From: Cupriavidus taiwanensis | Lineage (GTDB): Bacteria > Pseudomonadota > Gammaproteobacteria > Burkholderiales > Burkholderiaceae | Length of the DNA stretch: 64,000 nt | Direction of reading: 5' to 3' | Assembly: GCF_900250075.1 (NCBI RefSeq) | Contig: NZ_LT977071.1 | Location: forward strand, 1,030,033 to 1,094,032 | Part shown: piece by piece, positions 1 through 64,000 of the stretch | How positions within the stretch are numbered: the first letter of the stretch is position 1 | Layout of the letters: the number at the start of each line of letters is the position of its first letter | Notes under the pieces: model-generated | Told to the model about the DNA's origin: nothing | What the model saw: the letters and a program-made list of their open reading frames with translations, nothing else | Database searches by the model: none | Made by a program: the position numbers and the translations under genes

Positions 1-481
1 GCGCGCCGCCCGTGCGCAAGGCGCCGCGAATCAGCGTAGGCCAATGTTGTTGCTGTCGGCGCGCGGCGACGGCCTGGCCGACATTGTCGACGGTCTGCCG
101 GACCAGGGTCTCGAGCGAGGCGGCCTTGTCCTCGGGATCGAGGTCGCCTTCGACCACGGCCAGCAGCAGCCGCTCGCCGATATAGATGGCTTCGCCGCGC
201 TGGCCGGCAAGCTCGCCAGGGCTGGTGCGCACGGGCTGGCGCAGGTCCGACGGGGTCATGGCTTCGAAGCGGTCGAGCGCGCGCCGCGCGCGCACTTCAG
301 GCGTGACACCGGCCAGCGTGGCGCGCAGCACCATGATCGGGCGATTCATCAGGCGGACTTCGACCGGCACGGCCGCCGCTTCGGCGGCGGGATCCGGCGC
401 GGCCCGGACCGCGCCGATGCCAAGCCACAGCAGGATGGCCAGCACGGGAAGCCGCCGCGTCAGCAAGAACACCATGGTCAT
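1..481 (-). CDS. MscS-family mechanosensitive channel-like protein, N-terminal part (cut by window start)
   Basis: The reading frame opens at ATG 481 (a second in-frame ATG is at 475) and runs off the left edge, so only about 160 N-terminal residues are visible. They show a hydrophobic signal or anchor segment (residues 3-24, ending VRAAP), then a periplasmic-looking region with VRLMNRPIMVLRA and GEAIYIGERLLLAVVEGD. I know this kind of region from the N-terminus of large MscS-type channels of Cupriavidus and Ralstonia, where it precedes the membrane and pore domains. The pore domain lies outside the window, so the family call is an inference. The start has no strong ribosome site. The next gene lies about 250 bases upstream on the same strand. 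Confidence 0.55.
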   Translation of the reverse strand, partial: MTMVFLLTRRLPVLAILLWLGIGAVRAAPDPAAEAAAVPVEVRLMNRPIMVLRATLAGVTPEVRARRALDRFEAMTPSDLRQPVRTSPGELAGQRGEAIYIGERLLLAVVEGDLDPEDKAASLETLVRQTVDNVGQAVAARRQQQHWPTLIRGALRTGGA

Positions 482-733
482 CCGTCGCTCGCGTGATTTG
501 GGAAACGGCGGTGCCACCGCCGCGCGCGTTCCCCATCCGTGCGGGCCGGGGACAGAGTTGGGTGCATGGTTACAGCTTGCGATTTGCAGCGGAAGTGAAA
601 CTTTTTGGGCGGCGAGCTTAGAAAAATCGGCGTGTTCCACTGCGACGCGTGAATCACCTGTCTGGCGGTCGAACTGTCCGTGCACGGCGCGAGAGCTTCC
701 ATGCGCAGCCATTCTGCACGGGCGCTGTTGCGT

Positions 734-1687
734 TCAAGCAGGTGCCAGCCCGCGCGTTTCCCTGCCGATGCGGCGGACCGCCTGAGGTGGCTGACCGGTC
801 GTACGAAGGAATGCGCGGCGCATCCTCTCCCGATCGACAAATCCCACTTCTTTCGCGATCACGTCCAGCGAGAGCCGGCCCTTCTCCAGCATCAGCCTGG
901 CGGCCTCCACGCGTAGAAGCTCGATGGCCTTGGCCGGCGACTGCCCGGTCTCCGCGCTGAACGCCCGACTGAACTGGCGCGGGCTCAGCCCTGCAATGCC
1001 GGCGAGTTCATCGACGGTCAATGCGTTGCGCAGGTTGGTGCTGGCGTAATCGATAGCCTTCTGGATCCGGTCGGATTTCGGATCGAGATCGAGCAAGGTG
1101 GAGAACTGCGATTGTCCGCCGGCGCGCCGGTGGTAGATCACCAGCTTGCGCGCTACCGCGCGCGAGACTTCGGCGCCGTGGTCCTTTTCAATCATGGCCA
1201 GCGCCATGTCGATGGTCGCGGTCATCCCTGCGGAAGTCCAGATCGGGCCGTCCACGATGAAAATCTGGTCTTCCTCGACCGTGACCCGCGGAAAGTGCCG
1301 CTGCAGGTCGTGCGCGAAGCGCCAATGCGTGGTTGCCCGCCGACCATCCAGCACGCCGGCGTGCGCCAGGATGAAGGCGCCCGTGCAAGGCGCGGCGATC
1401 CGTCTCGAGGTCTCCAGGGCCTGCCTGACGAAAGCTGTCAGCGCGGTGGATACCAGGTCGATCTCGACGCCGGAACCGAACATCACCGTATCGAAGGTGG
1501 TGTTGCCGAAAGGCTCTGTTTCAACGCGGATGCCTGCCGACGACATCACCAGTCCGCCGTCCTCGGACAGGACCGTCACCCCATAGGCCTGTTCTTCCAG
1601 TACGACGTTGGCCAGCTCGAACGCGGTGATTGCCGCCAGACCCATCACATAGAAGTTCGGAAAGACGACAAAGCCGATCGTGTGCAT
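734..1687 (-). CDS. GlxA-family transcriptional regulator (DJ-1/PfpI domain plus AraC HTH)
   Basis: The product is 317 aa. Residues 1-170 form a DJ-1/PfpI-like domain with the nucleophile-elbow-like CTGAF near residue 100. The last 100 residues are an AraC-type double helix-turn-helix (LSPRQFSRAF, then VGFVDRERMRRAFLRTTG). Members of this family sense small molecules and usually activate neighbouring genes. I chose ATG 1687 because GGGGA sits 7 bases before it and the DJ-1 fold begins there; an in-frame start at 1762 would read through the promoter region. It is divergent from an MFS exporter with 199 bases between them, so that exporter is the likely target. The ligand is unknown. Confidence 0.9.
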   Translation of the reverse strand: MHTIGFVVFPNFYVMGLAAITAFELANVVLEEQAYGVTVLSEDGGLVMSSAGIRVETEPFGNTTFDTVMFGSGVEIDLVSTALTAFVRQALETSRRIAAPCTGAFILAHAGVLDGRRATTHWRFAHDLQRHFPRVTVEEDQIFIVDGPIWTSAGMTATIDMALAMIEKDHGAEVSRAVARKLVIYHRRAGGQSQFSTLLDLDPKSDRIQKAIDYASTNLRNALTVDELAGIAGLSPRQFSRAFSAETGQSPAKAIELLRVEAARLMLEKGRLSLDVIAKEVGFVDRERMRRAFLRTTGQPPQAVRRIGRETRGLAPA

Positions 1688-1709
1688 GGAATGTCCCCGG
1701 CAGAGGTGC

Positions 1710-1762
1710 CCTGAATTGATGTCCTGAATTGACCGTATATATGACATTTGAGACGCGGTCAA
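1710..1762. promoter_or_regulatory. Operator-like repeats between GlxA-type regulator and MFS gene
   Basis: CCTGAATTGA occurs twice, at 1710-1719 and 1723-1732. Overlapping the second copy, TTGACCG (1729-1735) and CGGTCAA (1756-1762) form an inverted repeat around an AT-rich centre. The site lies just upstream of the regulator start at 1687 in the shared intergenic region, which fits autoregulation or control of the divergent exporter. Function is inferred. Confidence 0.4.
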
Positions 1763-1886
1763 CGTTGGCTATGATCGACTGGCAGTCCTCCCACTGGCCG
1801 GCCGTGGCGGTAACTGCACAGCAATTTCACGGCGCAAGCGCCAACTCAGACCCAACCTTCACCGCATTTCGCAGCGGGTTTTCTGT

Positions 1887-3092
1887 ATGGACCGTCGACT
1901 ACTGATACTGGCCCTGGGCATGTTCGCATTGGGCACCGACAACTTCGTCATCGCCGGCATTCTTCCAAGCGTGGCGGCGTCCCTGCATACCTCGGTCAGC
2001 ACCGCCGGCCTGATGGTGACGTTTTACGCGTTGACCTACGCGGTGGCCGCGCCCGTGATGGCGGCAGTGGCTGGCGGCTTGCCGCGCAAGCTGCTGCTGG
2101 TGGCGGCGCTCGGCATCTTTGTGGTCGGCAACGCCGTCAGCGCGCTCGCCACGGACATGCAATGGGTGCTGCTGAGCCGCGCCCTGGCCGGATTCGGCGC
2201 AGCGCTGTTCGCGCCGACCGCGTTGGGCGTGGCTTCGGTACTTGCCGATCCGCGCAAGCGCGGGCGCGCGCTGGCCGCCGTGACGGCCGGCCTGACCGGA
2301 GCCACCGCGTTGGGTTCGCCGATCGGCACGCTGATCGGTGGCTTCGGAGGCTGGAGGACGACACTGTGGTTCGTCACTGCGCTGGGCGTCGCGGCGATGA
2401 TCGGTGTCTGGGCGCTGCTGCCATCCATCGCGCCGCCTGCACCGGTCCGGCTGCGTGAGCGGCTGGCCCCGTTGCGCGACATGCGCGTCGCGCTGACCTT
2501 GATGACCTCGCTGTTCGCGTTCGGCGGCTTCCTGATGGTCTATACGTATGCTGGCGTGGTCCTGCAACCGGTGACGCGTGGCGATGGCCGCATGCTCGCG
2601 GGCATGTTGCTGCTGTGGGGCATCGCCGCCACGGTGGGCAATCTGCTGGCCGGCCGCCTGGTGGACCGGTTCGAGAGTCGCCATATCGTCAGCGCGATGC
2701 TGTGGGTGGCCATTGTTAATTTCTGCGCGCTGCCATGGACCTCCGCGCATCCGCTCAGTGCGGTTATCGCGCTGGTGGTCTGGGGGCTGTGCGGATGGGG
2801 GCTCATCGTGCCGCAACAGCATCGGCTGGTGGAACTGTCGCCGCAGGTGGCGCCGCTGCTGCTCGCGCTGAACAATACCGCCACGTACCTTGGCCTTGCG
2901 TGCTCGGGGGTGCTTGGCGGGCTCGTGCTCCGGACTACCGACGCGCAGTACCTTGGCGTGGTCGCGGCCTTGCTCATTGCACTGGCATTCGTCTTTACCG
3001 TGGCCGCGCATCGCCGTACGCAACGACCCGCTGCTGCCCACGCGTCAATGCCTGCGCTGGCAGCGGACGGTCGCGGGGGCTCTGGCGCATGA
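1887..3092 (+). CDS. MFS transporter, DHA1 (AraJ/Cmx-like drug exporter) family
   Basis: A 401-residue hydrophobic protein with about 12 membrane segments. It starts with MDRRLLILALGMFALGTDNF, typical of AraJ/CmlR-type exporters where an acidic residue sits in TM1. The loop LPRKLLLVAALGIF resembles the MFS motif A region, and LADPRKRGRALAAVTAGLTGATALGSP matches the TM4-TM5 region. Proton-driven efflux of drugs or metabolites is the family role; the substrate cannot be told. The C-terminal tail (residues about 375-401) is Ala/Gly/Arg-rich and soluble. Divergent from the GlxA-type regulator, its likely controller. No strong ribosome site precedes ATG 1887. Confidence 0.88.
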   Translation: MDRRLLILALGMFALGTDNFVIAGILPSVAASLHTSVSTAGLMVTFYALTYAVAAPVMAAVAGGLPRKLLLVAALGIFVVGNAVSALATDMQWVLLSRALAGFGAALFAPTALGVASVLADPRKRGRALAAVTAGLTGATALGSPIGTLIGGFGGWRTTLWFVTALGVAAMIGVWALLPSIAPPAPVRLRERLAPLRDMRVALTLMTSLFAFGGFLMVYTYAGVVLQPVTRGDGRMLAGMLLLWGIAATVGNLLAGRLVDRFESRHIVSAMLWVAIVNFCALPWTSAHPLSAVIALVVWGLCGWGLIVPQQHRLVELSPQVAPLLLALNNTATYLGLACSGVLGGLVLRTTDAQYLGVVAALLIALAFVFTVAAHRRTQRPAAAHASMPALAADGRGGSGA

Positions 3093-3295
3093 CAGTGCCG
3101 TCGTGCAAATCAGAATGAAATGCCGTCTAATTGCCTGCATGATCGGGCTGCTTCGCCCGCGGCGCTTCTGTAAAAACATGCAGCCGTCGCCTAGTATGGA
3201 TGCGCATGGCATTGAGGCGGGCGGCATTGCCACGAGGACCAGACGTGGGTCTCCGGCCGTGCGACGACAGTTCATACGGCAGCAGGGGAGAATCC

Positions 3296-4363
3296 TTGGA
3301 CGAGTCGGCTCCGGACCGGTTTCAGATTCTCGCGCTCTCGGGCGGCGGCTTTCGCGGGCTGTACACGGCCAGGCTGCTTGCCGACTTCGAGGAGGAAATC
3401 GGAGCGCCGATCGCGACCCGCTTCGACCTGATTGCCGGGACCTCGATCGGCGGCGTCATTGCGCTGGCCCTGGCGCTGGAGCTGCCGGCAAGCCGCATCG
3501 TGGACCTGCTGACGCGGCACGGCGAGCAGATTTTCCAGCGGCGCTGGTCGCTTGCCGGCATCTGGCGCGCGCCGTTCGGCTCGCGCCGGCTGCTGGAACT
3601 GCTGTGTGCCGAGCATCTGTTCGGCGAGCGCCTGCTCGGCGCCTGCGCGCACCGGGTCGTCATTCCCGCGATCAATTACTCCACCGGGCGGCCGCAGATT
3701 TTCAAGACGCCGCACCACGTCAATTTCAAGCGCGACCACAAGTTCCGCATCGCGGATATCGCGATGGCGACCAGTGCCGCGCCGGCCTACTTCGCGCGCT
3801 ACACCTTCAACCACAACCAGTTCGTCGATGGCGGCCTTTACGCCAATGCGCCGGGCCTGCTGGCCGTGCACGAGGCGCAGTATTCCCTGCTGCGCTCGCT
3901 CGCCGATGTACACGTCATGGCGATAGGAACAATGTCGTCGAAGTTCACCGTGAACCCGCGCCGCAATCGCGAGGGCGGCACCTATGACTGGGGCGGCATC
4001 AATCCCGCCAACATGCCCCGGCGATTGTTCGGCCTGTCGATATCGGTCCAGGAAGCGCTGAGCGATTTCATGCTGTCGCACCTGCTGCCGGGGCGCTATG
4101 TGCTGGTCGACGATGACCTGACCGACCAGCGCGCACGCGCGGTGGGCATGGACAGGGCTGACCAAGCGGCGCGGGAGGTGCTGCTTGGCGCGGCCTCGGA
4201 GCGGTCCAAGATCTGCATCGGCAGCCGCGAGTTCCAGCCGTTCCTGAGGCATCTCGCTCCCGCCCCGACCTTCTATTACGGCGAGAACGAGAACGCAGGC
4301 ACGTTCGCGCGCCGCAGCGCCGGAGCCACGGCCCAGGTGCACAGGATCTCGCCGGCGCGATAG
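3296..4363 (+). CDS. Patatin-like phospholipase, CapV-like (CBASS effector family), apparently orphan
   Basis: The 355-residue protein carries all patatin signatures: oxyanion-hole loop LSGGGFRG (residues 14-21), nucleophile elbow GTSIGG with Ser50, and catalytic Asp178 in DGGLYANAP. The order, spacing and overall length match CapV, the cyclic-dinucleotide-activated phospholipase of CBASS phage defence, rather than the longer RssA-type patatins. I chose TTG 3296 because AGGGGAG ends 5 bases before it and the fold begins 10 residues later; the frame is open upstream to 3200. CapV normally sits beside a CD-NTase gene, but none is found here: the flanks are an MFS gene and a convergent receiver gene 17 bases away. 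It may act alone, as a plain lipid hydrolase, or answer a cyclase elsewhere. Confidence 0.82.
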   Translation: MDESAPDRFQILALSGGGFRGLYTARLLADFEEEIGAPIATRFDLIAGTSIGGVIALALALELPASRIVDLLTRHGEQIFQRRWSLAGIWRAPFGSRRLLELLCAEHLFGERLLGACAHRVVIPAINYSTGRPQIFKTPHHVNFKRDHKFRIADIAMATSAAPAYFARYTFNHNQFVDGGLYANAPGLLAVHEAQYSLLRSLADVHVMAIGTMSSKFTVNPRRNREGGTYDWGGINPANMPRRLFGLSISVQEALSDFMLSHLLPGRYVLVDDDLTDQRARAVGMDRADQAAREVLLGAASERSKICIGSREFQPFLRHLAPAPTFYYGENENAGTFARRSAGATAQVHRISPAR

Positions 4364-4380
4364 GCCCGGATAGCCGCGTC

Positions 4381-4875
4381 TTACGCGAACGCGTGGAAGG
4401 GACGCCGGACTCCGGTCGGCATGGCGTCCGGCCCGGGCCGGGCCGGCGCGGCGAGCGGCAGGTCCAGCAGCGCGCGCACGTCACGTTCGATCGTTGCCAG
4501 CGATGCCGAGCGGCACAGGGCGCGGGCAAAGCGCGCGTCCAGGCCGGGCGGCAGGCGCAGCCACATATTGTCCGAGATCAGCAGCAGGCGCCGCGGACGC
4601 AGCACCAGGCTGGCCAGCCGCAGCTGGTTCCAGCCTTCGGCCAGCTCCGGCGGCATGCCGAACACCAGCAGCGCCGGCGCCGGCAAGCGCGGGTTGCGCG
4701 CCGCCAGGGCCTCGGTCTCCACCGGTTCCACCCGGCCAATGCCCGGCATCTCGCCGAGCAGGCGCGCGATGCCGTGCCGGTACATCGGCATGTCGTCGAT
4801 GACCACGGCATGCGCCTCGCCGCCGCATTCCAGCACCTGCGCCGGGGCCGGCGCTCCACGGTTAGTCCAGCTCAT
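4381..4875 (-). CDS. Degenerate receiver-domain protein without DNA-binding output
   Basis: A 164-residue protein. AVVIDDMPMYRHGIARLLGEMPG resembles the start of a NarL-type receiver, including the acidic pair after the first strand. Where the phosphoacceptor Asp should stand the sequence is LLVFGMPPE, so that Asp is missing, and no conserved Lys-containing loop or LuxR helix-turn-helix follows. It is therefore best read as a pseudo-receiver. I chose ATG 4875 because GGAG lies 6 bases before it; an in-frame ATG at 4950 adds 25 residues of unlike composition. It is the last minus-strand gene after the synthetase and PPTase genes, with a 252-base gap holding operator-like repeats. A regulatory role for that cluster is inference. 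Confidence 0.6.
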   Translation of the reverse strand: MSWTNRGAPAPAQVLECGGEAHAVVIDDMPMYRHGIARLLGEMPGIGRVEPVETEALAARNPRLPAPALLVFGMPPELAEGWNQLRLASLVLRPRRLLLISDNMWLRLPPGLDARFARALCRSASLATIERDVRALLDLPLAAPARPGPDAMPTGVRRPFHAFA

Positions 4876-5071
4876 TCCTTGCTCCGGTTGGTATCCGGCA
4901 TTGGCCTGGTGGCCAACGCATTTCACCGGAATCAGCAAAGGGGATGCCAACTCCGGCAGGGGCCGGGCCCGCGCGCCCGGTCAGCGCCACGACCCACGCT
5001 GGCCGCGGGTTTGCGGCAGGGCGGCCCATGCGGGCCGGCCCGCGCGCATGGCTGGCATCAGGCCGGCGGGC

Positions 5072-5098
5072 GTTACGTGTCACGTAACGTGTTACGTG
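5072..5098. promoter_or_regulatory. Triple operator-like repeat GTTACGTG / CACGTAAC / GTTACGTG
   Basis: GTTACGTG at 5072-5079, its exact reverse complement CACGTAAC at 5081-5088, and GTTACGTG again at 5091-5098 form two overlapping perfect palindromes with 1-base and 2-base centres. A partial further copy (CCACGTGAC) lies near 5140. There is no T-run, so a terminator is unlikely. The site lies 197 bases upstream of the receiver-like gene and just past the PPTase stop, so it most likely regulates the receiver-like gene. Confidence 0.5.
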
Positions 5099-5127
5099 GC
5101 CAGTCCCTTGCCGAGCCGCGGGACCGG

Positions 5128-5901
5128 TCAGCAACGGAACCACGTGACGCTTGCTTCCGGCAGCGATACGGCCAGCGCCGCCCTGAACCCGGCACCGGCA
5201 TCCAGGTCCAGGCAGGTCCAGCCGGACATGGCTATGCCATCTCGCGAAGCCCGCCAATGGCCCGCGCCGCGCCGCCAGTCGTCTTCCGTGGTGTACGCGG
5301 TGGGATCGGCCGAGAGGCCGGTGCCGAGCGCTTTCAGCAGCGCTTCCTTGCGCGTCCAGATGCCCAGCAGCGCGTCGGCCGCAGCGGGCGGGGCACGCGC
5401 CAGGACCTGCGCTTCCTGCGCGGAAAATATGCCGCGTCCAAATCCCGGGACGGCCGCTACGTTCACGCCGCCGGCACGCCGCTCCACGTCCACGCCAAGG
5501 CGGCAATCCCGCGCGAAGGCCAGCAGCGCCAGGCCGTCGGTGTGGGACATGCTGAAGGCCAGCCCGGCCTGCGGCCATTGCAACACCGGCTGGCCGAATG
5601 GCGACACGGTCAGGCGCAGCGCTTCGGGCTGGCAGTGCAGGTAGCCGCCGACCAGCCAGCGCAGCAGCCCGCGCCGGGCGACATAGCCATTGCAGTGCCT
5701 GGCGTGCCGGTAGGCCAGGGCGCGCGCGCGCTCGTCCGGCGCAAGCGTATGGGCCAGGCGCGCGCATGCCGGGTTGACCTGCGCGTCATCCAGCCGCCAT
5801 ACCTGTACCGCGCCGTCCGGCAACGCCAGGCGCTCCGGTTGCGGCAGCACGAACGGCGCGGTATCCACCGCGCCCCGTGCGGCAACGCCGTCATGCTGCA
5901 T
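5128..5901 (-). CDS. 4'-phosphopantetheinyl transferase, Sfp/Gsp type
   Basis: The 257-residue protein has the Sfp-family motifs in order: FSMSHT, LGVDVERR (Mg-binding acidic residues) and IWTRKEALLKALGTGL (the WxxKEAxxK motif). It moves the phosphopantetheine arm of CoA onto carrier-protein serines in the cytoplasm. Its start ATG 5901 lies 21 bases after the stop of the A-PCP-TE synthetase gene on the same strand, so the two are very likely co-transcribed and the synthetase carrier domain is the natural substrate. GGAGA lies about 9 bases upstream of the ATG. Upstream in-frame residues (to 6405) are only the shadow of the synthetase gene. Confidence 0.92.
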   Translation of the reverse strand: MQHDGVAARGAVDTAPFVLPQPERLALPDGAVQVWRLDDAQVNPACARLAHTLAPDERARALAYRHARHCNGYVARRGLLRWLVGGYLHCQPEALRLTVSPFGQPVLQWPQAGLAFSMSHTDGLALLAFARDCRLGVDVERRAGGVNVAAVPGFGRGIFSAQEAQVLARAPPAAADALLGIWTRKEALLKALGTGLSADPTAYTTEDDWRRGAGHWRASRDGIAMSGWTCLDLDAGAGFRAALAVSLPEASVTWFRC

Positions 5902-5921
5902 GCCGTGCCATCTCCGCTGCG

Positions 5922-8900
5922 TCACGCGCCCGCCAGCCCTTCGTCCAGGATCGCCGCCACCGCCTGCAGGTTGGGTTCGAGCACCAGGTCGAAATGGCTG
6001 CAGGGCACCTCGGCAATGGTCAGCCCGCCCAGCGCAACGCGCCGCCACAGCGACAGCGGATCGCCGCGCTGCTGCTGCCTGACCGCGGCGCGCAGGTAGA
6101 GCACCGGGCCGGCATGGTACGGCCGCGGCCGATAGGTCGTCATGGCGCGCACCATGGTCTCGCGCACCTGCCGCAGCGCCGGCGGCAGCGATTCGGTAAA
6201 CGCGTCGGGCTTGCAGGTGATGCCGCCGCGGCGCATGCCGACACCTTCCGCGGCCCGGCGCAGCGCGTATTTCAGGTAGCGCACGCGCTGTGCCGCCGGC
6301 ACCGCGCGCAGCTTGCGCAGCTGCCAGCCGGGATAGTTCCAGCAGTAGCGCATCCAATTGCGCCACGGCAGGAAGTGCTCGCAGACATAGGTGTCGAGCA
6401 GGCACAGCAGCTCGACCTGCTCGCCGGCGCGGGTCAGCTGTTGCGCCATCTCGTACACCACCAGCCCGCCGAACGAGTAGCCGGCCAGCGCGTAGGGACC
6501 GCGCGGCTGCAGGCTGCGGATCTGTTCGATATAGCTGGCCGCCATGTCCTCGACACGCCGCTGCGTCGGCTGTTCGCCGTCAAGCCCGCGTGCCTGCAGC
6601 CCATAGACCGGGCGCGAGGTGCGCAGCGCGTTGATCATGCCCCAGCACTCCATCACCGAGCCGCTCGCGCCATGCACCAGGAACAGCGGCGAGCCGGTGC
6701 CGCCGCGCACGGGCACCAGGTTGGGCGAAGTCCGCGGGGACGCGGCTTCGTCGATGGCCGCGGCCAGGCCTGCAATGGTGGGCGCGAACAGCAGTGTCGC
6801 CAGAGGGATCGTGCGGCCGGTCGACTGGTGCACGTCCGCCAGCAGCCGCGCGGCCAGCAGCGAATGTCCGCCGAGGTCGAAGAAATTGTCGTCGCGGCCG
6901 ATCGGGGCGAAATCGAACAAGCGCTCCCACAGGGCCTGCAGATGACGTTCGAGCTGCTCGCGCGATGTGCCGGGCGCGGGCAGTTCGCGCGCCGCCAGGT
7001 TCAGGACCGGATGATTGCGGATGGCGTCGAGGCAGTCCGGATTGCGCAACGCCGCGGCGTTGCCCGCCGGCAGGCCGTTGACCGCATTGCGCGCCGCCGC
7101 TTCGGACAGTTTGCCGTTATGCGTGGCCGGCAGCTCGGGCACGGCCAGGATGCGGTCGGGCACATGGGTGGGCGAGGCGCGGCGCGCCAGTTCGCGGCGC
7201 ACGTGCGCGGCGAGCGCGCCGGTCAGCGCGACGCCGTGCTGCAAGACCAGCAGCAGCACCATGCGTTGCTCGTACCGCTGCGCGTGGGTGCGGTCGGGCG
7301 GTGCCGTTTGCGCGCGCTGCTCGACCACCATCGCCTCGCGGATCTGCGGGATATCGCGCAGCACCCGATAGATCTCGCCCGGCCCGACGTTGACGCCGCG
7401 CACATTGAGCACGCCGTCGGAACGGCCATGCAGCCGCGCCGTGCCTTCGGGCGGAAACTCGATCCGGTCGCCGTGGGTCCACACGCCCGCGTTGGCCGAA
7501 AAATACGCCTTGTGGAAGCCCTGGCCGTCGATGTCGCCATAGAAGCCCAGCGGCCGCGACGGGAACGGGTTGGCGCACACCAGCTCGCCGATGCCGCTGG
7601 TGGGCGCGCCGTGTTCCCACGCCTGCACATCGAGCGCCAGGCTCTTGCACTGCGCTTCGCCCGCATAGACCGGCAGGTTCGGATTGCCCAGCACGAAGCA
7701 GCCGAGGATGTCGGTGCCGCCGGAGATCGACTGCAACGGCAACGCCTTGACGTGATCGCGCACCCATTCGAACTGCGCATCGAACAGCACCGATCCGGTC
7801 GACATCATCGCGCGCAGTGCGCCCAGGTCGAACTGCTGGCCGGGCACCAGGCCGGCGTCCTCGCACATCTTCAGGTAGGCGGGACTGGTGCCGAACACCG
7901 TGACGCGCTCTTCCGCAACCAGCCGCCACAACGCGTCGACCGTGGCGATCGGGCCGTCATAGGTGACGATCTCGACCCCGGACGCCAGCGCCGACAGCTG
8001 CCAGTTCCACATCATCCACGCGCAGGTGGTGTGGAAGTACATGCGGTCGCCCGGCCGCAGGTCGGAGTGCAGCCGGTGCTCCTTCAGGTGCTCCAGCAGG
8101 CTGCCGCCGGCGCCGTGCACGATGCACTTGGGCTTGCCGGTGGTGCCCGACGAGAACATGATGAAAAGCGGATGGTTGAACGCAAAGCGCTGGAAGGAGA
8201 ACTGCTCTGCATCGCCACGGCCGATCAGGTCCGCCAGCGCATGGACCGGCTGGCTGACGGTGGCCGGCAAGGCGCCGTCGTCGAGCTGGATGATGCCCTG
8301 CAGCGAAGGCAGCGCGGCAGCCAGGCCGGCGACGTTGTCCGCCAGCGGGATGCCGGTGTCGAAGGCGCGCTGCGCGGTGTGCGCGAGCAGCAACCGCGGT
8401 GCCAGCGGGGCGAAGCGGTCGAGCAGGGTCTCGACGCTCATCTCGGCGGCGGCGGTGGACAGCGTGGCGCCGAGCGCGGTCACGGCGAGCGCGGCGACGA
8501 TGGCCTCGGCGTCGTTGCGCATCACGGCCACCACGCGATCCCCTTCGCGCAGCCCCAGTTGCGACAAGGCATGTGCCGCGCGCGCGACACGCTCGCGCAG
8601 TTCGCCCCGGGTCAGGCGCTCACGCCGGCCATCGGCGTGGCAGGCGGTCAGCGCCGGGGCGTCGGGCCCAGCGACTTCCAGCCCTAGCAGGTTGTCCGCG
8701 TAGTTCAGCAACAGGTTCGGGAAGAAGCGGGCATGTTCGCAATCGTCGCCGACGCAGACCGGTTCTGGGCTGCCCGACCACGCCAGCCCCTCTGACCACT
8801 GCAGGAAGCAGCGCCAGAAAGTCCGGTATTCCCGTACCGAGAAATCGTGCAGCGCGCCGTAGCGGTGAAACGACTGGCCAGTACACGCCTGCAGCGCCGC

Positions 8901-9017
8901 GGTAAACGCGGTCATCTGCGACGCCACGGCGCGCTCGGGCGAGCTGGCGTAAATGGGAGTGCGACCCTGGTTGACGCTCGGGCAGAACGAGGCGTCCAAC
9001 AAATAAAATCGATCCAT
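5922..9017 (-). CDS. Single-module A-PCP-TE synthetase with acetoacetyl-CoA-synthetase-like adenylation domain
   Basis: A 1031-residue three-domain enzyme. Residues 1-640 form an adenylate-forming domain with [10 protein letters not shown] (288-297), SGGTD (432-436), THGD (514-517), [11 protein letters not shown] (531-541) and THNGKLSE with catalytic Lys636. Its N-terminal style (YADNLL, WMMWNW, ISGGTDI) is that of acetoacetyl-CoA synthetases, not of amino-acid-specific NRPS domains. Residues 690-755 are a carrier domain with phosphopantetheine Ser719 in GGHSL. Residues 775-1025 are a type I thioesterase with Ser848 in GYSFGG, Asp875 and a C-terminal His (CSHFD). It should activate a carboxylic or keto acid, load it on the carrier and release or condense it, in the manner of the furanone synthetase RalA of Ralstonia. 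AGGAG precedes ATG 9017. The PPTase follows directly. The product is unknown. Confidence 0.88.
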
Positions 9018-9427
9018 CCGATGCTCCTGAGAGACCGGCGCACGCCATTCGAAGTGATGGCGCGTTCATGGGGTCGAGATTAATGGCTGGCGAATTCTGG
9101 TCTGTGCGTCATCGCACGCATGACCGGCAGGCAGGCGTCGTGCAGGGCTCGCTTGCGCCGCGGCGCGCGTGCCGGCGCGGCGTTCAGGATCGTTCGCTGG
9201 CCCGTATCAGCGGATGACCTTGCCCCCGCCACTAGATTCCAGCCCGGTGGCGTGTGATGAATCCGATACCGGATAGTGCGGAGCAACGCGGATTGCCATC
9301 GCGCTTCGCTGCCCTGGAAACCGGGCAAGCGGCTTTTGTCGCTGTGGTAAGGTTGGTGAATGGTTTCAACGACATCCATGGACGAGACGCAGGCGGCACC
9401 CGTGCGGTGTCAGGAGAGTCATGCAGC
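9018..9427. other. Divergent intergenic region, 410 bases
   Basis: This stretch separates the synthetase start (9017, leftward) from the hypothetical gene starting at 9428 (rightward). It should hold both promoters and the synthetase ribosome site (AGGAG about 7 bases before 9017). No convincing -35/-10 pair, coding frame with recognisable product, or strong palindrome was found. Confidence 0.5.
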
Positions 9428-9859
9428 GTGAGTAATGGGAAGGAAACGCCGCGGCGCGCACGGCGGACCGACCAGGTTTCGCTCAGCCGGGCCCTGCGCC
9501 TGAGCGTGCCGGCCGAAGCCAGGCCGGCGCCGGTCAACCGCAGGGACTGGCTGCGGCAGCGCAAGGAAGAACTGCAGGCGGCCCGTGCCGCCGCCAGGCA
9601 GAGACGCAACCTGCTGCGGGCCGAAATCATGTCGGCCGCGCAGGATATTGCGCGCGAGGAACGCAGCGCCGCGCGGCTGGAAGCGGAGCGGCTGAAGGCC
9701 GAAGCCAGGTCCGCGCGCACCTACGCGCGCGAAGACGAACGCGCCGCCGCCAAGTTCGAGCGCGGCCAGCCGAAGCGCCCGACTGCCAAGACCAAAACGC
9801 TGGCCAAGGAAAAAAGCAAGCTGGTCTCCTACGCCGAGCTGTTGCGGCTGCGCAAGTAA
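9428..9859 (+). CDS. Conserved hypothetical protein, Ala/Arg/Glu-rich coiled coil
   Basis: I do not recognise the family. The 143-residue product is very charged: a basic N-terminus, then a long helical stretch (about residues 45-115) rich in Arg, Glu and Ala (RQRKEELQAARAAARQRR, EERSAARLEAERLKAEA), which looks like a coiled coil, and a Lys-rich tail ending SYAELLRLRK. GTG 9428 is chosen because AGGAGA lies 10 bases upstream; the frame is open back to 9254 but the upstream residues look non-coding. It converges with the next gene, 9 bases away. There is no signal peptide or membrane segment, so it is probably cytoplasmic or DNA/RNA associated. Confidence 0.55.
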   Translation: MSNGKETPRRARRTDQVSLSRALRLSVPAEARPAPVNRRDWLRQRKEELQAARAAARQRRNLLRAEIMSAAQDIAREERSAARLEAERLKAEARSARTYAREDERAAAKFERGQPKRPTAKTKTLAKEKSKLVSYAELLRLRK

Positions 9860-9868
9860 CCGTCCGGG

Positions 9869-10366
9869 CTAGCGAATCTTGTCGAAGCCGCTGGCGGCCC
9901 AGCGCTCGGCGCTGTCGCGCGTCAGCCGGAAGTCGGGCCGCACCTTGATGCTGGCCAGCACCTCGCCGAAGGCATCCTCGGCGCTCAGCGTGCCGAAGGG
10001 CTCGAACTCGTCGGGCGTGATCGCCAGCTTCACGGTCACGCTGCCGGCTTCGGCTTCGATGCTGACCTGCTTGTTCAGCTGCGCGTGCAGCTGCTGCTCA
10101 TGGCGCCGGATCACTTCCGAGGCGGTCTTGACCAGGGTCTGGTGCGCGGTGGCGTCGAGCGGCTTGGGGTCGACCTTGTTGCGTCCCATGGTCCAGGGGC
10201 CGACCAGCGCCGGCTCGGCGCTGCCGTCGCGGATCATCTCGACCGCCCAGCCTTCACCATCCTCGTTCTTGATCACGCGGGCGGTCCAGCCCTTGTCGCG
10301 CCACAGGCGCGGTTCGTGGATGGCTGAGGCTTCGTGCTCGGGAAGCGCGTCTTCGGTGTGTGGCAT
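9869..10366 (-). CDS. Conserved hypothetical protein
   Basis: A soluble protein of 165 residues starting MPHTEDALPE. The first half contains an aromatic-rich segment (RLWRDKGWTARVIKNEDGEGWAVEM) followed by LVGPWTMGRNKVDPKPLD; the second half is mixed alpha/beta. I know similar proteins only as uncharacterised Cupriavidus/Ralstonia products. There is no signal peptide, membrane segment or metal motif. ATG 10366 is the first good start; the ribosome site is weak. It lies between the convergent coiled-coil gene and the end of the AraC-amidase fusion gene, on the same strand as the latter but 82 bases beyond the promoter-proximal side, so it may be a separate unit. Confidence 0.65.
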   Translation of the reverse strand: MPHTEDALPEHEASAIHEPRLWRDKGWTARVIKNEDGEGWAVEMIRDGSAEPALVGPWTMGRNKVDPKPLDATAHQTLVKTASEVIRRHEQQLHAQLNKQVSIEAEAGSVTVKLAITPDEFEPFGTLSAEDAFGEVLASIKVRPDFRLTRDSAERWAASGFDKIR

Positions 10367-10448
10367 CAATCTCGTGGTACGGGTCGGGGAACCCGCGAGA
10401 ATACTATAGGGCCCGGCAGCAGGCCCCCGCGCCCGTCATCGCAGACCC

Positions 10449-12812
10449 TTACGATCGCGTAAACAAGGCCTTCCTGATGATGGCGTGCACGCCCCAGTTG
10501 CCGTTCACTACCTGCGTGATGCCGAAATCCACCGCCACCGAGATCAGCGTCACCGCCTCGTCCTCGCTCAGCCCCTTGACCGTCATCAGGAAGCGGCGCG
10601 TCTTGCGGAACGCATCGCGCATGGCGTCGTCGAGCGTGGACTTCAGGTAGATGTGGCTTTGCGCCATCTGGCCCAGCTCGGTCAGGTGGTTGGGCGAGCT
10701 GAAGCCGTGCAGGATCCATTCGTCGGCGGTCTCCACCAGCGGATAGCTCAGGTCCGCGAACGGCGCGCCGCGTTCGATCATGGTGCTCTTGTGCAGGATC
10801 AGCTGGAACTCACCGGTCAGCGAGCATTCGATGGCGGTGCCGCACAGCTCGGAATCGCCCTGCGAGGCATGCGGGTCGCCGATCGACAGCAGCGCGCCCG
10901 GCACCGCCACCTTCAGGTACACGCTGGCGCCGCGCGTGACGCGCCAGTTGTCGAGGTTGCCGGCGAAGCTGGAGGGCGGGATCGAGTCGATCAGGCCGTC
11001 CTGCGCGGGCGCGACAGCGATCACGCCGAAGTGCGGCCGGATCGGGATCTCGATATCGCGCAGCACGTCGTGGTTCTTGACGATGGTGTCGTGGTCGACC
11101 GGGACGCCGGGATAGTCGATGGTGGGATGCAGCACGCCGAACGGATCGCGCTGCGGCGTCCAGCGGAAGCTGTAGACGGCGCGGGCGCAGCCGTCGGCGC
11201 GTTCGCAGTCGATCTCGAACACCGTCACCACTTCGCGCTCGCGCGGCTCGGTCAGCATGTCGCGGTAGTGGAAGCCCCACCACGTCGCGGCATTGCTGCC
11301 GAAGGCGCGGCCGGCAAAGCGCGGGTTGGCGCACGGGCGCGGGCGCACGTCGAGGATGCGCACCTCCAGCACGTCGCCGGGCATGGCGCCGCGCACCGCG
11401 ACCGGGCCGGTGCAGATATGCACGCCGAAGCCCTCGCCGGCACCGCGCCCGTAGACCGAGGCGTCGATCGGGCCGGCGCCCCGGCGGTCGACGTTCTTCT
11501 GCTCGGCGGTCCAGTGGAACACGCTTTCGGCGCCGGGGTCGCCGTCGATCATGCGCTCGCGGTCGTCCGACGCGTGCTGGGTCAGCGTTTCGATGGTGAC
11601 GGTGTCGCCCGACATCACTTCCAGCACGGGCGGCAGTTGGTGGCTCAGGTAGCCCCAGTGCACGGTCTTGTCGGTGGCCTGCAGCCAGTGGTGGCGGCCT
11701 TCCGGACGCGCCGCGTGCGAGCGGGCCTGGGTGATGGGGACCACGGACGGCGCGGGCAGCGCACGTGCGCGCGCACCGTCGTTGGCCGGGGCGCGCTGTG
11801 GCGCGGGGCCGCGCCTGGCATCGGCCGGCAGCCCGCGCGACACATTCAGCGGCGGGCGTTGCGCAGGGGTGCCCGCGGCCTGCTCGCGGTAGGCGCGCGG
11901 CGAGATCCCGAACTGCTCGCGAAACGCGTGGCTGAAGTGCGAAGGATCGTTGAAGCCCCAGCGATAGCAGATGTCGGAGACCGAGAGCTTGTCGTACTGC
12001 GCATTGCCCAGGTCGGCGCGGCATCGCTCCAGCCGGCTGGTGCGCAGGTAGGCGGAAAAGCTGCTGCCGGACTTCTCGAACAGCTTCTGCAGGTAGCGCG
12101 CCGACATGTGTTCGTCCGCGGCGATGGCGCTGAGGCTGAGCTCGGGCTCGGCCAGGCGCGCGTCGATGCGGCTGCAGACCCGCGCGAACACCGCCGCGCG
12201 CGACGGCGTCATGTCCGCTGGCGCGCTCGGCTGGTTGTCAGACAGGGCCGCGCCCAGGCAGGCGACGATGGTGCTGTCGAAGGGCTGCACCGCGCGGTCG
12301 TCGGCGGACACCAGGGTGTCGATGCTGGCCGCCATGGACTGCAGCAGGCGCGCGAACAGTTCCGCCGCGTCGCCGTCCAGCACCAGCGCCGAGCGCGGCA
12401 ACGGCGCGGTGATGCGCGCATGCAGCAGGGCCGGGCCGATATGCACGGTCAGCAGCCGGAAAGCGGTGGTGAGCGCCACCTTGCGCGCCGCGTGCTCGGG
12501 CACGCAGACCACCTGGCCGGGACGCAGCGGCTGGCGCAGGTCCGGGCTGGCGAGGTGGGCTTCACCTTCGGTCAGCATCAGCAGCATCAGGCCGCGGCCG
12601 TCGCCGGCGGTGATGGCCAGCGTCTGCGGCACCGACGCGATGCAGGTCAGCCCGATGCCGGCGGGCGTGGTGCGCGACTGGATCGTGCCGTGCAGGGTGT
12701 GGTCCGCGCACAGGCTTTCGCACTGCAGGCGCGCGGCCCTGAGTTCGTCGCGCCATGCGGCGCCGCGCCGGTTGCGCGGATAGGCTTCGGTGGAAAAACG
12801 CTGCAGATGCAA
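10449..12812 (-). CDS. AraC-family regulator fused to acetamidase/formamidase
   Basis: One uninterrupted frame of 787 residues holds two proteins. Residues 1-200 match an AraC_binding_2-type sensor (starting LQRFSTEAYPRNRRGAAWRDEL). Residues 210-311 are an AraC double helix-turn-helix (MSARYLQKLFEKSG, then WGFNDPSHFSHAFREQFGISPRAYRE). A Pro/Ala/Arg-rich linker (312-372) follows, then a full acetamidase/formamidase domain (373-787) with HWGY, HICTGPVAV, GDVLEVRILDVRP, DNWRVTRGA, SIGDPHASQGD and FGITQVVNGNWG. The enzyme family releases ammonia from short amides. TTG 12812 is favoured, with AGGGAGG 5 bases before it; an in-frame ATG at 12860 lies inside a 17-bp hairpin and lacks a ribosome site. 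It ends an operon with a separate amidase and two XapX genes. Confidence 0.9.
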   Translation of the reverse strand: MHLQRFSTEAYPRNRRGAAWRDELRAARLQCESLCADHTLHGTIQSRTTPAGIGLTCIASVPQTLAITAGDGRGLMLLMLTEGEAHLASPDLRQPLRPGQVVCVPEHAARKVALTTAFRLLTVHIGPALLHARITAPLPRSALVLDGDAAELFARLLQSMAASIDTLVSADDRAVQPFDSTIVACLGAALSDNQPSAPADMTPSRAAVFARVCSRIDARLAEPELSLSAIAADEHMSARYLQKLFEKSGSSFSAYLRTSRLERCRADLGNAQYDKLSVSDICYRWGFNDPSHFSHAFREQFGISPRAYREQAAGTPAQRPPLNVSRGLPADARRGPAPQRAPANDGARARALPAPSVVPITQARSHAARPEGRHHWLQATDKTVHWGYLSHQLPPVLEVMSGDTVTIETLTQHASDDRERMIDGDPGAESVFHWTAEQKNVDRRGAGPIDASVYGRGAGEGFGVHICTGPVAVRGAMPGDVLEVRILDVRPRPCANPRFAGRAFGSNAATWWGFHYRDMLTEPREREVVTVFEIDCERADGCARAVYSFRWTPQRDPFGVLHPTIDYPGVPVDHDTIVKNHDVLRDIEIPIRPHFGVIAVAPAQDGLIDSIPPSSFAGNLDNWRVTRGASVYLKVAVPGALLSIGDPHASQGDSELCGTAIECSLTGEFQLILHKSTMIERGAPFADLSYPLVETADEWILHGFSSPNHLTELGQMAQSHIYLKSTLDDAMRDAFRKTRRFLMTVKGLSEDEAVTLISVAVDFGITQVVNGNWGVHAIIRKALFTRS

Positions 12813-12841
12813 TGGAGCCTCCCTGGCGTCTGACTGCCACA

Positions 12842-12881
12842 GCGCCGGCGCGGCGGACATGGCGGTCCGCCGCGCCGGCGC
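12842..12881. repeat. Perfect 17-bp inverted repeat (hairpin) upstream of the fusion gene
   Basis: Positions 12842-12858 and 12865-12881 are exact reverse complements with a 6-base loop; the arm is GCGCCGGCGCGGCGGAC. It lies 30 bases after the stop of the second XapX gene and 30 bases before the TTG start of the AraC-amidase gene. No T-run follows on the minus strand, so it looks like an intercistronic mRNA stabiliser or processing element rather than a terminator. The alternative ATG 12860 falls in its loop. Confidence 0.7.
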
Positions 12882-12910
12882 AACGTTGCTGGCGAAGGCC
12901 CGGCGATGCC

Positions 12911-13102
12911 TTAGCCGATCAGCAGCTGCCCCCGCATCGCGGCTACCAGGACAAAGCCGGCGAAGGTGCCGAAGATGGCGAAGATGCCGCCCAGCACGTT
13001 CGGGGCCGGTATCGGCGCCCGTACCGCAGTGTAAAGAAGACCGGTCACCAGGCCAACGGCCGCGGCCTGCAGTTCGGTACTGCCCAATGCGATTTCCACC
13101 AT
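12911..13102 (-). CDS. XapX domain-containing small membrane protein (second copy)
   Basis: A 63-residue protein starting MVEIALGSTE. It has two hydrophobic segments and the XapX hallmark PIPAPNVLGGIFAIFGTFAGF, with Pro-Ile-Pro-Ala-Pro-Asn linking them. XapX proteins are tiny inner-membrane proteins of unknown function. ATG 13102 has GGGGGA just upstream; the frame also allows an ATG 6 codons earlier (13120). It is 31 bases after the first XapX gene and about half identical to it by eye, so a tandem duplication is likely. It belongs to the amidase operon. Confidence 0.85.
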   Translation of the reverse strand: MVEIALGSTELQAAAVGLVTGLLYTAVRAPIPAPNVLGGIFAIFGTFAGFVLVAAMRGQLLIG

Positions 13103-13133
13103 GTCATTCCCCCAACGCATGAGTTGCGATGAT

Positions 13134-13343
13134 TCAGTGGCTGGCCGGCGGCCGCCCGAAGGCGATGGTCCGGCGCCACGCGTGCACGATCAGGTAGCCG
13201 ATGTAGGTGAACAGGATCGCGCAGATCCCGCCGGTGACATTCGGCGCGGGAATCGGCAGGTCGAGCCAGGAATACAGGGTGCCGGTCACCAGCCCGACCA
13301 CCAGCGCCACCAGTTCGTTGCGGCCTATGTAGACGTATTGCAT
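13134..13343 (-). CDS. XapX domain-containing small membrane protein (first copy)
   Basis: A 69-residue protein (MQYVYIGRNELVALVVGLVT...) with two membrane segments and the motif LPIPAPNVTGGICAILFTYIGYL. The C-terminus (RRTIAFGRPPASH) is basic and soluble. GGAGAA precedes ATG 13343. It starts 26 bases after the stop of the upstream amidase gene. Its place between two amidase genes suggests a membrane role in amide uptake or signalling, for example a small channel-like pair with the second copy; that is inference from position only. Confidence 0.87.
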   Translation of the reverse strand: MQYVYIGRNELVALVVGLVTGTLYSWLDLPIPAPNVTGGICAILFTYIGYLIVHAWRRTIAFGRPPASH

Positions 13344-13369
13344 GCGCGTTCTCCGTCGATGGTGCCGGC

Positions 13370-14395
13370 TCAGCCCTTGCCCTTGGGCGGGAAGATGGTG
13401 CGCGGCATGGTGCAGTGGATGCCCTGGGTGCCATCGACCACCTGGGTCACGCCGAAGTCCGCCGACACGCTCATCAGCGAGTAGGCATCGTCGCGCGACA
13501 GCCCCTGTTGCTCGGTCAGCAGGTGAATCATGTCGCGCGCCGCGTTGCGGCCGGCTTCGTCGAGGTCTTCATGGAAGCCATGCACCACCCAGCAGTCCGG
13601 TGTTTCCAGCAGCGGCGAGGGGAAATGGAAGTCCTTGCGCAGCACGATCTGGAACAGCACGTTCAGCGAGGCCTCGATCGCGGTGCCGCTGACTTCGCCG
13701 TCGCCCTGCGAGATATGCGGGTCGCCGATCGAGAACAGCGCGCCGTCGACCTGCACCGGGTAGTACATGGTGGCGCCCGCGCCGATGCGCCAGTTGTCGA
13801 TATTGCCGCCATGCAGCCCCGGCTCGACCGTGGTGACGCGGCCGCGCGCGTCGGGTGCGACGCCGGCGGTGCCAAGGTGCGGCCGCACCGGGACACGCAC
13901 GCCGGCCAGCGCCGGCTGGCGGCAGCATTCGCGCTCGTCGACCACCTTGCCGGGGATGGTCAGCTTGCCGGGATAGTCATAGGCGTAGAGCGCATGCGCG
14001 GTGTTGGAGGCCTGGTCCAGCTCGTAGATGGTGACCCGTTCCTTCTCGAACTCCTTGTACAGCTGGCCCCAGCTGGCGGCGACATTGGCGCCGAAGCGGA
14101 AGCGCGGAATCATCTGCAGGTAGCGCACCTCCAGCACGTCGCCCGGCCTGGCGTCTTCGACATAGATCGGCCCGGTCATGATGTGCACGCCCGGGTGGCG
14201 GTCGTCGTGCGGGATCTTGCGGTAGATCTCGCGGATGGCGTCGTCCATCATCAGGTCGGGGGCGTCGCCGGCATGGTGGGTCACCGCTTCGGCGCGGATC
14301 AGGTCGCCGCTCTTCACGGTCAGCGCGGGCGCCTGGGTGGCATCGAAGTAGCCCCAGTGGATGGTCTCCGGGCGGGCGGGCAGGTCGTGCAGCAT
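13370..14395 (-). CDS. Acetamidase/formamidase family protein
   Basis: A 341-residue enzyme of the FmdA/AmdA family: HWGYFDATQAPAL near the N-terminus, HIMTGPIYVEDARPGDVLEV, DNWRIGAGATMYYPV, SIGDPHISQGDGEVSGTA and DFGVTQVVDGTQG near the C-terminus. The family hydrolyses formamide, acetamide or other short amides to ammonia and the acid in the cytoplasm. It is shorter than formamidases of about 400 residues but has all conserved blocks. AAGGAGA lies 6 bases before ATG 14395. It is the first gene of an operon with two XapX genes and the AraC-amidase fusion, whose enzyme half is a clear but divergent paralogue. Confidence 0.93.
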   Translation of the reverse strand: MLHDLPARPETIHWGYFDATQAPALTVKSGDLIRAEAVTHHAGDAPDLMMDDAIREIYRKIPHDDRHPGVHIMTGPIYVEDARPGDVLEVRYLQMIPRFRFGANVAASWGQLYKEFEKERVTIYELDQASNTAHALYAYDYPGKLTIPGKVVDERECCRQPALAGVRVPVRPHLGTAGVAPDARGRVTTVEPGLHGGNIDNWRIGAGATMYYPVQVDGALFSIGDPHISQGDGEVSGTAIEASLNVLFQIVLRKDFHFPSPLLETPDCWVVHGFHEDLDEAGRNAARDMIHLLTEQQGLSRDDAYSLMSVSADFGVTQVVDGTQGIHCTMPRTIFPPKGKG

Positions 14396-14806
14396 GGTTG
14401 TCTCCTTGGTTCTTTTTTCCGCCGTATCCGCGACCGCAGCCGCAGCCGTTCAGCGGGTGAGCGGCTGGCTTCGACGAGGTGGTCAGGGATGCTGGCGATG
14501 CGTGGCAGGCAGGTCTTGCCTGTTCCCGCTGGCGGGGCTTGCGTCGCCGCGGTGAGTCAATACTAGGGATGGCGCGGGCAAGGGCAGTAGGGCGATTCCC
14601 CCCAAACTCTTGTGTTGCCGCGCACTAAGGTAAACCCGCTGTACGCCGCCGCCATCTGGCTGGCGGCGGCGGAGTGTTAATTTTTGGTTGACACCGTGTC
14701 AATGATCCATGGAATTGTCGACCACGCCTTGACAGTGCAAAATCCGGGCGAAGCCCGGGCCGATCCATCGCAAGCCCGGGAGAGACACACACAAGGAGAT
14801 CGCCGC
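14396..14806. other. Divergent intergenic region, 411 bases
   Basis: It separates the amidase operon from the CoA-transferase gene and should hold both promoters. Visible structure: a 10-bp GC hairpin at 14645-14670 followed by TTAATTTTT, the perfect palindrome TTGACACCGTGTCAA at 14688-14702, and TTGACA at 14729-14734. No credible gene lies in it. Confidence 0.55.
14688..14702. promoter_or_regulatory. Palindromic operator candidate TTGACACCGTGTCAA
   Basis: A perfect 7+1+7 inverted repeat, 105 bases upstream of the CoA-transferase start and 293 bases upstream of the amidase start. Its left half includes a consensus -35 hexamer (TTGACA), so a repressor bound here could block a promoter reading right. 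The cognate regulator is unknown. Confidence 0.4.
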
Positions 14807-16021
14807 ATGGCTGACACCAATCAATCCCCGCGCCTGCCGCTGGCTGGCGTGCGCGTGCTGGACCTGTCCCGCGTGCTGGCCGGACCGATGTGCACGCAGG
14901 CGCTGGGCGACCTGGGCGCGGAGGTCATCAAGGTCGAACACCCCGGCCGCGGCGACGATACGCGCGACTGGGGCCTGCGCGTGGGCACGCGCAACACCGC
15001 CTACTTCAACAGCGCCAACCGCAACAAGCAGTCCATCGGCATCGACCTGCAGCAGCCCGAAGGCCAGCGCATCGTGCGCGAACTCGCGGCGAAGTGCGAC
15101 GTGCTGGTGCAGAACTTCAAGTTCGGCGGCATCGACAAGATGGGGCTGGGCTACGAGGCGCTGAAGGCGATCAACCCGGGGCTGGTCTATTGCTCGATCA
15201 CCGGCTACCGCAGCAACGGCCCGGAGGCGACCCGCCCCGGCTACGACCTGGTGGTGCAGGGCGAGGCCGGCCTGATGGCGCTGAATGGCGAGGAAGGGCA
15301 GGGACCGCTCAAGTTCGGCACCGCGGTGGTCGACATGTTCACCGGCATGTATTCGGCGCAGGCCGTGCTGGCCGCGCTGTACGACCGCCAGCGCACCGGC
15401 CAGGGCCGCCACGTGGAAATGGCGCTGTACGACTGCGGCCTGATGATCACCGCCTACTACGGCCTGGAGGCGCTGCTGATGGGCGAGGACCCGCCCAAGT
15501 ACGGCAATGCCCATCCGTCGATCGTGCCCTACGGCGTGTTCGACGCGGCCGATGGCCCGCTGGTGATCACGGTCGGCAACAATGCGCAGTTCCAGCGCTT
15601 CTGCACCGAGGTGATCGAGCGCCCGGACCTGGCCGCCGACGAGCGCTTCGCCACCAACACCGGCCGCTCGGCCAACCGCCAGGCGCTGCTGCCGGAACTG
15701 CGCGCCGAACTGGCGCGCCGCCCGCGCGAGCTGCTGCTGGCACGCCTGAGCGCCGCCGGCATTCCGTGCGGCGAGGTGCTGGGGCTGCTCGAGGCGCTGC
15801 GCTCGCGGCGCTCGGCCGAAGCCGGCCTGCTGGCCGAACTGCCCAATCCGGAGACCGGCCGTGTGGAAGTGCTGGCGCCGCCGTACCGGCTCGACGGCGA
15901 ACGCGTGCCGGTGCGCGCCGCGCCGCCGCTGCTGTCGCAGGACACGGAGCGCGTGCTGGGCGATTTGCTCGGCATGGATGCGGGGCAGGTGGCCGCGCTC
16001 AAGGCGGCCGGCGTGGTGTAA
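14807..16021 (+). CDS. CaiB/BaiF (family III) CoA-transferase
   Basis: A 404-residue protein with the family III CoA-transferase pattern: VRVLDLSRVLAGP near the N-terminus, DLGAEVIKVEHPGRGDDTR, NRNKQSIGIDL, and the catalytic Asp in GRHVEMALYDCGL. These enzymes move CoA between organic acids through an aspartyl-CoA thioester. ATG 14807 follows AAGGAGA at a good distance; the frame is open back to 14684 but that part lies over the palindrome and promoter region. It stands alone on the plus strand, between the amidase operon and the convergent sensor kinase gene. The acid substrate is unknown. Confidence 0.92.
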   Translation: MADTNQSPRLPLAGVRVLDLSRVLAGPMCTQALGDLGAEVIKVEHPGRGDDTRDWGLRVGTRNTAYFNSANRNKQSIGIDLQQPEGQRIVRELAAKCDVLVQNFKFGGIDKMGLGYEALKAINPGLVYCSITGYRSNGPEATRPGYDLVVQGEAGLMALNGEEGQGPLKFGTAVVDMFTGMYSAQAVLAALYDRQRTGQGRHVEMALYDCGLMITAYYGLEALLMGEDPPKYGNAHPSIVPYGVFDAADGPLVITVGNNAQFQRFCTEVIERPDLAADERFATNTGRSANRQALLPELRAELARRPRELLLARLSAAGIPCGEVLGLLEALRSRRSAEAGLLAELPNPETGRVEVLAPPYRLDGERVPVRAAPPLLSQDTERVLGDLLGMDAGQVAALKAAGVV

Positions 16022-16034
16022 GGGCCGGCGCAAG

Positions 16035-16059
16035 CCGCGCCGGTGGCTGACCGGCGCGG
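16035..16059. terminator. GC hairpin between convergent genes
   Basis: CCGCGCCGGT (16035-16044) and ACCGGCGCGG (16050-16059) form a perfect 10-bp stem with a 5-base loop, between the stops at 16021 (plus) and 16061 (minus). No U-tract on either strand, so it may act as a weak bidirectional terminator or 3'-end stabiliser. Confidence 0.4.
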
Positions 16060-16060
16060 G

Positions 16061-17398
16061 CTACGACGCGTCAGGCTGCTGCGGCTCCGGCCACTTGCCC
16101 TTGCGCGGGAAGCGCATGTCGAACTCGGTAAACACGTGTTCCTCGGAGCGGCAGCTGATGCCGGCGCCCCAGCTGCCCAGCACCTTCTGGCAGAACGCCA
16201 GGCCGATGCCGGTGCCGCGGTGCGCGGGATAGGAGAAGAAGGGCTGGAACATCCGCGCCAGCACCTGCGGCGGCACACCGGTGGCGGTGTCGCGGAACAC
16301 CACGTGGACCGCGTCGGGCTCGACCTCGCAGCGGATATGGATGGTGCCCTTGCCGGCGCGCCGGATTGCTTCCAGCGCGTTCTTCAGCAGGTTGGTCGTG
16401 ACCAGGCCGAACAGCTGGGCGTTGCCCATCACGTAGGCGCGGCCGGGCAGGTCCACCGTGACCCGTTCCATGTCGCCCGGTTCGAACGGAAAGCGGCCGA
16501 CGGCGTCGCGGATCACCTCGCCCACTTCGAACAGTGCCTGCGTGGCGTTTTCCGGGTTCTTGGAGTTGGCCACCAGCAGTTCGATGCTGTTGCTGATATG
16601 GGCCAGGTCTGACTCCATCCGGGCCACGGCCTGCATCAGGCCGTCGCGCTGCGGCGTGTCCTGGTCCAACGCCGCCGGCAGCCGGGCCTTGAGGCCCCTG
16701 GCGGTCATGGCCAGGCTGGTCAGCGGCGTGCGCAGCTCGTGCGCGACGGTCGCCAGCGCGGCGGCCATGCCGCGCCGCTTCTGCTCGGCCAGCAGCTGGC
16801 GGTCCATCTTGATCACCACCAGCACCGCGATCACGAAGCCGATCACCGGCAACTGCAGCAGCACCGGCTCCCACGGGATGCCGCCCATGGAGTTGCCGGC
16901 CAGCACGAACAGCGCTATCGCGGCCGCCGCGCCCGAGAACAGGGCAATGGTGGCGAAGGCGGTGTTGAAGTGATACAGGATCACCACGGCGATGATCACC
17001 GATTCGGCCCACACCATCGAGCCGCCGTTCTCCAGGTAGAAAAAGATAAAGGCGAACGGCAGGCCTATCGTGATGGCAAAGAGCGCATAGGGCGGCAGCC
17101 AGCGCCGGCCCGAGAACGCCGAGGCGAACAGCAGCGGCACGAACAGCGCGGTGCAGGCCAGCCGCAGCCACAGGTTTTCATAGGGCTGCGGGAACACATA
17201 GGACCAGATCACGTAGTAAAGCGGGTGCCCCACCACGCCCAGCGCGCCCACCATCTGGATCCGCCGCAGGCGGATGACGCTTTCCTCGTCCAGCAGCGTG
17301 GCCCGCGCGGCGGTCTCGAACACGGCCTGCCATGCCTGGCGCGCCAGCCCGGCAAGGTTGGGGCGGCCGTCCTCGGCTTGCGCTACCTTTGCATCCAT
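16061..17398 (-). CDS. cqsS: CqsS/LqsS-like quorum-sensing sensor histidine kinase
   Basis: A 445-residue membrane kinase. Residues 48-200 hold six membrane segments that open with GHPLYYVIW and PQPYENLWLRL, the signature of alpha-hydroxyketone receptors (CqsS, LqsS; also PhcS). Then come an H-box AHELRTPLTS with phospho-His220, N-box NLLKNALEA, F-box FQPFFS and GTGIGLAF. Unlike Vibrio CqsS it has no C-terminal receiver, as in LqsS, so its signal must go to a separate partner. It starts 51 bases after the stop of the CqsA-like synthase gene on the same strand; the two form a synthase-receptor pair. AGGAG is 11 bases from ATG 17398. The specific ligand is not predictable. Confidence 0.85.
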   Translation of the reverse strand: MDAKVAQAEDGRPNLAGLARQAWQAVFETAARATLLDEESVIRLRRIQMVGALGVVGHPLYYVIWSYVFPQPYENLWLRLACTALFVPLLFASAFSGRRWLPPYALFAITIGLPFAFIFFYLENGGSMVWAESVIIAVVILYHFNTAFATIALFSGAAAAIALFVLAGNSMGGIPWEPVLLQLPVIGFVIAVLVVIKMDRQLLAEQKRRGMAAALATVAHELRTPLTSLAMTARGLKARLPAALDQDTPQRDGLMQAVARMESDLAHISNSIELLVANSKNPENATQALFEVGEVIRDAVGRFPFEPGDMERVTVDLPGRAYVMGNAQLFGLVTTNLLKNALEAIRRAGKGTIHIRCEVEPDAVHVVFRDTATGVPPQVLARMFQPFFSYPAHRGTGIGLAFCQKVLGSWGAGISCRSEEHVFTEFDMRFPRKGKWPEPQQPDAS

Positions 17399-17449
17399 CT
17401 CCAGGACTACTCCTCGCGGATTCCTGCGATCGGCCCGCTTGTGGGATTT

Positions 17450-18700
17450 TCAGGACTTGCGCCGTGCCCGGCGCGTCGAGGACCACTCTTCCAGCCGGAC
17501 TTCGTCGCGGATGCTGGCGAGCACACCGACCAGGCGGTCGATTTCGGTGGCGCCAAGTTTCGCATGCAGCGTAAGTCGCATCAATGCCCGGTTCTTCGGG
17601 GTGGCCGGCGCACAGAATACCGCGCCGAAGATGCCGCGCCGCTGCAGCGCGTCGCGCAGCACCTTCACCTGCGGCTCGGTGCCCGCCTCGAGCCCGATGA
17701 TCTGCTCGGATCCCTCGCTGATGTTGTAGCCCAGCGCGGCGATCGCGTTGCGGGTCTCGCGGGTGATCGCATGCAGGCGCGCGCGGCGCTCGTCCGCGCC
17801 GGCAATGAAGTCCGTCACCGCGTCGAACCACGCGATCTCGTGGCGCAGCAGCCCCGAGCTGAAGATCGCCGGCCGCGATTCCACCGCGTAGAAATCCTTG
17901 AAGGCAGTGGAGCAGGCCACGTAGCCGGCGCGCCCGGCAAAGGCCTTGGCCAGCGACGCGGTGCGAAAATGCACGCGCTCGGACAGCCCCAGCGCCGGCA
18001 CCAGCCCGCCGCCGCGCGGGCCATGCGTGCCCAGCGAGTGCGATTCGTCCACCACCAGCACGCAGCCGGACGCCTCGGCCAGTTCGACATAGTCCACCAG
18101 CGGCGCCACGCTGCCGGTGGTGCTGTAGACCGAATCCACCATGATCACGCCCGGGCCGAAGCGCTCCAGCTGGCGGCGTACATGATCGCAATCGTTATGG
18201 CGCACCGGCACCGCCTGCGCGCCCGCGGCGATGATGCCTTCCCACAGCGAGGCATGCCCGTTCATGTCGATATAGACCGGAATGCCGGGGCCGGCGATGC
18301 ACTGCACCAGGCCAACGTTGGCGGCCCAGCCGGACTGGGCGATCAGCCCGTCCTCGGCCTGCATCAGGTCCGCGATCTTGCGCTCGACCCGCCGCTGCGG
18401 CGTATCGCCGTGCATGAACACGGACGACATCAGCAGCTCCGGCGCGTCATCGACAAAGGCCCGCGCCTGCGCCTGCGCCAGCGAGGCTTCGCCCAGCAGG
18501 CACAGGTAGTCGTTGCTGCTCAGGTGCAGCGCGTCGGGTCCGGGCGTCAGCCCGTGCAGCAGGTGGTCCCCGCCCCAGAGCTTGCCCATGCGTTCCTCGA
18601 AATGCTGCGCCATGCGCGTGGTGATCCAGGGCGGCAGGGTCGGGGCCTTGCTGCGGGAGGCATGGTGGCGGGATTGCACAGGCGCGGCTTCGGAGAGCAT
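17450..18700 (-). CDS. cqsA: CqsA/LqsA-like alpha-hydroxyketone autoinducer synthase
   Basis: A 416-residue PLP enzyme of the alpha-oxoamine synthase fold. Visible are LHLSSNDYLCLLG (58-70), GDTPQRRVE (98-106), NGHASLWEG, VVDESHSLGTHG with Asp218 and His221, and the PLP Lys252 in TASLAKAFAGR. In CqsA/LqsA the enzyme joins an acyl-CoA with S-adenosylmethionine or an amino donor to give hydroxyketone signals; KBL/BioF homologues are the other option. The adjacent CqsS-like kinase decides for the quorum-sensing branch. ATG 18700 has AAGGA 6 bases upstream; the longer in-frame start at 18922 gives an unrelated low-complexity leader. Expression probably starts from the 474-base region upstream. 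Confidence 0.85.
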   Translation of the reverse strand: MLSEAAPVQSRHHASRSKAPTLPPWITTRMAQHFEERMGKLWGGDHLLHGLTPGPDALHLSSNDYLCLLGEASLAQAQARAFVDDAPELLMSSVFMHGDTPQRRVERKIADLMQAEDGLIAQSGWAANVGLVQCIAGPGIPVYIDMNGHASLWEGIIAAGAQAVPVRHNDCDHVRRQLERFGPGVIMVDSVYSTTGSVAPLVDYVELAEASGCVLVVDESHSLGTHGPRGGGLVPALGLSERVHFRTASLAKAFAGRAGYVACSTAFKDFYAVESRPAIFSSGLLRHEIAWFDAVTDFIAGADERRARLHAITRETRNAIAALGYNISEGSEQIIGLEAGTEPQVKVLRDALQRRGIFGAVFCAPATPKNRALMRLTLHAKLGATEIDRLVGVLASIRDEVRLEEWSSTRRARRKS

Positions 18701-19174
18701 CGGTCGTCCTTCAACAGATAAATATGAATCGGAGGGAAGCGGCAAGGCTTGCATGGCGTTTGCGCCAAAGCCAGCCGCCCATGCGTGGGGGGTGCCGGGC
18801 GCAATGTTCCCTGGTGGCGCGCCGGCTGCCGGCGTGCCATGGGACGCGTTTTCGTGTAGCGACCACTGTGCCAGTCTTAGCCAAGGATTGTGACGGGACT
18901 TCCACCAATCCAACGTCTGCATGCAGACTAGGTGGACGGGATAGAACGGTCACGCGGCAGCGCAAGGCGGGCCGGATTCAGCGGGGATTTTTCGCAACGA
19001 AATATGCTTTAGTGAGCACTTTCGCGGGCGCGATGCCGGGCGCTGGGCGGCCCGGGGCGCTGTTGTGGAGTGGATTGGCTTGCTGCTGCGCGGCCGTGGT
19101 GGCCGCGCGTCGGGCAGGGGGCGCGGCCGTGCACGCGCACAGGCCCGCCCCGCCGTAGTGCATAGATCCGGCAA
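18701..19174. other. Intergenic region upstream of the autoinducer synthase, 474 bases
   Basis: It lies between the stop of the acyl-CoA dehydrogenase gene (19175) and the synthase start (18700), both on the minus strand, and should hold the synthase promoter. Visible: an AT-rich patch around 18985-19025, and an 8-bp hairpin GCGCGGCC/GGCCGCGC at 19088-19108, about 66 bases past the dehydrogenase stop. No credible coding frame was found. Confidence 0.5.
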
Positions 19175-20353
19175 TCAGCCTGCGCCGGCACCCTCCAGCG
19201 CGGCGCCGCGCGCTTCCAGGGTGCGGCGGGCAATATTGAGCTGGTGGATCTGCGTGGTGCCTTCATACAGCCGGAACAGCCGCACATCGCGATAGAAGCG
19301 CTCGGCGACGGTGCGGGCCATATACCCGCTGCCGCCGAACACCTGCACCGCGCGGTCCGCCACGCGGCCGGCCATTTCGGAGGCGAACAGCTTGCACATC
19401 GACGCCTCCATGGTCACGTCCTCGCCGGCATCGCGCTTGCGCGCGGTCTCGAGCACCAGCGCGCGGGCGGCGTGCAGTTCGGTGTTGCTGTCGGCAATCA
19501 TCTGCTGCACCAGCTGGTAGTCGGCAATCGGCTTGCCGAACTGGCGGCGCTGCGCCGCGTAGCGGACCATCTCGTCGACCAGACGGATCGCCGGCCCCAC
19601 GCACAGGCCGGCCAGGTTGATGCGCTGCTTGTTCAGGGCCTTCATCGCGGTCTTGAAGCCCGCATTGGGTTTGCCGCCGACGATGGCGCTGGCCGGCACG
19701 CGGCAATCCTTTAGGTAGACGTCGCCCACGGGCGAACCGTGCTGGCCCATCTTGCGCTCCGGCTCGCCGGTGCTCAGGCCCGGCGTGCCGCGCTCGACCA
19801 GGAAGGCACTGATGCCGTGCGCGCCTGGCATCACGGGGTCGGTGCGGGCGAACACGGTGAACAGGTCGGCGATCGGCGCATTGGTGATAAAGCACTTGCT
19901 GCCGTTCAGCACGTAGTGGTCGCCGTCCTGCCTGGCGGTGGTCTGCAGCGCGGTGGCATCCGAACCAGCCTCCGGTTCGGTCAGCGCGAAGCAGCCGGTG
20001 ACCTTGCCCGACGCCAGCTGCGGCAGGTAGCGCTGGCGCTGCGCCTCGGTGCCGTCGGCCACCAGCGACTCCGAGGCAATGCCGGTGTTGCCGCCGAAAC
20101 GGGCGCGGAACACCGTGGCCGCCTGCGACACTTCGATGTTCACCTGCGCCAGCTCTTCGGTGGTCAGGCCGGCGCCGCCGTAGGCTTCCGGAATGCTGTG
20201 GCCGAACAGGCCGAGGCGGCGCATCTGCTCGACCACGGGCTCGGGGATGACATCGGTCTGGTCGATCTGCGCCTCGAGCGGGATGCAGGTTTCCAGCACG
20301 AAGCGGCGGAGTTCGGCAAGCAGCGCTTGCTGGCGGGCGGAGTCGCGGATCAT
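19175..20353 (-). CDS. Acyl-CoA dehydrogenase
   Basis: A 392-residue flavoenzyme starting MIRDSARQQALLAELRRFV. FALTEPEAGSDA and GSKCFITNAPIADLFTVFART are the FAD- and substrate-binding signatures; RQFGKPIADYQLVQQMIAD and the C-terminal LYEGTTQIHQLNIARR place the catalytic Glu region. It oxidises an acyl-CoA at the alpha-beta bond and passes electrons to ETF. It is the last gene of a minus-strand set (IclR regulator, Bug protein, dehydrogenase), with a CoA-transferase divergent from the regulator. Activation by the transferase followed by dehydrogenation of one imported acid is a sensible reading. The acid is unknown. Confidence 0.94.
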   Translation of the reverse strand: MIRDSARQQALLAELRRFVLETCIPLEAQIDQTDVIPEPVVEQMRRLGLFGHSIPEAYGGAGLTTEELAQVNIEVSQAATVFRARFGGNTGIASESLVADGTEAQRQRYLPQLASGKVTGCFALTEPEAGSDATALQTTARQDGDHYVLNGSKCFITNAPIADLFTVFARTDPVMPGAHGISAFLVERGTPGLSTGEPERKMGQHGSPVGDVYLKDCRVPASAIVGGKPNAGFKTAMKALNKQRINLAGLCVGPAIRLVDEMVRYAAQRRQFGKPIADYQLVQQMIADSNTELHAARALVLETARKRDAGEDVTMEASMCKLFASEMAGRVADRAVQVFGGSGYMARTVAERFYRDVRLFRLYEGTTQIHQLNIARRTLEARGAALEGAGAG

Positions 20354-20394
20354 GGAGGGTTTCCGGTGGCGGGTTGAGGGTGGTGGGGGCGCGG

Positions 20395-21405
20395 CTACTG
20401 TGCCGTGATGCCAGCGGTCTTCAGCACGCCGGTCCATTTTTTGGTTTCGGCATCGAGGAAGCGGTCGAACGCGGCCGCGGGTTGCGGGGCCAGGTCCATG
20501 CCGAGTTCGCCCAGGCGGCGCGCGGTGGCCGGGTCGGCGGTGGCGCGCGCGGCGGCCTCGGCCAGCTTGCGCACCACCGCGTCCGGCGTGCCCTGCGGCG
20601 CCACCAGCCCGAACCATGCGCCCACTTCATAGCCCGGCAACTGCGCCGCCTCGGCCACGGTCGGCACGTCCGGCAGCACCGCCGTGCGTTTGGCCGAGGT
20701 CACCGCCAGCGCGCGCAGCTTGCCGCTTTGCACCTGCTGGCGCGCAATGGCGGAGGTCAGCGCCATCATGGACACGCGCGCACCCAGCAGGTCGCTCAGC
20801 GCCTCGGGCTGGCCCTTGTAGGGCACGTGGGTCAGCTTGACGTGCGTCATCTGCGCAAGCAATTCCGCCGACAGGTGGTTGGAGGTGCCGATGCCCGCGC
20901 TGGCGTAGGTCAGCGTGCCCGGCTTCTTGCGTGCCGCGTCGAGCAGTTGCGGCAGCGTGCGCAGCGGCGACGAGGCCGGCACCACGATCACGTTGGGCAC
21001 CGCGCCGATGCCGGCCACGGCGCGGAAGTCCTTGCCGCCCTTGCCCTTGCCCTGGCCCTGGAAAGACGGATTGAGCAGCGGCCCGACCACGTAGCTGGGG
21101 CTGACCGCCAGCAGCGTATAGCCGTCGGCAGGTGCCCTGGCGACAAGGTCGGCGCCAATGGCGCCGCCGGCGCCGGTCTTGTTCTCGACGATCACTGGTT
21201 GCTGCAGCACCTTGGCCATGTTTTCGGCCGTGATGCGGGTGACCGAGTCGACCACGCCGCCCGCCGAGAACGGCACGATGATGCGCACCGGGCGGTCCGG
21301 GAAGCGCGCCGCGTCGTCGGCGGCGGCCAGCGTTGCCGCGGGTGTCAGCGCGGCGCCGGCCAGCATGCCGGCAGCGAGCCGGCGCCATGGGTAAAAGGCA
21401 TCCAT
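20395..21405 (-). CDS. Bug-family (TTT) periplasmic solute-binding protein
   Basis: A 336-residue protein. An N-terminal signal peptide (basic WRRLAAGMLAGAALTPAATLAAA) precedes FPDRPVRIIVPFSAGGVVD, the start of every Bug protein, then QQPVIVENKTGAGGAIGADLVA and LTHVPYKGQPEALSDLL. Bug proteins bind small carboxylates in the periplasm, some for tripartite tricarboxylate transporters. No TctA/TctB membrane genes lie nearby. It is 41 bases upstream of the acyl-CoA dehydrogenase gene and 141 bases downstream of the IclR gene. Confidence 0.95.
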   Translation of the reverse strand: MDAFYPWRRLAAGMLAGAALTPAATLAAADDAARFPDRPVRIIVPFSAGGVVDSVTRITAENMAKVLQQPVIVENKTGAGGAIGADLVARAPADGYTLLAVSPSYVVGPLLNPSFQGQGKGKGGKDFRAVAGIGAVPNVIVVPASSPLRTLPQLLDAARKKPGTLTYASAGIGTSNHLSAELLAQMTHVKLTHVPYKGQPEALSDLLGARVSMMALTSAIARQQVQSGKLRALAVTSAKRTAVLPDVPTVAEAAQLPGYEVGAWFGLVAPQGTPDAVVRKLAEAAARATADPATARRLGELGMDLAPQPAAAFDRFLDAETKKWTGVLKTAGITAQ

Positions 21406-21546
21406 CTTGTCTCCTTGGTTGCCTGCGCCCGGGACGTTGCCGGGCGCGAGGTCGGTCTGATGCAGGCCTCTGTCGGGCCGCTGGTCCTGGCCCTGCCGGC
21501 GACATTGCCGGCAGGCTGCGCCGTCGCGCCACTGTCCCGTAACGGG

Positions 21547-22392
21547 TCAGCGCGCGCAGCTCAGTTCGATCTGCCGCACCGCTTCGCGCAACCTTGGCGC
21601 CACCTCGCGCTCCAGCAGGTTGTCGCGGTTGCGCGATGCCGCGATGGTGCAGTTCAGCGCGAACGGATCCTGGTGCAGCGACTGGCGCAACGGCGCCGCG
21701 ATCGCATGGATCTCGGGCCGCCACTCGCCGCGGCTCAGGCAATAGCCGTGCGCGCGGAAGTGCTGCTGGTCCTCCGTCCACATCTGGCGCTCCTGGCTGA
21801 AGCGCTGCGGGTCTTCGACCCGCAGCCGGTTCAGCAGCGCCGTGCGCTCGTCCGCGCTGCACGCCAGCAGCACCGCGCGGCCGATCGCGCTGGCCAGCAG
21901 CGGGCGCGTGCTGCCGATGTCCGGCTGGTAGAAGTTGCCGGGATCCAGCCGGCAACTGTCGACGTAGACCACCGACAGGCGCTCGCGCATGCCCAGGTTC
22001 ACGGTGCAGCCGGTCTCGCGCGCGATGGCCTCCATGTAGGGCCGGGCCACCTGGCGGATCGCCAGCCCGGCCAGCATCGGGTAAGCCAGCGCCAGCACCC
22101 CGGCGCCGAGCCGGTACTTCTGGTTGCCGGGCACGCGGCTGAGAAAGCCCAGCAGCCCCAGCGTGTACGTCAGCCGCGACACCGTCGCCTTGGGCAGCCC
22201 GGTGCGCGCCACGATGTCCTGATTGCCCAGCACCGGGCTGGACGGCGTGAACGCGCGCAGCACCTCCAGCCCGCGCGCCAGGTTGGTGGCGAACTGGCGG
22301 TCGGTGGCGAGGGCATCCTCGCTGGCCAGGCCTGGCAGGGGCAGAGGTTCCGGGTGGCGGTCCATGCTGTGCGGTGGTTGCTTGGGTTCCAT
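21547..22392 (-). CDS. IclR-family transcriptional regulator
   Basis: A 281-residue protein. Residues about 30-95 form the winged helix-turn-helix (ARGLEVLRAFTP, IVARTGLPKATVSRLTYTLGLLGFL), and the remainder is the IclR effector domain (RPYMEAIARETGCTVNLGMRERLSVVYVD; SAIGRAVLLACS). ATG 22392 is taken as start; an in-frame ATG at 22365 is possible, and neither has a strong ribosome site. It is divergent from the CoA-transferase gene, with an IclR-type palindrome (22435-22451) between them, so it very likely controls both directions. The effector is probably the acid handled by the cluster. Confidence 0.92.
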   Translation of the reverse strand: MEPKQPPHSMDRHPEPLPLPGLASEDALATDRQFATNLARGLEVLRAFTPSSPVLGNQDIVARTGLPKATVSRLTYTLGLLGFLSRVPGNQKYRLGAGVLALAYPMLAGLAIRQVARPYMEAIARETGCTVNLGMRERLSVVYVDSCRLDPGNFYQPDIGSTRPLLASAIGRAVLLACSADERTALLNRLRVEDPQRFSQERQMWTEDQQHFRAHGYCLSRGEWRPEIHAIAAPLRQSLHQDPFALNCTIAASRNRDNLLEREVAPRLREAVRQIELSCAR

Positions 22393-22434
22393 GCTGGGAT
22401 CCGGAAAAGGGGGCGTCAACGTTGTAGCACGACC

Positions 22435-22451
22435 GTTCCGCACAGCGAAAC
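22435..22451. promoter_or_regulatory. IclR-type operator candidate GTTCCGCACAGCGAAAC
   Basis: A near-perfect inverted repeat (GTTCCGC, 3-base centre, GCGAAAC; one mismatch) in the 124-base region between the divergent IclR and CoA-transferase genes. It matches the TTCCGC-N3-GCGGAA pattern known for many IclR regulators. Confidence 0.6.
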
Positions 22452-22516
22452 CGTACTTGCGCCCCGGCCGGCCGCCTGCCACCTTGCAGCGGACAACCCT
22501 GCCGCCGGAGACCCCC

Positions 22517-23752
22517 ATGCCAGACCAGCACGCCCACCCTGTATCGCCCGCAGCAGCGGGCAACGGCCCGCTCGCCGGGTTGCGCATCCTCGACATGGCC
22601 ACCGTGGTGGCGGCGCCGTTCTCCGCCACACTGTGCGCCGACATGGGGGCCGAGGTGGTCAAGCTGGAACTACCCGACGGCAGCGATCCGCTGCGCGGAC
22701 TGGAGCCGGTCACCGAGGACCACGCGCTGTACTGGAAGGTGACCAACCGTGGCAAGCGCGGCATCTCGCTGGACGTGCGCACGCCGCGCGGCCGCGAGAT
22801 CTTCCTGCGCCTGCTGCCGCGCTTCGACGTATTGGTGGAGAACTTCCGCACCGGCACGCTGGCGCGGTGGGGGCTGGATCTCGCCGCGCTGCATGCGGCC
22901 AACCCCAGGCTGATCGTGCTGCGGCTGACCGGCTTCGGCCAGACCGGGCCCGATGCGACGCGACCGGGGTTTGCCCGCATCTTTGAAGCCAGGAGCGGCT
23001 TCACCAACCTGGCCGGCACGGCGCAGAGCGGACCGATGCATATGAACTACCCGGTAGGCGACATGATCGCCGGCCTGTTCGGCGCCTTCGCCATCGCCAC
23101 CGCGGTGGCGGAGCAGCGCGCCAATCCGGGCCAGCCCGGCCGCGAAATCGACCTGGCCGCCACCGAGGCGCTGTTCCGCCTGCTGGATCCGCTCGCCATC
23201 GAATACGAACAACTCGGCCATGTGCGCCAGCGCGCCGGCAACCGCACCACCTACGCCGCGCCGTCCAACATGTACCGCACGGCGGACGATACCTGGGTCA
23301 CCGTGGTGGCCTCGTCCGACGCCACCTTCCGCCGGCTGGCCGAGGCCATGGGCGCGCCGCATCTCGCCCAGTCACCGGAGTACGCCAACAATGCCGGTCG
23401 CGTGCGCCATATCGAAGCCCTCGACGGCTGCATTGCCGAGTGGTTCGCCGCGCAGCCCTACGCCGCCGCCGCGGCGCGGCTGGAACAATGCCAGGTGCCG
23501 TTCAGCAAGGTGTTCAGCATCGCCGATATCGTCGAAGACCCGCAGATGGTGGCGCGCCAGGCCATCGTCAGGCTGCCCGATGCGGATTTGGGCACGGTGC
23601 CGGCCCCTTGCGTGGTGCCGCGGTTTTCGGGCTATGCGCCGACTTCCCCGCGTACCGGGCCGGATGTGGGGGAACACAATGCGGAGGTTTACGGGGAGTT
23701 GGGTATTGGGGAGGAGGAGTTGGCGCGGTTGCGGGGGGAGGGGGTGGTTTGA
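22517..23752 (+). CDS. CaiB/BaiF CoA-transferase, catalytic Asp replaced by Glu
   Basis: A 411-residue family III CoA-transferase: GLRILDMATVVAAP, DMGAEVVKLELPDGSDP, NRGKRGISLDVRTPRG and VLVENFRTGTLARWG are all present. In the active-site block, GREIDLAATEALFRLLD has Glu where the classic enzymes have the thioester-forming Asp; Glu at this place is common in homologues tied to Bug proteins. It is divergent from the IclR gene and probably works with the acyl-CoA dehydrogenase across the regulator. ATG 22517 is preceded by GGAG; the frame is open far upstream but only over the regulator gene. Confidence 0.92.
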   Translation: MPDQHAHPVSPAAAGNGPLAGLRILDMATVVAAPFSATLCADMGAEVVKLELPDGSDPLRGLEPVTEDHALYWKVTNRGKRGISLDVRTPRGREIFLRLLPRFDVLVENFRTGTLARWGLDLAALHAANPRLIVLRLTGFGQTGPDATRPGFARIFEARSGFTNLAGTAQSGPMHMNYPVGDMIAGLFGAFAIATAVAEQRANPGQPGREIDLAATEALFRLLDPLAIEYEQLGHVRQRAGNRTTYAAPSNMYRTADDTWVTVVASSDATFRRLAEAMGAPHLAQSPEYANNAGRVRHIEALDGCIAEWFAAQPYAAAAARLEQCQVPFSKVFSIADIVEDPQMVARQAIVRLPDADLGTVPAPCVVPRFSGYAPTSPRTGPDVGEHNAEVYGELGIGEEELARLRGEGVV

Positions 23753-23785
23753 CGTTGGCGGCCTATTGCTATACCGGAACTGGGC

Positions 23786-23807
23786 AACAGCCTGCAGGGG
23801 GCTGTTT
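23786..23807 (+). terminator. Hairpin after CoA-transferase gene
   Basis: AACAGCC (23786-23792) and GGCTGTT (23800-23806) form a 7-bp stem with a 7-base loop, 34 bases after the stop at 23752, followed by only T and C. A weak intrinsic terminator candidate. Confidence 0.4.
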
Positions 23808-24051
23808 CGCCGCGATCATAGGAGCAGCCCGGCGCGCCGCCTCCCCAGAATATGGGATGGGCAACACCGTGCGGCCGTGCGATGGGTACGGGCGGCGGCG
23901 TTTACCCTGAACGGACCCGCCGGGCCGTCCGCGCGCGGGCGGGATATGTCAGAATCCGCCGTCGTGCCGGCGCAACTTGCCCAACCAGCGCACCGCGCGG
24001 CAACACAGAGGGGCAGGGGCTCGCATCGCGGCGTGGCTCGGGAATACAGGC

Positions 24052-24726
24052 ATGGCAAGCACAACAAGAGTCCTCATCGTCGAAGACGACCCCCTGGCGC
24101 TGCGCCGGCTGGTGCAGGCCGTCGACCTGCATGCGGCGGATGCCGTGGTGGCGGCCTGCGCCTCCACCGTGGCGGAGGCGCAGGCGTGGCTGGCGCAGCA
24201 CCAGCCCGACGTGCTGCTGTGCGACCTCGGCCTGCCCGACGGCAGCGGCATCGACGTGATCCGCAACGCGCGCGAGCGCTATCGCGCCTGCGACTGCATG
24301 GTCGTGACGGTGTTCGGCGACGACCAGCATGTGCTGGCCAGCATCGAGGCCGGCGCCATCGGCTACCTGCTCAAGGACGAAACCACCGACCGCATCGCCG
24401 CCTCGATCGGCGAACTGCGCGCGGGCGGCTCGCCGATGAGCCCGCTGATCGCGCGGCAGGTGGTGAACCGGCTGCGCGGCACGCCGCCGGAGGCGGCGGC
24501 GCGCGATGCCGCGGCCCCTGGCGCGGTAGTGCTGTCGGCGCGCGAGAACGAGATCCTGGACCTGATCTCGCGCGGCTATACCTACGCCGAGACCGCGCGC
24601 TACCTGGGGCTGAGCGTCCATACCGTGCAATCGCACATCAAGAACATCTACGGCAAGCTGGCGGTGCGCTCGCGCGGTGAGGCCGTGTTCGAGGCGGCCA
24701 AGCTCGGCCTGCTCAAGTCCCTGTAG
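24052..24726 (+). CDS. Two-component response regulator, NarL/FixJ family
   Basis: A 224-residue protein starting MASTTRVLIVEDD. The receiver domain (1-125) has the acidic pair EDD (11-13), phosphoacceptor Asp58 in LLCDLGLPDGSG and Lys108 in GYLLKDE. A LuxR-type helix-turn-helix (about 158-222) reads SARENEILDLISRGYTYAETARYLGLS, then VQSHIKNIYGKL. ATG 24052 is chosen because the receiver begins there; the frame is open 25 codons further back. The sensor kinase gene starts 7 bases after its stop, so the two are a cognate pair. Target genes are not evident. Confidence 0.93.
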   Translation: MASTTRVLIVEDDPLALRRLVQAVDLHAADAVVAACASTVAEAQAWLAQHQPDVLLCDLGLPDGSGIDVIRNARERYRACDCMVVTVFGDDQHVLASIEAGAIGYLLKDETTDRIAASIGELRAGGSPMSPLIARQVVNRLRGTPPEAAARDAAAPGAVVLSARENEILDLISRGYTYAETARYLGLSVHTVQSHIKNIYGKLAVRSRGEAVFEAAKLGLLKSL

Positions 24727-24733
24727 GCGCGCC

Positions 24734-26611
24734 ATGCCGTCCTGGCCGCCGTCTCTGCGCACCGTGCTGGGCCTGCTGCTGGCGTGGACCAGCCTGCTGC
24801 TGCCCGGCATGGCGGCCGCGGACACCATGGCGCTGGCCGCGGCCACGAGATCCGCCACGCTCGCCGACGGCACCGTGCTGCCGGCGCTCCCGCTGACGCT
24901 GCCCGACTACTGGGACCGGGTGATGCCGGGCAAGTCCGGCACCGTGGTCTACGAACTGCGCTTCGACCGCAACTGGCCCGCGGCGGCGCCCGGCGGACTG
25001 TTCGTACCGTGGGCCGGCGGCAGCTACGAGGTACGCCTCAACGGCGTGCTGATCGCCGCCGGCGGCCGCCTGGACGCGCCGGCGTCGGCGCTGGCCAAGC
25101 GCCCCTACTACGTGGCCGTGCCGCCCGAACTGGCGAACGCGCACGGCAACCTGCTGCGCATCACCGTGGCCGCGCGCGCCTATGCGCGCTCGGGCCTGCT
25201 GCCGGTGACGGTGGGCCCGGCCGCCGAGGTGCGCGCGCAGTATGAGCGGGCCTTCCTGCTGCGCGTGGTCGGTCCGCTGATCGCGGCGGTGCTGAGCGTG
25301 GTGCTGGGCGGGCTGGCGCTGCTGATCTGGTGGCGCCAGCGCGATCCGCTGTTCGGCCTGTACGGGCTGGCCGAGGTTGCCTGGAGCGTGCGCCTGCTCG
25401 ACTACTTCGTGGATGACCTTGCCATCCCGGCGGAAGTGCGCGGCTATGTCGTCGCTGCCGCGCGCGAGGTGTTCCTGGGCGCCATCGCCAGGTTCTGCCT
25501 GCTGGTGATCCGGGTGCCGTGGCGCTGGCTGCATCGCACCCTCAACGCTTACCTGTGGCTGGCGCTGCCGGTGCTTGCGCCGCTGGCCGCCATTTCCAGT
25601 CATCCGCTGGTGTTTCCGCTGAGCTGGCTGGTCAAGGTCGGCATCATCCTGACCGTGGCCGGCGCGATGGTGTGGGGCGCGCTGCGCCGGCCCAGCCGCG
25701 AGGCGACGCTGCTGGCCGTCACCGTGGGCGTGTCGGCGGTGCTGTTCCTGGCGGACTGGATCAAGGTCTGGCTGACCGGCGACTATTACTGGGTCCATTC
25801 GATGACCCGCTATGTCTCGGTGCCGTTCAGCGTGGTGATGGCGTGGATGCTGGTGGAACGCTACACCAGCGCGGTACAGAGCCTGCAGAACGCCAACCAG
25901 GTGCTGACCGAGCGCGTCGCGCAGCGCGAGGCGCAGCTGCGCGCGGCCTTTGCGCGCACGCAGAAGATTGCCGCCGAAGAAACCGCGCTGCGCGAACGCG
26001 GGCGCATCCTGCGCGACATGCACGACGGCCTGGGCAGCCAGCTGGTCACGACCTTGTCGATGCTGGAGTCGGGCAAGGCCAGCGGCCCGGAGGTGGCGAC
26101 GCAGGTGCGGCATGCGCTGGATTCGCTCAAGCTTTCCATCGATGCGATGCAGGACACTGGCGGCGACCTGGCGGCGGTGCTGGGCAACCTGCGCTACCGG
26201 CTCGGGCCGCGCATCGCCGATGCCGGGCTGGAGATCCGCTGGGAGGTCGAACGCCTGCCGGCGCTGCCGCATTTCTCCGCGCGCAAGGTGCAAGAGCTGC
26301 AATACCTGCTGCTGGAAGGCATCACCAACGTGCTGCAGCATGCTGCGGCGCGCACGCTGACCGTGACCGCCCAGGCGGACACGCAGGCGATCCGCATCAC
26401 GCTGGCCGACGACGGCCGCGGTTTCGATGCCGAGGCCACGCGCGGCGGGCGCGGGCTGCGCAATATGCAGGTGCGCGCCGCGGCGATCGGCGGCCGGCTG
26501 CAGATCCGCTCGGCGCCCGGCGGCACGGCGCTGACGGTGGAGGTGCCGCTGGCGCCGGCGCAGGGCGATGAGGCTGGCAGGCCAGGCGAAGGGGCCGCTT
26601 CCGTGGCATAG
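24734..26611 (+). CDS. Sensor histidine kinase with periplasmic domain and 7TM-type sensor (HisKA_3)
   Basis: A 625-residue membrane kinase. A signal-like segment (residues 8-30) precedes a beta-rich periplasmic domain (about 30-170: TVVYELRFDRNWP, GGLFVPWAGGSYEVRLNG), then about seven membrane segments (about 180-385), a coiled coil (NANQVLTERVAQREAQLR), an H-box RDMHDGLGSQLVTTLSML of the HisKA_3 type and a HATPase domain (LLLEGITNVLQHAAA; DDGRGFDAEA; GRGLRNMQVRA). The layout is that of 7TMR-DISM receptors. These often sense carbohydrates or other small ligands, but the ligand here is unknown. ATG 24734 lies 7 bases after the response-regulator stop. Confidence 0.9.
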   Translation: MPSWPPSLRTVLGLLLAWTSLLLPGMAAADTMALAAATRSATLADGTVLPALPLTLPDYWDRVMPGKSGTVVYELRFDRNWPAAAPGGLFVPWAGGSYEVRLNGVLIAAGGRLDAPASALAKRPYYVAVPPELANAHGNLLRITVAARAYARSGLLPVTVGPAAEVRAQYERAFLLRVVGPLIAAVLSVVLGGLALLIWWRQRDPLFGLYGLAEVAWSVRLLDYFVDDLAIPAEVRGYVVAAAREVFLGAIARFCLLVIRVPWRWLHRTLNAYLWLALPVLAPLAAISSHPLVFPLSWLVKVGIILTVAGAMVWGALRRPSREATLLAVTVGVSAVLFLADWIKVWLTGDYYWVHSMTRYVSVPFSVVMAWMLVERYTSAVQSLQNANQVLTERVAQREAQLRAAFARTQKIAAEETALRERGRILRDMHDGLGSQLVTTLSMLESGKASGPEVATQVRHALDSLKLSIDAMQDTGGDLAAVLGNLRYRLGPRIADAGLEIRWEVERLPALPHFSARKVQELQYLLLEGITNVLQHAAARTLTVTAQADTQAIRITLADDGRGFDAEATRGGRGLRNMQVRAAAIGGRLQIRSAPGGTALTVEVPLAPAQGDEAGRPGEGAASVA

Positions 26612-26624
26612 GGCCGGTTCCGGC

Positions 26625-27845
<1,221 letters not shown>

Positions 27846-27951
27846 GGCGGGTTTGCGCGGTTCGCAATAGGGTTGGGATGGCCCGAAGTGTTGTCCACGC
27901 GCGCCGATTCTGGTAGACGTGCGGGATGAACAATGGCTATACGAGACGCGT

Positions 27952-28974
27952 ATGAAAGGCCAGCCAGCCACCAACCCGAGCGCAGCCCCTGCCGCCGCCA
28001 TCCGCGGTGCGCCCGGCGCTGATCGCATCGACCTGATGCAGACCTTCGTGCGCATCGTCGAGGCCGGCAGCCTGTCGCTGGCCGCCGCGCAGCTGCAGAC
28101 CACCCAGCCCACCATCAGCCGGCGCCTGCAGACACTGGAGCGGCTGCTGGGCGTGCGCCTGCTGCAGCGGTCCACGCATGCGATGAAGCTGACCGAAGAC
28201 GGCGCGCGCTGCTACGAGCGCGCGCGCGAACTGGTGGCCGACTGGGCCCGCTTCGAGGCCGACGTGCGCGGCGTCGGCCACGCCCCCAGCGGCACGCTGC
28301 GCGTGGTGGTGCCGCACGCGTTCGGGCAGGAGGTGCTGGTGGGCCCGCTGGCGGACTACCTGCGGCAATATCCGCAGGTCGCGGTCGAATGGCTGCTGCA
28401 CGACCGGACCCCGGATTTCATCGCCGAAGCGATCGATTGCGCGATCCACGTGGGCGAGGTGCATGAACCCGGCCTGGTGGCCGTGCGCCTGGCGGAAGTG
28501 CCGCGCGCGGTCATCGCCGCGCCATCGCTGTTCGACGGCAAGCCGCTGCCGCGCCGGCCGCAGGACCTGGAAGGCCTGCCCTGGCTGGCGCTGCGCACGT
28601 TCTACCGCAACGAGATCGTGCTGCAGAACCTGCAGACCGAGGCGCGCCAGGGCCTGTCGTTCGCGCCGCGCATGAGCACCGACAGCCTGTACGCGCTGCA
28701 TGCGGCAGCCCGGCTGGGACTGGGCGTGGCCGTGGGCTCGTCGTGGATCTTTGCCGACGACATCGCCAGCGGCCGGCTGTTGCACCTGCTGCCGCAATGG
28801 CAGGCCGATCCGCTGCCGATCTACCTGGTCTATCCGCATGCGCGCTTCTATCCGGCCAAGCTGCGCCTGTTCGCCGACGCCATGCGGCAGGCCATCCCGA
28901 CCGCCGGCATGGTCGAACGCAGGCGCGTGCCGCGCGGGCGCGGCGCGGGCCGGATGCCACAAGCGCGCCGATAA
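27952..28974 (+). CDS. LysR-family transcriptional regulator
   Basis: A 340-residue protein. After an unusually long N-terminal leader (about 27 residues, Ala/Pro-rich) comes the LysR helix-turn-helix: DLMQTFVRIVEAGSLSLAAAQL, then TTQPTISRRLQTLERLLGVRLL. The effector domain follows (LRVVVPHAFGQEVLVGPLADYLRQYP; CAIHVGEVHEPGLVAVRL). ATG 27952 is preceded by a weak GAG; GTG 27919 would add 11 residues. The C-terminus is Arg-rich. Divergent from the MFS transporter gene, its probable target. Confidence 0.92.
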   Translation: MKGQPATNPSAAPAAAIRGAPGADRIDLMQTFVRIVEAGSLSLAAAQLQTTQPTISRRLQTLERLLGVRLLQRSTHAMKLTEDGARCYERARELVADWARFEADVRGVGHAPSGTLRVVVPHAFGQEVLVGPLADYLRQYPQVAVEWLLHDRTPDFIAEAIDCAIHVGEVHEPGLVAVRLAEVPRAVIAAPSLFDGKPLPRRPQDLEGLPWLALRTFYRNEIVLQNLQTEARQGLSFAPRMSTDSLYALHAAARLGLGVAVGSSWIFADDIASGRLLHLLPQWQADPLPIYLVYPHARFYPAKLRLFADAMRQAIPTAGMVERRRVPRGRGAGRMPQARR

Positions 28975-29083
28975 CGCCTATCCTGTATCGGCCACTACAT
29001 CCGCCGCGGGCAACCCCGCGCTCCGACATCATGGTGCCTGCGTGATCCGCCGCGTCTTTCCCAGGTTTCGGACAAGGGGCCGC

Positions 29084-30346
29084 ATGTTCGCGTTTGCCGC
29101 CGCCATCGTGTTGCTTGCCCTGGCGGGCATCGTCGCCTACAACCTGGTCGGCGCCGAGAAGCGCATCGAGCGCCGCCTCGACCGCCTCTACAGCCTGGAA
29201 GACCCGCAGTTCGCGCGCGAGCTGGGCGTGTTGCTGGGCCCGCCGGTGGTCGATGGCAACCGCTACCGCGTGCTCAGGAACGGCGACGAGATTTTCCCGG
29301 CGATGCTGGGCGCGATCCGCGCCGCGCAGAAGACCATCAACTTCGAGTCGTATATCTACTGGTCGGGCGATATCGGCCATGATTTCGCACAGGCACTGGC
29401 CGAGCGCGCCAGGGCTGGCGTCAGCGTCAAGGTGCTGCTGGACGCGGTCGGCAGTTCCAAGATCGACAAGGGCGCGCTCGAACTGATGACCCGTGCCGGC
29501 GTGGATGTGCGCCGCTACCATCCGGTGCGCTGGTACACCATCGGCAAGCTCAACAACCGCACCCACCGCAAGCTGCTGGTGGTCGACGGCCGCATCGGCT
29601 TTACCGGCGGCGTCGGCATCGCGCCGGAGTGGACCGGCCATGCGCAGGACCCCGACCACTGGCGCGATACGCATTTCGAGGTGGAAGGCCCGGTGGTCGG
29701 CCAGATGCAGTCGGTGTTCCTGGACAACTGGATCAAGGTCAGCGGCGCGGTGCCGCACGGCCCCGACTACTTTCCCGAGCTGGCGCCGGTCGGCAATGGG
29801 CGGGCGCAGATGTTCAGCAGCTCGCCGACGGGCGGCAGCGAGAGCATGGCGCTGATGTACCACCTGGCGATCACCGCCGCGGCGCGCACCATCGATTTGT
29901 CCGCGGCATATTTCGTTCCCGACGCGCTCACCGAGAAGGCATTGCTGGCGGCGCTGGCAAGAGGTGTCCGGGTGCGGGTGATCGTGCCGGGCGAGCATAT
30001 CGACTCGGAAACCGTGCGCTCGGCGTCGCGGGCGCGCTGGGGCGAACTGCTGAAGGCCGGCGCGCTGATCGCCGAGTACGCGCCGACCATGTACCACTGC
30101 AAGGTGCTGATCATCGATGACCTGCTGGTCTCGGTGGGGTCCACCAACTTCGACAACCGCTCGTTCCGCCTCAATGACGAGGCCACGCTCAACATCCTTG
30201 ACGCGACGTTTGCCGCGCAGCAGACGCGGATCTTCGAGGAAGACCTGAAGCGGTCGCGGGCGATGACCTATGAGGCGTGGCGCAACCGTCCATGGCGGGA
30301 ACGGCTGCGCGACCGCCTGGCCTCGCTGATCGGCGCTCAGCTGTAA
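29084..30346 (+). CDS. Cardiolipin synthase-like phospholipase D protein
   Basis: A 420-residue protein with one N-terminal membrane segment (1-20) and two HxKxxxxD active-site motifs: HRKLLVVD (His161, Lys163, Asp168) and HCKVLIID (His338, Lys340, Asp345). GSTNFDNRSFRLNDE after the second motif is typical of ClsB/Cls. It probably joins phosphatidylglycerol or related lipids to cardiolipin at the inner membrane; a nuclease role is unlikely given the membrane anchor. AAGGGG lies 5 bases before ATG 29084. An in-frame GTG at 29042 without a ribosome site would add 14 basic residues. Confidence 0.92.
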   Translation: MFAFAAAIVLLALAGIVAYNLVGAEKRIERRLDRLYSLEDPQFARELGVLLGPPVVDGNRYRVLRNGDEIFPAMLGAIRAAQKTINFESYIYWSGDIGHDFAQALAERARAGVSVKVLLDAVGSSKIDKGALELMTRAGVDVRRYHPVRWYTIGKLNNRTHRKLLVVDGRIGFTGGVGIAPEWTGHAQDPDHWRDTHFEVEGPVVGQMQSVFLDNWIKVSGAVPHGPDYFPELAPVGNGRAQMFSSSPTGGSESMALMYHLAITAAARTIDLSAAYFVPDALTEKALLAALARGVRVRVIVPGEHIDSETVRSASRARWGELLKAGALIAEYAPTMYHCKVLIIDDLLVSVGSTNFDNRSFRLNDEATLNILDATFAAQQTRIFEEDLKRSRAMTYEAWRNRPWRERLRDRLASLIGAQL

Positions 30347-30533
30347 CCCGCCGGCGATGCCCGAAAAAACGCCCGCCAACAGGGCGGCATGCCCCTGATC
30401 GGCGCGCGTTCTGCCCAACTTCAGCGCTTTGGTCGCACCGCATTTGCGCATGGTCAAAAACCCGGACATCTGCGCTTCAGCACCGCCAAGCCGGGCCGAT
30501 AGCAGGGGAAACCCAGCCCCTCCGAGACCATCG

Positions 30534-32486
30534 ATGCCCCCCTTCTTCCTTCCCGCCGAACGCCTGATGGCGCGCCTGAATATCCGCCGCAAGCTGGCCT
30601 TGATTGCCGTGCTGTTCCTGGTGCCGCTGGTCGGCGCGCTGTCCGTGGCGCTGCGCGACGCGGCGCAGGCGCGCAGCGCCACCAGCCAGGAGATACGCGG
30701 GCTGGCGGTGGTCGGGCACGCGCTCGACTTCATGCGCGAGGTCCAGGTCCGGCGTGGCGCCGCGAATGCGGTGCTGTCCGGCAATGCCGCCTTCCGCGCC
30801 ACCTTCGACAAGGCCGATCGGCAGGCAGCGGCCAGCCTTGCCGCACTGGCGCGCAGCATTGCGCAGAATCCCGACTTTGCACTCGCCCCCGGCATGGGCC
30901 AGCTGGAGCAGGACTGGCAGCAATTGCGCGGGCCTGGGCTGGACACCGCGGCGGGGCCGCTGTTCGAGCGCCACAGCGCGCTGGTTCGGCAGACACAGGC
31001 GTATATCGCCGACGTGGCCGAGCGCTCGCAACTGGCGCTGGACAGCGAGGCCGGCTCGTACTACCTGGTCAGCCTGCTGGCGGGACCGCTGCCGCAACTG
31101 GCGGAACAGAGCGCGCTGGCGCGCGGGCGCGGCGCCGGCATCATCGCGCAGGGCGGATACGCCAACGCCGCGCAGCAGGCGGGACTGGGTGCCTTGGCCG
31201 AACAGATCCGCGCAGGGCTGGACACGATACGGCGCGATATCGCTCGCGTCGGCAAGGCCGCGCCCGCTTACCGTACGCGCATCGATGCCGCGCTGACACG
31301 GCTGGAGGCGATGGACCGCTTCCATCGCACGCTGCAGGTGCGCATGCTGGGCGCGGCCGGCATCGACATCGAGGCCAGGGCCTATTTCGACGAAGCCACC
31401 GCCGCTATCGAAGGCGTGGCGGAAGCCAGCCGCGAATTCGCCGCGATTGCCGCCGGGATGCTGGCACAGCGTGCCGCGGCGCAGGCCCGGCAGATCGCGT
31501 GGCTGGCCGGCATTGCGCTGGTGACGGTGGGCGCTGCGTTCTACCTGTTCATCGGCTTCAGCCGCGGCATGCGTGCCGACGTGCGCGAGGTCGCCGCGAT
31601 GGTCGCGCGCATCAATGCGGGCGACCTGACCGCGCGCCTCGCGGTGAACGGGCGCGACGAGCTGAGCGAGATCAAGCGGCACCTGCTGGCGCTGGCCGCT
31701 GGCTGGCGCACGCTGATCGGCGACACCAAGGCCGGTGCGCACAACGTGCTGGCCGCGGCCGCCGATATCGCGCAGGGCAATATCGACCTGTCGCAGCGCA
31801 CCGAGCAGCAGGCGTCGTCGCTGGAGCAGACCGCGGCCAGCATGGAGCAGCTGACCGCCACCGTGCAGCAGAATGCCGGCAATGCCGCGCAGGCCAGCGC
31901 GCTGGCGCGCGAGGCGTCTGCCGCGGCGCGCGCCGGCGGCGACGCGGTCGGCCGCATGCAGCAGACCATGCAGGCGATCGACGCCGACTCGAGGCGCATC
32001 GCCGACATCATCGCGGTGATCGACGGCATTGCCTTCCAGACCAATATCCTGGCGCTGAACGCGGCGGTGGAAGCGGCGCGCGCCGGCGAGGCCGGCCGCG
32101 GCTTTGCCGTGGTGGCCAGCGAAGTGCGCGGGCTGGCGCAGCGCACCGGCGCCTCGGCCAAGGAGATCCGCATGCTGATCTCGCAATCCGGCGAGCGCGT
32201 GGCCGCCGGCAACACGCTGGCGCTGGACGTTGCCGGGACCATGGCCGGCACCGTCGCCGCCATCGGCCGGGTCACGGCAATGATGGATGAGATCAGCCAG
32301 GCCTCGCGCGAGCAGAGCAGCGGCATCGGCCAGGTCAACCAGGCGGTGGCGCAGATGGACCAGGTCACGCAGCAGAACGCGGCGCTGGTGGAGCAGGCCG
32401 CGGCCGCGGCGCAGTCATTGCAGGAGCAGGCGCTGCAGATGCAGCGGGCGGTGGCGGTGTTCCGCACCGAGGCGCAGGCGGACTGA
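30534..32486 (+). CDS. Methyl-accepting chemotaxis protein
   Basis: A 650-residue chemoreceptor. TM1 (about 20-40) follows the start; a helical periplasmic domain (about 45-315) begins [21 protein letters not shown] and is all-alpha, like four-helix or nitrate-sensing type bundles; TM2 lies near 320-342; a HAMP domain follows ([19 protein letters not shown]); then a signalling domain with [21 protein letters not shown] and the conserved hairpin [20 protein letters not shown]. The repeated Gln/Glu-rich stretches carry likely methylation sites. No C-terminal CheR-binding pentapeptide is seen. The ligand is unknown. ATG 30534 is used; ATG 30567 is an alternative nearer TM1. Confidence 0.93.
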
Positions 32487-32502
32487 TGCCGTTGGCGCAG
32501 GC

Positions 32503-32712
32503 TTAGCGCCGCAGCAGCCAGATCACCACCGAAACCACCACCGACACCAGGATGCAGGTCGTGATCGGCAGGTAGAAGCTGAAGCCGTCGCGGACGATGT
32601 GGATATCGCCGGGCAGGCGGCCAAGGCGGTCGAACGGCAATTTGGCGAGCCAGGGCCAGGCGGCGCCGGCGGCAAGAAGCACGGCGCCCAGGATGAGTAA
32701 CAGGCGTTGCAT
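32503..32712 (-). CDS. DUF2905 family small membrane protein
   Basis: A 69-residue protein starting MQRLLLILGAVLLAAGAAWPWL, with two membrane segments (about 3-22 and 48-67) and the conserved centre LPFDRLGRLPGDIHIVRDGFSFYLPI, which marks DUF2905. Its function is not known. ATG 32712 is the start that gives the family length; the frame continues upstream to 32805 without coding character. Convergent with the chemoreceptor gene, 16 bases apart. Confidence 0.9.
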   Translation of the reverse strand: MQRLLLILGAVLLAAGAAWPWLAKLPFDRLGRLPGDIHIVRDGFSFYLPITTCILVSVVVSVVIWLLRR

Positions 32713-33153
32713 GGGATGGGAGATGGTGAGGCCAGCTTGAGCATTTGACCGGCGGATGGACGCGTTGATTCCGGCCTGCTGGGGGCGCCAGGTTCCTGAT
32801 TTCACGGATTCCCGGAATGTAAATTGAAGGCTGGCGCTTTCGATATGAAATTTCCTTATTCATCAGCCCCGGTCCGGTGGAAAATTTCACGATCACACCA
32901 GGTCATGGAAAAAAATATCTTCCAATTGTCCTGGGAGTAGATTGAGAGCCGCATAAGGCCGGAATTGCTGGTGAATCCTGGCTCCGAAATCTGACTGCTT
33001 TTGCCGGGTTAACGCCAATTCTTGGCCCCGATCCCCGTTGCCTAAGATGCGTTCAATTAGAGAACGTTGGTTCGCTATTAGAACAAATTCCTAGCGCTGG
33101 TCGTGCCTGCTTACAGGCCGACTGCGCGAGTTCCAAGGCAGACGGAGACAACA
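32713..33153. other. AT-richer divergent intergenic region, 441 bases
   Basis: It lies between the DUF2905 gene (leftward) and pcaK (rightward) and is clearly richer in A and T than its surroundings, notably at 32810-32960 and 33040-33095. It contains the tandem GTTC-N7-GAAC operator candidate at 33051-33084. No gene with a recognisable product lies in it. Confidence 0.55.
33051..33084. promoter_or_regulatory. Tandem operator candidate, two GTTC-N7-GAAC sites upstream of pcaK
   Basis: GTTCAATTAGAGAAC (33051-33065) and GTTCGCTATTAGAAC (33070-33084) share the inverted half-sites GTTC and GAAC with a 7-base AT-rich centre, spaced 19 bases centre to centre, 70-103 bases upstream of the pcaK start. 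They look like a dimer-pair site for an IclR- or LysR-type regulator of aromatic genes. Confidence 0.5.
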
Positions 33154-34533
33154 GTGCCTCAATCCCTCCCCTCCAAGGCTGGCGTCGCGGACGTCCAGGC
33201 CCTGATCGACGGACAGCGATTCACTGGCTACCAGTGGCTCATTCTTGTGCTGTGCTTCCTGGTGGTTGCCGTCGACGGTTTCGATACCGCCGCCATCGGG
33301 TATATCGCGCCGGCGCTGGTGCAGGACTGGGGGATCGAGAAATCGGCGCTCGGGCCCGTCATGAGCGCGGCGCTGTTCGGCCTGGCTTTCGGCGCGATCT
33401 TTGCCGGTCCGCTGGCCGACCGCATCGGCCGCAAGAAGGTGCTGGTGCTGTCGGTGTTCTTCTTTGGCGCCTGCAGCCTGGCCACGGCCTACGCGCCCAC
33501 GCTGGGCTGGCTGACGGTGCTGCGCTTCCTGACCGGCCTGGGCCTGGGCGCCGCCATGCCCAATGCCGTGACGCTCACCGCCGAGTTCGCGCCGCAACGC
33601 CGCCGGGCGGTGCTGGTCAACACCATGTTCTGCGGCTTTCCGCTCGGCTCCGCCGCCGGCGGCTTTGTCGCCGCCGCGATGATCCCGCACTTCGGCTGGC
33701 ACAGCGTGCTGCTGCTCGGCGGCATCGTGCCGCTTGCGCTCGCGCTGCTGCTGGTGGCGCTGCTGCCTGAGTCGGTGCGCTACATGGTGGTACGCAACTA
33801 TCCCGCCGACCAGATCCGCCAGCTGCTGCGGCGCGTGACCGGCGCGGACGTGGGGGCAGCGAATGCCTTCATCGTCGGCGAGCAGGCGCCCGCGACCCGC
33901 TCCGCCATTGGCACGGTGCTGGCGCCGGGCTATCGCCTGGGTTCGGCGATGCTGTGGTGCACCTACTTCATGGGCCTGGTCATCTTCTACCTGCTGACGA
34001 GCTGGATGCCCACGCTGATGAAGGACGCCGGCTTCTCGATCCAGCACGCGTCATTCCTGACGGCGCTGTTCCCGCTCGGCGGCGGCATCGGCACCATCGC
34101 GGCCGGCTGGTTCATGGACCGTTTCAATCCGAACAAGGTGATTGCCATCACCTACGCGGCCACCGGCGTGCTGATCTACGCCGTGGGCCAGGGCACCGGC
34201 AGCCAGGTGCTGCTAGGCGTGCTGATCTTCCTCGCCGGCACCGCGATGAACGGGGCGCAGTCGTCGATGCCGTCGCTGGCGGCGGCGTTCTACCCGACAC
34301 AGGGCCGGGCCACCGGGGTGGCGTGGATGCTGGGCATCGGCCGCTTCGGCGGCATCACCGGGGCGTTGCTCGGTGCCGAACTGCTGCGCCTGCATCTCGG
34401 CTTCGACACCATCTTTACGCTGCTCGCCGTGCCGGCATTCCTGGCCGCCGGTGCGCTGGTGGTCAAGCATGTCAGCGGCAGCCGTGCGCCAGTTGCCGAT
34501 GCCGCCGGCAGCGCCGGCGTGGCCGCTCACTGA
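33154..34533 (+). CDS. pcaK: Aromatic acid:H+ symporter (AAHS family), PcaK-like
   Basis: A 459-residue, 12-segment MFS transporter. The AAHS hallmark DGFDTAAIGYIAPAL is in TM1, with GPLADRIGRKKVL (motif A), LTGLGLGAAMPNAVTL, and LPESVRYMVV at the middle of the protein. PcaK imports 4-hydroxybenzoate or protocatechuate across the inner membrane. GTG 33154 is chosen because GGAG lies 6 bases upstream and the sequence PQSLPSKAG is typical; an in-frame ATG at 33103 has none. It sits at the head of the pca/pob island, convergent with pcaQ, which supports the substrate. Confidence 0.9.
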   Translation: MPQSLPSKAGVADVQALIDGQRFTGYQWLILVLCFLVVAVDGFDTAAIGYIAPALVQDWGIEKSALGPVMSAALFGLAFGAIFAGPLADRIGRKKVLVLSVFFFGACSLATAYAPTLGWLTVLRFLTGLGLGAAMPNAVTLTAEFAPQRRRAVLVNTMFCGFPLGSAAGGFVAAAMIPHFGWHSVLLLGGIVPLALALLLVALLPESVRYMVVRNYPADQIRQLLRRVTGADVGAANAFIVGEQAPATRSAIGTVLAPGYRLGSAMLWCTYFMGLVIFYLLTSWMPTLMKDAGFSIQHASFLTALFPLGGGIGTIAAGWFMDRFNPNKVIAITYAATGVLIYAVGQGTGSQVLLGVLIFLAGTAMNGAQSSMPSLAAAFYPTQGRATGVAWMLGIGRFGGITGALLGAELLRLHLGFDTIFTLLAVPAFLAAGALVVKHVSGSRAPVADAAGSAGVAAH

Positions 34534-34548
34534 GACCTCACTGAGCTC

Positions 34549-35502
34549 TCACTCGGCGGCAAGCGGCCTGGCCGCGGCGCGGATGCAGTCGGCCAGCGCT
34601 TCGGCCATCGGGCTCAGCGTGCGGTCGCCGTGCCGCAGCAGGCCGATCGGTTCCTCGGTGCCCTGCGTATCGAGCGGCAGCAGGACCAGCTCATCCTCGG
34701 CCACCGCGCGCCGCGCGGCGGACAGGGGCGCCGCCCACACGCAGTCGCTGTGGCGGGCCAGCAGCCGTCCGAGGTAGGCATCCGACGTTTCCACGCATCC
34801 GCCCGGCAGCGGCAGGCCATGGCGGGCGAGCAGGCTTTCGGTGTTGTGGCGGGGAATCGAGCCCGCGGCGGGGATCACCAGCGGCCATGCCAGCACGTCG
34901 AGCAAGGTCGGCCGCGAGACGGCGGCAAGCGGATGCTCGGGGCGTACCGCCAGGGCCAGCGAGTCGGGCCCGAGCGATTCGAACCACAGGCTTTCCATGG
35001 CCACCGGGTCATCCATGCGGCCAATGACCAGGTCCAGCACATCGGCCTTGAGCTGGTCGATCAGGCTGCGGTTCATGCCGGTCTGGACGGCAAGCCCGAC
35101 CTCGGGGTGCGCGGCACGGAAGCGCAGCAAGGCATCGGTGAGCACCGCCGGTACGACGCTGGGCAGCGCCCCCAGCCGGATGCGCTCCCGGGGCTGCGCT
35201 TGCTCGCCGGCCATGCTGTCGGCCGCCGCATCGATATCCGCAAGGATGCGCAGCGCGTGACGCAGGAAGCGCGTGCCGGCGGTGGTCAGTTCCGTGCCCG
35301 CACGCTGGCGCACCAGCAGGCGGGTGCCGGTCAGCTCCTCCAGTTCGCTCAGGGTCTTGGACACGGCTGGCTGTGTCAGCCCGAGGCGGTCGGCGGCGCG
35401 GCCCAGGTGCTGCGTTTGCGACACCGCCACGAAGCAGTAGAGATGCCGCAGCCGAACGCGGTTGCGGAAGATTTCAAGCGCGGGCCGGGCGGGGGTTTTC
35501 AT
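34549..35502 (-). CDS. pcaQ: LysR-family activator of protocatechuate genes, PcaQ
   Basis: A 317-residue LysR protein. The helix-turn-helix RHLYCFVAVSQTQHLGRAADRLGLTQPAVSKTLSELEELTG and the following RQRAGTELTTAG closely resemble PcaQ. PcaQ activates pca genes, typically in response to beta-carboxy-muconate. It is divergent from pcaH with 94 bases between the starts, which contain the promoter and repeats expected for it. Convergent with pcaK. Confidence in the name comes from both sequence and position. Confidence 0.9.
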   Translation of the reverse strand: MKTPARPALEIFRNRVRLRHLYCFVAVSQTQHLGRAADRLGLTQPAVSKTLSELEELTGTRLLVRQRAGTELTTAGTRFLRHALRILADIDAAADSMAGEQAQPRERIRLGALPSVVPAVLTDALLRFRAAHPEVGLAVQTGMNRSLIDQLKADVLDLVIGRMDDPVAMESLWFESLGPDSLALAVRPEHPLAAVSRPTLLDVLAWPLVIPAAGSIPRHNTESLLARHGLPLPGGCVETSDAYLGRLLARHSDCVWAAPLSAARRAVAEDELVLLPLDTQGTEEPIGLLRHGDRTLSPMAEALADCIRAAARPLAAE

Positions 35503-35596
35503 GCGAGAAAGTTATCGTAGTTATCAGAAAACTTAATTTACATGACTTTATGTGTTGCCTAAAGTCCTGCCATGCCAACGACAAGGAGACTGCGCA
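35503..35596. promoter_or_regulatory. pcaQ-pcaH control region with pcaH promoter and repeat site
   Basis: On the plus strand TTTACA (35537-35542), a 17-base spacer and TAAAGT (35560-35565) form a good sigma-70 promoter for pcaH. Just upstream, around 35509-35526, GTTATC occurs twice 9 bases apart, inside an imperfect AAGTT...AACTT inverted repeat ending near 35534. This is where an activating LysR protein such as PcaQ would bind. AAGGAG at 35583-35588 is the pcaH ribosome site. Confidence 0.6.
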
Positions 35597-36298
35597 ATGA
35601 CCCGTCTTGCCCAATATCGCCGTCCCTACTGGGACACCCAGCCCGAATACCGCTTCGACCCCTACGCTTCCACGCAGAAGCGCTCGCCGGGCCAGCCGCT
35701 GATTGCGCTGCCCCAGTCGCTGTCCGAAGTGACCGGTCCCACCTTCGGCGCCGAATTCGTCCGCGAAGGCGATAACGACCTTACCGCCGGCAACGGCGGG
35801 GAGCCCATCGGCGAGCGCATCCTGGTGACCGGCCGCGTGCTCGACGAGAATGGCCGGCCAGTTCCGAACGCGCTGATCGAGGTGTGGCAGGCCAACGCCG
35901 CCGGCCGCTACGTCCACAAGCGCGACCAGCATGACGCGCCGCTGGACCCGCATTTCTCTGGCGAGGGCCGCACCGTTACCGACGCCAACGGGCACTACCG
36001 GTTCAAGACCATCAGGCCCGGCGCCTATCCCTGGCGCAACCACCACAACGCCTGGCGGCCGCAGCATATCCACTTCTCGCTGTTCGGCAATGCCTACGCC
36101 ACGCGGCTGGTGACGCAGATGTATTTCCCCGGCGATCCGCTGCTGCCGTTCGATCCGATCTTCAATTGCGTGCCGGACCAGAAGGCGCGCGACCGGCTCA
36201 TCGCCAGTCTCGACTGGGAGACTACCCAGCCCGAATACGCGCTGGGCTACCGTTTCGATATCGTGCTGCGTGGCCGCGATGCCACGCCGATGGAGTAA
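35597..36298 (+). CDS. pcaH: Protocatechuate 3,4-dioxygenase beta subunit
   Basis: A 233-residue subunit (MTRLAQYRRPYWDTQPEYRF). It supplies the Fe(III) ligands: a Tyr in GRYVHKRDQH, and Tyr, His, His in PGAYPW and PQHIHFSLFG. With PcaG it cleaves protocatechuate between the hydroxyls to 3-carboxy-cis,cis-muconate in the cytoplasm. AAGGAG is 8 bases before ATG 35597. pcaG follows after 4 bases, so the two are translationally linked. Its expression should depend on PcaQ from the divergent gene. Confidence 0.97.
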   Translation: MTRLAQYRRPYWDTQPEYRFDPYASTQKRSPGQPLIALPQSLSEVTGPTFGAEFVREGDNDLTAGNGGEPIGERILVTGRVLDENGRPVPNALIEVWQANAAGRYVHKRDQHDAPLDPHFSGEGRTVTDANGHYRFKTIRPGAYPWRNHHNAWRPQHIHFSLFGNAYATRLVTQMYFPGDPLLPFDPIFNCVPDQKARDRLIASLDWETTQPEYALGYRFDIVLRGRDATPME

Positions 36299-36302
36299 GA
36301 CC

Positions 36303-36884
36303 ATGCTTTACGCCACCGCATCCCAGACCGTCGGTCCTTATCTTCATATCGGCCTGAGCGGGCTGAACTGCGCCGACCTGACCGCCAGCGCCCCGGACCT
36401 GGCCGGCCAGCGCATCGTGATCGAAGGCCGCGTCACCGACGGCAATGGCGAGCCCGTGCCCGACGGCATGGTCGAGATCTGGCAGGCCAATCCCGCCGGT
36501 CGCTACCGCCACGCCGAAGACACGTGCGAGCTGCCGCTGGTGCCCGGCTTTACCGGCTTCGGCCGCGTGCCGACCGAGGCCGACGGGTCGTTCCGCTTCG
36601 TCACCGTCAAGCCCGGCGCCGTGCCCGGGGCCGACGGCCGGCAGCAGGCGCCGCACATCATGGTGTCGGTGTTCATGCGCGGGCTGGTCAAGCACGTTGC
36701 CACGCGCATGTACTTTCCGGACGAGGCCGCGGCCAATGCGGCGGATCCGGTGCTGGCGCTGGTGCCGGCCGAGCGGCGCGGCACGCTCGTTGGCATCGAT
36801 TCCGGCAACGAGGCCGGCAACGCCACGCTGCGCTGGAACATCGTGCTGCAAGGTCCGGACGAGACGGTGTTCTTCGATATCTGA
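36303..36884 (+). CDS. pcaG: Protocatechuate 3,4-dioxygenase alpha subunit
   Basis: A 193-residue subunit (MLYATASQTVGPYLHIGL). It has the intradiol dioxygenase fold (IEGRVTDGNGEPVPDGMVEIWQ; FRFVTVKPGAVPG) but lacks the iron ligands, having PHIMVSVF where PcaH has PQHIHFSLF, as expected for the alpha chain. Its ribosome site GGAG overlaps the end of pcaH. The alpha-beta pair forms the dioxygenase core. pcaB follows after a 94-base gap containing a strong hairpin. Confidence 0.97.
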   Translation: MLYATASQTVGPYLHIGLSGLNCADLTASAPDLAGQRIVIEGRVTDGNGEPVPDGMVEIWQANPAGRYRHAEDTCELPLVPGFTGFGRVPTEADGSFRFVTVKPGAVPGADGRQQAPHIMVSVFMRGLVKHVATRMYFPDEAAANAADPVLALVPAERRGTLVGIDSGNEAGNATLRWNIVLQGPDETVFFDI

Positions 36885-36891
36885 CCCGCGG

Positions 36892-36924
36892 CGCCGGCGG
36901 CCGGGCATCTGCCGGCCGCCGGCG
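36892..36924 (+). repeat. 13-bp perfect hairpin between pcaG and pcaB
   Basis: CGCCGGCGGCCGG (36892-36904) and its reverse complement (36912-36924) flank a 7-base loop, 7 bases after the pcaG stop. No T-run follows, so it is more likely to stabilise the pcaHG message or weaken read-through to pcaB than to end transcription fully. Confidence 0.6.
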
Positions 36925-36978
36925 ACAGACGCATAATCAGGTGGTCGTCATCGCCACGACCCCCTACCGATCGCCCCC

Positions 36979-38367
36979 ATGCCAACCGTCACGCGTCTTA
37001 CCGATCCCATGTTCGGCAGCCCCGCGGTGCAGGACATCTTCTCCGACACCGGCACCGTGCAGCGCATGCTTGCCGTCGAGGCCGCGCTCGCGCGCGCCGA
37101 AGCGCAATGCGGCGTGATCCCGGCCGCTGCCGCGACCGTCATCACCGAAGTCTGCCGCGACGTCGGCGCCATCGACCGCGATGCGCTGGCACAGGCCGCG
37201 GTCGCTGCCGGCAATCTTGCCATTCCCTTCGTCAAGCAACTGACCGCCGCCGTGGTTGCGCGCGATGCCGATGCTGCGCGATTCGTGCACTGGGGCGCCA
37301 CCAGCCAGGACATCATCGACTCCGCGCTGGTGCTCCAGCTCGGAGACGCGCTGCGCGTACTCGATGCCGACCTGGTCCGCCTGGGTGAATCCTGCACCGC
37401 GCTGGCCAGCGCGCATCGCGCCACGCCGATGGTGGCGCGCACCTGGCTGCAGCATGCTCTGCCGACCACCTTTGGCTGCAAGGCCGCCGGCTGGCTCGAC
37501 GCGCTGCGCCGCGACCTCGCCCGCCTTGGTGCAGCGCGCGCGCAGGCCCGCGCGCTGCAGTTCGGCGGCGCCGCGGGCACGCTCGCGAGCCTGGGCGACG
37601 CCGCGCCCGGCGTGACCGCCGCACTGGCCCGCGAACTCGGCCTGGTCGCGCCCGTGCTGCCGTGGCATGCGCATCGCGACCGCATGGTCGAGGTGGCCAC
37701 CACGCTCGGCATGCTGACCGGCACGCTCGGCAAGATGGCTCGCGACATCTCGCTGCTGATGCAGACCGAGGTGGCGGAAGTGGCCGAGCCCGCCGGGCCC
37801 GGCCGTGGCGGTTCCAGCACCATGCCGCACAAGCGCAATCCGGTGGGTTGCGCGGCGGTGCTGACGGCGTCGGTGCGGGTGCCGCCGCTGGTGGCCACCA
37901 TGCTGTCAGGCATGGTGCAGGAACACGAGCGTGCGCTGGGCGGCTGGCAGGCGGAATGGGACACGCTGCCGCAGATCGTCGCGCTGGCCGCGGGCGCGCT
38001 GCGCCAGATGGGCGAGGTGGTGGCGGGGCTGCAGGTCGATGCGGCGCGCATGCGTGGCAATCTCGATCTCACGCATGGGTTGATACTCGGCGAGGCCGCG
38101 ATGCTGGAACTCGGAGGCACGATCGGCCGGCTGCAAGCGCACCACGTGGTGGAGAGCGCCTCGCGCCGCGCCGTCGCCGACGGCACCAGCCTGCGCGATG
38201 CGCTGGCCCGTACGCTGCAGGAAGAACCGGCCCACGCGGGCTTGCTCGACGACACCACGCTCGACCGCCTTGCCAATCCTGCCAACTATGCGGGCCAGTC
38301 ATCGGCTTTCGCGGATGCGGCGGTGCAGGCGTGGCAATCCGCGCTTGCCGAACGTGCCGCACGGTAA
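36979..38367 (+). CDS. pcaB: 3-carboxy-cis,cis-muconate cycloisomerase
   Basis: A 462-residue member of the fumarase/aspartase superfamily, with the signature GGSSTMPHKRNP and HWGATSQDIIDSALVLQ. The start MPTVTRLTDPMFGSPAVQDIFSD is typical of PcaB and not of adenylosuccinate lyase. It closes 3-carboxymuconate to the gamma-carboxymuconolactone. No clear ribosome site precedes ATG 36979. pcaL follows 27 bases later. Length matches the family (about 450). Confidence 0.96.
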   Translation: MPTVTRLTDPMFGSPAVQDIFSDTGTVQRMLAVEAALARAEAQCGVIPAAAATVITEVCRDVGAIDRDALAQAAVAAGNLAIPFVKQLTAAVVARDADAARFVHWGATSQDIIDSALVLQLGDALRVLDADLVRLGESCTALASAHRATPMVARTWLQHALPTTFGCKAAGWLDALRRDLARLGAARAQARALQFGGAAGTLASLGDAAPGVTAALARELGLVAPVLPWHAHRDRMVEVATTLGMLTGTLGKMARDISLLMQTEVAEVAEPAGPGRGGSSTMPHKRNPVGCAAVLTASVRVPPLVATMLSGMVQEHERALGGWQAEWDTLPQIVALAAGALRQMGEVVAGLQVDAARMRGNLDLTHGLILGEAAMLELGGTIGRLQAHHVVESASRRAVADGTSLRDALARTLQEEPAHAGLLDDTTLDRLANPANYAGQSSAFADAAVQAWQSALAERAAR

Positions 38368-38394
38368 CTCGCCAAGGATTCTCAGGAGACTGCA

Positions 38395-39570
38395 TTGCCC
38401 TATCTCGATCATGCCGGTGCCCGGCTCTTCTACACCGTCGACGGCCCCGAGGCCGCACCGGCCATCATCTTCTCCAACTCGCTCGGCACCGACCACACCA
38501 TGTGGGCGCCGCAGGCCGCCGCGCTGGCCGGGCGCTTTCGCGTGGTGCGCTACGACACGCGCGGACACGGCCGCTCGACCGCACCCGGTGATGCCTTCAC
38601 GGTTGAACAGCTCGGTCAGGATGTGGTCGCCATCCTGGACGCATTGCGGATTGACCAAGCGGTGTTCTGCGGCCTGTCATTGGGCGGCCTGACAGGGATG
38701 TGGCTCGGCATCCATGCGCCCGAGCGCTTCTGCCGCATCGTGCTGGCCAATACCGCGGCAAAGATCGGCAACGCAGAGGGATGGAACACGCGCATCGACA
38801 CCGTGCTGCAAGACGGCATGGCCGGGATGGTCGCGCCATCGATCGAACGTTGGTTCACGCCCGGGTTTGCCGCCACCTCGGACCGTGCGCTGGATGGCCT
38901 GCGCGGCGTGCTGGCAGGACTCGATCCGCGCGGCTATGCGGCCAGCTGCGCGGCGGTGCGTGACGCAGATTTCCGCGAGACGGTGTCGTCGATCACGGTG
39001 CCGGTGCTGGTTGTCGCCGGCAGCCAGGACCCGTCGACCACCGCGCAAGAGGGCCGCGCGCTGGCCGATGCCATTCCCGGTGCGCGCTTCGTCGAACTGC
39101 CTGCCGCGCATATTTCCAGCTTCGAGCAGCCAGGCCGCTTCACCGCTGCACTGGTGGACTTCGTGCAAGGCCGCCTGCCCGTGACTGACGACCACGCGCG
39201 CTATGAGGCCGGCCTTTCAGTGAGGCGCCAGGTGCTCGGCAGCGCGCATGTCGATCGTTCGCTGGCGCGGCTGACGCCGCTCAACGAAGAATTCCAGAAC
39301 CTGATCACGCGCTATGCCTGGGGCGAGATCTGGACGCGCGAGGGCCTGCCGCGCCATACGCGCAGCCTGCTGACCATCGCCATGATGGTGGCGCTGAACC
39401 GCCCGGAAGAACTGAAGCTGCATCTGCGCGCCGCGGCCAACAACGGCGTCACGCGCGACCAGATCAAGGAAGTGCTGCTGCAGACCGCGATCTATTGCGG
39501 TGTGCCGGCGGCGAATTCGGCCTTCCACCTGGCCGAGGAAATCTTCGCCGCGATGGACCAGCCGGACTGA
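38395..39570 (+). CDS. pcaL: PcaL: fused 3-oxoadipate enol-lactonase and 4-carboxymuconolactone decarboxylase
   Basis: A 391-residue fusion. Residues 1-260 are an alpha/beta-hydrolase (PcaD): SNSLGTDHTMW, RYDTRGHGRS, nucleophile in CGLSLGGLTG, Asp in AGSQDPSTT and His in AAHISSFEQP. Residues 270-391 are a carboxymuconolactone decarboxylase (PcaC): RRQVLGSAHVDRSL, RYAWGEIWTREGLPRHTRSL and IYCGVPAANSAFHLAEE. One protein thus decarboxylates the lactone and opens it to 3-oxoadipate. The start is TTG 38395 with AGGAG 6 bases upstream. The frame runs without break through both halves. pcaIJF, needed for the last steps, are not in the window. Confidence 0.95.
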   Translation: MPYLDHAGARLFYTVDGPEAAPAIIFSNSLGTDHTMWAPQAAALAGRFRVVRYDTRGHGRSTAPGDAFTVEQLGQDVVAILDALRIDQAVFCGLSLGGLTGMWLGIHAPERFCRIVLANTAAKIGNAEGWNTRIDTVLQDGMAGMVAPSIERWFTPGFAATSDRALDGLRGVLAGLDPRGYAASCAAVRDADFRETVSSITVPVLVVAGSQDPSTTAQEGRALADAIPGARFVELPAAHISSFEQPGRFTAALVDFVQGRLPVTDDHARYEAGLSVRRQVLGSAHVDRSLARLTPLNEEFQNLITRYAWGEIWTREGLPRHTRSLLTIAMMVALNRPEELKLHLRAAANNGVTRDQIKEVLLQTAIYCGVPAANSAFHLAEEIFAAMDQPD

Positions 39571-41763
<2,193 letters not shown>

Positions 41764-42001
41764 GCGCTGAACGGGAGCCACTGCCGCCAGCGAAGGCTCC
41801 CCTGTCCCGCGAAGTGGGAAAGGGCAGCAAACCGGCAGCGCGCCAGCGTTGTCGCGACCCCATGCCACTGCAGTGGTGCGGCGTCATGGTGGGTCGGCGA
41901 TTGCCGTTGTCCGATTTCGGATCAAGGCCTGTCGCCTGCCGGTTTGGCCGCTGGCTGCGCCGTCCCTAGACTCAAGCCGTTCGAGTCAAGGAGAACGCGC
42001 C

Positions 42002-42988
42002 ATGGCAAACCTGCCACCCATCTTTCCCAATCTGCACGCCTGCCTGCTCGGGGTTCTTTGCCTGGCCCCGGCCGGCGCTGCCGTCGCCCAGGACTGGCCC
42101 ATCAAGCCGGTCACGCTGGTGGTTCCGTTCCCGGCCGGCGGCGGCACCGACCTGCTGGTCCGCACCATCCAGCCCCGGCTGCAGGCGGCGCTCGGGCAGC
42201 CTGTGGTGATCGACAACCGCAGCGGTGCGGGCGGCACCATCGGCGCTGCGTTTGTGGCGCGTGCCGCGCCGGATGGCTACGTGGTGGGCGTGGCGACCAC
42301 CAGCACGCATGCGGTCAGCGCCAGCGTCTATCCCAAGCTGCCGTACAAGCCCGCCGCCGACTTTGCCTACGCTGGCTTTATCGGCACGTCGCCATATGTG
42401 CTCGCGGTCAATCGCGCACTGCAGGCAGCTGACGTGAAGGCGCTGCTCGACCGGTTGCGCCACGACAAACCTGCGCAGCACAGCTTTGCCTCGGTCGGCG
42501 TGGGCACGGTCTCGCACCTGATCGGCGTGCAGTTCCAGGCGTTGGCCAGAGTGCCGCTGACGCATGTGCCGTATCGCGGCGCCGCGCCCGCTTATACCGA
42601 CCTCATCGGTGGCCAGGTACAGCTGATGTTCGACAACCCCGCGGGACTGGTGCCGTATCTCCGCGCCGGCAAGCTGGCTGCGGTCGCCACGACCGCGCCG
42701 ACGCCGCTACTGCCCGGCGTGCCGACCTTCGCCAGCCAGGGCGTGCCGGGCTTCGCGCAGCAGCTCTGGTATGGACTGGCGTTTCCGCGCGGGACGCCGG
42801 CACCGATCGTTGCGCGCATGAACCAGGCGCTCAACCAGGTGCTGGCGGACAAGGACACCATCCGCGAACTCGCCGACAAGGGCGTGACGGCACGCCCGGG
42901 CACGCCTGCGGAGATGCTCGCCACCGTGCAGCACGACTTGTCTTACTGGGGCGAGATTGCCCGGTCCGTGGGAGCGACGATTGAATAA
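42002..42988 (+). CDS. Bug-family (TTT) periplasmic solute-binding protein
   Basis: A 328-residue protein with a signal peptide (ACLLGVLCLAPAGAAVAQ) and the Bug start DWPIKPVTLVVPFPAGGGTDLLV, followed by GQPVVIDNRSGAGGTIGAAFVA and LTHVPYRGAAPAYTDLIGGQVQLMFDN. AAGGAGA lies 7 bases before ATG 42002. Its stop overlaps the start of the PhzF-like gene, so it is co-transcribed with that gene and the RidA-like gene. No TctA/TctB genes are near. The ligand is likely a carboxylate or an amino-acid derivative handled by those enzymes. Confidence 0.94.
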   Translation: MANLPPIFPNLHACLLGVLCLAPAGAAVAQDWPIKPVTLVVPFPAGGGTDLLVRTIQPRLQAALGQPVVIDNRSGAGGTIGAAFVARAAPDGYVVGVATTSTHAVSASVYPKLPYKPAADFAYAGFIGTSPYVLAVNRALQAADVKALLDRLRHDKPAQHSFASVGVGTVSHLIGVQFQALARVPLTHVPYRGAAPAYTDLIGGQVQLMFDNPAGLVPYLRAGKLAAVATTAPTPLLPGVPTFASQGVPGFAQQLWYGLAFPRGTPAPIVARMNQALNQVLADKDTIRELADKGVTARPGTPAEMLATVQHDLSYWGEIARSVGATIE

Positions 42989-43886
42989 GCCACAGCTGCA
43001 CACCATGCCCGCGCGCGGCGGCGCGGCGCTAATCGACGTGTTCGTGCGGGGCTCCGGCGGCGGCAACCCGGTACCGCTGGTGGCCGATGCACAAGGCATG
43101 TCCGAGGCGGAGATGCAGCAGGTCGCGGCGCGGCATGGCCATGAATCGGCCTTTGTGCTGCCGCCGTCGGCCGATGGGGCGGACCTGCGCCTGCGCTTCT
43201 TCGTGCCACGGCACGAGATGGAGATGTGCGGCCATGCCACGGTGGGCGCGTTGTGGGCGCTGCGCCAATGGGGCCGCTGGACCGCGCCGGCCGCGCGCGT
43301 CGAGACGCTGAGCGGCATCGTGACGGCGCGCTGGGACGACGCGGCGCAGCGGGTGTGGATTTCGCAGCCGCCGGTGCAGGCAAGCGCGCTGGATGCGGCC
43401 TGCCGCCGGTCGGTCGCCGCGGTGCTGGGCCTGCCTGGCGATGGCGGCGGTTATGCCATGACCAACGCCTGCACCAGCCGCGTCAAGACGCTGGTGGCGA
43501 TGCCGGATGTGGCGGCGCTGGCCGCGCTGCGGCCGGACTTCGCACGGATGGCGGCGTTGTGCGATGCGATCGGGTCCACCGGGCTGTACCCGTATGCGGA
43601 TGCGGCAACCGACGATCCCCCGGCTCCGCCAGCCACGCGGGCGGTGCATGCTCGGCAGTTTCCGCGTGCTTCCGGCTACCCGGAAGACGCCGCCACCGGC
43701 ATTGCCGCCGCCGCGCTGTGGGGACACCTTGCCGGCAATGCCGGAGAAAGCGCGCCAGTACTCGCGGTACGGCAGGGCGAAACCATGGGCCGGCCGTCGG
43801 AAATCCTGGTGGCGCCGCGCGTGGCGGCCGACGGCACGGCGCAGGGTTGCTGGCTTACCGGCGCGGTCCATTGGAGCCAGCCATGA
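42981..43886 (+). CDS. PhzF-family isomerase/epimerase
   Basis: A 301-residue protein with the PhzF/diaminopimelate-epimerase-like fold. The catalytic Glu55 lies in RHGHESAFVLP, MEMCGHATVGALWAL is the first conserved Gly-rich block and SGYPEDAATGIAAAALWGHL the second. PhzF enzymes shift double bonds or protons without cofactor. The start is taken as TTG 42981, with GGGAG 6 bases before it, overlapping the Bug stop by 8 bases; ATG 43005 is possible but lacks a ribosome site. Its stop overlaps the next start (ATGA). The substrate is unknown. Confidence 0.88.
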   Translation: MNKPQLHTMPARGGAALIDVFVRGSGGGNPVPLVADAQGMSEAEMQQVAARHGHESAFVLPPSADGADLRLRFFVPRHEMEMCGHATVGALWALRQWGRWTAPAARVETLSGIVTARWDDAAQRVWISQPPVQASALDAACRRSVAAVLGLPGDGGGYAMTNACTSRVKTLVAMPDVAALAALRPDFARMAALCDAIGSTGLYPYADAATDDPPAPPATRAVHARQFPRASGYPEDAATGIAAAALWGHLAGNAGESAPVLAVRQGETMGRPSEILVAPRVAADGTAQGCWLTGAVHWSQP

Positions 43887-44350
43887 GCGCCACCACGCCG
43901 GAAGCGCGGCTCGCGGCCGCGGGCTTTGCGCTGCCGGACGCGCCCGTCCCGCGCGGCAACTACGCGCCGGCCTGCGCGATCGACGGACGCGTCAGCATCA
44001 GCGGCCAGACGCCCCGGCGTGACGGCATTGCCATGGCCGGCTGCTGCGCCACCGAAGCCGATCTGCCGGCCGCTCGCCTTGCCGCCGAGGTGGCGATGCT
44101 GAATGCGCTGGCTGTATTGCGGGCAGCCGCCGGTGGCGAACTGGCGGCGGTGCGGCAGGTCACGCGGCTGCGCGGCTTCGTGCGGGCGCACGGCGATTTC
44201 ACCCGGCATTCGCTGGTGGTGGACAGTGCCTCCGCGCTGCTGACACTGGCTTTCCCGGATCAGGCGCTGCCGGCCCGCACCGCGGTGGGGGTGGCGAGCC
44301 TGCCGGACCGTGCCTGGATCGAGATCGAGCTGGAGGCCTACCTGGCGTGA
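43883..44350 (+). CDS. RidA-family (YjgF/YER057c/UK114) protein
   Basis: A 155-residue protein of the larger RidA subgroup (MSATTPEARLAAAGFALPDAP). GNYAPACAIDGRVSISGQTPRRDG and LAAEVAMLNALAVLRAAAGGELAAVRQVTRLRGFV are the conserved blocks; the C-terminal RTAVGVASLPDRAWIEIELEAYL carries the usual Arg and Glu region. RidA proteins deaminate reactive enamine/imine intermediates. It starts in an ATGA overlap with the PhzF-like gene, so the Bug, PhzF and RidA genes form one operon, perhaps for use of an amino-acid-like compound. Confidence 0.9.
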   Translation: MSATTPEARLAAAGFALPDAPVPRGNYAPACAIDGRVSISGQTPRRDGIAMAGCCATEADLPAARLAAEVAMLNALAVLRAAAGGELAAVRQVTRLRGFVRAHGDFTRHSLVVDSASALLTLAFPDQALPARTAVGVASLPDRAWIEIELEAYLA

Positions 44351-44376
44351 CCGGCAGGAATGCCCGGCCGGTGCGC

Positions 44377-45198
44377 TCAGCGCGCTGGCGGGACCTCGCG
44401 CAGCAGGCGCGCGAGATGGCCGCTGCTGGCAAAGCCAAGGCGCTCGCTGACGCGGGACAGCGGCAGCCCTTCTGCCAGCAGGCTGCGCGCATGCGCCGCG
44501 AGCACGCGCCGGCGGACCGCGACCGGGCTCGCGCCGAACTCGAGCTGGCAGGCGCGCTGCAGCTGCCGCGCCGAAACGCCCAGGGTGCAGGCCGCGGCAT
44601 CGATCGACGGCAGCGCCTGGTCGCGCTCCAGCGCCGCGCTGAAGCATCGCACCAGCCGGAGCGCGAGCGAGGCCGGCTCCTGCGGCAGCGCCAGCAGCGG
44701 GCTGGCCATGATCTGGCCGACGACGGCGCGCACCAGCAGCTCCGCGCTGGCGGGCGCAAGCCCGGGCGTCAGCAGTGCTTCGAGCATTGCCAGCGCGGCG
44801 CCGTCGAGCCGCAGCGCACCGTAAGGCGCGGCGCTGCGCAGCCTGTCGGGAGGCAGGTAGAGTTCGCCGTGATGCTGTCGTCCGGCTTCCGCCGCGGTGA
44901 AATGGCGCGTCGACGCCGGCAGCAGCACCGCCCCGCCGCGTACCAGCGTGGCCGCGACCGGGCCGGGCTGCTGCGTGTCGGGCTGGCTTTCCCACACGCT
45001 GCGCAGCCGGCCGGCGCGCGTCCACAGCAGCATGCTGCAGTCGTGCGTATGCCATTCGCGCCGGAATCCCGCGTGGCGGCTTTCATGCAGGGCAAAGCCA
45101 CGCTCGGCGGTCAGGTGCAGCTTGGGGGAGTGATGTGTCAGGGCAGCCACTTTCGGGACGCGTGCGGGTTGATTGGCGCGTGCCGACGATGGTGCCAT
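44377..45198 (-). CDS. AraC-family transcriptional regulator
   Basis: A 273-residue protein. The N-terminal cupin-like sensor (HESRHAGFRREWHTHDCSMLLW; GAVLLPASTRHFTAAEAG) is followed by a C-terminal double helix-turn-helix (LGVSARQLQRACQLEFGASPVAVRRRVL; LGFASSGHLARLLREVP). The second motif is short, and the protein ends early compared with typical members. It is convergent with the RidA-like gene (26 bases) and lies next to nirE, so its target may be the Bug-PhzF-RidA operon; this is a guess from position. Confidence 0.88.
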   Translation of the reverse strand: MAPSSARANQPARVPKVAALTHHSPKLHLTAERGFALHESRHAGFRREWHTHDCSMLLWTRAGRLRSVWESQPDTQQPGPVAATLVRGGAVLLPASTRHFTAAEAGRQHHGELYLPPDRLRSAAPYGALRLDGAALAMLEALLTPGLAPASAELLVRAVVGQIMASPLLALPQEPASLALRLVRCFSAALERDQALPSIDAAACTLGVSARQLQRACQLEFGASPVAVRRRVLAAHARSLLAEGLPLSRVSERLGFASSGHLARLLREVPPAR

Positions 45199-45232
45199 AT
45201 CCCGGGCGGGACCGGGGAGTCCCGAGCCAGGA

Positions 45233-45994
45233 CTACGGCGCAGCGCACGACAAGGCCATCACCCGCGGCATCGCCTCGGCCACCACGCCGCCCGCCAGCA
45301 CCACCGCCGGACTGGCCATCCCGGCGGCCAGCGCATCGGCCAGCGCTTGCACCGTGCCGGCCCAGCAGCACTCTTGCGCGCCGCCCGCATGCATCACTAC
45401 TGCCGCCGGCGTATCGGCGCGCATGCCGGCCGCCAGCAGCCCGTCGCGGATCGCCGCGAGCCGGCTCATGCCCATGTAGATGACCAGCGTGGTGCCGCCG
45501 CGCACCAGCGCGTCCCAGTCCGGCGAGCCGTGTTCGCTGGTGTGCGCGGTGACGAAGGTGACGCCGTGGCAGTGGGCGCGGTGGGTCAGCGCGATGCCCA
45601 GGGCCTGCGCCGCCGCGACGCCGCTGCTGATGCCGTTGACCACTTCCACCGGCACGCCGTGCGCGCGCAGGAACGCGGCCTCTTCGCCGCCGCGGCCGAA
45701 CAGCAGCGGATCGCCACCCTTGACGCGCGCCACGGTGCGGCCGGCCAGCGCGTGCTGCAGCGTCAGCTGCTGGATGCGCGCCTGCGTGACCGAGCAGCGC
45801 CCGCCGCGCTTGCCGACCCACTCGACATGCGTGCCGGGCCGGGCATAGCAGGACATCTCCGGCGAGACCAGGTCATCGACCAGCCATACGTCGGCGCAAG
45901 AGAGCGCGCGCACCGCGCGCACCGTGACCAGGTCGGGGCTGCCGGGGCCGGCGCCGACCAGCCAGACCTTGCCGGGCTTGAGGGGAGAGTTCAT
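45233..45994 (-). CDS. nirE: Uroporphyrinogen-III C-methyltransferase, NirE
   Basis: A 253-residue SUMT-type methyltransferase: VGAGPGSPDLVTVRAV (residues 13-28), YARPGTHVEWVGKRGG, VARVKGGDPLLFGRGGEEAAFL and GMSRLAAIRDGLLAAG. It adds two methyl groups from SAM to uroporphyrinogen III to make precorrin-2, the first committed step toward siroheme and heme d1. It has no CysG dehydrogenase part. AGGAG is 9 bases before ATG 45994. As the last gene of the nir operon, 33 bases after nirN, it is the d1-dedicated copy. Confidence 0.94.
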   Translation of the reverse strand: MNSPLKPGKVWLVGAGPGSPDLVTVRAVRALSCADVWLVDDLVSPEMSCYARPGTHVEWVGKRGGRCSVTQARIQQLTLQHALAGRTVARVKGGDPLLFGRGGEEAAFLRAHGVPVEVVNGISSGVAAAQALGIALTHRAHCHGVTFVTAHTSEHGSPDWDALVRGGTTLVIYMGMSRLAAIRDGLLAAGMRADTPAAVVMHAGGAQECCWAGTVQALADALAAGMASPAVVLAGGVVAEAMPRVMALSCAAP

Positions 45995-46027
45995 GCGAGG
46001 GACTCCTGCGTGCGCGGCGGCCAGGCA

Positions 46028-47527
46028 TCAGTGACTGGTGCCCGCCGAACGCGTGGTCTTGTTGAAGACGTTGTACTTGCCGATGGGCTTGTCCATCGGG
46101 ATGCGCTTCACTTCCTGCAGTGTGGCGGCGTCGTAGACGACGATCGCGCCGTCGCGCTCCATCAGGCTGACCAACGCATAGCGCCCGTCGCGCGTGAATT
46201 CCACATGCGCGGCGGTGCGGCCCGGGCTGGGCGTGACACTGCCGGCGACTTGCAGGGTCTGCTTGTCGATCACCTGCAGCGTGTCGCGCCGCGGGCTCAT
46301 CATGGCGTCGGCCCACGCGTAGCGGCTGTTCTCGTGGCTGCGCAGGAAGAAGCCGGGCCCGTTGGTGGGGATGGCTGCGACCGTACGCCAGTCCTGCATG
46401 TCGATCACCGGGATGCGGCCCTGGCCGAGGTCGGGCGACGCCATCACTGCATGGCCGCCCATCTCCCACGTGATGCCGCTGCCGAGGTGAGGCATGCCGC
46501 CAAGGGCCAGCGAGGCCACCTTGCGACCCTGGTCGAGGTCGATCACCTGGCCGCCGCCGTTGCGCGATGCGCCAAGGATGTGGCGGTAAGGCTGGTCGAA
46601 GAAGAAATCGTCGAGCACATCGTCCAGCACGATCGCGCGCGGCGCCAGCGACGCCAGTGGCTTGCCGGCGGCGTCGGCATACGGGATCTCCCAGACTTCG
46701 GCGATGTCCTTCAGCGCCGCGACAAAGCTGTGGCGCGGCGCCGCGTCATAGACCGCCGATACCCGCGATACGTCGCCATTGCGGCCCCTGACATCGATCA
46801 CCCGCGCCAGCGACAGGTCGTCGGCGCGCAGCAGCACCAGCGTGCGCGGCAGCGTATTGCCGGCCAGCACCCAGCGCCCGTCATCGCTGACGGCAACGTT
46901 GCGTGTGTTGATGCCGACGCGGATCTCGGCGACATAGGCCAGGTTCCACAAGTCGTACTTGCTGACCCAGCCGTCGCGGCTTGCCATGAAGACATAGCGG
47001 CCATCGCGGCTGAACTTGGGGCCGCCGTGCAAGGCGAAGCGGGTGGCAAGGCGATGGATCGGCGCCAGCTTGTCGCCGTCGAGCACGGTCATGTGATGGC
47101 TGCCTGCCTCGACCACCACGAACAGGTTCTGCGGATCGGCGCTGAACACAGGGCGCGCCGGCAGCGCGCCGGGCGCATGCATGACCACGTGGCTGGCCCG
47201 GATCGCTTCGGCGCTCCATTGCGGCGCGGCGGCCGGTGCCGTGCGCAGCCAGCGCGCCAGCGCCTGCAGTTCCGGAGCCGCCAGCGTGGGGCCGAACGCC
47301 GGCATCTGCGTCGCGGCGCGGCCGTCGCGCAGCACGCTGTCGAGTTCGCTGGCGCGCAGCCGCTCCAGGCTTTCCGGCAGCAGCGCGGGGCCCATGCCGC
47401 CGAGGCGGTCGGTACCGTGGCAGGCGGCGCAGTGCTGGGCGTAGCGCGCAGCAGGATCGACCGACAATGCGGATTGCATTCCGCACGCCAACGCCAGGGA
47501 CAGCAGCCATCGGGCAATGCGTGTCAT
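46028..47527 (-). CDS. nirN: NirN, c-type cytochrome/d1-binding protein of heme d1 synthesis
   Basis: A 499-residue periplasmic protein: signal peptide (1-21), class I cytochrome c with CAACH (33-37), then an eight-bladed cd1-type propeller (HHMTVLDGDKLAPIHRLATRF, RDGRYVFMASRDGWVSKYDL, GGMPHLGSGITWEMGG). It is a NirS paralogue that completes heme d1 by dehydrogenating dihydro-heme d1 and passes it to NirS. Ending KPIGKYNVFNKTTRSAGTSH parallels the NirS end. ATG 47527 overlaps the nirJ stop (ATGA) and has GGAGG 7 bases upstream. Confidence 0.94.
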   Translation of the reverse strand: MTRIARWLLSLALACGMQSALSVDPAARYAQHCAACHGTDRLGGMGPALLPESLERLRASELDSVLRDGRAATQMPAFGPTLAAPELQALARWLRTAPAAAPQWSAEAIRASHVVMHAPGALPARPVFSADPQNLFVVVEAGSHHMTVLDGDKLAPIHRLATRFALHGGPKFSRDGRYVFMASRDGWVSKYDLWNLAYVAEIRVGINTRNVAVSDDGRWVLAGNTLPRTLVLLRADDLSLARVIDVRGRNGDVSRVSAVYDAAPRHSFVAALKDIAEVWEIPYADAAGKPLASLAPRAIVLDDVLDDFFFDQPYRHILGASRNGGGQVIDLDQGRKVASLALGGMPHLGSGITWEMGGHAVMASPDLGQGRIPVIDMQDWRTVAAIPTNGPGFFLRSHENSRYAWADAMMSPRRDTLQVIDKQTLQVAGSVTPSPGRTAAHVEFTRDGRYALVSLMERDGAIVVYDAATLQEVKRIPMDKPIGKYNVFNKTTRSAGTSH

Positions 47528-48687
47528 GCCGTTACCTCCGGCTGGAGCAGGCTGGCGATTTCGCCGTCGCTGAGGTAGCAGCCCGGATCTTCCGCCCATG
47601 CGTTGCCGGTCAGCGCGAGGGCACGTACTCTCGTATTGCCGTTGCAGATGGCACGGTGCGCGCAGTCCGCGCAGCGTCCTTGCAACGGGCGCGGCCGGCT
47701 GGCCAGTCCCGCCATCAGCGGATCGGCGCGGCTGGCCCAGATCTCGCCAAAGGGCCGGTCGCGCACGTTGCCCAGCGTGACATGCCACCACATCGTGTCG
47801 GGGTGCACATTGCCGAGGTTGTCGATATTGGCAACCCCCACGCCGGTCGCGTTGCCACCCCACTGTTCCAGCCGCTGGCGCATGTCGCCGACGCGGTGCG
47901 GGAAGCGCTGCGCAATCCAGTGCAGCAGGTAAACGCCGTCGGCGTCGTTGTTGCCGGTGACGAAGTCGCCGGCATGTCCCGCGCGCGTGCGCTGCCAGAC
48001 ATGGTCGAACAGCCAGTCCAGCGCTGCGCGCGTGCGCGCGTGCCGCGCGTCGTCGGCGCGATGGCTGCGCGCGCGCCCGGCGTAGTTGAAGTGGGACAGG
48101 TAGAACTTGTCGATGCCTTCGCGTTCGGCCAGCGCGACGAGCTCGGGAAGCTGTGCGGCGTTGGCTTCGGTCAGCGTCATGCGCACGCCGACGCGCAGGC
48201 CGGCGGCGCGCGCCGTGCGCAGGCCGGCCAGCGCCTGTGCGAAGGCGCCGTCGCTGCGGCGGAAGCGGTCGTGCGTGGCGGGCAGGCCGTCCAGGCTGAC
48301 GCCTACATAGTCGAAGCCCGCCGCGGCCAGTCGCGCGGCATGGCCGGCATCGAGCAGCGTGCCGTTGGACGACAGCGACAGGTGGAACCCAAGCGCGCGC
48401 GCATGCGCGGCAATGTCATACAGGTCCGGCCGCAGCAGCGGCTCGCCACCGGACAGAATCAGCGCAGGCACGTGCGCGTCGCGCAATTGCGCCAGCACAC
48501 GCAGGGCCTCGGCGGTATCCAGTTCGCCCTTGAAGTCGGTATCGGCCGAGGTGGCGTAGCAATGCCGGCAGTTGAGGTTGCAGCGGCGGATCAGATTCCA
48601 GATCACGACCGGCCCGGCAGCCTTGCGGGCAGGCGGCACCGGCCCGGCATCGCGCAGGGCTTCCATGAAACGGGACAGGCGGAACAT
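47524..48687 (-). CDS. nirJ: NirJ, radical SAM enzyme of heme d1 synthesis
   Basis: A 387-residue radical SAM protein with the 4Fe-4S motif CNLNCRHC (Cys36, 40, 43), LSGGEPLLRPDL, VGVSLDGLPATHD, and a C-terminal SPASM-like Cys set (RCADCAHRAICNGNTR; DPGCYL). NirJ removes two propionate side chains from the didecarboxysiroheme intermediate. ATG 48687 shares one base with the nirH stop and has AGGAG 9 bases upstream. An in-frame extension to 48762 is not needed. Confidence 0.96.
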   Translation of the reverse strand: MFRLSRFMEALRDAGPVPPARKAAGPVVIWNLIRRCNLNCRHCYATSADTDFKGELDTAEALRVLAQLRDAHVPALILSGGEPLLRPDLYDIAAHARALGFHLSLSSNGTLLDAGHAARLAAAGFDYVGVSLDGLPATHDRFRRSDGAFAQALAGLRTARAAGLRVGVRMTLTEANAAQLPELVALAEREGIDKFYLSHFNYAGRARSHRADDARHARTRAALDWLFDHVWQRTRAGHAGDFVTGNNDADGVYLLHWIAQRFPHRVGDMRQRLEQWGGNATGVGVANIDNLGNVHPDTMWWHVTLGNVRDRPFGEIWASRADPLMAGLASRPRPLQGRCADCAHRAICNGNTRVRALALTGNAWAEDPGCYLSDGEIASLLQPEVTA

Positions 48688-49208
48688 CAGCGTGGCTCCT
48701 GTGAGGCAGTGCTGGCCGGCGGCAGGCGCAGGCCGGCTTTCTTCAGGATGCGGGTGGACCACAGCACATCATGCGCGCGGCAGGCGTCGCCCAGCAGTGC
48801 GGCGATTCGCTCGATCTGCGGCGCCGCTTCGGCGCGCGTATGCGCGTGGACCATCGCGAACAGGTTGTAGGGCCAGTGCGGCAGGCGGCGCGGGCGCAGG
48901 TAGCAGTGGCTGACGAAGGGCAGCGCACCCACGCGTTCGCCGAGCGCCTCGACGCGGGCATCGTTCACGTCCCACACCGTCATGCCATTGGCGCGCCAGC
49001 CCAGCCGGTAGTGGTTTGGCACCGCGCCGATGCGGCGCAGCGTGCCGCGCGCCTGCATCGCCGCCAGGCGTGCAATGACTTCGGTCTCGGTCAGGCCAAG
49101 CGCGGCGGCGACCGCGGCGAACGGGGCCGATACCAGCGGCAGGCCGGCCTGGGTGGCGCGGATCAGCGCCAGGTCAGTGGGATCGGCAGCGTCGGCAGCG
49201 TATGGCAT
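48687..49208 (-). CDS. nirH: NirH, siroheme decarboxylase subunit
   Basis: A 173-residue Lrp/AsnC-like protein. An N-terminal winged helix (LALIRATQAGLPLVSAPFAAVAAALGLTETEVIARL) is followed by a ferredoxin-like domain (MTVWDVNDARVEALGERV, CYLRPRRLPHWPYNLFAMVHA). With NirDL and NirG it decarboxylates siroheme. WPYNLFAMVHA is shared with the NirL half of NirDL. The start ATG 49208 overlaps the nirG stop by one base. Confidence 0.94.
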   Translation of the reverse strand: MPYAADAADPTDLALIRATQAGLPLVSAPFAAVAAALGLTETEVIARLAAMQARGTLRRIGAVPNHYRLGWRANGMTVWDVNDARVEALGERVGALPFVSHCYLRPRRLPHWPYNLFAMVHAHTRAEAAPQIERIAALLGDACRAHDVLWSTRILKKAGLRLPPASTASQEPR

Positions 49209-49696
49209 CAGGCGGGCAGATAGAGGTTGACGAAGAACTCGCGTTCCTTGGGAAACGGCAACACCTCGACCCCGGCCGCGGCGGCGATGCGTGCGAGCGC
49301 CGGCGCGACCTGCTCCGGCCGCGCCACCGCCAGCACGAACCACAGGTTCAGGTGGTGGGTGCGCGCGTAGTGGTGCGCGACCTCGGGATGGGCGTTGATG
49401 GCGGCGATGACTGCTTCCAGCCGCGCCGCCGGCGCATGGCAGGCGCACAGCACGAAGCGGCCGCCCGCGCGCTCGACCTGGTACAGCGGGCCGAAGCGCG
49501 TCAGCACACCGGCGGCCAGCAGCGCGCGCAGCCGCTCCAGCAGCACGGCCTCGGTGATGCCGAGCGCCGCGGCGGCTGCGGCGTACGGACGCGGCACCAG
49601 TGGCAGGCCGCGCTGCAGGGCGTTGATGATGCGGCGGTCGAGGGCATCGAGCGGTTCGTGCGGATCGGTGGCGTCGCAGGACGCGGTGCCGTTCAT
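49208..49696 (-). CDS. nirG: NirG, siroheme decarboxylase subunit
   Basis: A 162-residue Lrp/AsnC-like protein: LDRRIINALQRGLPLVPRPYAAAAAALGITEAVLLERL, then RFGPLYQVERAGG and HHYARTHHLNLWFVLAVARPE. The HHLNLWFVL motif matches the RYNLWFV motif in the NirD half of NirDL, so this is the D-type (NirG) subunit. ATG 49696 overlaps the nirDL stop (ATGA). The tail EREFFVNLYLPA is typical. Confidence 0.94.
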   Translation of the reverse strand: MNGTASCDATDPHEPLDALDRRIINALQRGLPLVPRPYAAAAAALGITEAVLLERLRALLAAGVLTRFGPLYQVERAGGRFVLCACHAPAARLEAVIAAINAHPEVAHHYARTHHLNLWFVLAVARPEQVAPALARIAAAAGVEVLPFPKEREFFVNLYLPA

Positions 49697-50679
49697 GCCG
49701 GCACCTGGATGGCATAGCGCGTGCCGCGCTGCTTGTAGCAATGCGTGCCGACCAGGACCGTGCCGGGCACCTGCTCCAGGCCGGCGGCGGCCCGGACCTG
49801 GGCCAGCGCGGTCTGCAGGTCCGGCGCGCTGCGGGCGTGGATCATGGCAAACAGGTTGTAGGGCCAGTCCGGCAGCCGCCGCGCGCGGCGGTAGCACAGG
49901 GTCACGCGCGGCTGCCGCGCCAGCCGCATGCCGACGGCGTCGACGCGGCCGTCGGGCACGTCCCACACGCACATGGCGTTGTGGCGGTAGCCAAAGCGCC
50001 CGTGGCGCAGCACCACCCCCAGGCGCCGGATCACGCCTTGCGCCGACCATTGCGCCAGCCGCTCGAGCACCTGCGGCACGGCCAGGCGCGCCTGCCTGGC
50101 CAGCGCATGAAAGGGGCGCGGTGTCAGCGGCAGGCCCGCTTCCAGCGCGGCGACCAGGCGCCAGTCATCGTCGTCCAGCGCCACCGCGGCTGCGGGCACC
50201 GCCAGCGCGGACCGGCGCGGGCGGGCGCCGTGCTGGCGCGCCAGCGGAAAACCCAGGTCGATGTGGTACTCGCGCGCCATCGGCAGGTCCAGCGGCGGCA
50301 GGCCGGTGAGGTTGCCGATCGACGCGAGCGTGGCATCAAGCATGCCGCGCTCGCGCGCGCCCGCGACAAACCACAGGTTGTAGCGATGGCCGCTGCGCGC
50401 GTAGTTGTGACTGACCGCCGCGCAGGCGCTGACGCGCGCCGCCACGCGGTCCAGCTGCGCCGGCGGCACCGACAAGGCGCCCAGCGTGCTGACGCCGATC
50501 ACGTTCGGCGCGAACACCGCGCCGACGCGGCTGATGCGTCCGCTGCCGAGATCGCGCGCCAGCAAGCTCAGCAGTGCGTGCTCGCACAGCCCCGCTTTCG
50601 CCGCCAGCGCCTGGTAGGGGCGCGGCTGCAGCGGGAAGCCGCGCTGCAGCTGGTCATAGAGGGTTTGCTCGTTGAACAT
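49693..50679 (-). CDS. nirDL: NirDL fusion, siroheme decarboxylase subunits D and L
   Basis: A 328-residue protein made of two Lrp/AsnC-like units. The N-terminal half (1-155) is NirD: YDQLQRGFPLQPRPYQALAAKAGL, HNYARSGHRYNLWFVAGA, REYHIDLGFPL. The C-terminal half (165-328) is NirL: DWRLVAALEAGLPLTPRPFHALARQARL, MCVWDVPDGRVDAVG, RLPDWPYNLFAMIHARSAPD. It decarboxylates siroheme to 12,18-didecarboxysiroheme with NirG and NirH. It starts 9 bases after the nirF stop. The D-L fusion is also known elsewhere. Confidence 0.94.
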   Translation of the reverse strand: MFNEQTLYDQLQRGFPLQPRPYQALAAKAGLCEHALLSLLARDLGSGRISRVGAVFAPNVIGVSTLGALSVPPAQLDRVAARVSACAAVSHNYARSGHRYNLWFVAGARERGMLDATLASIGNLTGLPPLDLPMAREYHIDLGFPLARQHGARPRRSALAVPAAAVALDDDDWRLVAALEAGLPLTPRPFHALARQARLAVPQVLERLAQWSAQGVIRRLGVVLRHGRFGYRHNAMCVWDVPDGRVDAVGMRLARQPRVTLCYRRARRLPDWPYNLFAMIHARSAPDLQTALAQVRAAAGLEQVPGTVLVGTHCYKQRGTRYAIQVPA

Positions 50680-50688
50680 GGCGGGGCC

Positions 50689-51864
50689 CTACATGCCAAA
50701 GCGCTGGGCGCGCGCGGTGAAGAAGATGCCGCTGGGATTGTCGGCCGGCAGCGTGGCCAGGCGTTCCAGGGTGGCGGTGTCGTAGACCTCGACGCGGTTG
50801 TCGTCGCGGCAGGACAGCCACAGCGCCTCGCCCTTGGGCGTGAATTCCATGTGCAGCACGCCGCGGCACGGGCGCAGCGTGCGCAGCACCTGGCGCGTGG
50901 CGGTGTCGATCACCTGCACGGTGTCGTTGTGCGGGAAGGCGAAATTGACCCAGACCTGGCGCCCGTCGGGCCGCGCCATGGCGAACACCGGCTGGCCCGC
51001 CAGCGCCACGCGTGCCGCCTCGTGCCATCCGTTGGCAGGATCGGCCACCAGCACTTCATGGCGCCCGACCGCCGGCAGCCACGCCATGCCCTGCGCCATG
51101 GCCCAGCCGCGCAGGTGGGGCATCTTGTAGACCGGCAGCGGCGCATTGCCCCGGCCATGGCCGGACAGGATGCGGCGCGCCTGCGGCGGCGCCTGCCACA
51201 GGTCGACCAGCGCCAGGCCGTCTTCGCCGAACAGGCCGGCCAGGTACCAGCGGCCGTCCGGCGTGACCAGCCCGTCGTAAGGCTCGCGCCCCGCGGGCAG
51301 GCGCGTTACCTGCGGCCGGCGCGGATCGCTGGCGTCGATGATCCAGATTTCGCCGGATTCGAACAGGCTCGCGGCGAAGCGGCGGCCGGGCAGGTCGGCC
51401 AGCCCGACCACCTTGGCGCGGCGCCCGTCGCTGCCGATCGCCGGCAGCTCTGCCAGCGGCGCCAGCGTGTGCGCGTCGAACAGCCGGATGCCGCCCGGCG
51501 CATAGTTCTGCGCGGCGACCACGCGGCCGTCCTGCGAGATCGCGCCGCCGATGCTGTTGCCGGCCTGCAGCACGCGGTGGGTGATGCGCGCGCCAAGCAG
51601 GTCCACACGCGTTAGCCCGCCGTCGCGGCCGAACACATAGGCGTAGCGCGCATCGCGCGAGAACACCACGCTGGCATGGGACAGGTCGCCCAGTCCTTCG
51701 ACCGTGGCCAGGCGGGTCATGCCGGTGGTTTCCACGATCTGCAGCCGGCCCGCCGCGCGCTCCACCACCACGCCCAGGTCGCCGGTGCCGCGCACGGTGC
51801 CGGCGCAACCGGCAGCGAGCATGGCGACGAGCGCGGCGCATGCCGCCGCGGCCAGCCCGCGCAT
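50689..51864 (-). CDS. nirF: NirF, periplasmic lipoprotein of heme d1 synthesis
   Basis: A 391-residue protein. The N-terminus (MRGLAAAACAALVAMLAAGC) ends in a lipobox LAAG-Cys20, so it is probably lipid-anchored in the periplasm. The rest is a cd1-like propeller without cytochrome c: VVFSRDARYAYVFGRDGGLTRVDL, MPHLRGWAMAQGMAWLPAVGRHE and RGVLHMEFTPKGEALW. NirF binds heme d1 precursors and acts late in the pathway. The start overlaps the nirC stop by one base. A longer in-frame start at 51924 would bury the signal sequence. Confidence 0.94.
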   Translation of the reverse strand: MRGLAAAACAALVAMLAAGCAGTVRGTGDLGVVVERAAGRLQIVETTGMTRLATVEGLGDLSHASVVFSRDARYAYVFGRDGGLTRVDLLGARITHRVLQAGNSIGGAISQDGRVVAAQNYAPGGIRLFDAHTLAPLAELPAIGSDGRRAKVVGLADLPGRRFAASLFESGEIWIIDASDPRRPQVTRLPAGREPYDGLVTPDGRWYLAGLFGEDGLALVDLWQAPPQARRILSGHGRGNAPLPVYKMPHLRGWAMAQGMAWLPAVGRHEVLVADPANGWHEAARVALAGQPVFAMARPDGRQVWVNFAFPHNDTVQVIDTATRQVLRTLRPCRGVLHMEFTPKGEALWLSCRDDNRVEVYDTATLERLATLPADNPSGIFFTARAQRFGM

Positions 51865-52217
51865 CAGTTGTCTTGCGGCGTGACGGCCGGCGGCTGGCCG
51901 GCCTGCAGTCGATCGATCAGCCATCGGGCTTCATCCTGCGTCATGAATGGTTGCCAGGGCGGCATCGCCGTGCCGGGCCGGCCGTACAGCACGGTGGCAA
52001 CGAGGCCGTCAGGCGGCTTGCCTGCAAGGCTGGCGGGCGTCAGCGGCGGACCCAGCCCGCCGCGCAGGGTCATGCCGTGGCAGGCGCCGCAGTCATCGCG
52101 CAGCCAGTGCGCCAGTTGCGCCTGCCGCGCCGGGGCGGGCGGGTCCGCCGCGGCGAGTGCGCCGGCGCAGCCTGTGGTGACGACCAGCGCCGCGGCCGCG
52201 GCGCGGCGCCACGCCAT
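51864..52217 (-). CDS. nirC: NirC, small c-type cytochrome
   Basis: A 117-residue periplasmic cytochrome c: signal peptide (MAWRRAAAAALVVTTGCAGALA) and heme site CGACH (43-47), with the axial Met probably in GTAMPPWQPFM. NirC is linked to heme d1 maturation or electron supply to NirS. ATG 52217 lies 6 bases after the c551 stop; an in-frame ATG at 52241 would overlap that gene by 19 bases. Neither has a good ribosome site, so coupled translation is likely. Confidence 0.88.
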   Translation of the reverse strand: MAWRRAAAAALVVTTGCAGALAAADPPAPARQAQLAHWLRDDCGACHGMTLRGGLGPPLTPASLAGKPPDGLVATVLYGRPGTAMPPWQPFMTQDEARWLIDRLQAGQPPAVTPQDN

Positions 52218-52222
52218 GCGGT

Positions 52223-52546
52223 TCAGAGGGAAAGGATCCATTTCGCCAGCGTGTTGGCGTCGGCCGCGCTGACGGCGTTGGCCGGCATCGGCACCGGGCC
52301 CCAGCGGCCGCTGCTGCCTTTCAGGATGGACTGGACCATCTGCGCCTGCGCGTCCTTCCTGCCGGTGTACTTGCCCTTGATGTCCTGGAACGCGGGGCCG
52401 ACCATCTTCTTGTCGATGGCATGGCACGCCAGGCAGGCCTTGCTCGATGCCAGGGCCTGGCTGGCGTGTGCCGGCATGGCTGTGCCGATCGCCAGCGCGC
52501 AGCCGAACGATGCCAGCAGCGCAGTTTGCGCGGATGTTGTTCGCAT
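52223..52546 (-). CDS. nirM: Cytochrome c551-type electron donor of NirS
   Basis: A 107-residue protein with a signal peptide (MRTTSAQTALLASFGCALAIG...AHA) and one heme site CLACH (38-42); the axial Met lies in WGPVPMPANAVS. Length and features fit cytochrome c551, the electron donor to cd1 nitrite reductase in the periplasm. ATG 52546 is chosen because GGAG sits 9 bases upstream; in-frame ATGs at 52561 and 52570 lack one. It is directly downstream of nirS. Confidence 0.92.
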   Translation of the reverse strand: MRTTSAQTALLASFGCALAIGTAMPAHASQALASSKACLACHAIDKKMVGPAFQDIKGKYTGRKDAQAQMVQSILKGSSGRWGPVPMPANAVSAADANTLAKWILSL

Positions 52547-52620
52547 GATGAATTGCTCCATGGAAGTCACGCGGAGGACTGGCGACCCTCGCCGCGCCCG
52601 GGCGCAGCGAGGGTGCCGGC

Positions 52621-54366
<1,746 letters not shown>

Positions 54367-54404
54367 TCATGTGGCGATCATGCGCACACACTGCCGACAT
54401 GGGA

Positions 54405-54418
54405 TTGACTGGCATCAA
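54405..54418. promoter_or_regulatory. FNR/DNR-type box upstream of nirS
   Basis: TTGACTGGCATCAA matches the TTGAT-N4-ATCAA consensus with one mismatch, centred about 114 bases upstream of the nirS start codon. It is the expected site for an oxygen- or NO-responsive CRP/FNR regulator of denitrification. Confidence 0.75.
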
Positions 54419-54518
54419 ACGAAGCTGGGAGGTTGGGAACGAAATGCGGAAGGGGGTGACCTTCGTTCCCGGCGGGCAGCGTGTCGCCGTGGCGGCGACA
54501 CGCTCGAGGTGGTGTGGC

Positions 54519-55163
54519 TCAGGTGCGGCCGAGGCGCTCGCGCGTGCGCGCGGCCACGTTCTGCGTCCACGGGAACGCGGACCAGTACTGCGCCATGAAC
54601 TGCTCGATCTCGCCGCGCTGCCGCAGCGACAGGCCGATCATGTCGAGCCCTTCGATAAACATGCGGCGATGGCGTGCCGACAGTTCGAAAGCGTGATCGC
54701 CGGCAGGCGTGCGCACGCGCATGGCGTCGAGGTCGATGCTGACGGTGTTGCGGCTGTCCGCGTCCACGGCGTCCATCAGGCGCTCGATGACGTCGCGCGG
54801 CAGCATCACCAGCAGCAGCCGGTTGTTCATCGCGTTGGAGTAGAAGATCTCGCCGAAGCTCGGCGCGATCACGGCGCGGATGCCGAACTGCTGCAGGCCC
54901 CAGACGGCATGCTCGCGGCTGGAGCCGCAGCCGAAGTTGGCGCCGCCCACCAGGATGCCGGTGCCGGCGTACTCGGGCCGGTTCAGCACGAAGTCCGCGC
55001 GCGGCGCGCCGCTGGCGTCGAAGCGATGGTCGTACAGGATGCCTTGCGCCAGCCCGGACTTGTCGATACCGCGCAAAAACTGCTTGGGAATGATCTGGTC
55101 CGTATCGAGGTTCTCGAAGCGGATCGCCGCCGCCTTGCCGGCGATGCAGGTCGTTTCAGGCAT
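54519..55163 (-). CDS. leuD: LeuD-like small subunit, isopropylmalate isomerase family
   Basis: A 214-residue aconitase-family swivel domain: FENLDTDQIIPKQFLRGIDKSGL, GILVGGANFGCGSSREHAVWGLQQFGI and FGEIFYSNAMNNRLLLVMLP. With the large subunit it would hydrate and dehydrate a 2-alkylmalate. It overlaps the leuC stop by 8 bases. The company of a Bug protein and a LysR regulator, with no leuB or leuA, suggests a catabolic paralogue (for example of citramalate or a dimethylmalate-like acid) rather than leucine synthesis. Confidence 0.92.
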   Translation of the reverse strand: MPETTCIAGKAAAIRFENLDTDQIIPKQFLRGIDKSGLAQGILYDHRFDASGAPRADFVLNRPEYAGTGILVGGANFGCGSSREHAVWGLQQFGIRAVIAPSFGEIFYSNAMNNRLLLVMLPRDVIERLMDAVDADSRNTVSIDLDAMRVRTPAGDHAFELSARHRRMFIEGLDMIGLSLRQRGEIEQFMAQYWSAFPWTQNVAARTRERLGRT

Positions 55164-56574
55164 GGGAAATCTCCATCTGGCGCACGTCGGTGATGGCGCC
55201 GGTCACGGCCGCGGCTGCCGCCATGGCCGGGCTCATCAGGTGGGTGATGGCGCCGCGTCCCTGCCGGCCCTCGAAGTTGCGGTTGGTGGTGGAGGCGCAG
55301 CGCACGCCGTCGCCGAGCACGTCGTCGTTCATGGCCAGGCACATCGAGCAGCCCGGCTGCCGCCATTCGAAGCCGGCCTCGATCAGGATGCCGGCCAGCC
55401 CTTCACGTTCGGCCTGCGCCCTGACCGCACCCGAGCCGGGCACCACCATGGCCCTGACTCCCGCGGCCACCTTGCGGCCACGCGCCACCGCCGCCACCGC
55501 GCGCAGGTCTTCGATGCGGCCGTTGGTGCAAGAGCCGATGAAGACATGCTGGATCGCGGTGCCAGCCAGCGCCGCCCCCGGCTGCAGGCGCGTGTACGCC
55601 AGTGCCCGCTCGACCGAGCGCTGCCCGGCCTCGTCGATCTGGTCCTCGGCAAACGGGATCGTGCCCGACACCGGCAGCACCTGGTCCGGGCTGGTGCCCC
55701 AGGTCACGTACGGTTCGACCTCGCCGGCATCGAAGGCGAACTCCAGGTCGAACGCCGCATCGGCGTCGCTGTGCAGCGTGGCCCAGTGGGCGAGCGCGGC
55801 GTCGCGCTGCGGGCCCGCGATGTCCGGCGCGCGGCGCAGCACGTAATCGGTCGCCGCCGCGTCCGGTGCGATCAGCGCGCCGCGCGCGGCCGCCTCGACC
55901 GTCATGTTGCAGAGCGTGAAGCGGGCCTCGATGCTCAGCGCGCGAATCGCCGAGCCGCAGTACTCCACCACATAGCCGCGCGCGCCTTGCGCGCCGATCG
56001 CGCCGATGATCTTCAGGATCAGGTCCTTGGCGGTGGTGCCGGCGGGCAGCGTGCCGTCGACGCGGATGCGCATGGTGCGCGCCATGCGGTAGACCAGCGT
56101 CTGCGTGGCCAGCACGTGTTCGACCTCGGAGGTGCCGATGCCGAAGCCCAGCGCGCCCAGCGCGCCGTAGGTGGTGGTGTGGCTGTCGCCGCAGATCACC
56201 ACCATGCCGGGACGGATCATGCCGTGCTCGGGGCCGACCACGTGCTCGATGCCCTGCAACGCATCGTTGGTGTCGAACAGCGGGATGCCATGGCGCGCGC
56301 AGTTGGCGTGCAGGTTGGTCGCCTGCAACGCCGAGGCCGGATCCGCGATCACGCGGATCGCGCCGGGATGGGTGGGGATGATATGGCTGACCACCGCGAC
56401 GTTCTGGCCGGGCGCCATCACGCCGCGCTGCTGTTCGTGCAGCCCCGCGAAGGCCTGCGGGCTGGTGTACTCGTTCATCAGGTGCAGGTCGCAGTACAGC
56501 AGCACGTTGTCGTCGTCGATCCTGGCGACGGTGTGCGCGTCGACCAGCTTCTGGTATAGCGTTTTCGGGGGCAT
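55156..56574 (-). CDS. leuC: LeuC-like large subunit, isopropylmalate isomerase family
   Basis: A 472-residue aconitase-family protein. MPPKTLYQKLVDAHTVARID starts it; GDSHTTTYGALGALGFGIGTSEVEHVLATQ, VFIGSCTNGRIEDLRA and PGCSMCLAMN carry the three Cys ligands of the 4Fe-4S cluster. ATG 56574 is the start matching the family; sequence before it belongs to the Bug gene. It follows the Bug gene by 20 bases and overlaps leuD. Likely a second, catabolic copy; the substrate is inferred only from context. Confidence 0.92.
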   Translation of the reverse strand: MPPKTLYQKLVDAHTVARIDDDNVLLYCDLHLMNEYTSPQAFAGLHEQQRGVMAPGQNVAVVSHIIPTHPGAIRVIADPASALQATNLHANCARHGIPLFDTNDALQGIEHVVGPEHGMIRPGMVVICGDSHTTTYGALGALGFGIGTSEVEHVLATQTLVYRMARTMRIRVDGTLPAGTTAKDLILKIIGAIGAQGARGYVVEYCGSAIRALSIEARFTLCNMTVEAAARGALIAPDAAATDYVLRRAPDIAGPQRDAALAHWATLHSDADAAFDLEFAFDAGEVEPYVTWGTSPDQVLPVSGTIPFAEDQIDEAGQRSVERALAYTRLQPGAALAGTAIQHVFIGSCTNGRIEDLRAVAAVARGRKVAAGVRAMVVPGSGAVRAQAEREGLAGILIEAGFEWRQPGCSMCLAMNDDVLGDGVRCASTTNRNFEGRQGRGAITHLMSPAMAAAAAVTGAITDVRQMEISHA

Positions 56575-56594
56575 GGGGCCTGCCTTGTCAGGGG

Positions 56595-57557
56595 TTACTC
56601 GGCGGTGATGCCGCGTTGCTTGATCAGCCTGGCCCACACCGGCATTTCCTTTTCCAGGCGCTGGCGTGCCGCTTCGGGCGTGGTCGGCGTGGGCTCGAAG
56701 CCTTCCCTGACCATGCGGTCGCGCGTGGCCGGCGTTGCCAGCGCGATATTCAGGGCGGCGTTGAGCTTGTCGATCACGGGCCGCGGCGTGCCGGCCGGGG
56801 CGAACACCATGAACCAGGTCTCGAAGGCATAGCCGGGCAGGCCCGCTTCGGCCGCGGTAGGCACGTTCGGCAGCTGCGCCGAGCGCCGCGGGCCGGTGAC
56901 GGCGAGCGCCTTGAGCTTGCCGCCCTGCACATGCTGCTGGGCGGCGGAGATGACCGGGAAGCTCATGTCGACCTGGCCCGCGATGGTGTCGACCAGCGCG
57001 GGGCCGCCGCCGCGGTACGGCACGTGGACGATGGCGACGTTGGCCACCGACTTGAACAGTTCGGCCGACATATGAAAGGTGCTGCCGTTGCCGGCGGAGC
57101 CATAGGTCAGCTTGCCGGGCGCGGCCTTGGCCGCCGCGATCAGTTCCTGCAGGTTGGTGGCGGGCACATTGTTGTTGACCACCAGCACATGCTGCGAACT
57201 GGCCACCATGCCGATCGGCGCGAGGTCCTTGAGGGTGTCGTACGGCATGCGCGGGAACAAGCCCGGGTTGATCGCCAGCGACACGGTCTGCAGGCCGATG
57301 GTGTAGCCGTCGGCGGCGGCCTTGGCGACGGCGTCGACGCCGATATTGCCGCCGGCGCCGGCGCGGTTCTCGACCACGATGGTGCCGCCCAGGCTTCTGG
57401 CCCACGCCTCCGAGACCAGCCGCGCGGCGATGTCGGCGCTGCCGCCCGGGGCGTAGGGCACGACCAGGCGCACCGGGCGTTGGGGATAGTTCTGCGCTGC
57501 GGCGGTGCCGATCGACGCGGCGCACAGCAGCAAGGCGGCGAGGCGGGCAACTTTCAT
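56595..57557 (-). CDS. Bug-family (TTT) periplasmic solute-binding protein
   Basis: A 320-residue protein with signal peptide MKVARLAALLLCAASIGTAA and Bug motifs YPQRPVRLVVPYAPGGSADIAARL, TIVVENRAGAGGNIGVDAVA and IVHVPYRGGGPALVDTIAGQVDM. GGAGA lies upstream of ATG 57557. It is the first gene of an operon with leuC and leuD, and divergent from a LysR gene. It probably captures the organic acid that LeuCD converts. Confidence 0.95.
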   Translation of the reverse strand: MKVARLAALLLCAASIGTAAAQNYPQRPVRLVVPYAPGGSADIAARLVSEAWARSLGGTIVVENRAGAGGNIGVDAVAKAAADGYTIGLQTVSLAINPGLFPRMPYDTLKDLAPIGMVASSQHVLVVNNNVPATNLQELIAAAKAAPGKLTYGSAGNGSTFHMSAELFKSVANVAIVHVPYRGGGPALVDTIAGQVDMSFPVISAAQQHVQGGKLKALAVTGPRRSAQLPNVPTAAEAGLPGYAFETWFMVFAPAGTPRPVIDKLNAALNIALATPATRDRMVREGFEPTPTTPEAARQRLEKEMPVWARLIKQRGITAE

Positions 57558-57660
57558 GGGTGTCTCCTGTGGTGACGACTTGTTATGGAAGCCATCGTAT
57601 CATTCACCTGGAGGCACATAATTTAAACTCGGTTACTTCTTTATTTCCTTTATTTCATCA

Positions 57661-58587
57661 ATGGACCAGCTCTCCGACGTCGCGTTCTTTGCCTGTATCA
57701 ACCAGCACGGCAGCCTCGCCGGCGCGGCGCAGCAGCTGGGCGTGACGCCGCCCGCGGTCAGCAAGCGACTGGCCGCGCTGGAAGCGCGGCTGCGCGTGCG
57801 CCTGCTGCACCGGACCACGCGCCGCATTAGCCTGACGCCGGAAGGCGAAAGTTACCTGGTGGAAGGCGCCCGAATCCTGGCCGAGATGGAAGCGCTGGAA
57901 CGCGCGATTGCGGGCACCGGCAGCACCCCGCACGGCTTGCTGAAGATCGGCGCCACGCTTGGTTTCGGACGCCGGCATATCGCGCCGGCGCTGGCCCGGT
58001 TCGCGCGCCGCTACCCAAACATCGAGGTGCAGCTGTACCTCAGCGACCGGCCGCTGAACCTGGTCGAGCAGGGGCTCGACGCGATGATCCACTTCGGCGA
58101 GATGCCGGACGTGCGGCTGAGCGCGCGCCTGCTCGCCAACAACCGCCGGCTGCTGTGCGCGGCGCCGTCGTACCTGGCGGCGCATGGCGAGCCGTCAAGC
58201 CCGCGTGAACTGGCGCGGCACAACTGCATCTTTATCCGCGAGGCCGACGAGACCTTCGGCACCTGGCACCTGCGCTACGGCGCGCAGCAGGAGACCGTCA
58301 AGGTGCGCGGCACCATGAGCACCAATGACGGCGAGTCGGCGCTGGCGTGGGCGCTCGACGGCCAGGGACTGATCGTGCGCTCGGAGTGGGACGTGGCGGA
58401 GCACCTGCGCAGCGGTGCGCTGCGCCAGGTATTGCCGCAGTGGCAGTTCGCGCCGGCGGACATCCACCTGGTGTTCCCGGCGCGCAATCATCGTCCCGAC
58501 AAGGTGCGGGCGCTGGTGGATTTCCTGCTGGAGCACTTTGCCGGCCACCGCGCCGCGGGCAGCGGCAGGGGCGCCAGCGCGTGGTAG
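57661..58587 (+). CDS. LysR-family transcriptional regulator, DmlR-like
   Basis: A 308-residue LysR protein. The helix-turn-helix reads DVAFFACINQHGSLAGAAQQLGVTPPAVSKRLAALEARLRVRLLHRTTRRISLTPEG; the effector domain includes LLKIGATLGFGRRHIAPALARFARRYPNIEV and CIFIREADETFGTWHL, the style of DmlR-type regulators of dicarboxylate use. No ribosome site is visible before ATG 57661. It is divergent from the Bug-leuCD operon with a 103-base AT-rich control region, so it very likely controls that operon. Confidence 0.92.
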   Translation: MDQLSDVAFFACINQHGSLAGAAQQLGVTPPAVSKRLAALEARLRVRLLHRTTRRISLTPEGESYLVEGARILAEMEALERAIAGTGSTPHGLLKIGATLGFGRRHIAPALARFARRYPNIEVQLYLSDRPLNLVEQGLDAMIHFGEMPDVRLSARLLANNRRLLCAAPSYLAAHGEPSSPRELARHNCIFIREADETFGTWHLRYGAQQETVKVRGTMSTNDGESALAWALDGQGLIVRSEWDVAEHLRSGALRQVLPQWQFAPADIHLVFPARNHRPDKVRALVDFLLEHFAGHRAAGSGRGASAW

Positions 58588-58608
58588 GCCGCGGCCAGCT
58601 TCAGGCGG

Positions 58609-59163
58609 CTACAGCGCCAGTTCCGGGACACGCGCAGCGCCGGCGCCCGCGCCGGGCATGGCGGCGGCCCGGTCGCGCAGGGCCAGGATAAAGCCGCCAA
58701 CCTGCACGATATCGTCCAGCGCCATGCATGGCAGCACGGTGTCCATGCGCGAGTCGGTGACCAGCGCGATGATCGACGGATCGCCCGGATAGTAGGGTGC
58801 GCGCCCGTGCGCGGGCCGGTAGACCTCGATGCGCGGGATGGCCTCGCGGCGGAAGCCTTCGACCAGCGTGATGTCGGCCGGGCGCAGGCGCGCGACCTGT
58901 TCCACCAGCGTCGGCTCGGCCTCGTCGGCCAGTTCGCGCACGATGGCATAGCGATAGGGCGAGGCCACCATCACCTCGGCCGCGCCGGCGGCGCGAAAGC
59001 GTGCGCTGTCCTTGCCCGGTGGCTCGAGTTCGAGCGGATGGTGGCTGTGCTTGACCACGTTGACGGTCAGGCCCTGGGCGCGGAACCAGGGCAGCAGTGC
59101 CGTGATCAGAGTGGTCTTGCCGCTGCCGGAGGTGCCGGTGATGCCAAGGATGAAGGGATGCAT
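58609..59163 (-). CDS. mobB: MobB, molybdopterin-guanine dinucleotide biosynthesis adaptor
   Basis: A 184-residue P-loop protein: [10 protein letters not shown] (10-19), [28 protein letters not shown] and [20 protein letters not shown] are MobB motifs. It helps MobA attach GMP to molybdopterin, giving the bis-MGD cofactor needed by NarG. It starts 4 bases after the carbonic anhydrase stop and ends the nar operon, so cofactor supply is co-expressed with the enzyme. mobA is not in the window. Confidence 0.94.
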
Positions 59164-59167
59164 GGGG

Positions 59168-59875
59168 TTAGCGTTCGCAGGGTTCGCAGGTTTCTGATTG
59201 GGCGGGCAGCGGGCACACCAGCGGCAGGAAGCTGTCGGCGCGCTGCGAATAGGCCAGCAGCGCGCCGGCCTGGAGATCGAAATACCAGCCGTGCAGCGTC
59301 AGCGCGCCGGCTTCCAGCGCACGCCGCACGAACGGGAAGGTCTGCAGGTTGCGCAGCGATACCAGGATCGCCGCCTGCTCGCAGGCGCGCTCGCGCTGCG
59401 CGGCGCTGGCTGCTGCCAGGGTCTCTTCCACCTGGCGCCGCGCCGGCGCGGCGATACGCACCCAGGCGCCAAGGTAGTCCGGATCGTGGCTGTCGTCGGG
59501 TGGATGGTCGCCGGCGTCGGCCGGCTGCGCCAGCAGCGCGCGGATGCCGCCGCAGCCGCCGTGGCCCATCACGATGATGCGGGCCACGCGCAACTGCTGC
59601 ACCGCGAACTGGATCGCCGCGGACACGCCGTGCAGGCTGCCCTCGTGGCGGCCGGTGCAGGGCGGTACCAGGTTGCCGATATTGCGCACGGTAAACAGCT
59701 CGCCCGGATCGCAGCCGAGCAGCAGGCCGGGATCGACGCGCGAGTCGCTGCAGCCGATCAGCAGCGTCGGCGGGCGCTGGCCGGTGCGCAGGGTGTCGAA
59801 CAGCCCGGGCTCGTCGTCGAAATAGCGTTGCTGGAAGCGCTCGAAACCCTTGAGCAGATGTTCGATGTGATGCAC
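59168..59875 (-). CDS. can: Beta-carbonic anhydrase
   Basis: A 235-residue beta-class enzyme. Zinc and active-site residues are Cys42, Asp44, Arg46 in CSDSR and His105, Cys108 in [19 protein letters not shown] and [14 protein letters not shown] are typical. It interconverts CO2 and bicarbonate in the cytoplasm. It starts 15 bases after the stop of the parvulin-like gene and belongs to the nar operon, which is unusual and suggests a bicarbonate or pH need under nitrate respiration. The C-terminus (ETCEPCER) has two extra Cys. Confidence 0.94.
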
Positions 59876-59890
59876 GGCGGCCTCCGCTCG

Positions 59891-60643
59891 CTACTGCACC
59901 AGCGGGCTGTCGGCGCCCTCCAGCTCGATGCCTTCGATGCGCGCGCGGCCGATCAGCAGGCTGGCGTACTGCTTCCAGGCGCGATCGCGCGCGGCGCCGC
60001 CCAGCGCGCGGGCAATCTCGTCCCGCACCGCCTCGAACGGCAGGCGCGTGCCCGGGCAACGCTCGAGGATGCGCACGATATGCAGGCCGTAGCGGGACTC
60101 AAGCAACTGCGGCAGCACGCCGTCCTGCTGCGCGGCGAACAGTGCGCGCTCGAACTCCGGTGCGGTCTCGCCGCGGAACACGCGGCCCAGCCGGCCGCCG
60201 TTGGCGCCGCTGGGGCAGTTCGACAGCGCGCGGGCATGTTGAGCAAAGCTGGTGGGATCGCCGCGCACCAGTGCCAGCGTCTGCGCCGCGACCTCGCGCA
60301 GCGCGTCCAGCGGTACGCGCGGCGTGACCTGGAACAGGATATGGTCGGCTTCCACCCATTCGCCTTCGCGGAAGCGCCCGGGGTGGCTGTCGTAGTGGCG
60401 GCGGCAGCTGGCTTCGTCGGCTTCGGGCGTGGCCGCCTCGCGCGCCAGCAGCGCCTGCGCCAGCGCGTCGTCGTCCATGGCGTCGGCGTCCAGGCCGATG
60501 CGAGAGGCTTCGGCCCGCATCAGCAGCCGCAGGATCGCCGAGATGGTGGCCAGCCGCGCCGGGTTGGCGGCGTCGTGATGATGGTCCAGCTCGCGTTCGA
60601 TATCGGCGTCGCGCAGTTCCACGCCGTTGACGGTGACAGGCAT
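59891..60643 (-). CDS. Parvulin-type peptidyl-prolyl isomerase (nar operon associated)
   Basis: A 250-residue protein. An N-terminal helical region (1-105) precedes a PpiC-type rotamase domain (about 110-215): EADHILFQVTPRVPLDALREVA, FAQHARALSNCPSGANGGRLGRVFRGETAPEFERALF and ESRYGLHIVRILER. There is no signal peptide, so it acts in the cytoplasm, like NifM and the isomerases found after narI in other bacteria. It probably helps fold or mature the nitrate reductase. It starts 27 bases after narI. Confidence 0.9.
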   Translation of the reverse strand: MPVTVNGVELRDADIERELDHHHDAANPARLATISAILRLLMRAEASRIGLDADAMDDDALAQALLAREAATPEADEASCRRHYDSHPGRFREGEWVEADHILFQVTPRVPLDALREVAAQTLALVRGDPTSFAQHARALSNCPSGANGGRLGRVFRGETAPEFERALFAAQQDGVLPQLLESRYGLHIVRILERCPGTRLPFEAVRDEIARALGGAARDRAWKQYASLLIGRARIEGIELEGADSPLVQ

Positions 60644-60670
60644 CGGATTCTCCTTGTGCGGTGATGGCGT

Positions 60671-61354
60671 TCAGCGGCTGCGCACTAGCTGCCAGGCGCG
60701 GCCCAGGTAGCCGAGCGAGGCAAAGCCGCTCCACACATGGACCAGCCGCGTGAACGGGAAGATCACGAACAGGGTCATGCCCATGAACAGGTGCGCCTTG
60801 AACAGCAGCGGGGCGTCGGCGATAAAGCCGGCGGCGTCGCCGCGCAGCGTGACGATGTGCTGGGCCCAGTTCATCAGCTGCACCATCATGTGGCCGTCCA
60901 TATGGCTGGCCGATTCGAAGATGGTGGACAGGCCCAGCAGCAGCGTCGCCAGCAGCCACAGCAGCAGCACCTTGTCGCCGGTGCGGGTCACCGCGGACAC
61001 GCGCGCGTTGGTCAGGCGGCGGTGCAGCAGGATCAGCAGGCCGGCCAGGCACATGGTGCCCATCACGCCGCCGGCGGCCATCGCCACGCCCTGCTTGAAG
61101 CCGTGCGAGACGCCCAGCGCGTCCCACACCGCCACCGGGGTCAGCAGGCCCACCAGGTGGCCGAAGAACAGGCCCAGGATGCCGATATGGAACAGGATGT
61201 TGCCGGTGCGCAGGTTGCCGCGGTACAGCACCTGCGAGCTGTCGCTCTTCCAGGTGTATTGCTCGCGCTCGAAGCGGGCCAGGCTGCCGAACAGGAAGAT
61301 GGCAAGCGCGATGTACGGGTAGATGCCGAAGAGGAATTGGTGGAGGGTTGCCAT
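60671..61354 (-). CDS. narI: Respiratory nitrate reductase gamma subunit (cytochrome b)
   Basis: A 227-residue membrane protein with five membrane segments: LHQFLFGIYPYIALAIFLFGS, NILFHIGILGLFFGHLVGLLTP, and C-terminal LFKAHLFMGMTLFVIFPFTRLVHVWS. His residues in these segments bind the two b hemes that take electrons from quinol to NarH. Family length (225-230). It starts 46 bases after the narJ stop and is followed by the isomerase gene. Confidence 0.97.
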   Translation of the reverse strand: MATLHQFLFGIYPYIALAIFLFGSLARFEREQYTWKSDSSQVLYRGNLRTGNILFHIGILGLFFGHLVGLLTPVAVWDALGVSHGFKQGVAMAAGGVMGTMCLAGLLILLHRRLTNARVSAVTRTGDKVLLLWLLATLLLGLSTIFESASHMDGHMMVQLMNWAQHIVTLRGDAAGFIADAPLLFKAHLFMGMTLFVIFPFTRLVHVWSGFASLGYLGRAWQLVRSR

Positions 61355-61400
61355 GGTGTTAGCCCAATGTCTGGTGTTCGGGTTGCCGTGCCAAGTGTTG

Positions 61401-62066
61401 TCAGCAATGCGTCGGAACCGGCGCCGTGCCCCGCGGATAGAACTTCACCGCCTGCGGCCCGGCCTGAGGTGCCAGCAGCGGTTCCACGCCATCGGCGCCC
61501 GGACCGAAGGTCTCCAGCGCCTCGTCCATGTCCCGCACCGGCGGCTCCTGCTGCGGCTGCGGCTGCACGTCGGTCAGTGTGCGCAGCACGGCGAACACGC
61601 CGGCATACGGGCTGTGGTTGCGCGCGAGCCGGTCGCCGATCGCGGCCAGCACGTGGATAGCTTCGCCGAGCAGCTGTTCGGCGCGTGCCTCCTTGCCGTC
61701 GGCCACGAGCGCGCCGAGGAATTCCAGAAACAACGGCACGTAGTCGGGCAGCTCCGACGCCGCGGGCTCGAAGCCGTCGCGCCGGTACTCGTCGATCAGG
61801 TCGACCATGGCCTGGCCGCGGTCGCGGCTTTCGCCGTGCACATGCTCGAACAGGTGCAGCGAGTGCGACGGGTTGCGGTCGAAGGTGGCGACATAGTTCT
61901 CCTGCAGCGTGATCAGCGCTTCGCCGCGCAGCATGTCGGTCAACGGCGCCAGCAGGTGTCGCGCCTGCGGCCACTCGGCCAGCGCGGCGTCGATCTCGGG
62001 CAGCGCGTCGACCAGTTCCTGCTCGGGATAGCCGAGCAGCGCGCTGAGGATGGGATAGAGGGGCAT
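61401..62066 (-). CDS. narJ: Nitrate reductase assembly chaperone NarJ
   Basis: A 221-residue cytoplasmic TorD/NarJ-family chaperone: YPILSALLGYPEQELVDALPEID at the start and ENYVATFDRNPSHSLHLFEHVHGESRDRGQAMVDL in the middle, the NarJ signature, then LPDYVPLFLEFLG. It keeps NarGH in a form able to take the molybdenum cofactor and to bind NarI. GGAG precedes ATG 62066. It is 27 bases after narH. Confidence 0.97.
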   Translation of the reverse strand: MPLYPILSALLGYPEQELVDALPEIDAALAEWPQARHLLAPLTDMLRGEALITLQENYVATFDRNPSHSLHLFEHVHGESRDRGQAMVDLIDEYRRDGFEPAASELPDYVPLFLEFLGALVADGKEARAEQLLGEAIHVLAAIGDRLARNHSPYAGVFAVLRTLTDVQPQPQQEPPVRDMDEALETFGPGADGVEPLLAPQAGPQAVKFYPRGTAPVPTHC

Positions 62067-62093
62067 GTTGTTCTCCGGTTCGTTCGCGGTCGC

Positions 62094-63644
62094 TCAGCTC
62101 ATCACTTCCTTCTTGCGCGACCTGGGCATGTCGACGAAATGCACGCTGCCCTGCGGCTTCTTGCCGAACAGCGCGCCATCCGAGGTGCCCCCCGAGCAGC
62201 CGTTGCCGAAGGTGAAGCCGCAGCTGGCCTTGTCGTTGAAGCTGTCCTCGACCATTTCCTTGTGCGAGGACGGGATCACGAAGCGGTCTTCGTAGTTGGC
62301 GATGGCCATGGTCTGGTACATGTCCTCGACTTGCGCGGGCGTCAGCCCCACCTGCCTGAGCACGTCCAGGTCCTGCACGCCGTCCACCACCTGCGAGCGC
62401 TTGTAGGCACGCATCGCCAGCATGCGGTCCAGTGCCGACAGCACCGGCATCACGTCGCCCGCGGTCAGCAGGTTGGCCAGGTACTTGACCGGGATGCGCA
62501 GGCTCTTGACGTCGGGGATGATGCCGTTCATGCCCATGTGGCCCGCTTCGGCCGCCGACTGGATCGGCGACAGCGGCGGGATGTACCAGACCATCGGCAG
62601 CGTGCGGTATTCAGGGTGCAGCGGGAAGGCGACCTTCCACTCGCACGCCATCTTGTAGACCGGCGACTTGCGCGCGGCGTCGAGCCAGCCTTGCGGAATC
62701 CCCTGGCGCAGCGCCTCGGCCTGCACCGCCGGGTCGTGCGGATCGAGGAAGACGTCGAGCTGCGACTGGTACAGGTCGCGCTCATCGGCCACCGACGCGG
62801 CCTGCTCGATGCGGTCGGCGTCGTACAGCATCACGCCGAGGTAGCGGATGCGGCCGACACAGGTCTCTGAGCAGACCGTGGGCTGGCCAGCCTCGATGCG
62901 CGGATAGCAGAACAGGCATTTCTCGGCCTTGCCGCTCTGCCAGTTGAAGTAGATCTTCTTGTACGGGCAGCCCGAGATGCACATGCGCCAGCCGCGGCAT
63001 TTGTCCTGGTCGACCAGCACGATGCCGTCGTCCTCGCGCTTGTAGATCGAGCCCGACGGGCACGAGGCCACGCAGGCCGGGTTCAGGCAGTGCTCGCACA
63101 GGCGCGGCAGGTACATCATGAAGGTGTTTTCGAAGGTCGAGTACATCTCCTTCTGCACGTCGTCGAAGAGCTTGTCGCGGCCGCGCGAGCTGAACTCGCC
63201 GCCGAGGTCGTCTTCCCAGTTCGGGCCCCACTCGATCTTTTCCATCTTGCGGCCGGTCAGCACCGAGACCGGACGCGCGGTGGGCGGGGTCTGCGACAGC
63301 GGCGCCTTCTGCAGGTGCTCGTAGTCGTAGGTGAAGGGCTCGTAGTACTCGTCGATCGCCGGCAGGTTGGGATTGGCGAACAGGTTCGCCAGGATCTTCA
63401 GCTTGCCGCCCTGGCGCGGCTCCAGCGTGCCGTCGGCATTGCGCTTCCAGCCGCCCTGCCACTTGTCCTGGTTCTCCCATTCCTTGGGATAGCCGATGCC
63501 GGGCTTGGTCTCGACGTTGTTGAACCACGCGTACTCGACGCCGTCGCGGCTGGTCCAGACGTTCTTGCAGGTCACGGAGCAGGTATGGCAGCCGATGCAC
63601 TTGTCGAGGTTCAGCACCATGGCCACCTGGGCGCGGATCTTCAT
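62094..63644 (-). CDS. narH: Respiratory nitrate reductase beta subunit
   Basis: A 516-residue iron-sulfur protein. Cys clusters: CIGCHTCSVTC (16-26), CEHCLNPACVASCP, CRGWRMCISGCPYKK (Trp in place of one Cys, the 3Fe-4S cluster) and CLFCYPRIE with CSETCVGRIR. It passes electrons from NarI to NarG on the cytoplasmic face of the inner membrane. Family length about 510. Its ATG 63644 overlaps the narG stop (ATGA). Confidence 0.98.
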   Translation of the reverse strand: MKIRAQVAMVLNLDKCIGCHTCSVTCKNVWTSRDGVEYAWFNNVETKPGIGYPKEWENQDKWQGGWKRNADGTLEPRQGGKLKILANLFANPNLPAIDEYYEPFTYDYEHLQKAPLSQTPPTARPVSVLTGRKMEKIEWGPNWEDDLGGEFSSRGRDKLFDDVQKEMYSTFENTFMMYLPRLCEHCLNPACVASCPSGSIYKREDDGIVLVDQDKCRGWRMCISGCPYKKIYFNWQSGKAEKCLFCYPRIEAGQPTVCSETCVGRIRYLGVMLYDADRIEQAASVADERDLYQSQLDVFLDPHDPAVQAEALRQGIPQGWLDAARKSPVYKMACEWKVAFPLHPEYRTLPMVWYIPPLSPIQSAAEAGHMGMNGIIPDVKSLRIPVKYLANLLTAGDVMPVLSALDRMLAMRAYKRSQVVDGVQDLDVLRQVGLTPAQVEDMYQTMAIANYEDRFVIPSSHKEMVEDSFNDKASCGFTFGNGCSGGTSDGALFGKKPQGSVHFVDMPRSRKKEVMS

Positions 63645-64000
63645 TGCGTTGCTCCTTCCTTCTCAGTCTTTTCCACGAGCGGGCCTTCCAGCCAGTCGAC
63701 CCTCTTCATCTTGCGCAGGATCACGAACTCGTCGCGGTTGCTGCCCACGGTGCCGTAGTAGTTGAAGCCGTAGGCCAGCTGCGCGTAGCCGCCGATCATG
63801 TGCGTGGGCTTGGTCACGGCGCGCGTGACCGAGTTATGGATGCCGCCGCGCATGCCGCTGGTCTCGGCACCCGGCACGTTCACGATCTTTTCCTGGGCGT
63901 GGTACATCAGGCACATGCCCTTGGGCACGCGCTGCGACACCACCACGCGCGCCGTCAGCGTGCCGTTGACGTTGAACACCTCGACCCAGTCGTTGTCGCG
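63641..64000 (-). CDS. narG: Respiratory nitrate reductase alpha subunit, C-terminal end (cut by window end)
   Basis: The last 119 residues of the Mo-bisMGD subunit: DNDWVEVFNVNGTLTARVVVS, RVPKGMCLMYHAQEKIVNVPG and the tail DEFVILRKMKRVDWLEGP are the NarG C-terminus. The frame is open to the right edge and the start lies about 3.4 kb outside. NarG reduces nitrate to nitrite in the cytoplasm. The stop overlaps the narH start, showing the usual narGHJI order. Confidence 0.97.
   Translation of the reverse strand, partial: RDNDWVEVFNVNGTLTARVVVSQRVPKGMCLMYHAQEKIVNVPGAETSGMRGGIHNSVTRAVTKPTHMIGGYAQLAYGFNYYGTVGSNRDEFVILRKMKRVDWLEGPLVEKTEKEGATQ

Follow-up and report, generated by a model that had tools for sequence, protein, structure and literature searches.

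We found that one gene in the window (the whole stretch of DNA that was analyzed, 64,000 nucleotides) encodes an AraC-type transcription regulator and a complete amidase domain in a single polypeptide, and that this regulator-amidase fusion is real (Table 1). On balance, we consider it probable that the protein acts as a one-component AraC/XylS-type regulator and controls amide-catabolic operons, with an input domain that derives from an amidase and is possibly still catalytic.

Table 1. Features of the fusion gene and of the neighboring operon, in window positions.
Feature	Position	Strand	Remarks
AraC-amidase fusion gene	10449..12812	-	787 aa, TTG start
PF03069 amidase half, complete	10452..11696	-	residues 373-787
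Linker, about 60 residues	11697..11876	-	residues 313-372
DNA-binding domain, double helix-turn-helix	11877..12197	-	residues 206-312
AraC-type N-terminal sensor/dimerisation (cupin-like) domain	12213..12812	-	residues 1-200
AGGGAGG, Shine-Dalgarno-like, 5' of the fusion TTG start	12818..12824	-	read from the sequence
Small XapX-type membrane ORF	12911..13120	-	TIGR03510, 58.5 bits (cut-off 27.8), searched from 13105
Second XapX-type membrane ORF	13134..13343	-	TIGR03510, 70 bits (cut-off 27.8)
Separate amidase, PF03069	13370..14395	-	341 aa; opens the same-strand run whose last gene is the fusion
Operator-like site	14607..14637	-	about 210 bp before the separate-amidase ATG; conserved in relatives
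CoA-transferase family III gene, divergent	14807..16021	+	shares the intergenic region

Architecture of the fusion protein

The initial annotation had described regulator and amidase as one polypeptide, and this architecture was borne out: a single gene holds the sensor, the double helix-turn-helix, the linker and a complete PF03069 domain. An ATG at 12860 was considered as the start codon and rejected in favor of the TTG at 12812. In the regulator half, a cupin-like N-terminal sensor/dimerisation domain is present together with the PF12833 helix-turn-helix pair at its C-terminal side, and the amidase half reaches the gathering score of PF03069 and agrees with its fold. The linker is predicted to be disordered (pLDDT below 50 at residues 314-370); near its start lies an RG-P motif, with R326, G327 and P329 invariant among 50 fusions, and the remainder is variable. 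The best NCBIfam match to the regulator half was FeaR (PRK09685) at 116.4 bits, below the cut-off of 199, and the FmdA formamidase equivalog (NF045496) scored 55.9 bits against the fusion, below its cut-off of 500. The protein is classifiable only as AraC-type plus PF03069.

Distribution of the fusion

In a scan of named genomes, the best 80 of 285 relatives were kept, and regulator and amidase lay in one open frame in all 80 loci; the frame error in the linker against which the initial annotation had cautioned was not found. Betaproteobacterial hosts of these loci include Cupriavidus, Paraburkholderia, Pandoraea, Caballeronia, Variovorax, Pseudacidovorax, Rubrivivax and Oxalicibacterium, among others. 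The gammaproteobacterial hosts are Pseudoxanthomonas and assemblies of Nevskia and Rhodanobacter, and the alphaproteobacterial hosts are Parvibaculum, Beijerinckiaceae and other assemblies.

A second concern, that relatives might lack the fusion altogether, was dispelled by its wide occurrence. Sixteen of the 60 genomes of the genus carry it at full length, and five others (G021, G023, G029, G038 and G039) have, among the matches listed, fragments of the amidase half only. At a threshold of 1e-40, matches were found in 49 of 299 genomes of the family: 44 fusions, three unfused pairs (G073, G108 and G244) and two cases of fragments only. Two of the 44 fusions (G145 and G304) matched in two pieces, yet each is one ORF. 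An even draw across the phylum gave full-length matches in 8 of 398 genomes, our own included; a TAA was reported in one of them (G409), but a single ORF there holds both halves. The draw across the order gave 2 of 399, our own genome and G513.

A plasmid search returned 16 records in which at least 80% of the query was covered, and plasmid fusions add Rhizobium, Neorhizobium, Sinorhizobium and Novosphingobium to the hosts. In one of the 16, a plasmid of Rhizobium johnstonii H16 (L142, 8451-10860), the fusion is split into two ORFs, the longer of which retains the helix-turn-helix joined to the amidase. Where the fusion proteins are publicly annotated, they are called amidase or AraC; among the 12 best plasmid records, five are annotated simply as amidase and one as AraC. 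No description of an AraC-PF03069 fusion was found in the literature among the matches listed.

Origin of the fusion

We placed 46 of 201 distinct amidase domains, retained after thinning by identity, in a tree obtained by a quick search, with four short or distant rows as its root. The domains group as fused, Tat-type, long and short; one row with an end branch of 4.8 (L081_11639), at first counted as short, was reassigned to the distant group. The 25 fused rows make up one side of a branch with an SH-aLRT of 99, and a further branch (SH-aLRT 88) unites them with 11 Tat-labeled rows and two others. The Tat label was assigned by a pattern, which missed two rows of the Tat group (L143 and L136), and Tat-like signal peptides are visible in the amidase group that adjoins the fused clade. 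Since the fused halves appear as a single clade that neighbors Tat-exported amidases, a single fusion event is probable, involving an amidase with exported relatives. The regulator tree was set aside as evidence for a single clade because long-branch paralogues fall among its fused rows.

Unfused regulators of 33-37% identity, without an amidase half, adjoin a short amidase in four genomes (G073, G108, G244 and G660). This gene position suggests that the regulator already controlled amidase genes before the fusion.

A separate amidase accompanies the fusion

The fusion travels with a separate amidase gene. Within the fetched DNA, 73 of the 80 loci contain a separate amidase-like ORF (72 if the 42-bit match of L096 is dropped), and one lies elsewhere in the genome for L086, L093, L096, L113, L126 and L135; L058 and L131, which lack a separate amidase nearby, lie on short contigs. 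Within the genus, a complete short amidase is present in 14 genomes, each of which also carries the full-length fusion, and in 0 of the 44 genomes without it. Genome G030 of the genus has an amidase of the long type, and the incomplete genome G046 has the fusion only.

One typical operon contains an ABC substrate-binding protein, permease/ATPase, a long amidase, the fusion and RidA. A second typical arrangement, seen in the window, contains a short amidase, a XapX pair and the fusion. The XapX-type tandem (12911-13343, minus strand) is flanked by the separate amidase and the fusion and perhaps serves in uptake. In Caballeronia zhejiangensis (L138, 1278-4557), nitrile hydratase genes and a gene for a GTP-binding protein lie beside the amidase operon; the nitrile hydratase genes agree with an amide substrate.

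No sigma-70 promoter was found in a scan of 12700-14900, and a terminator scan of the same interval gave one terminator-like match, equal to the number in shuffles. A repeat search within 14396-14806 gave nothing useful.

Two further arrangements were observed on the minus strand of the window. At 5922-9017, an acetoacetyl-CoA-ligase-like enzyme is joined to a carrier (PP-binding) domain and a thioesterase domain. At 16061-18922, an alpha-hydroxyketone-type quorum-sensing synthase (PRK07179, 608 bits, cut-off 428) adjoins a histidine kinase whose best NCBIfam match, LuxN, is far below its cut-off.

An operator-like site precedes many amidase operons

AraC/XylS regulators typically bind two direct half-sites about 21 bp apart, and a pair of CAA(G) half-sites about 22 bp apart is conserved 5' of many amidase operons. 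In Cupriavidus and related loci, the region 5' of the short amidase is conserved around GGGTTTAC-CTAGT-CGC-ACACAAG, of which Pandoraea has a diverged form, and a related site, GnnCAAGCnnTnGTnCGCnnnnnnACAAG, precedes operons in many other loci. The clade of the window departs from the fixed core at the first half-site, with TTTAC instead of CAA, and its site was found by a pattern of its own. At up to two mismatches, this clade-derived pattern has one match in our 6.77-Mb genome, at 14609-14634 of the window. The initial annotation had tied the fusion to transcription of the operon and singled out 14396-14806 as the stretch it might bind; comparative evidence now supports that tie, and the conserved operator-like site falls inside this stretch.

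In the only test that kept loci back, the matrix was built from 56 loci, almost all of them betaproteobacterial, and applied to 27 others. Fourteen of the 27 outscored every one of 270 shuffled loci, and 13 did not; for three of the 14, the site duplicates one in the training set, and without these three the count is 11 of 24. Among the alphaproteobacterial held-out loci, one of ten (L128) beat all shuffles.

The refined matrix, which like the fixed core derives from the loci that it scores, gave a site of at least 19.3 in 68 of the 80 loci, against a highest score of 19.2 in 237 shuffles; no such site was found in the other 12 of the 80. Sixty-five of the 68 sites lie outside predicted genes, and 64 are within 400 bp of the next gene. 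A run that holds a separate amidase follows 60 of them (one being the weak ORF of L096), and 40 of these runs also hold the fusion. Of the remaining sites, one leads a run with the fusion only and seven lead runs with neither.

Exact copies of the fixed 12-base core are present in 19 of 88 distinct fusion loci (reversed pattern, 0 of 88), and copies with at most one mismatch in 53 of 88 (reversed pattern, 5 of 88). These counts refer to 88 loci because, in the initial set of 91, three pairs had identical amidase ends. At the same tolerance of one mismatch, the core was found in 1 of 34 loci without a fusion, but these amount to 0.16 Mb of DNA versus 1.2 Mb. The matrix score reached at most 6.2 in 16 Tat-type amidase loci without a fusion. 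Six fusion loci of about 5.3 kb each (L147-L152) scored -1.4 to 6.1, in the same range as loci without a fusion; their flanks are short, and the start of the operon may lie outside them. Three rhizobial plasmid loci have a background matrix score, and in two of them an exact copy of the core precedes the operon. Site-like sequences next to the four unfused pairs score 3.6-14.6, within the shuffle range.

Additional sites were noted in two places. In three Parvibaculum loci (L128, L130 and L132, about 1540-2410), genes for TauD, an FMN reductase and a Rieske oxygenase, families that were checked in L128, have operator-like sites nearby. Most of these sites differ from the core at one or two positions, and they hint at a larger regulon. 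In L137, a second site at 11411 (score 18.7) lies 3' of the fusion and 5' of a polysaccharide-deacetylase family gene.

Conservation of the amidase half

Purifying selection is strongest on the amidase half of the fusion. When the window protein was aligned with 49 of the 80 loci (50 fusions), mean pairwise identity was 0.75 for the amidase, 0.61 for the helix-turn-helix, 0.37 for the sensor and 0.23 for the linker. The dN/dS of the amidase half was 0.03-0.09 in six pairs, against 0.18-0.42 for the sensor; for the separate amidase it was 0.04-0.12 in five of the same six pairs, like the fused half.

Residue counts were made with the duplicate loci L145, L146 and L162-L164 excluded. Eight polar residues (D480, N619, D621, D646, H648, Q651, E655 and E662) are retained in 96 of 96 fusions, and the same eight are invariant in 112 standalone PF03069 members, with one exception at D480. 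Their invariance suggests that they are catalytic. Other positions differ in the fusions. H412 is replaced by Q in 92 of 96, against H in all 103 of the T, L and S rows that have a residue there, and G599 by A, T or S in 88 of 96, against G in 112 of 112 standalones. Position 616 is F or Y in 94 of 96 fusions, a fusion-specific change. D535, invariant in 110 of 110 standalones, is changed in 24 of 96 fusions and unchanged in the window protein. These substitutions may mean that catalysis was altered or lost.

We rejected H412 as a universal catalytic residue, as it is variable in the eight most distant family members. The idea that the fusions keeping H412 (L084, L113, L126 and L135) act as the sole amidase was also dropped, because all ten genomes searched, those four included, hold a separate amidase. 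A decayed remnant is rejected by the kept residues and by selection. The invariant residues and the fusion-specific changes, taken side by side, argue that the amidase half differs both from such a remnant and from a plain duplicate of the enzyme. The initial annotation had proposed that the enzyme half could sense its amide substrate or titrate the regulator; because the eight family-wide residues are kept, a working enzyme appears as compatible with these data as a pure sensor.

Discussion

In the mechanism that we favor, an amidase related to the Tat-exported lineage would have been joined behind the helix-turn-helix, where that lineage carries its signal peptide, and would serve as a second, enzyme-derived input domain of the regulator. 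The fusion protein would bind paired CAA(G) half-sites with a spacing of about 22 bp, which have diverged in the window and precede an operon with the separate amidase and often also with an ABC transporter or small membrane proteins. Because many genomes, ours among them, have the fusion gene within this run, autoregulation is probable, and the divergent CoA-transferase family III gene is a possible second target. Most likely, the amidase half, as an amide-binding input, would report the presence or turnover of an amide to the regulator. Binding to the site would activate rather than repress the operon. The N-terminal sensor, which is still kept, could be the only input.

A single-chain feedback, in which an AraC regulator hydrolyzes its own inducer with a still-active amidase, seems to us rather unlikely. 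Substrate turnover on the DNA-bound protein would then set expression of the amidase operon, and the fusions would form a widespread, undescribed class of enzyme-sensing regulators.

It is unlikely as well that the protein is a trigger enzyme with feedback, whose fully active amidase half destroys the amide bound by the N-terminal sensor. Such a regulator would clear its own inducer, and the fusion would couple clearing to the DNA-bound regulator. The retained sensor domain is in keeping with this, as are the eight polar residues kept in every fusion and a dN/dS resembling that of the separate amidase; however, a separate amidase is nearly always present for the work, and G599 and H412 in most fusions, and D535 in a quarter of them, have been replaced.

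The halves might share a chain for co-expression only, the enzyme being an ordinary cytoplasmic amidase without cross-talk with the regulator. We judge this improbable, since genes that share a run are already co-expressed, the amidase half bears fusion-specific substitutions and the fusion is kept over three classes while the type of partner amidase varies (short, long or Tat); the long, disordered linker and the highly conserved enzyme half would fit it. An artefact of sequencing or assembly, or a frame open by chance, is hardly credible and was rejected: high-GC DNA does yield long antisense ORFs such as the one overlapping the fusion gene at 10485-12833 (plus strand), but nothing else favors it, and the same single frame recurs across beta-, gamma- and alphaproteobacterial relatives, in all 80 kept loci and at full length in the genus and family genomes counted above.

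As a regulator with an amidase-derived input domain, the fusion would extend the known regulators built from enzymes by a new combination of two modules. Its occurrence in three proteobacterial classes, its unfused homologues and its predicted site make the steps from enzyme to sensor testable, and it might be used as a part for amide biosensors.

Several known systems bear comparison. FeaR-like AraC regulators are closest to the regulator half by NCBIfam model, and four genomes have an unfused homologue of that half next to a short amidase; unlike FeaR, the fusion scores below the 199-bit cut-off and carries an amidase half. The kin of the Tat-exported acetamidase 3b9t bear a signal peptide, whose place the AraC regulator occupies in the fusion. 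As described in PMC10781810, the formamidase cluster fmdCABDEF of Methylophilus methylotrophus includes a putative positive regulator, a porin and uptake genes and is induced by formamide and urea; unlike in the fusion, that account of the cluster lists the regulator as a gene product separate from the formamidase.

Closer in design are regulators that contain enzyme folds. MocR/GabR proteins are described as a GntR winged helix-turn-helix joined by a peptide bridge to a domain of aminotransferase fold (PMC6917764), and direct repeats are expected in many MocR operators (PMC5320631). The fusion resembles them in linking a DNA-binding domain to an enzyme-fold domain. It differs in that its AraC-type half has a sensor of its own and its enzyme half is PF03069, with no PLP-enzyme fold; its domains are an AraC helix-turn-helix and PF03069, and not the GntR winged helix-turn-helix plus aminotransferase-like domain that defines MocR/GntR. 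In BzdR, a shikimate-kinase-like domain was recruited as the effector domain of a catabolic regulator, and its authors report the loss of kinase activity as essential (PMC3602430). Here, too, an enzyme-derived domain sits on the DNA-binding domain of a probable catabolic regulator; unlike BzdR, which shares no enzyme domain with it, the fusion keeps the eight family-wide polar residues. By analogy, the fusion would work like the MocR or BzdR regulators, but with unrelated modules.
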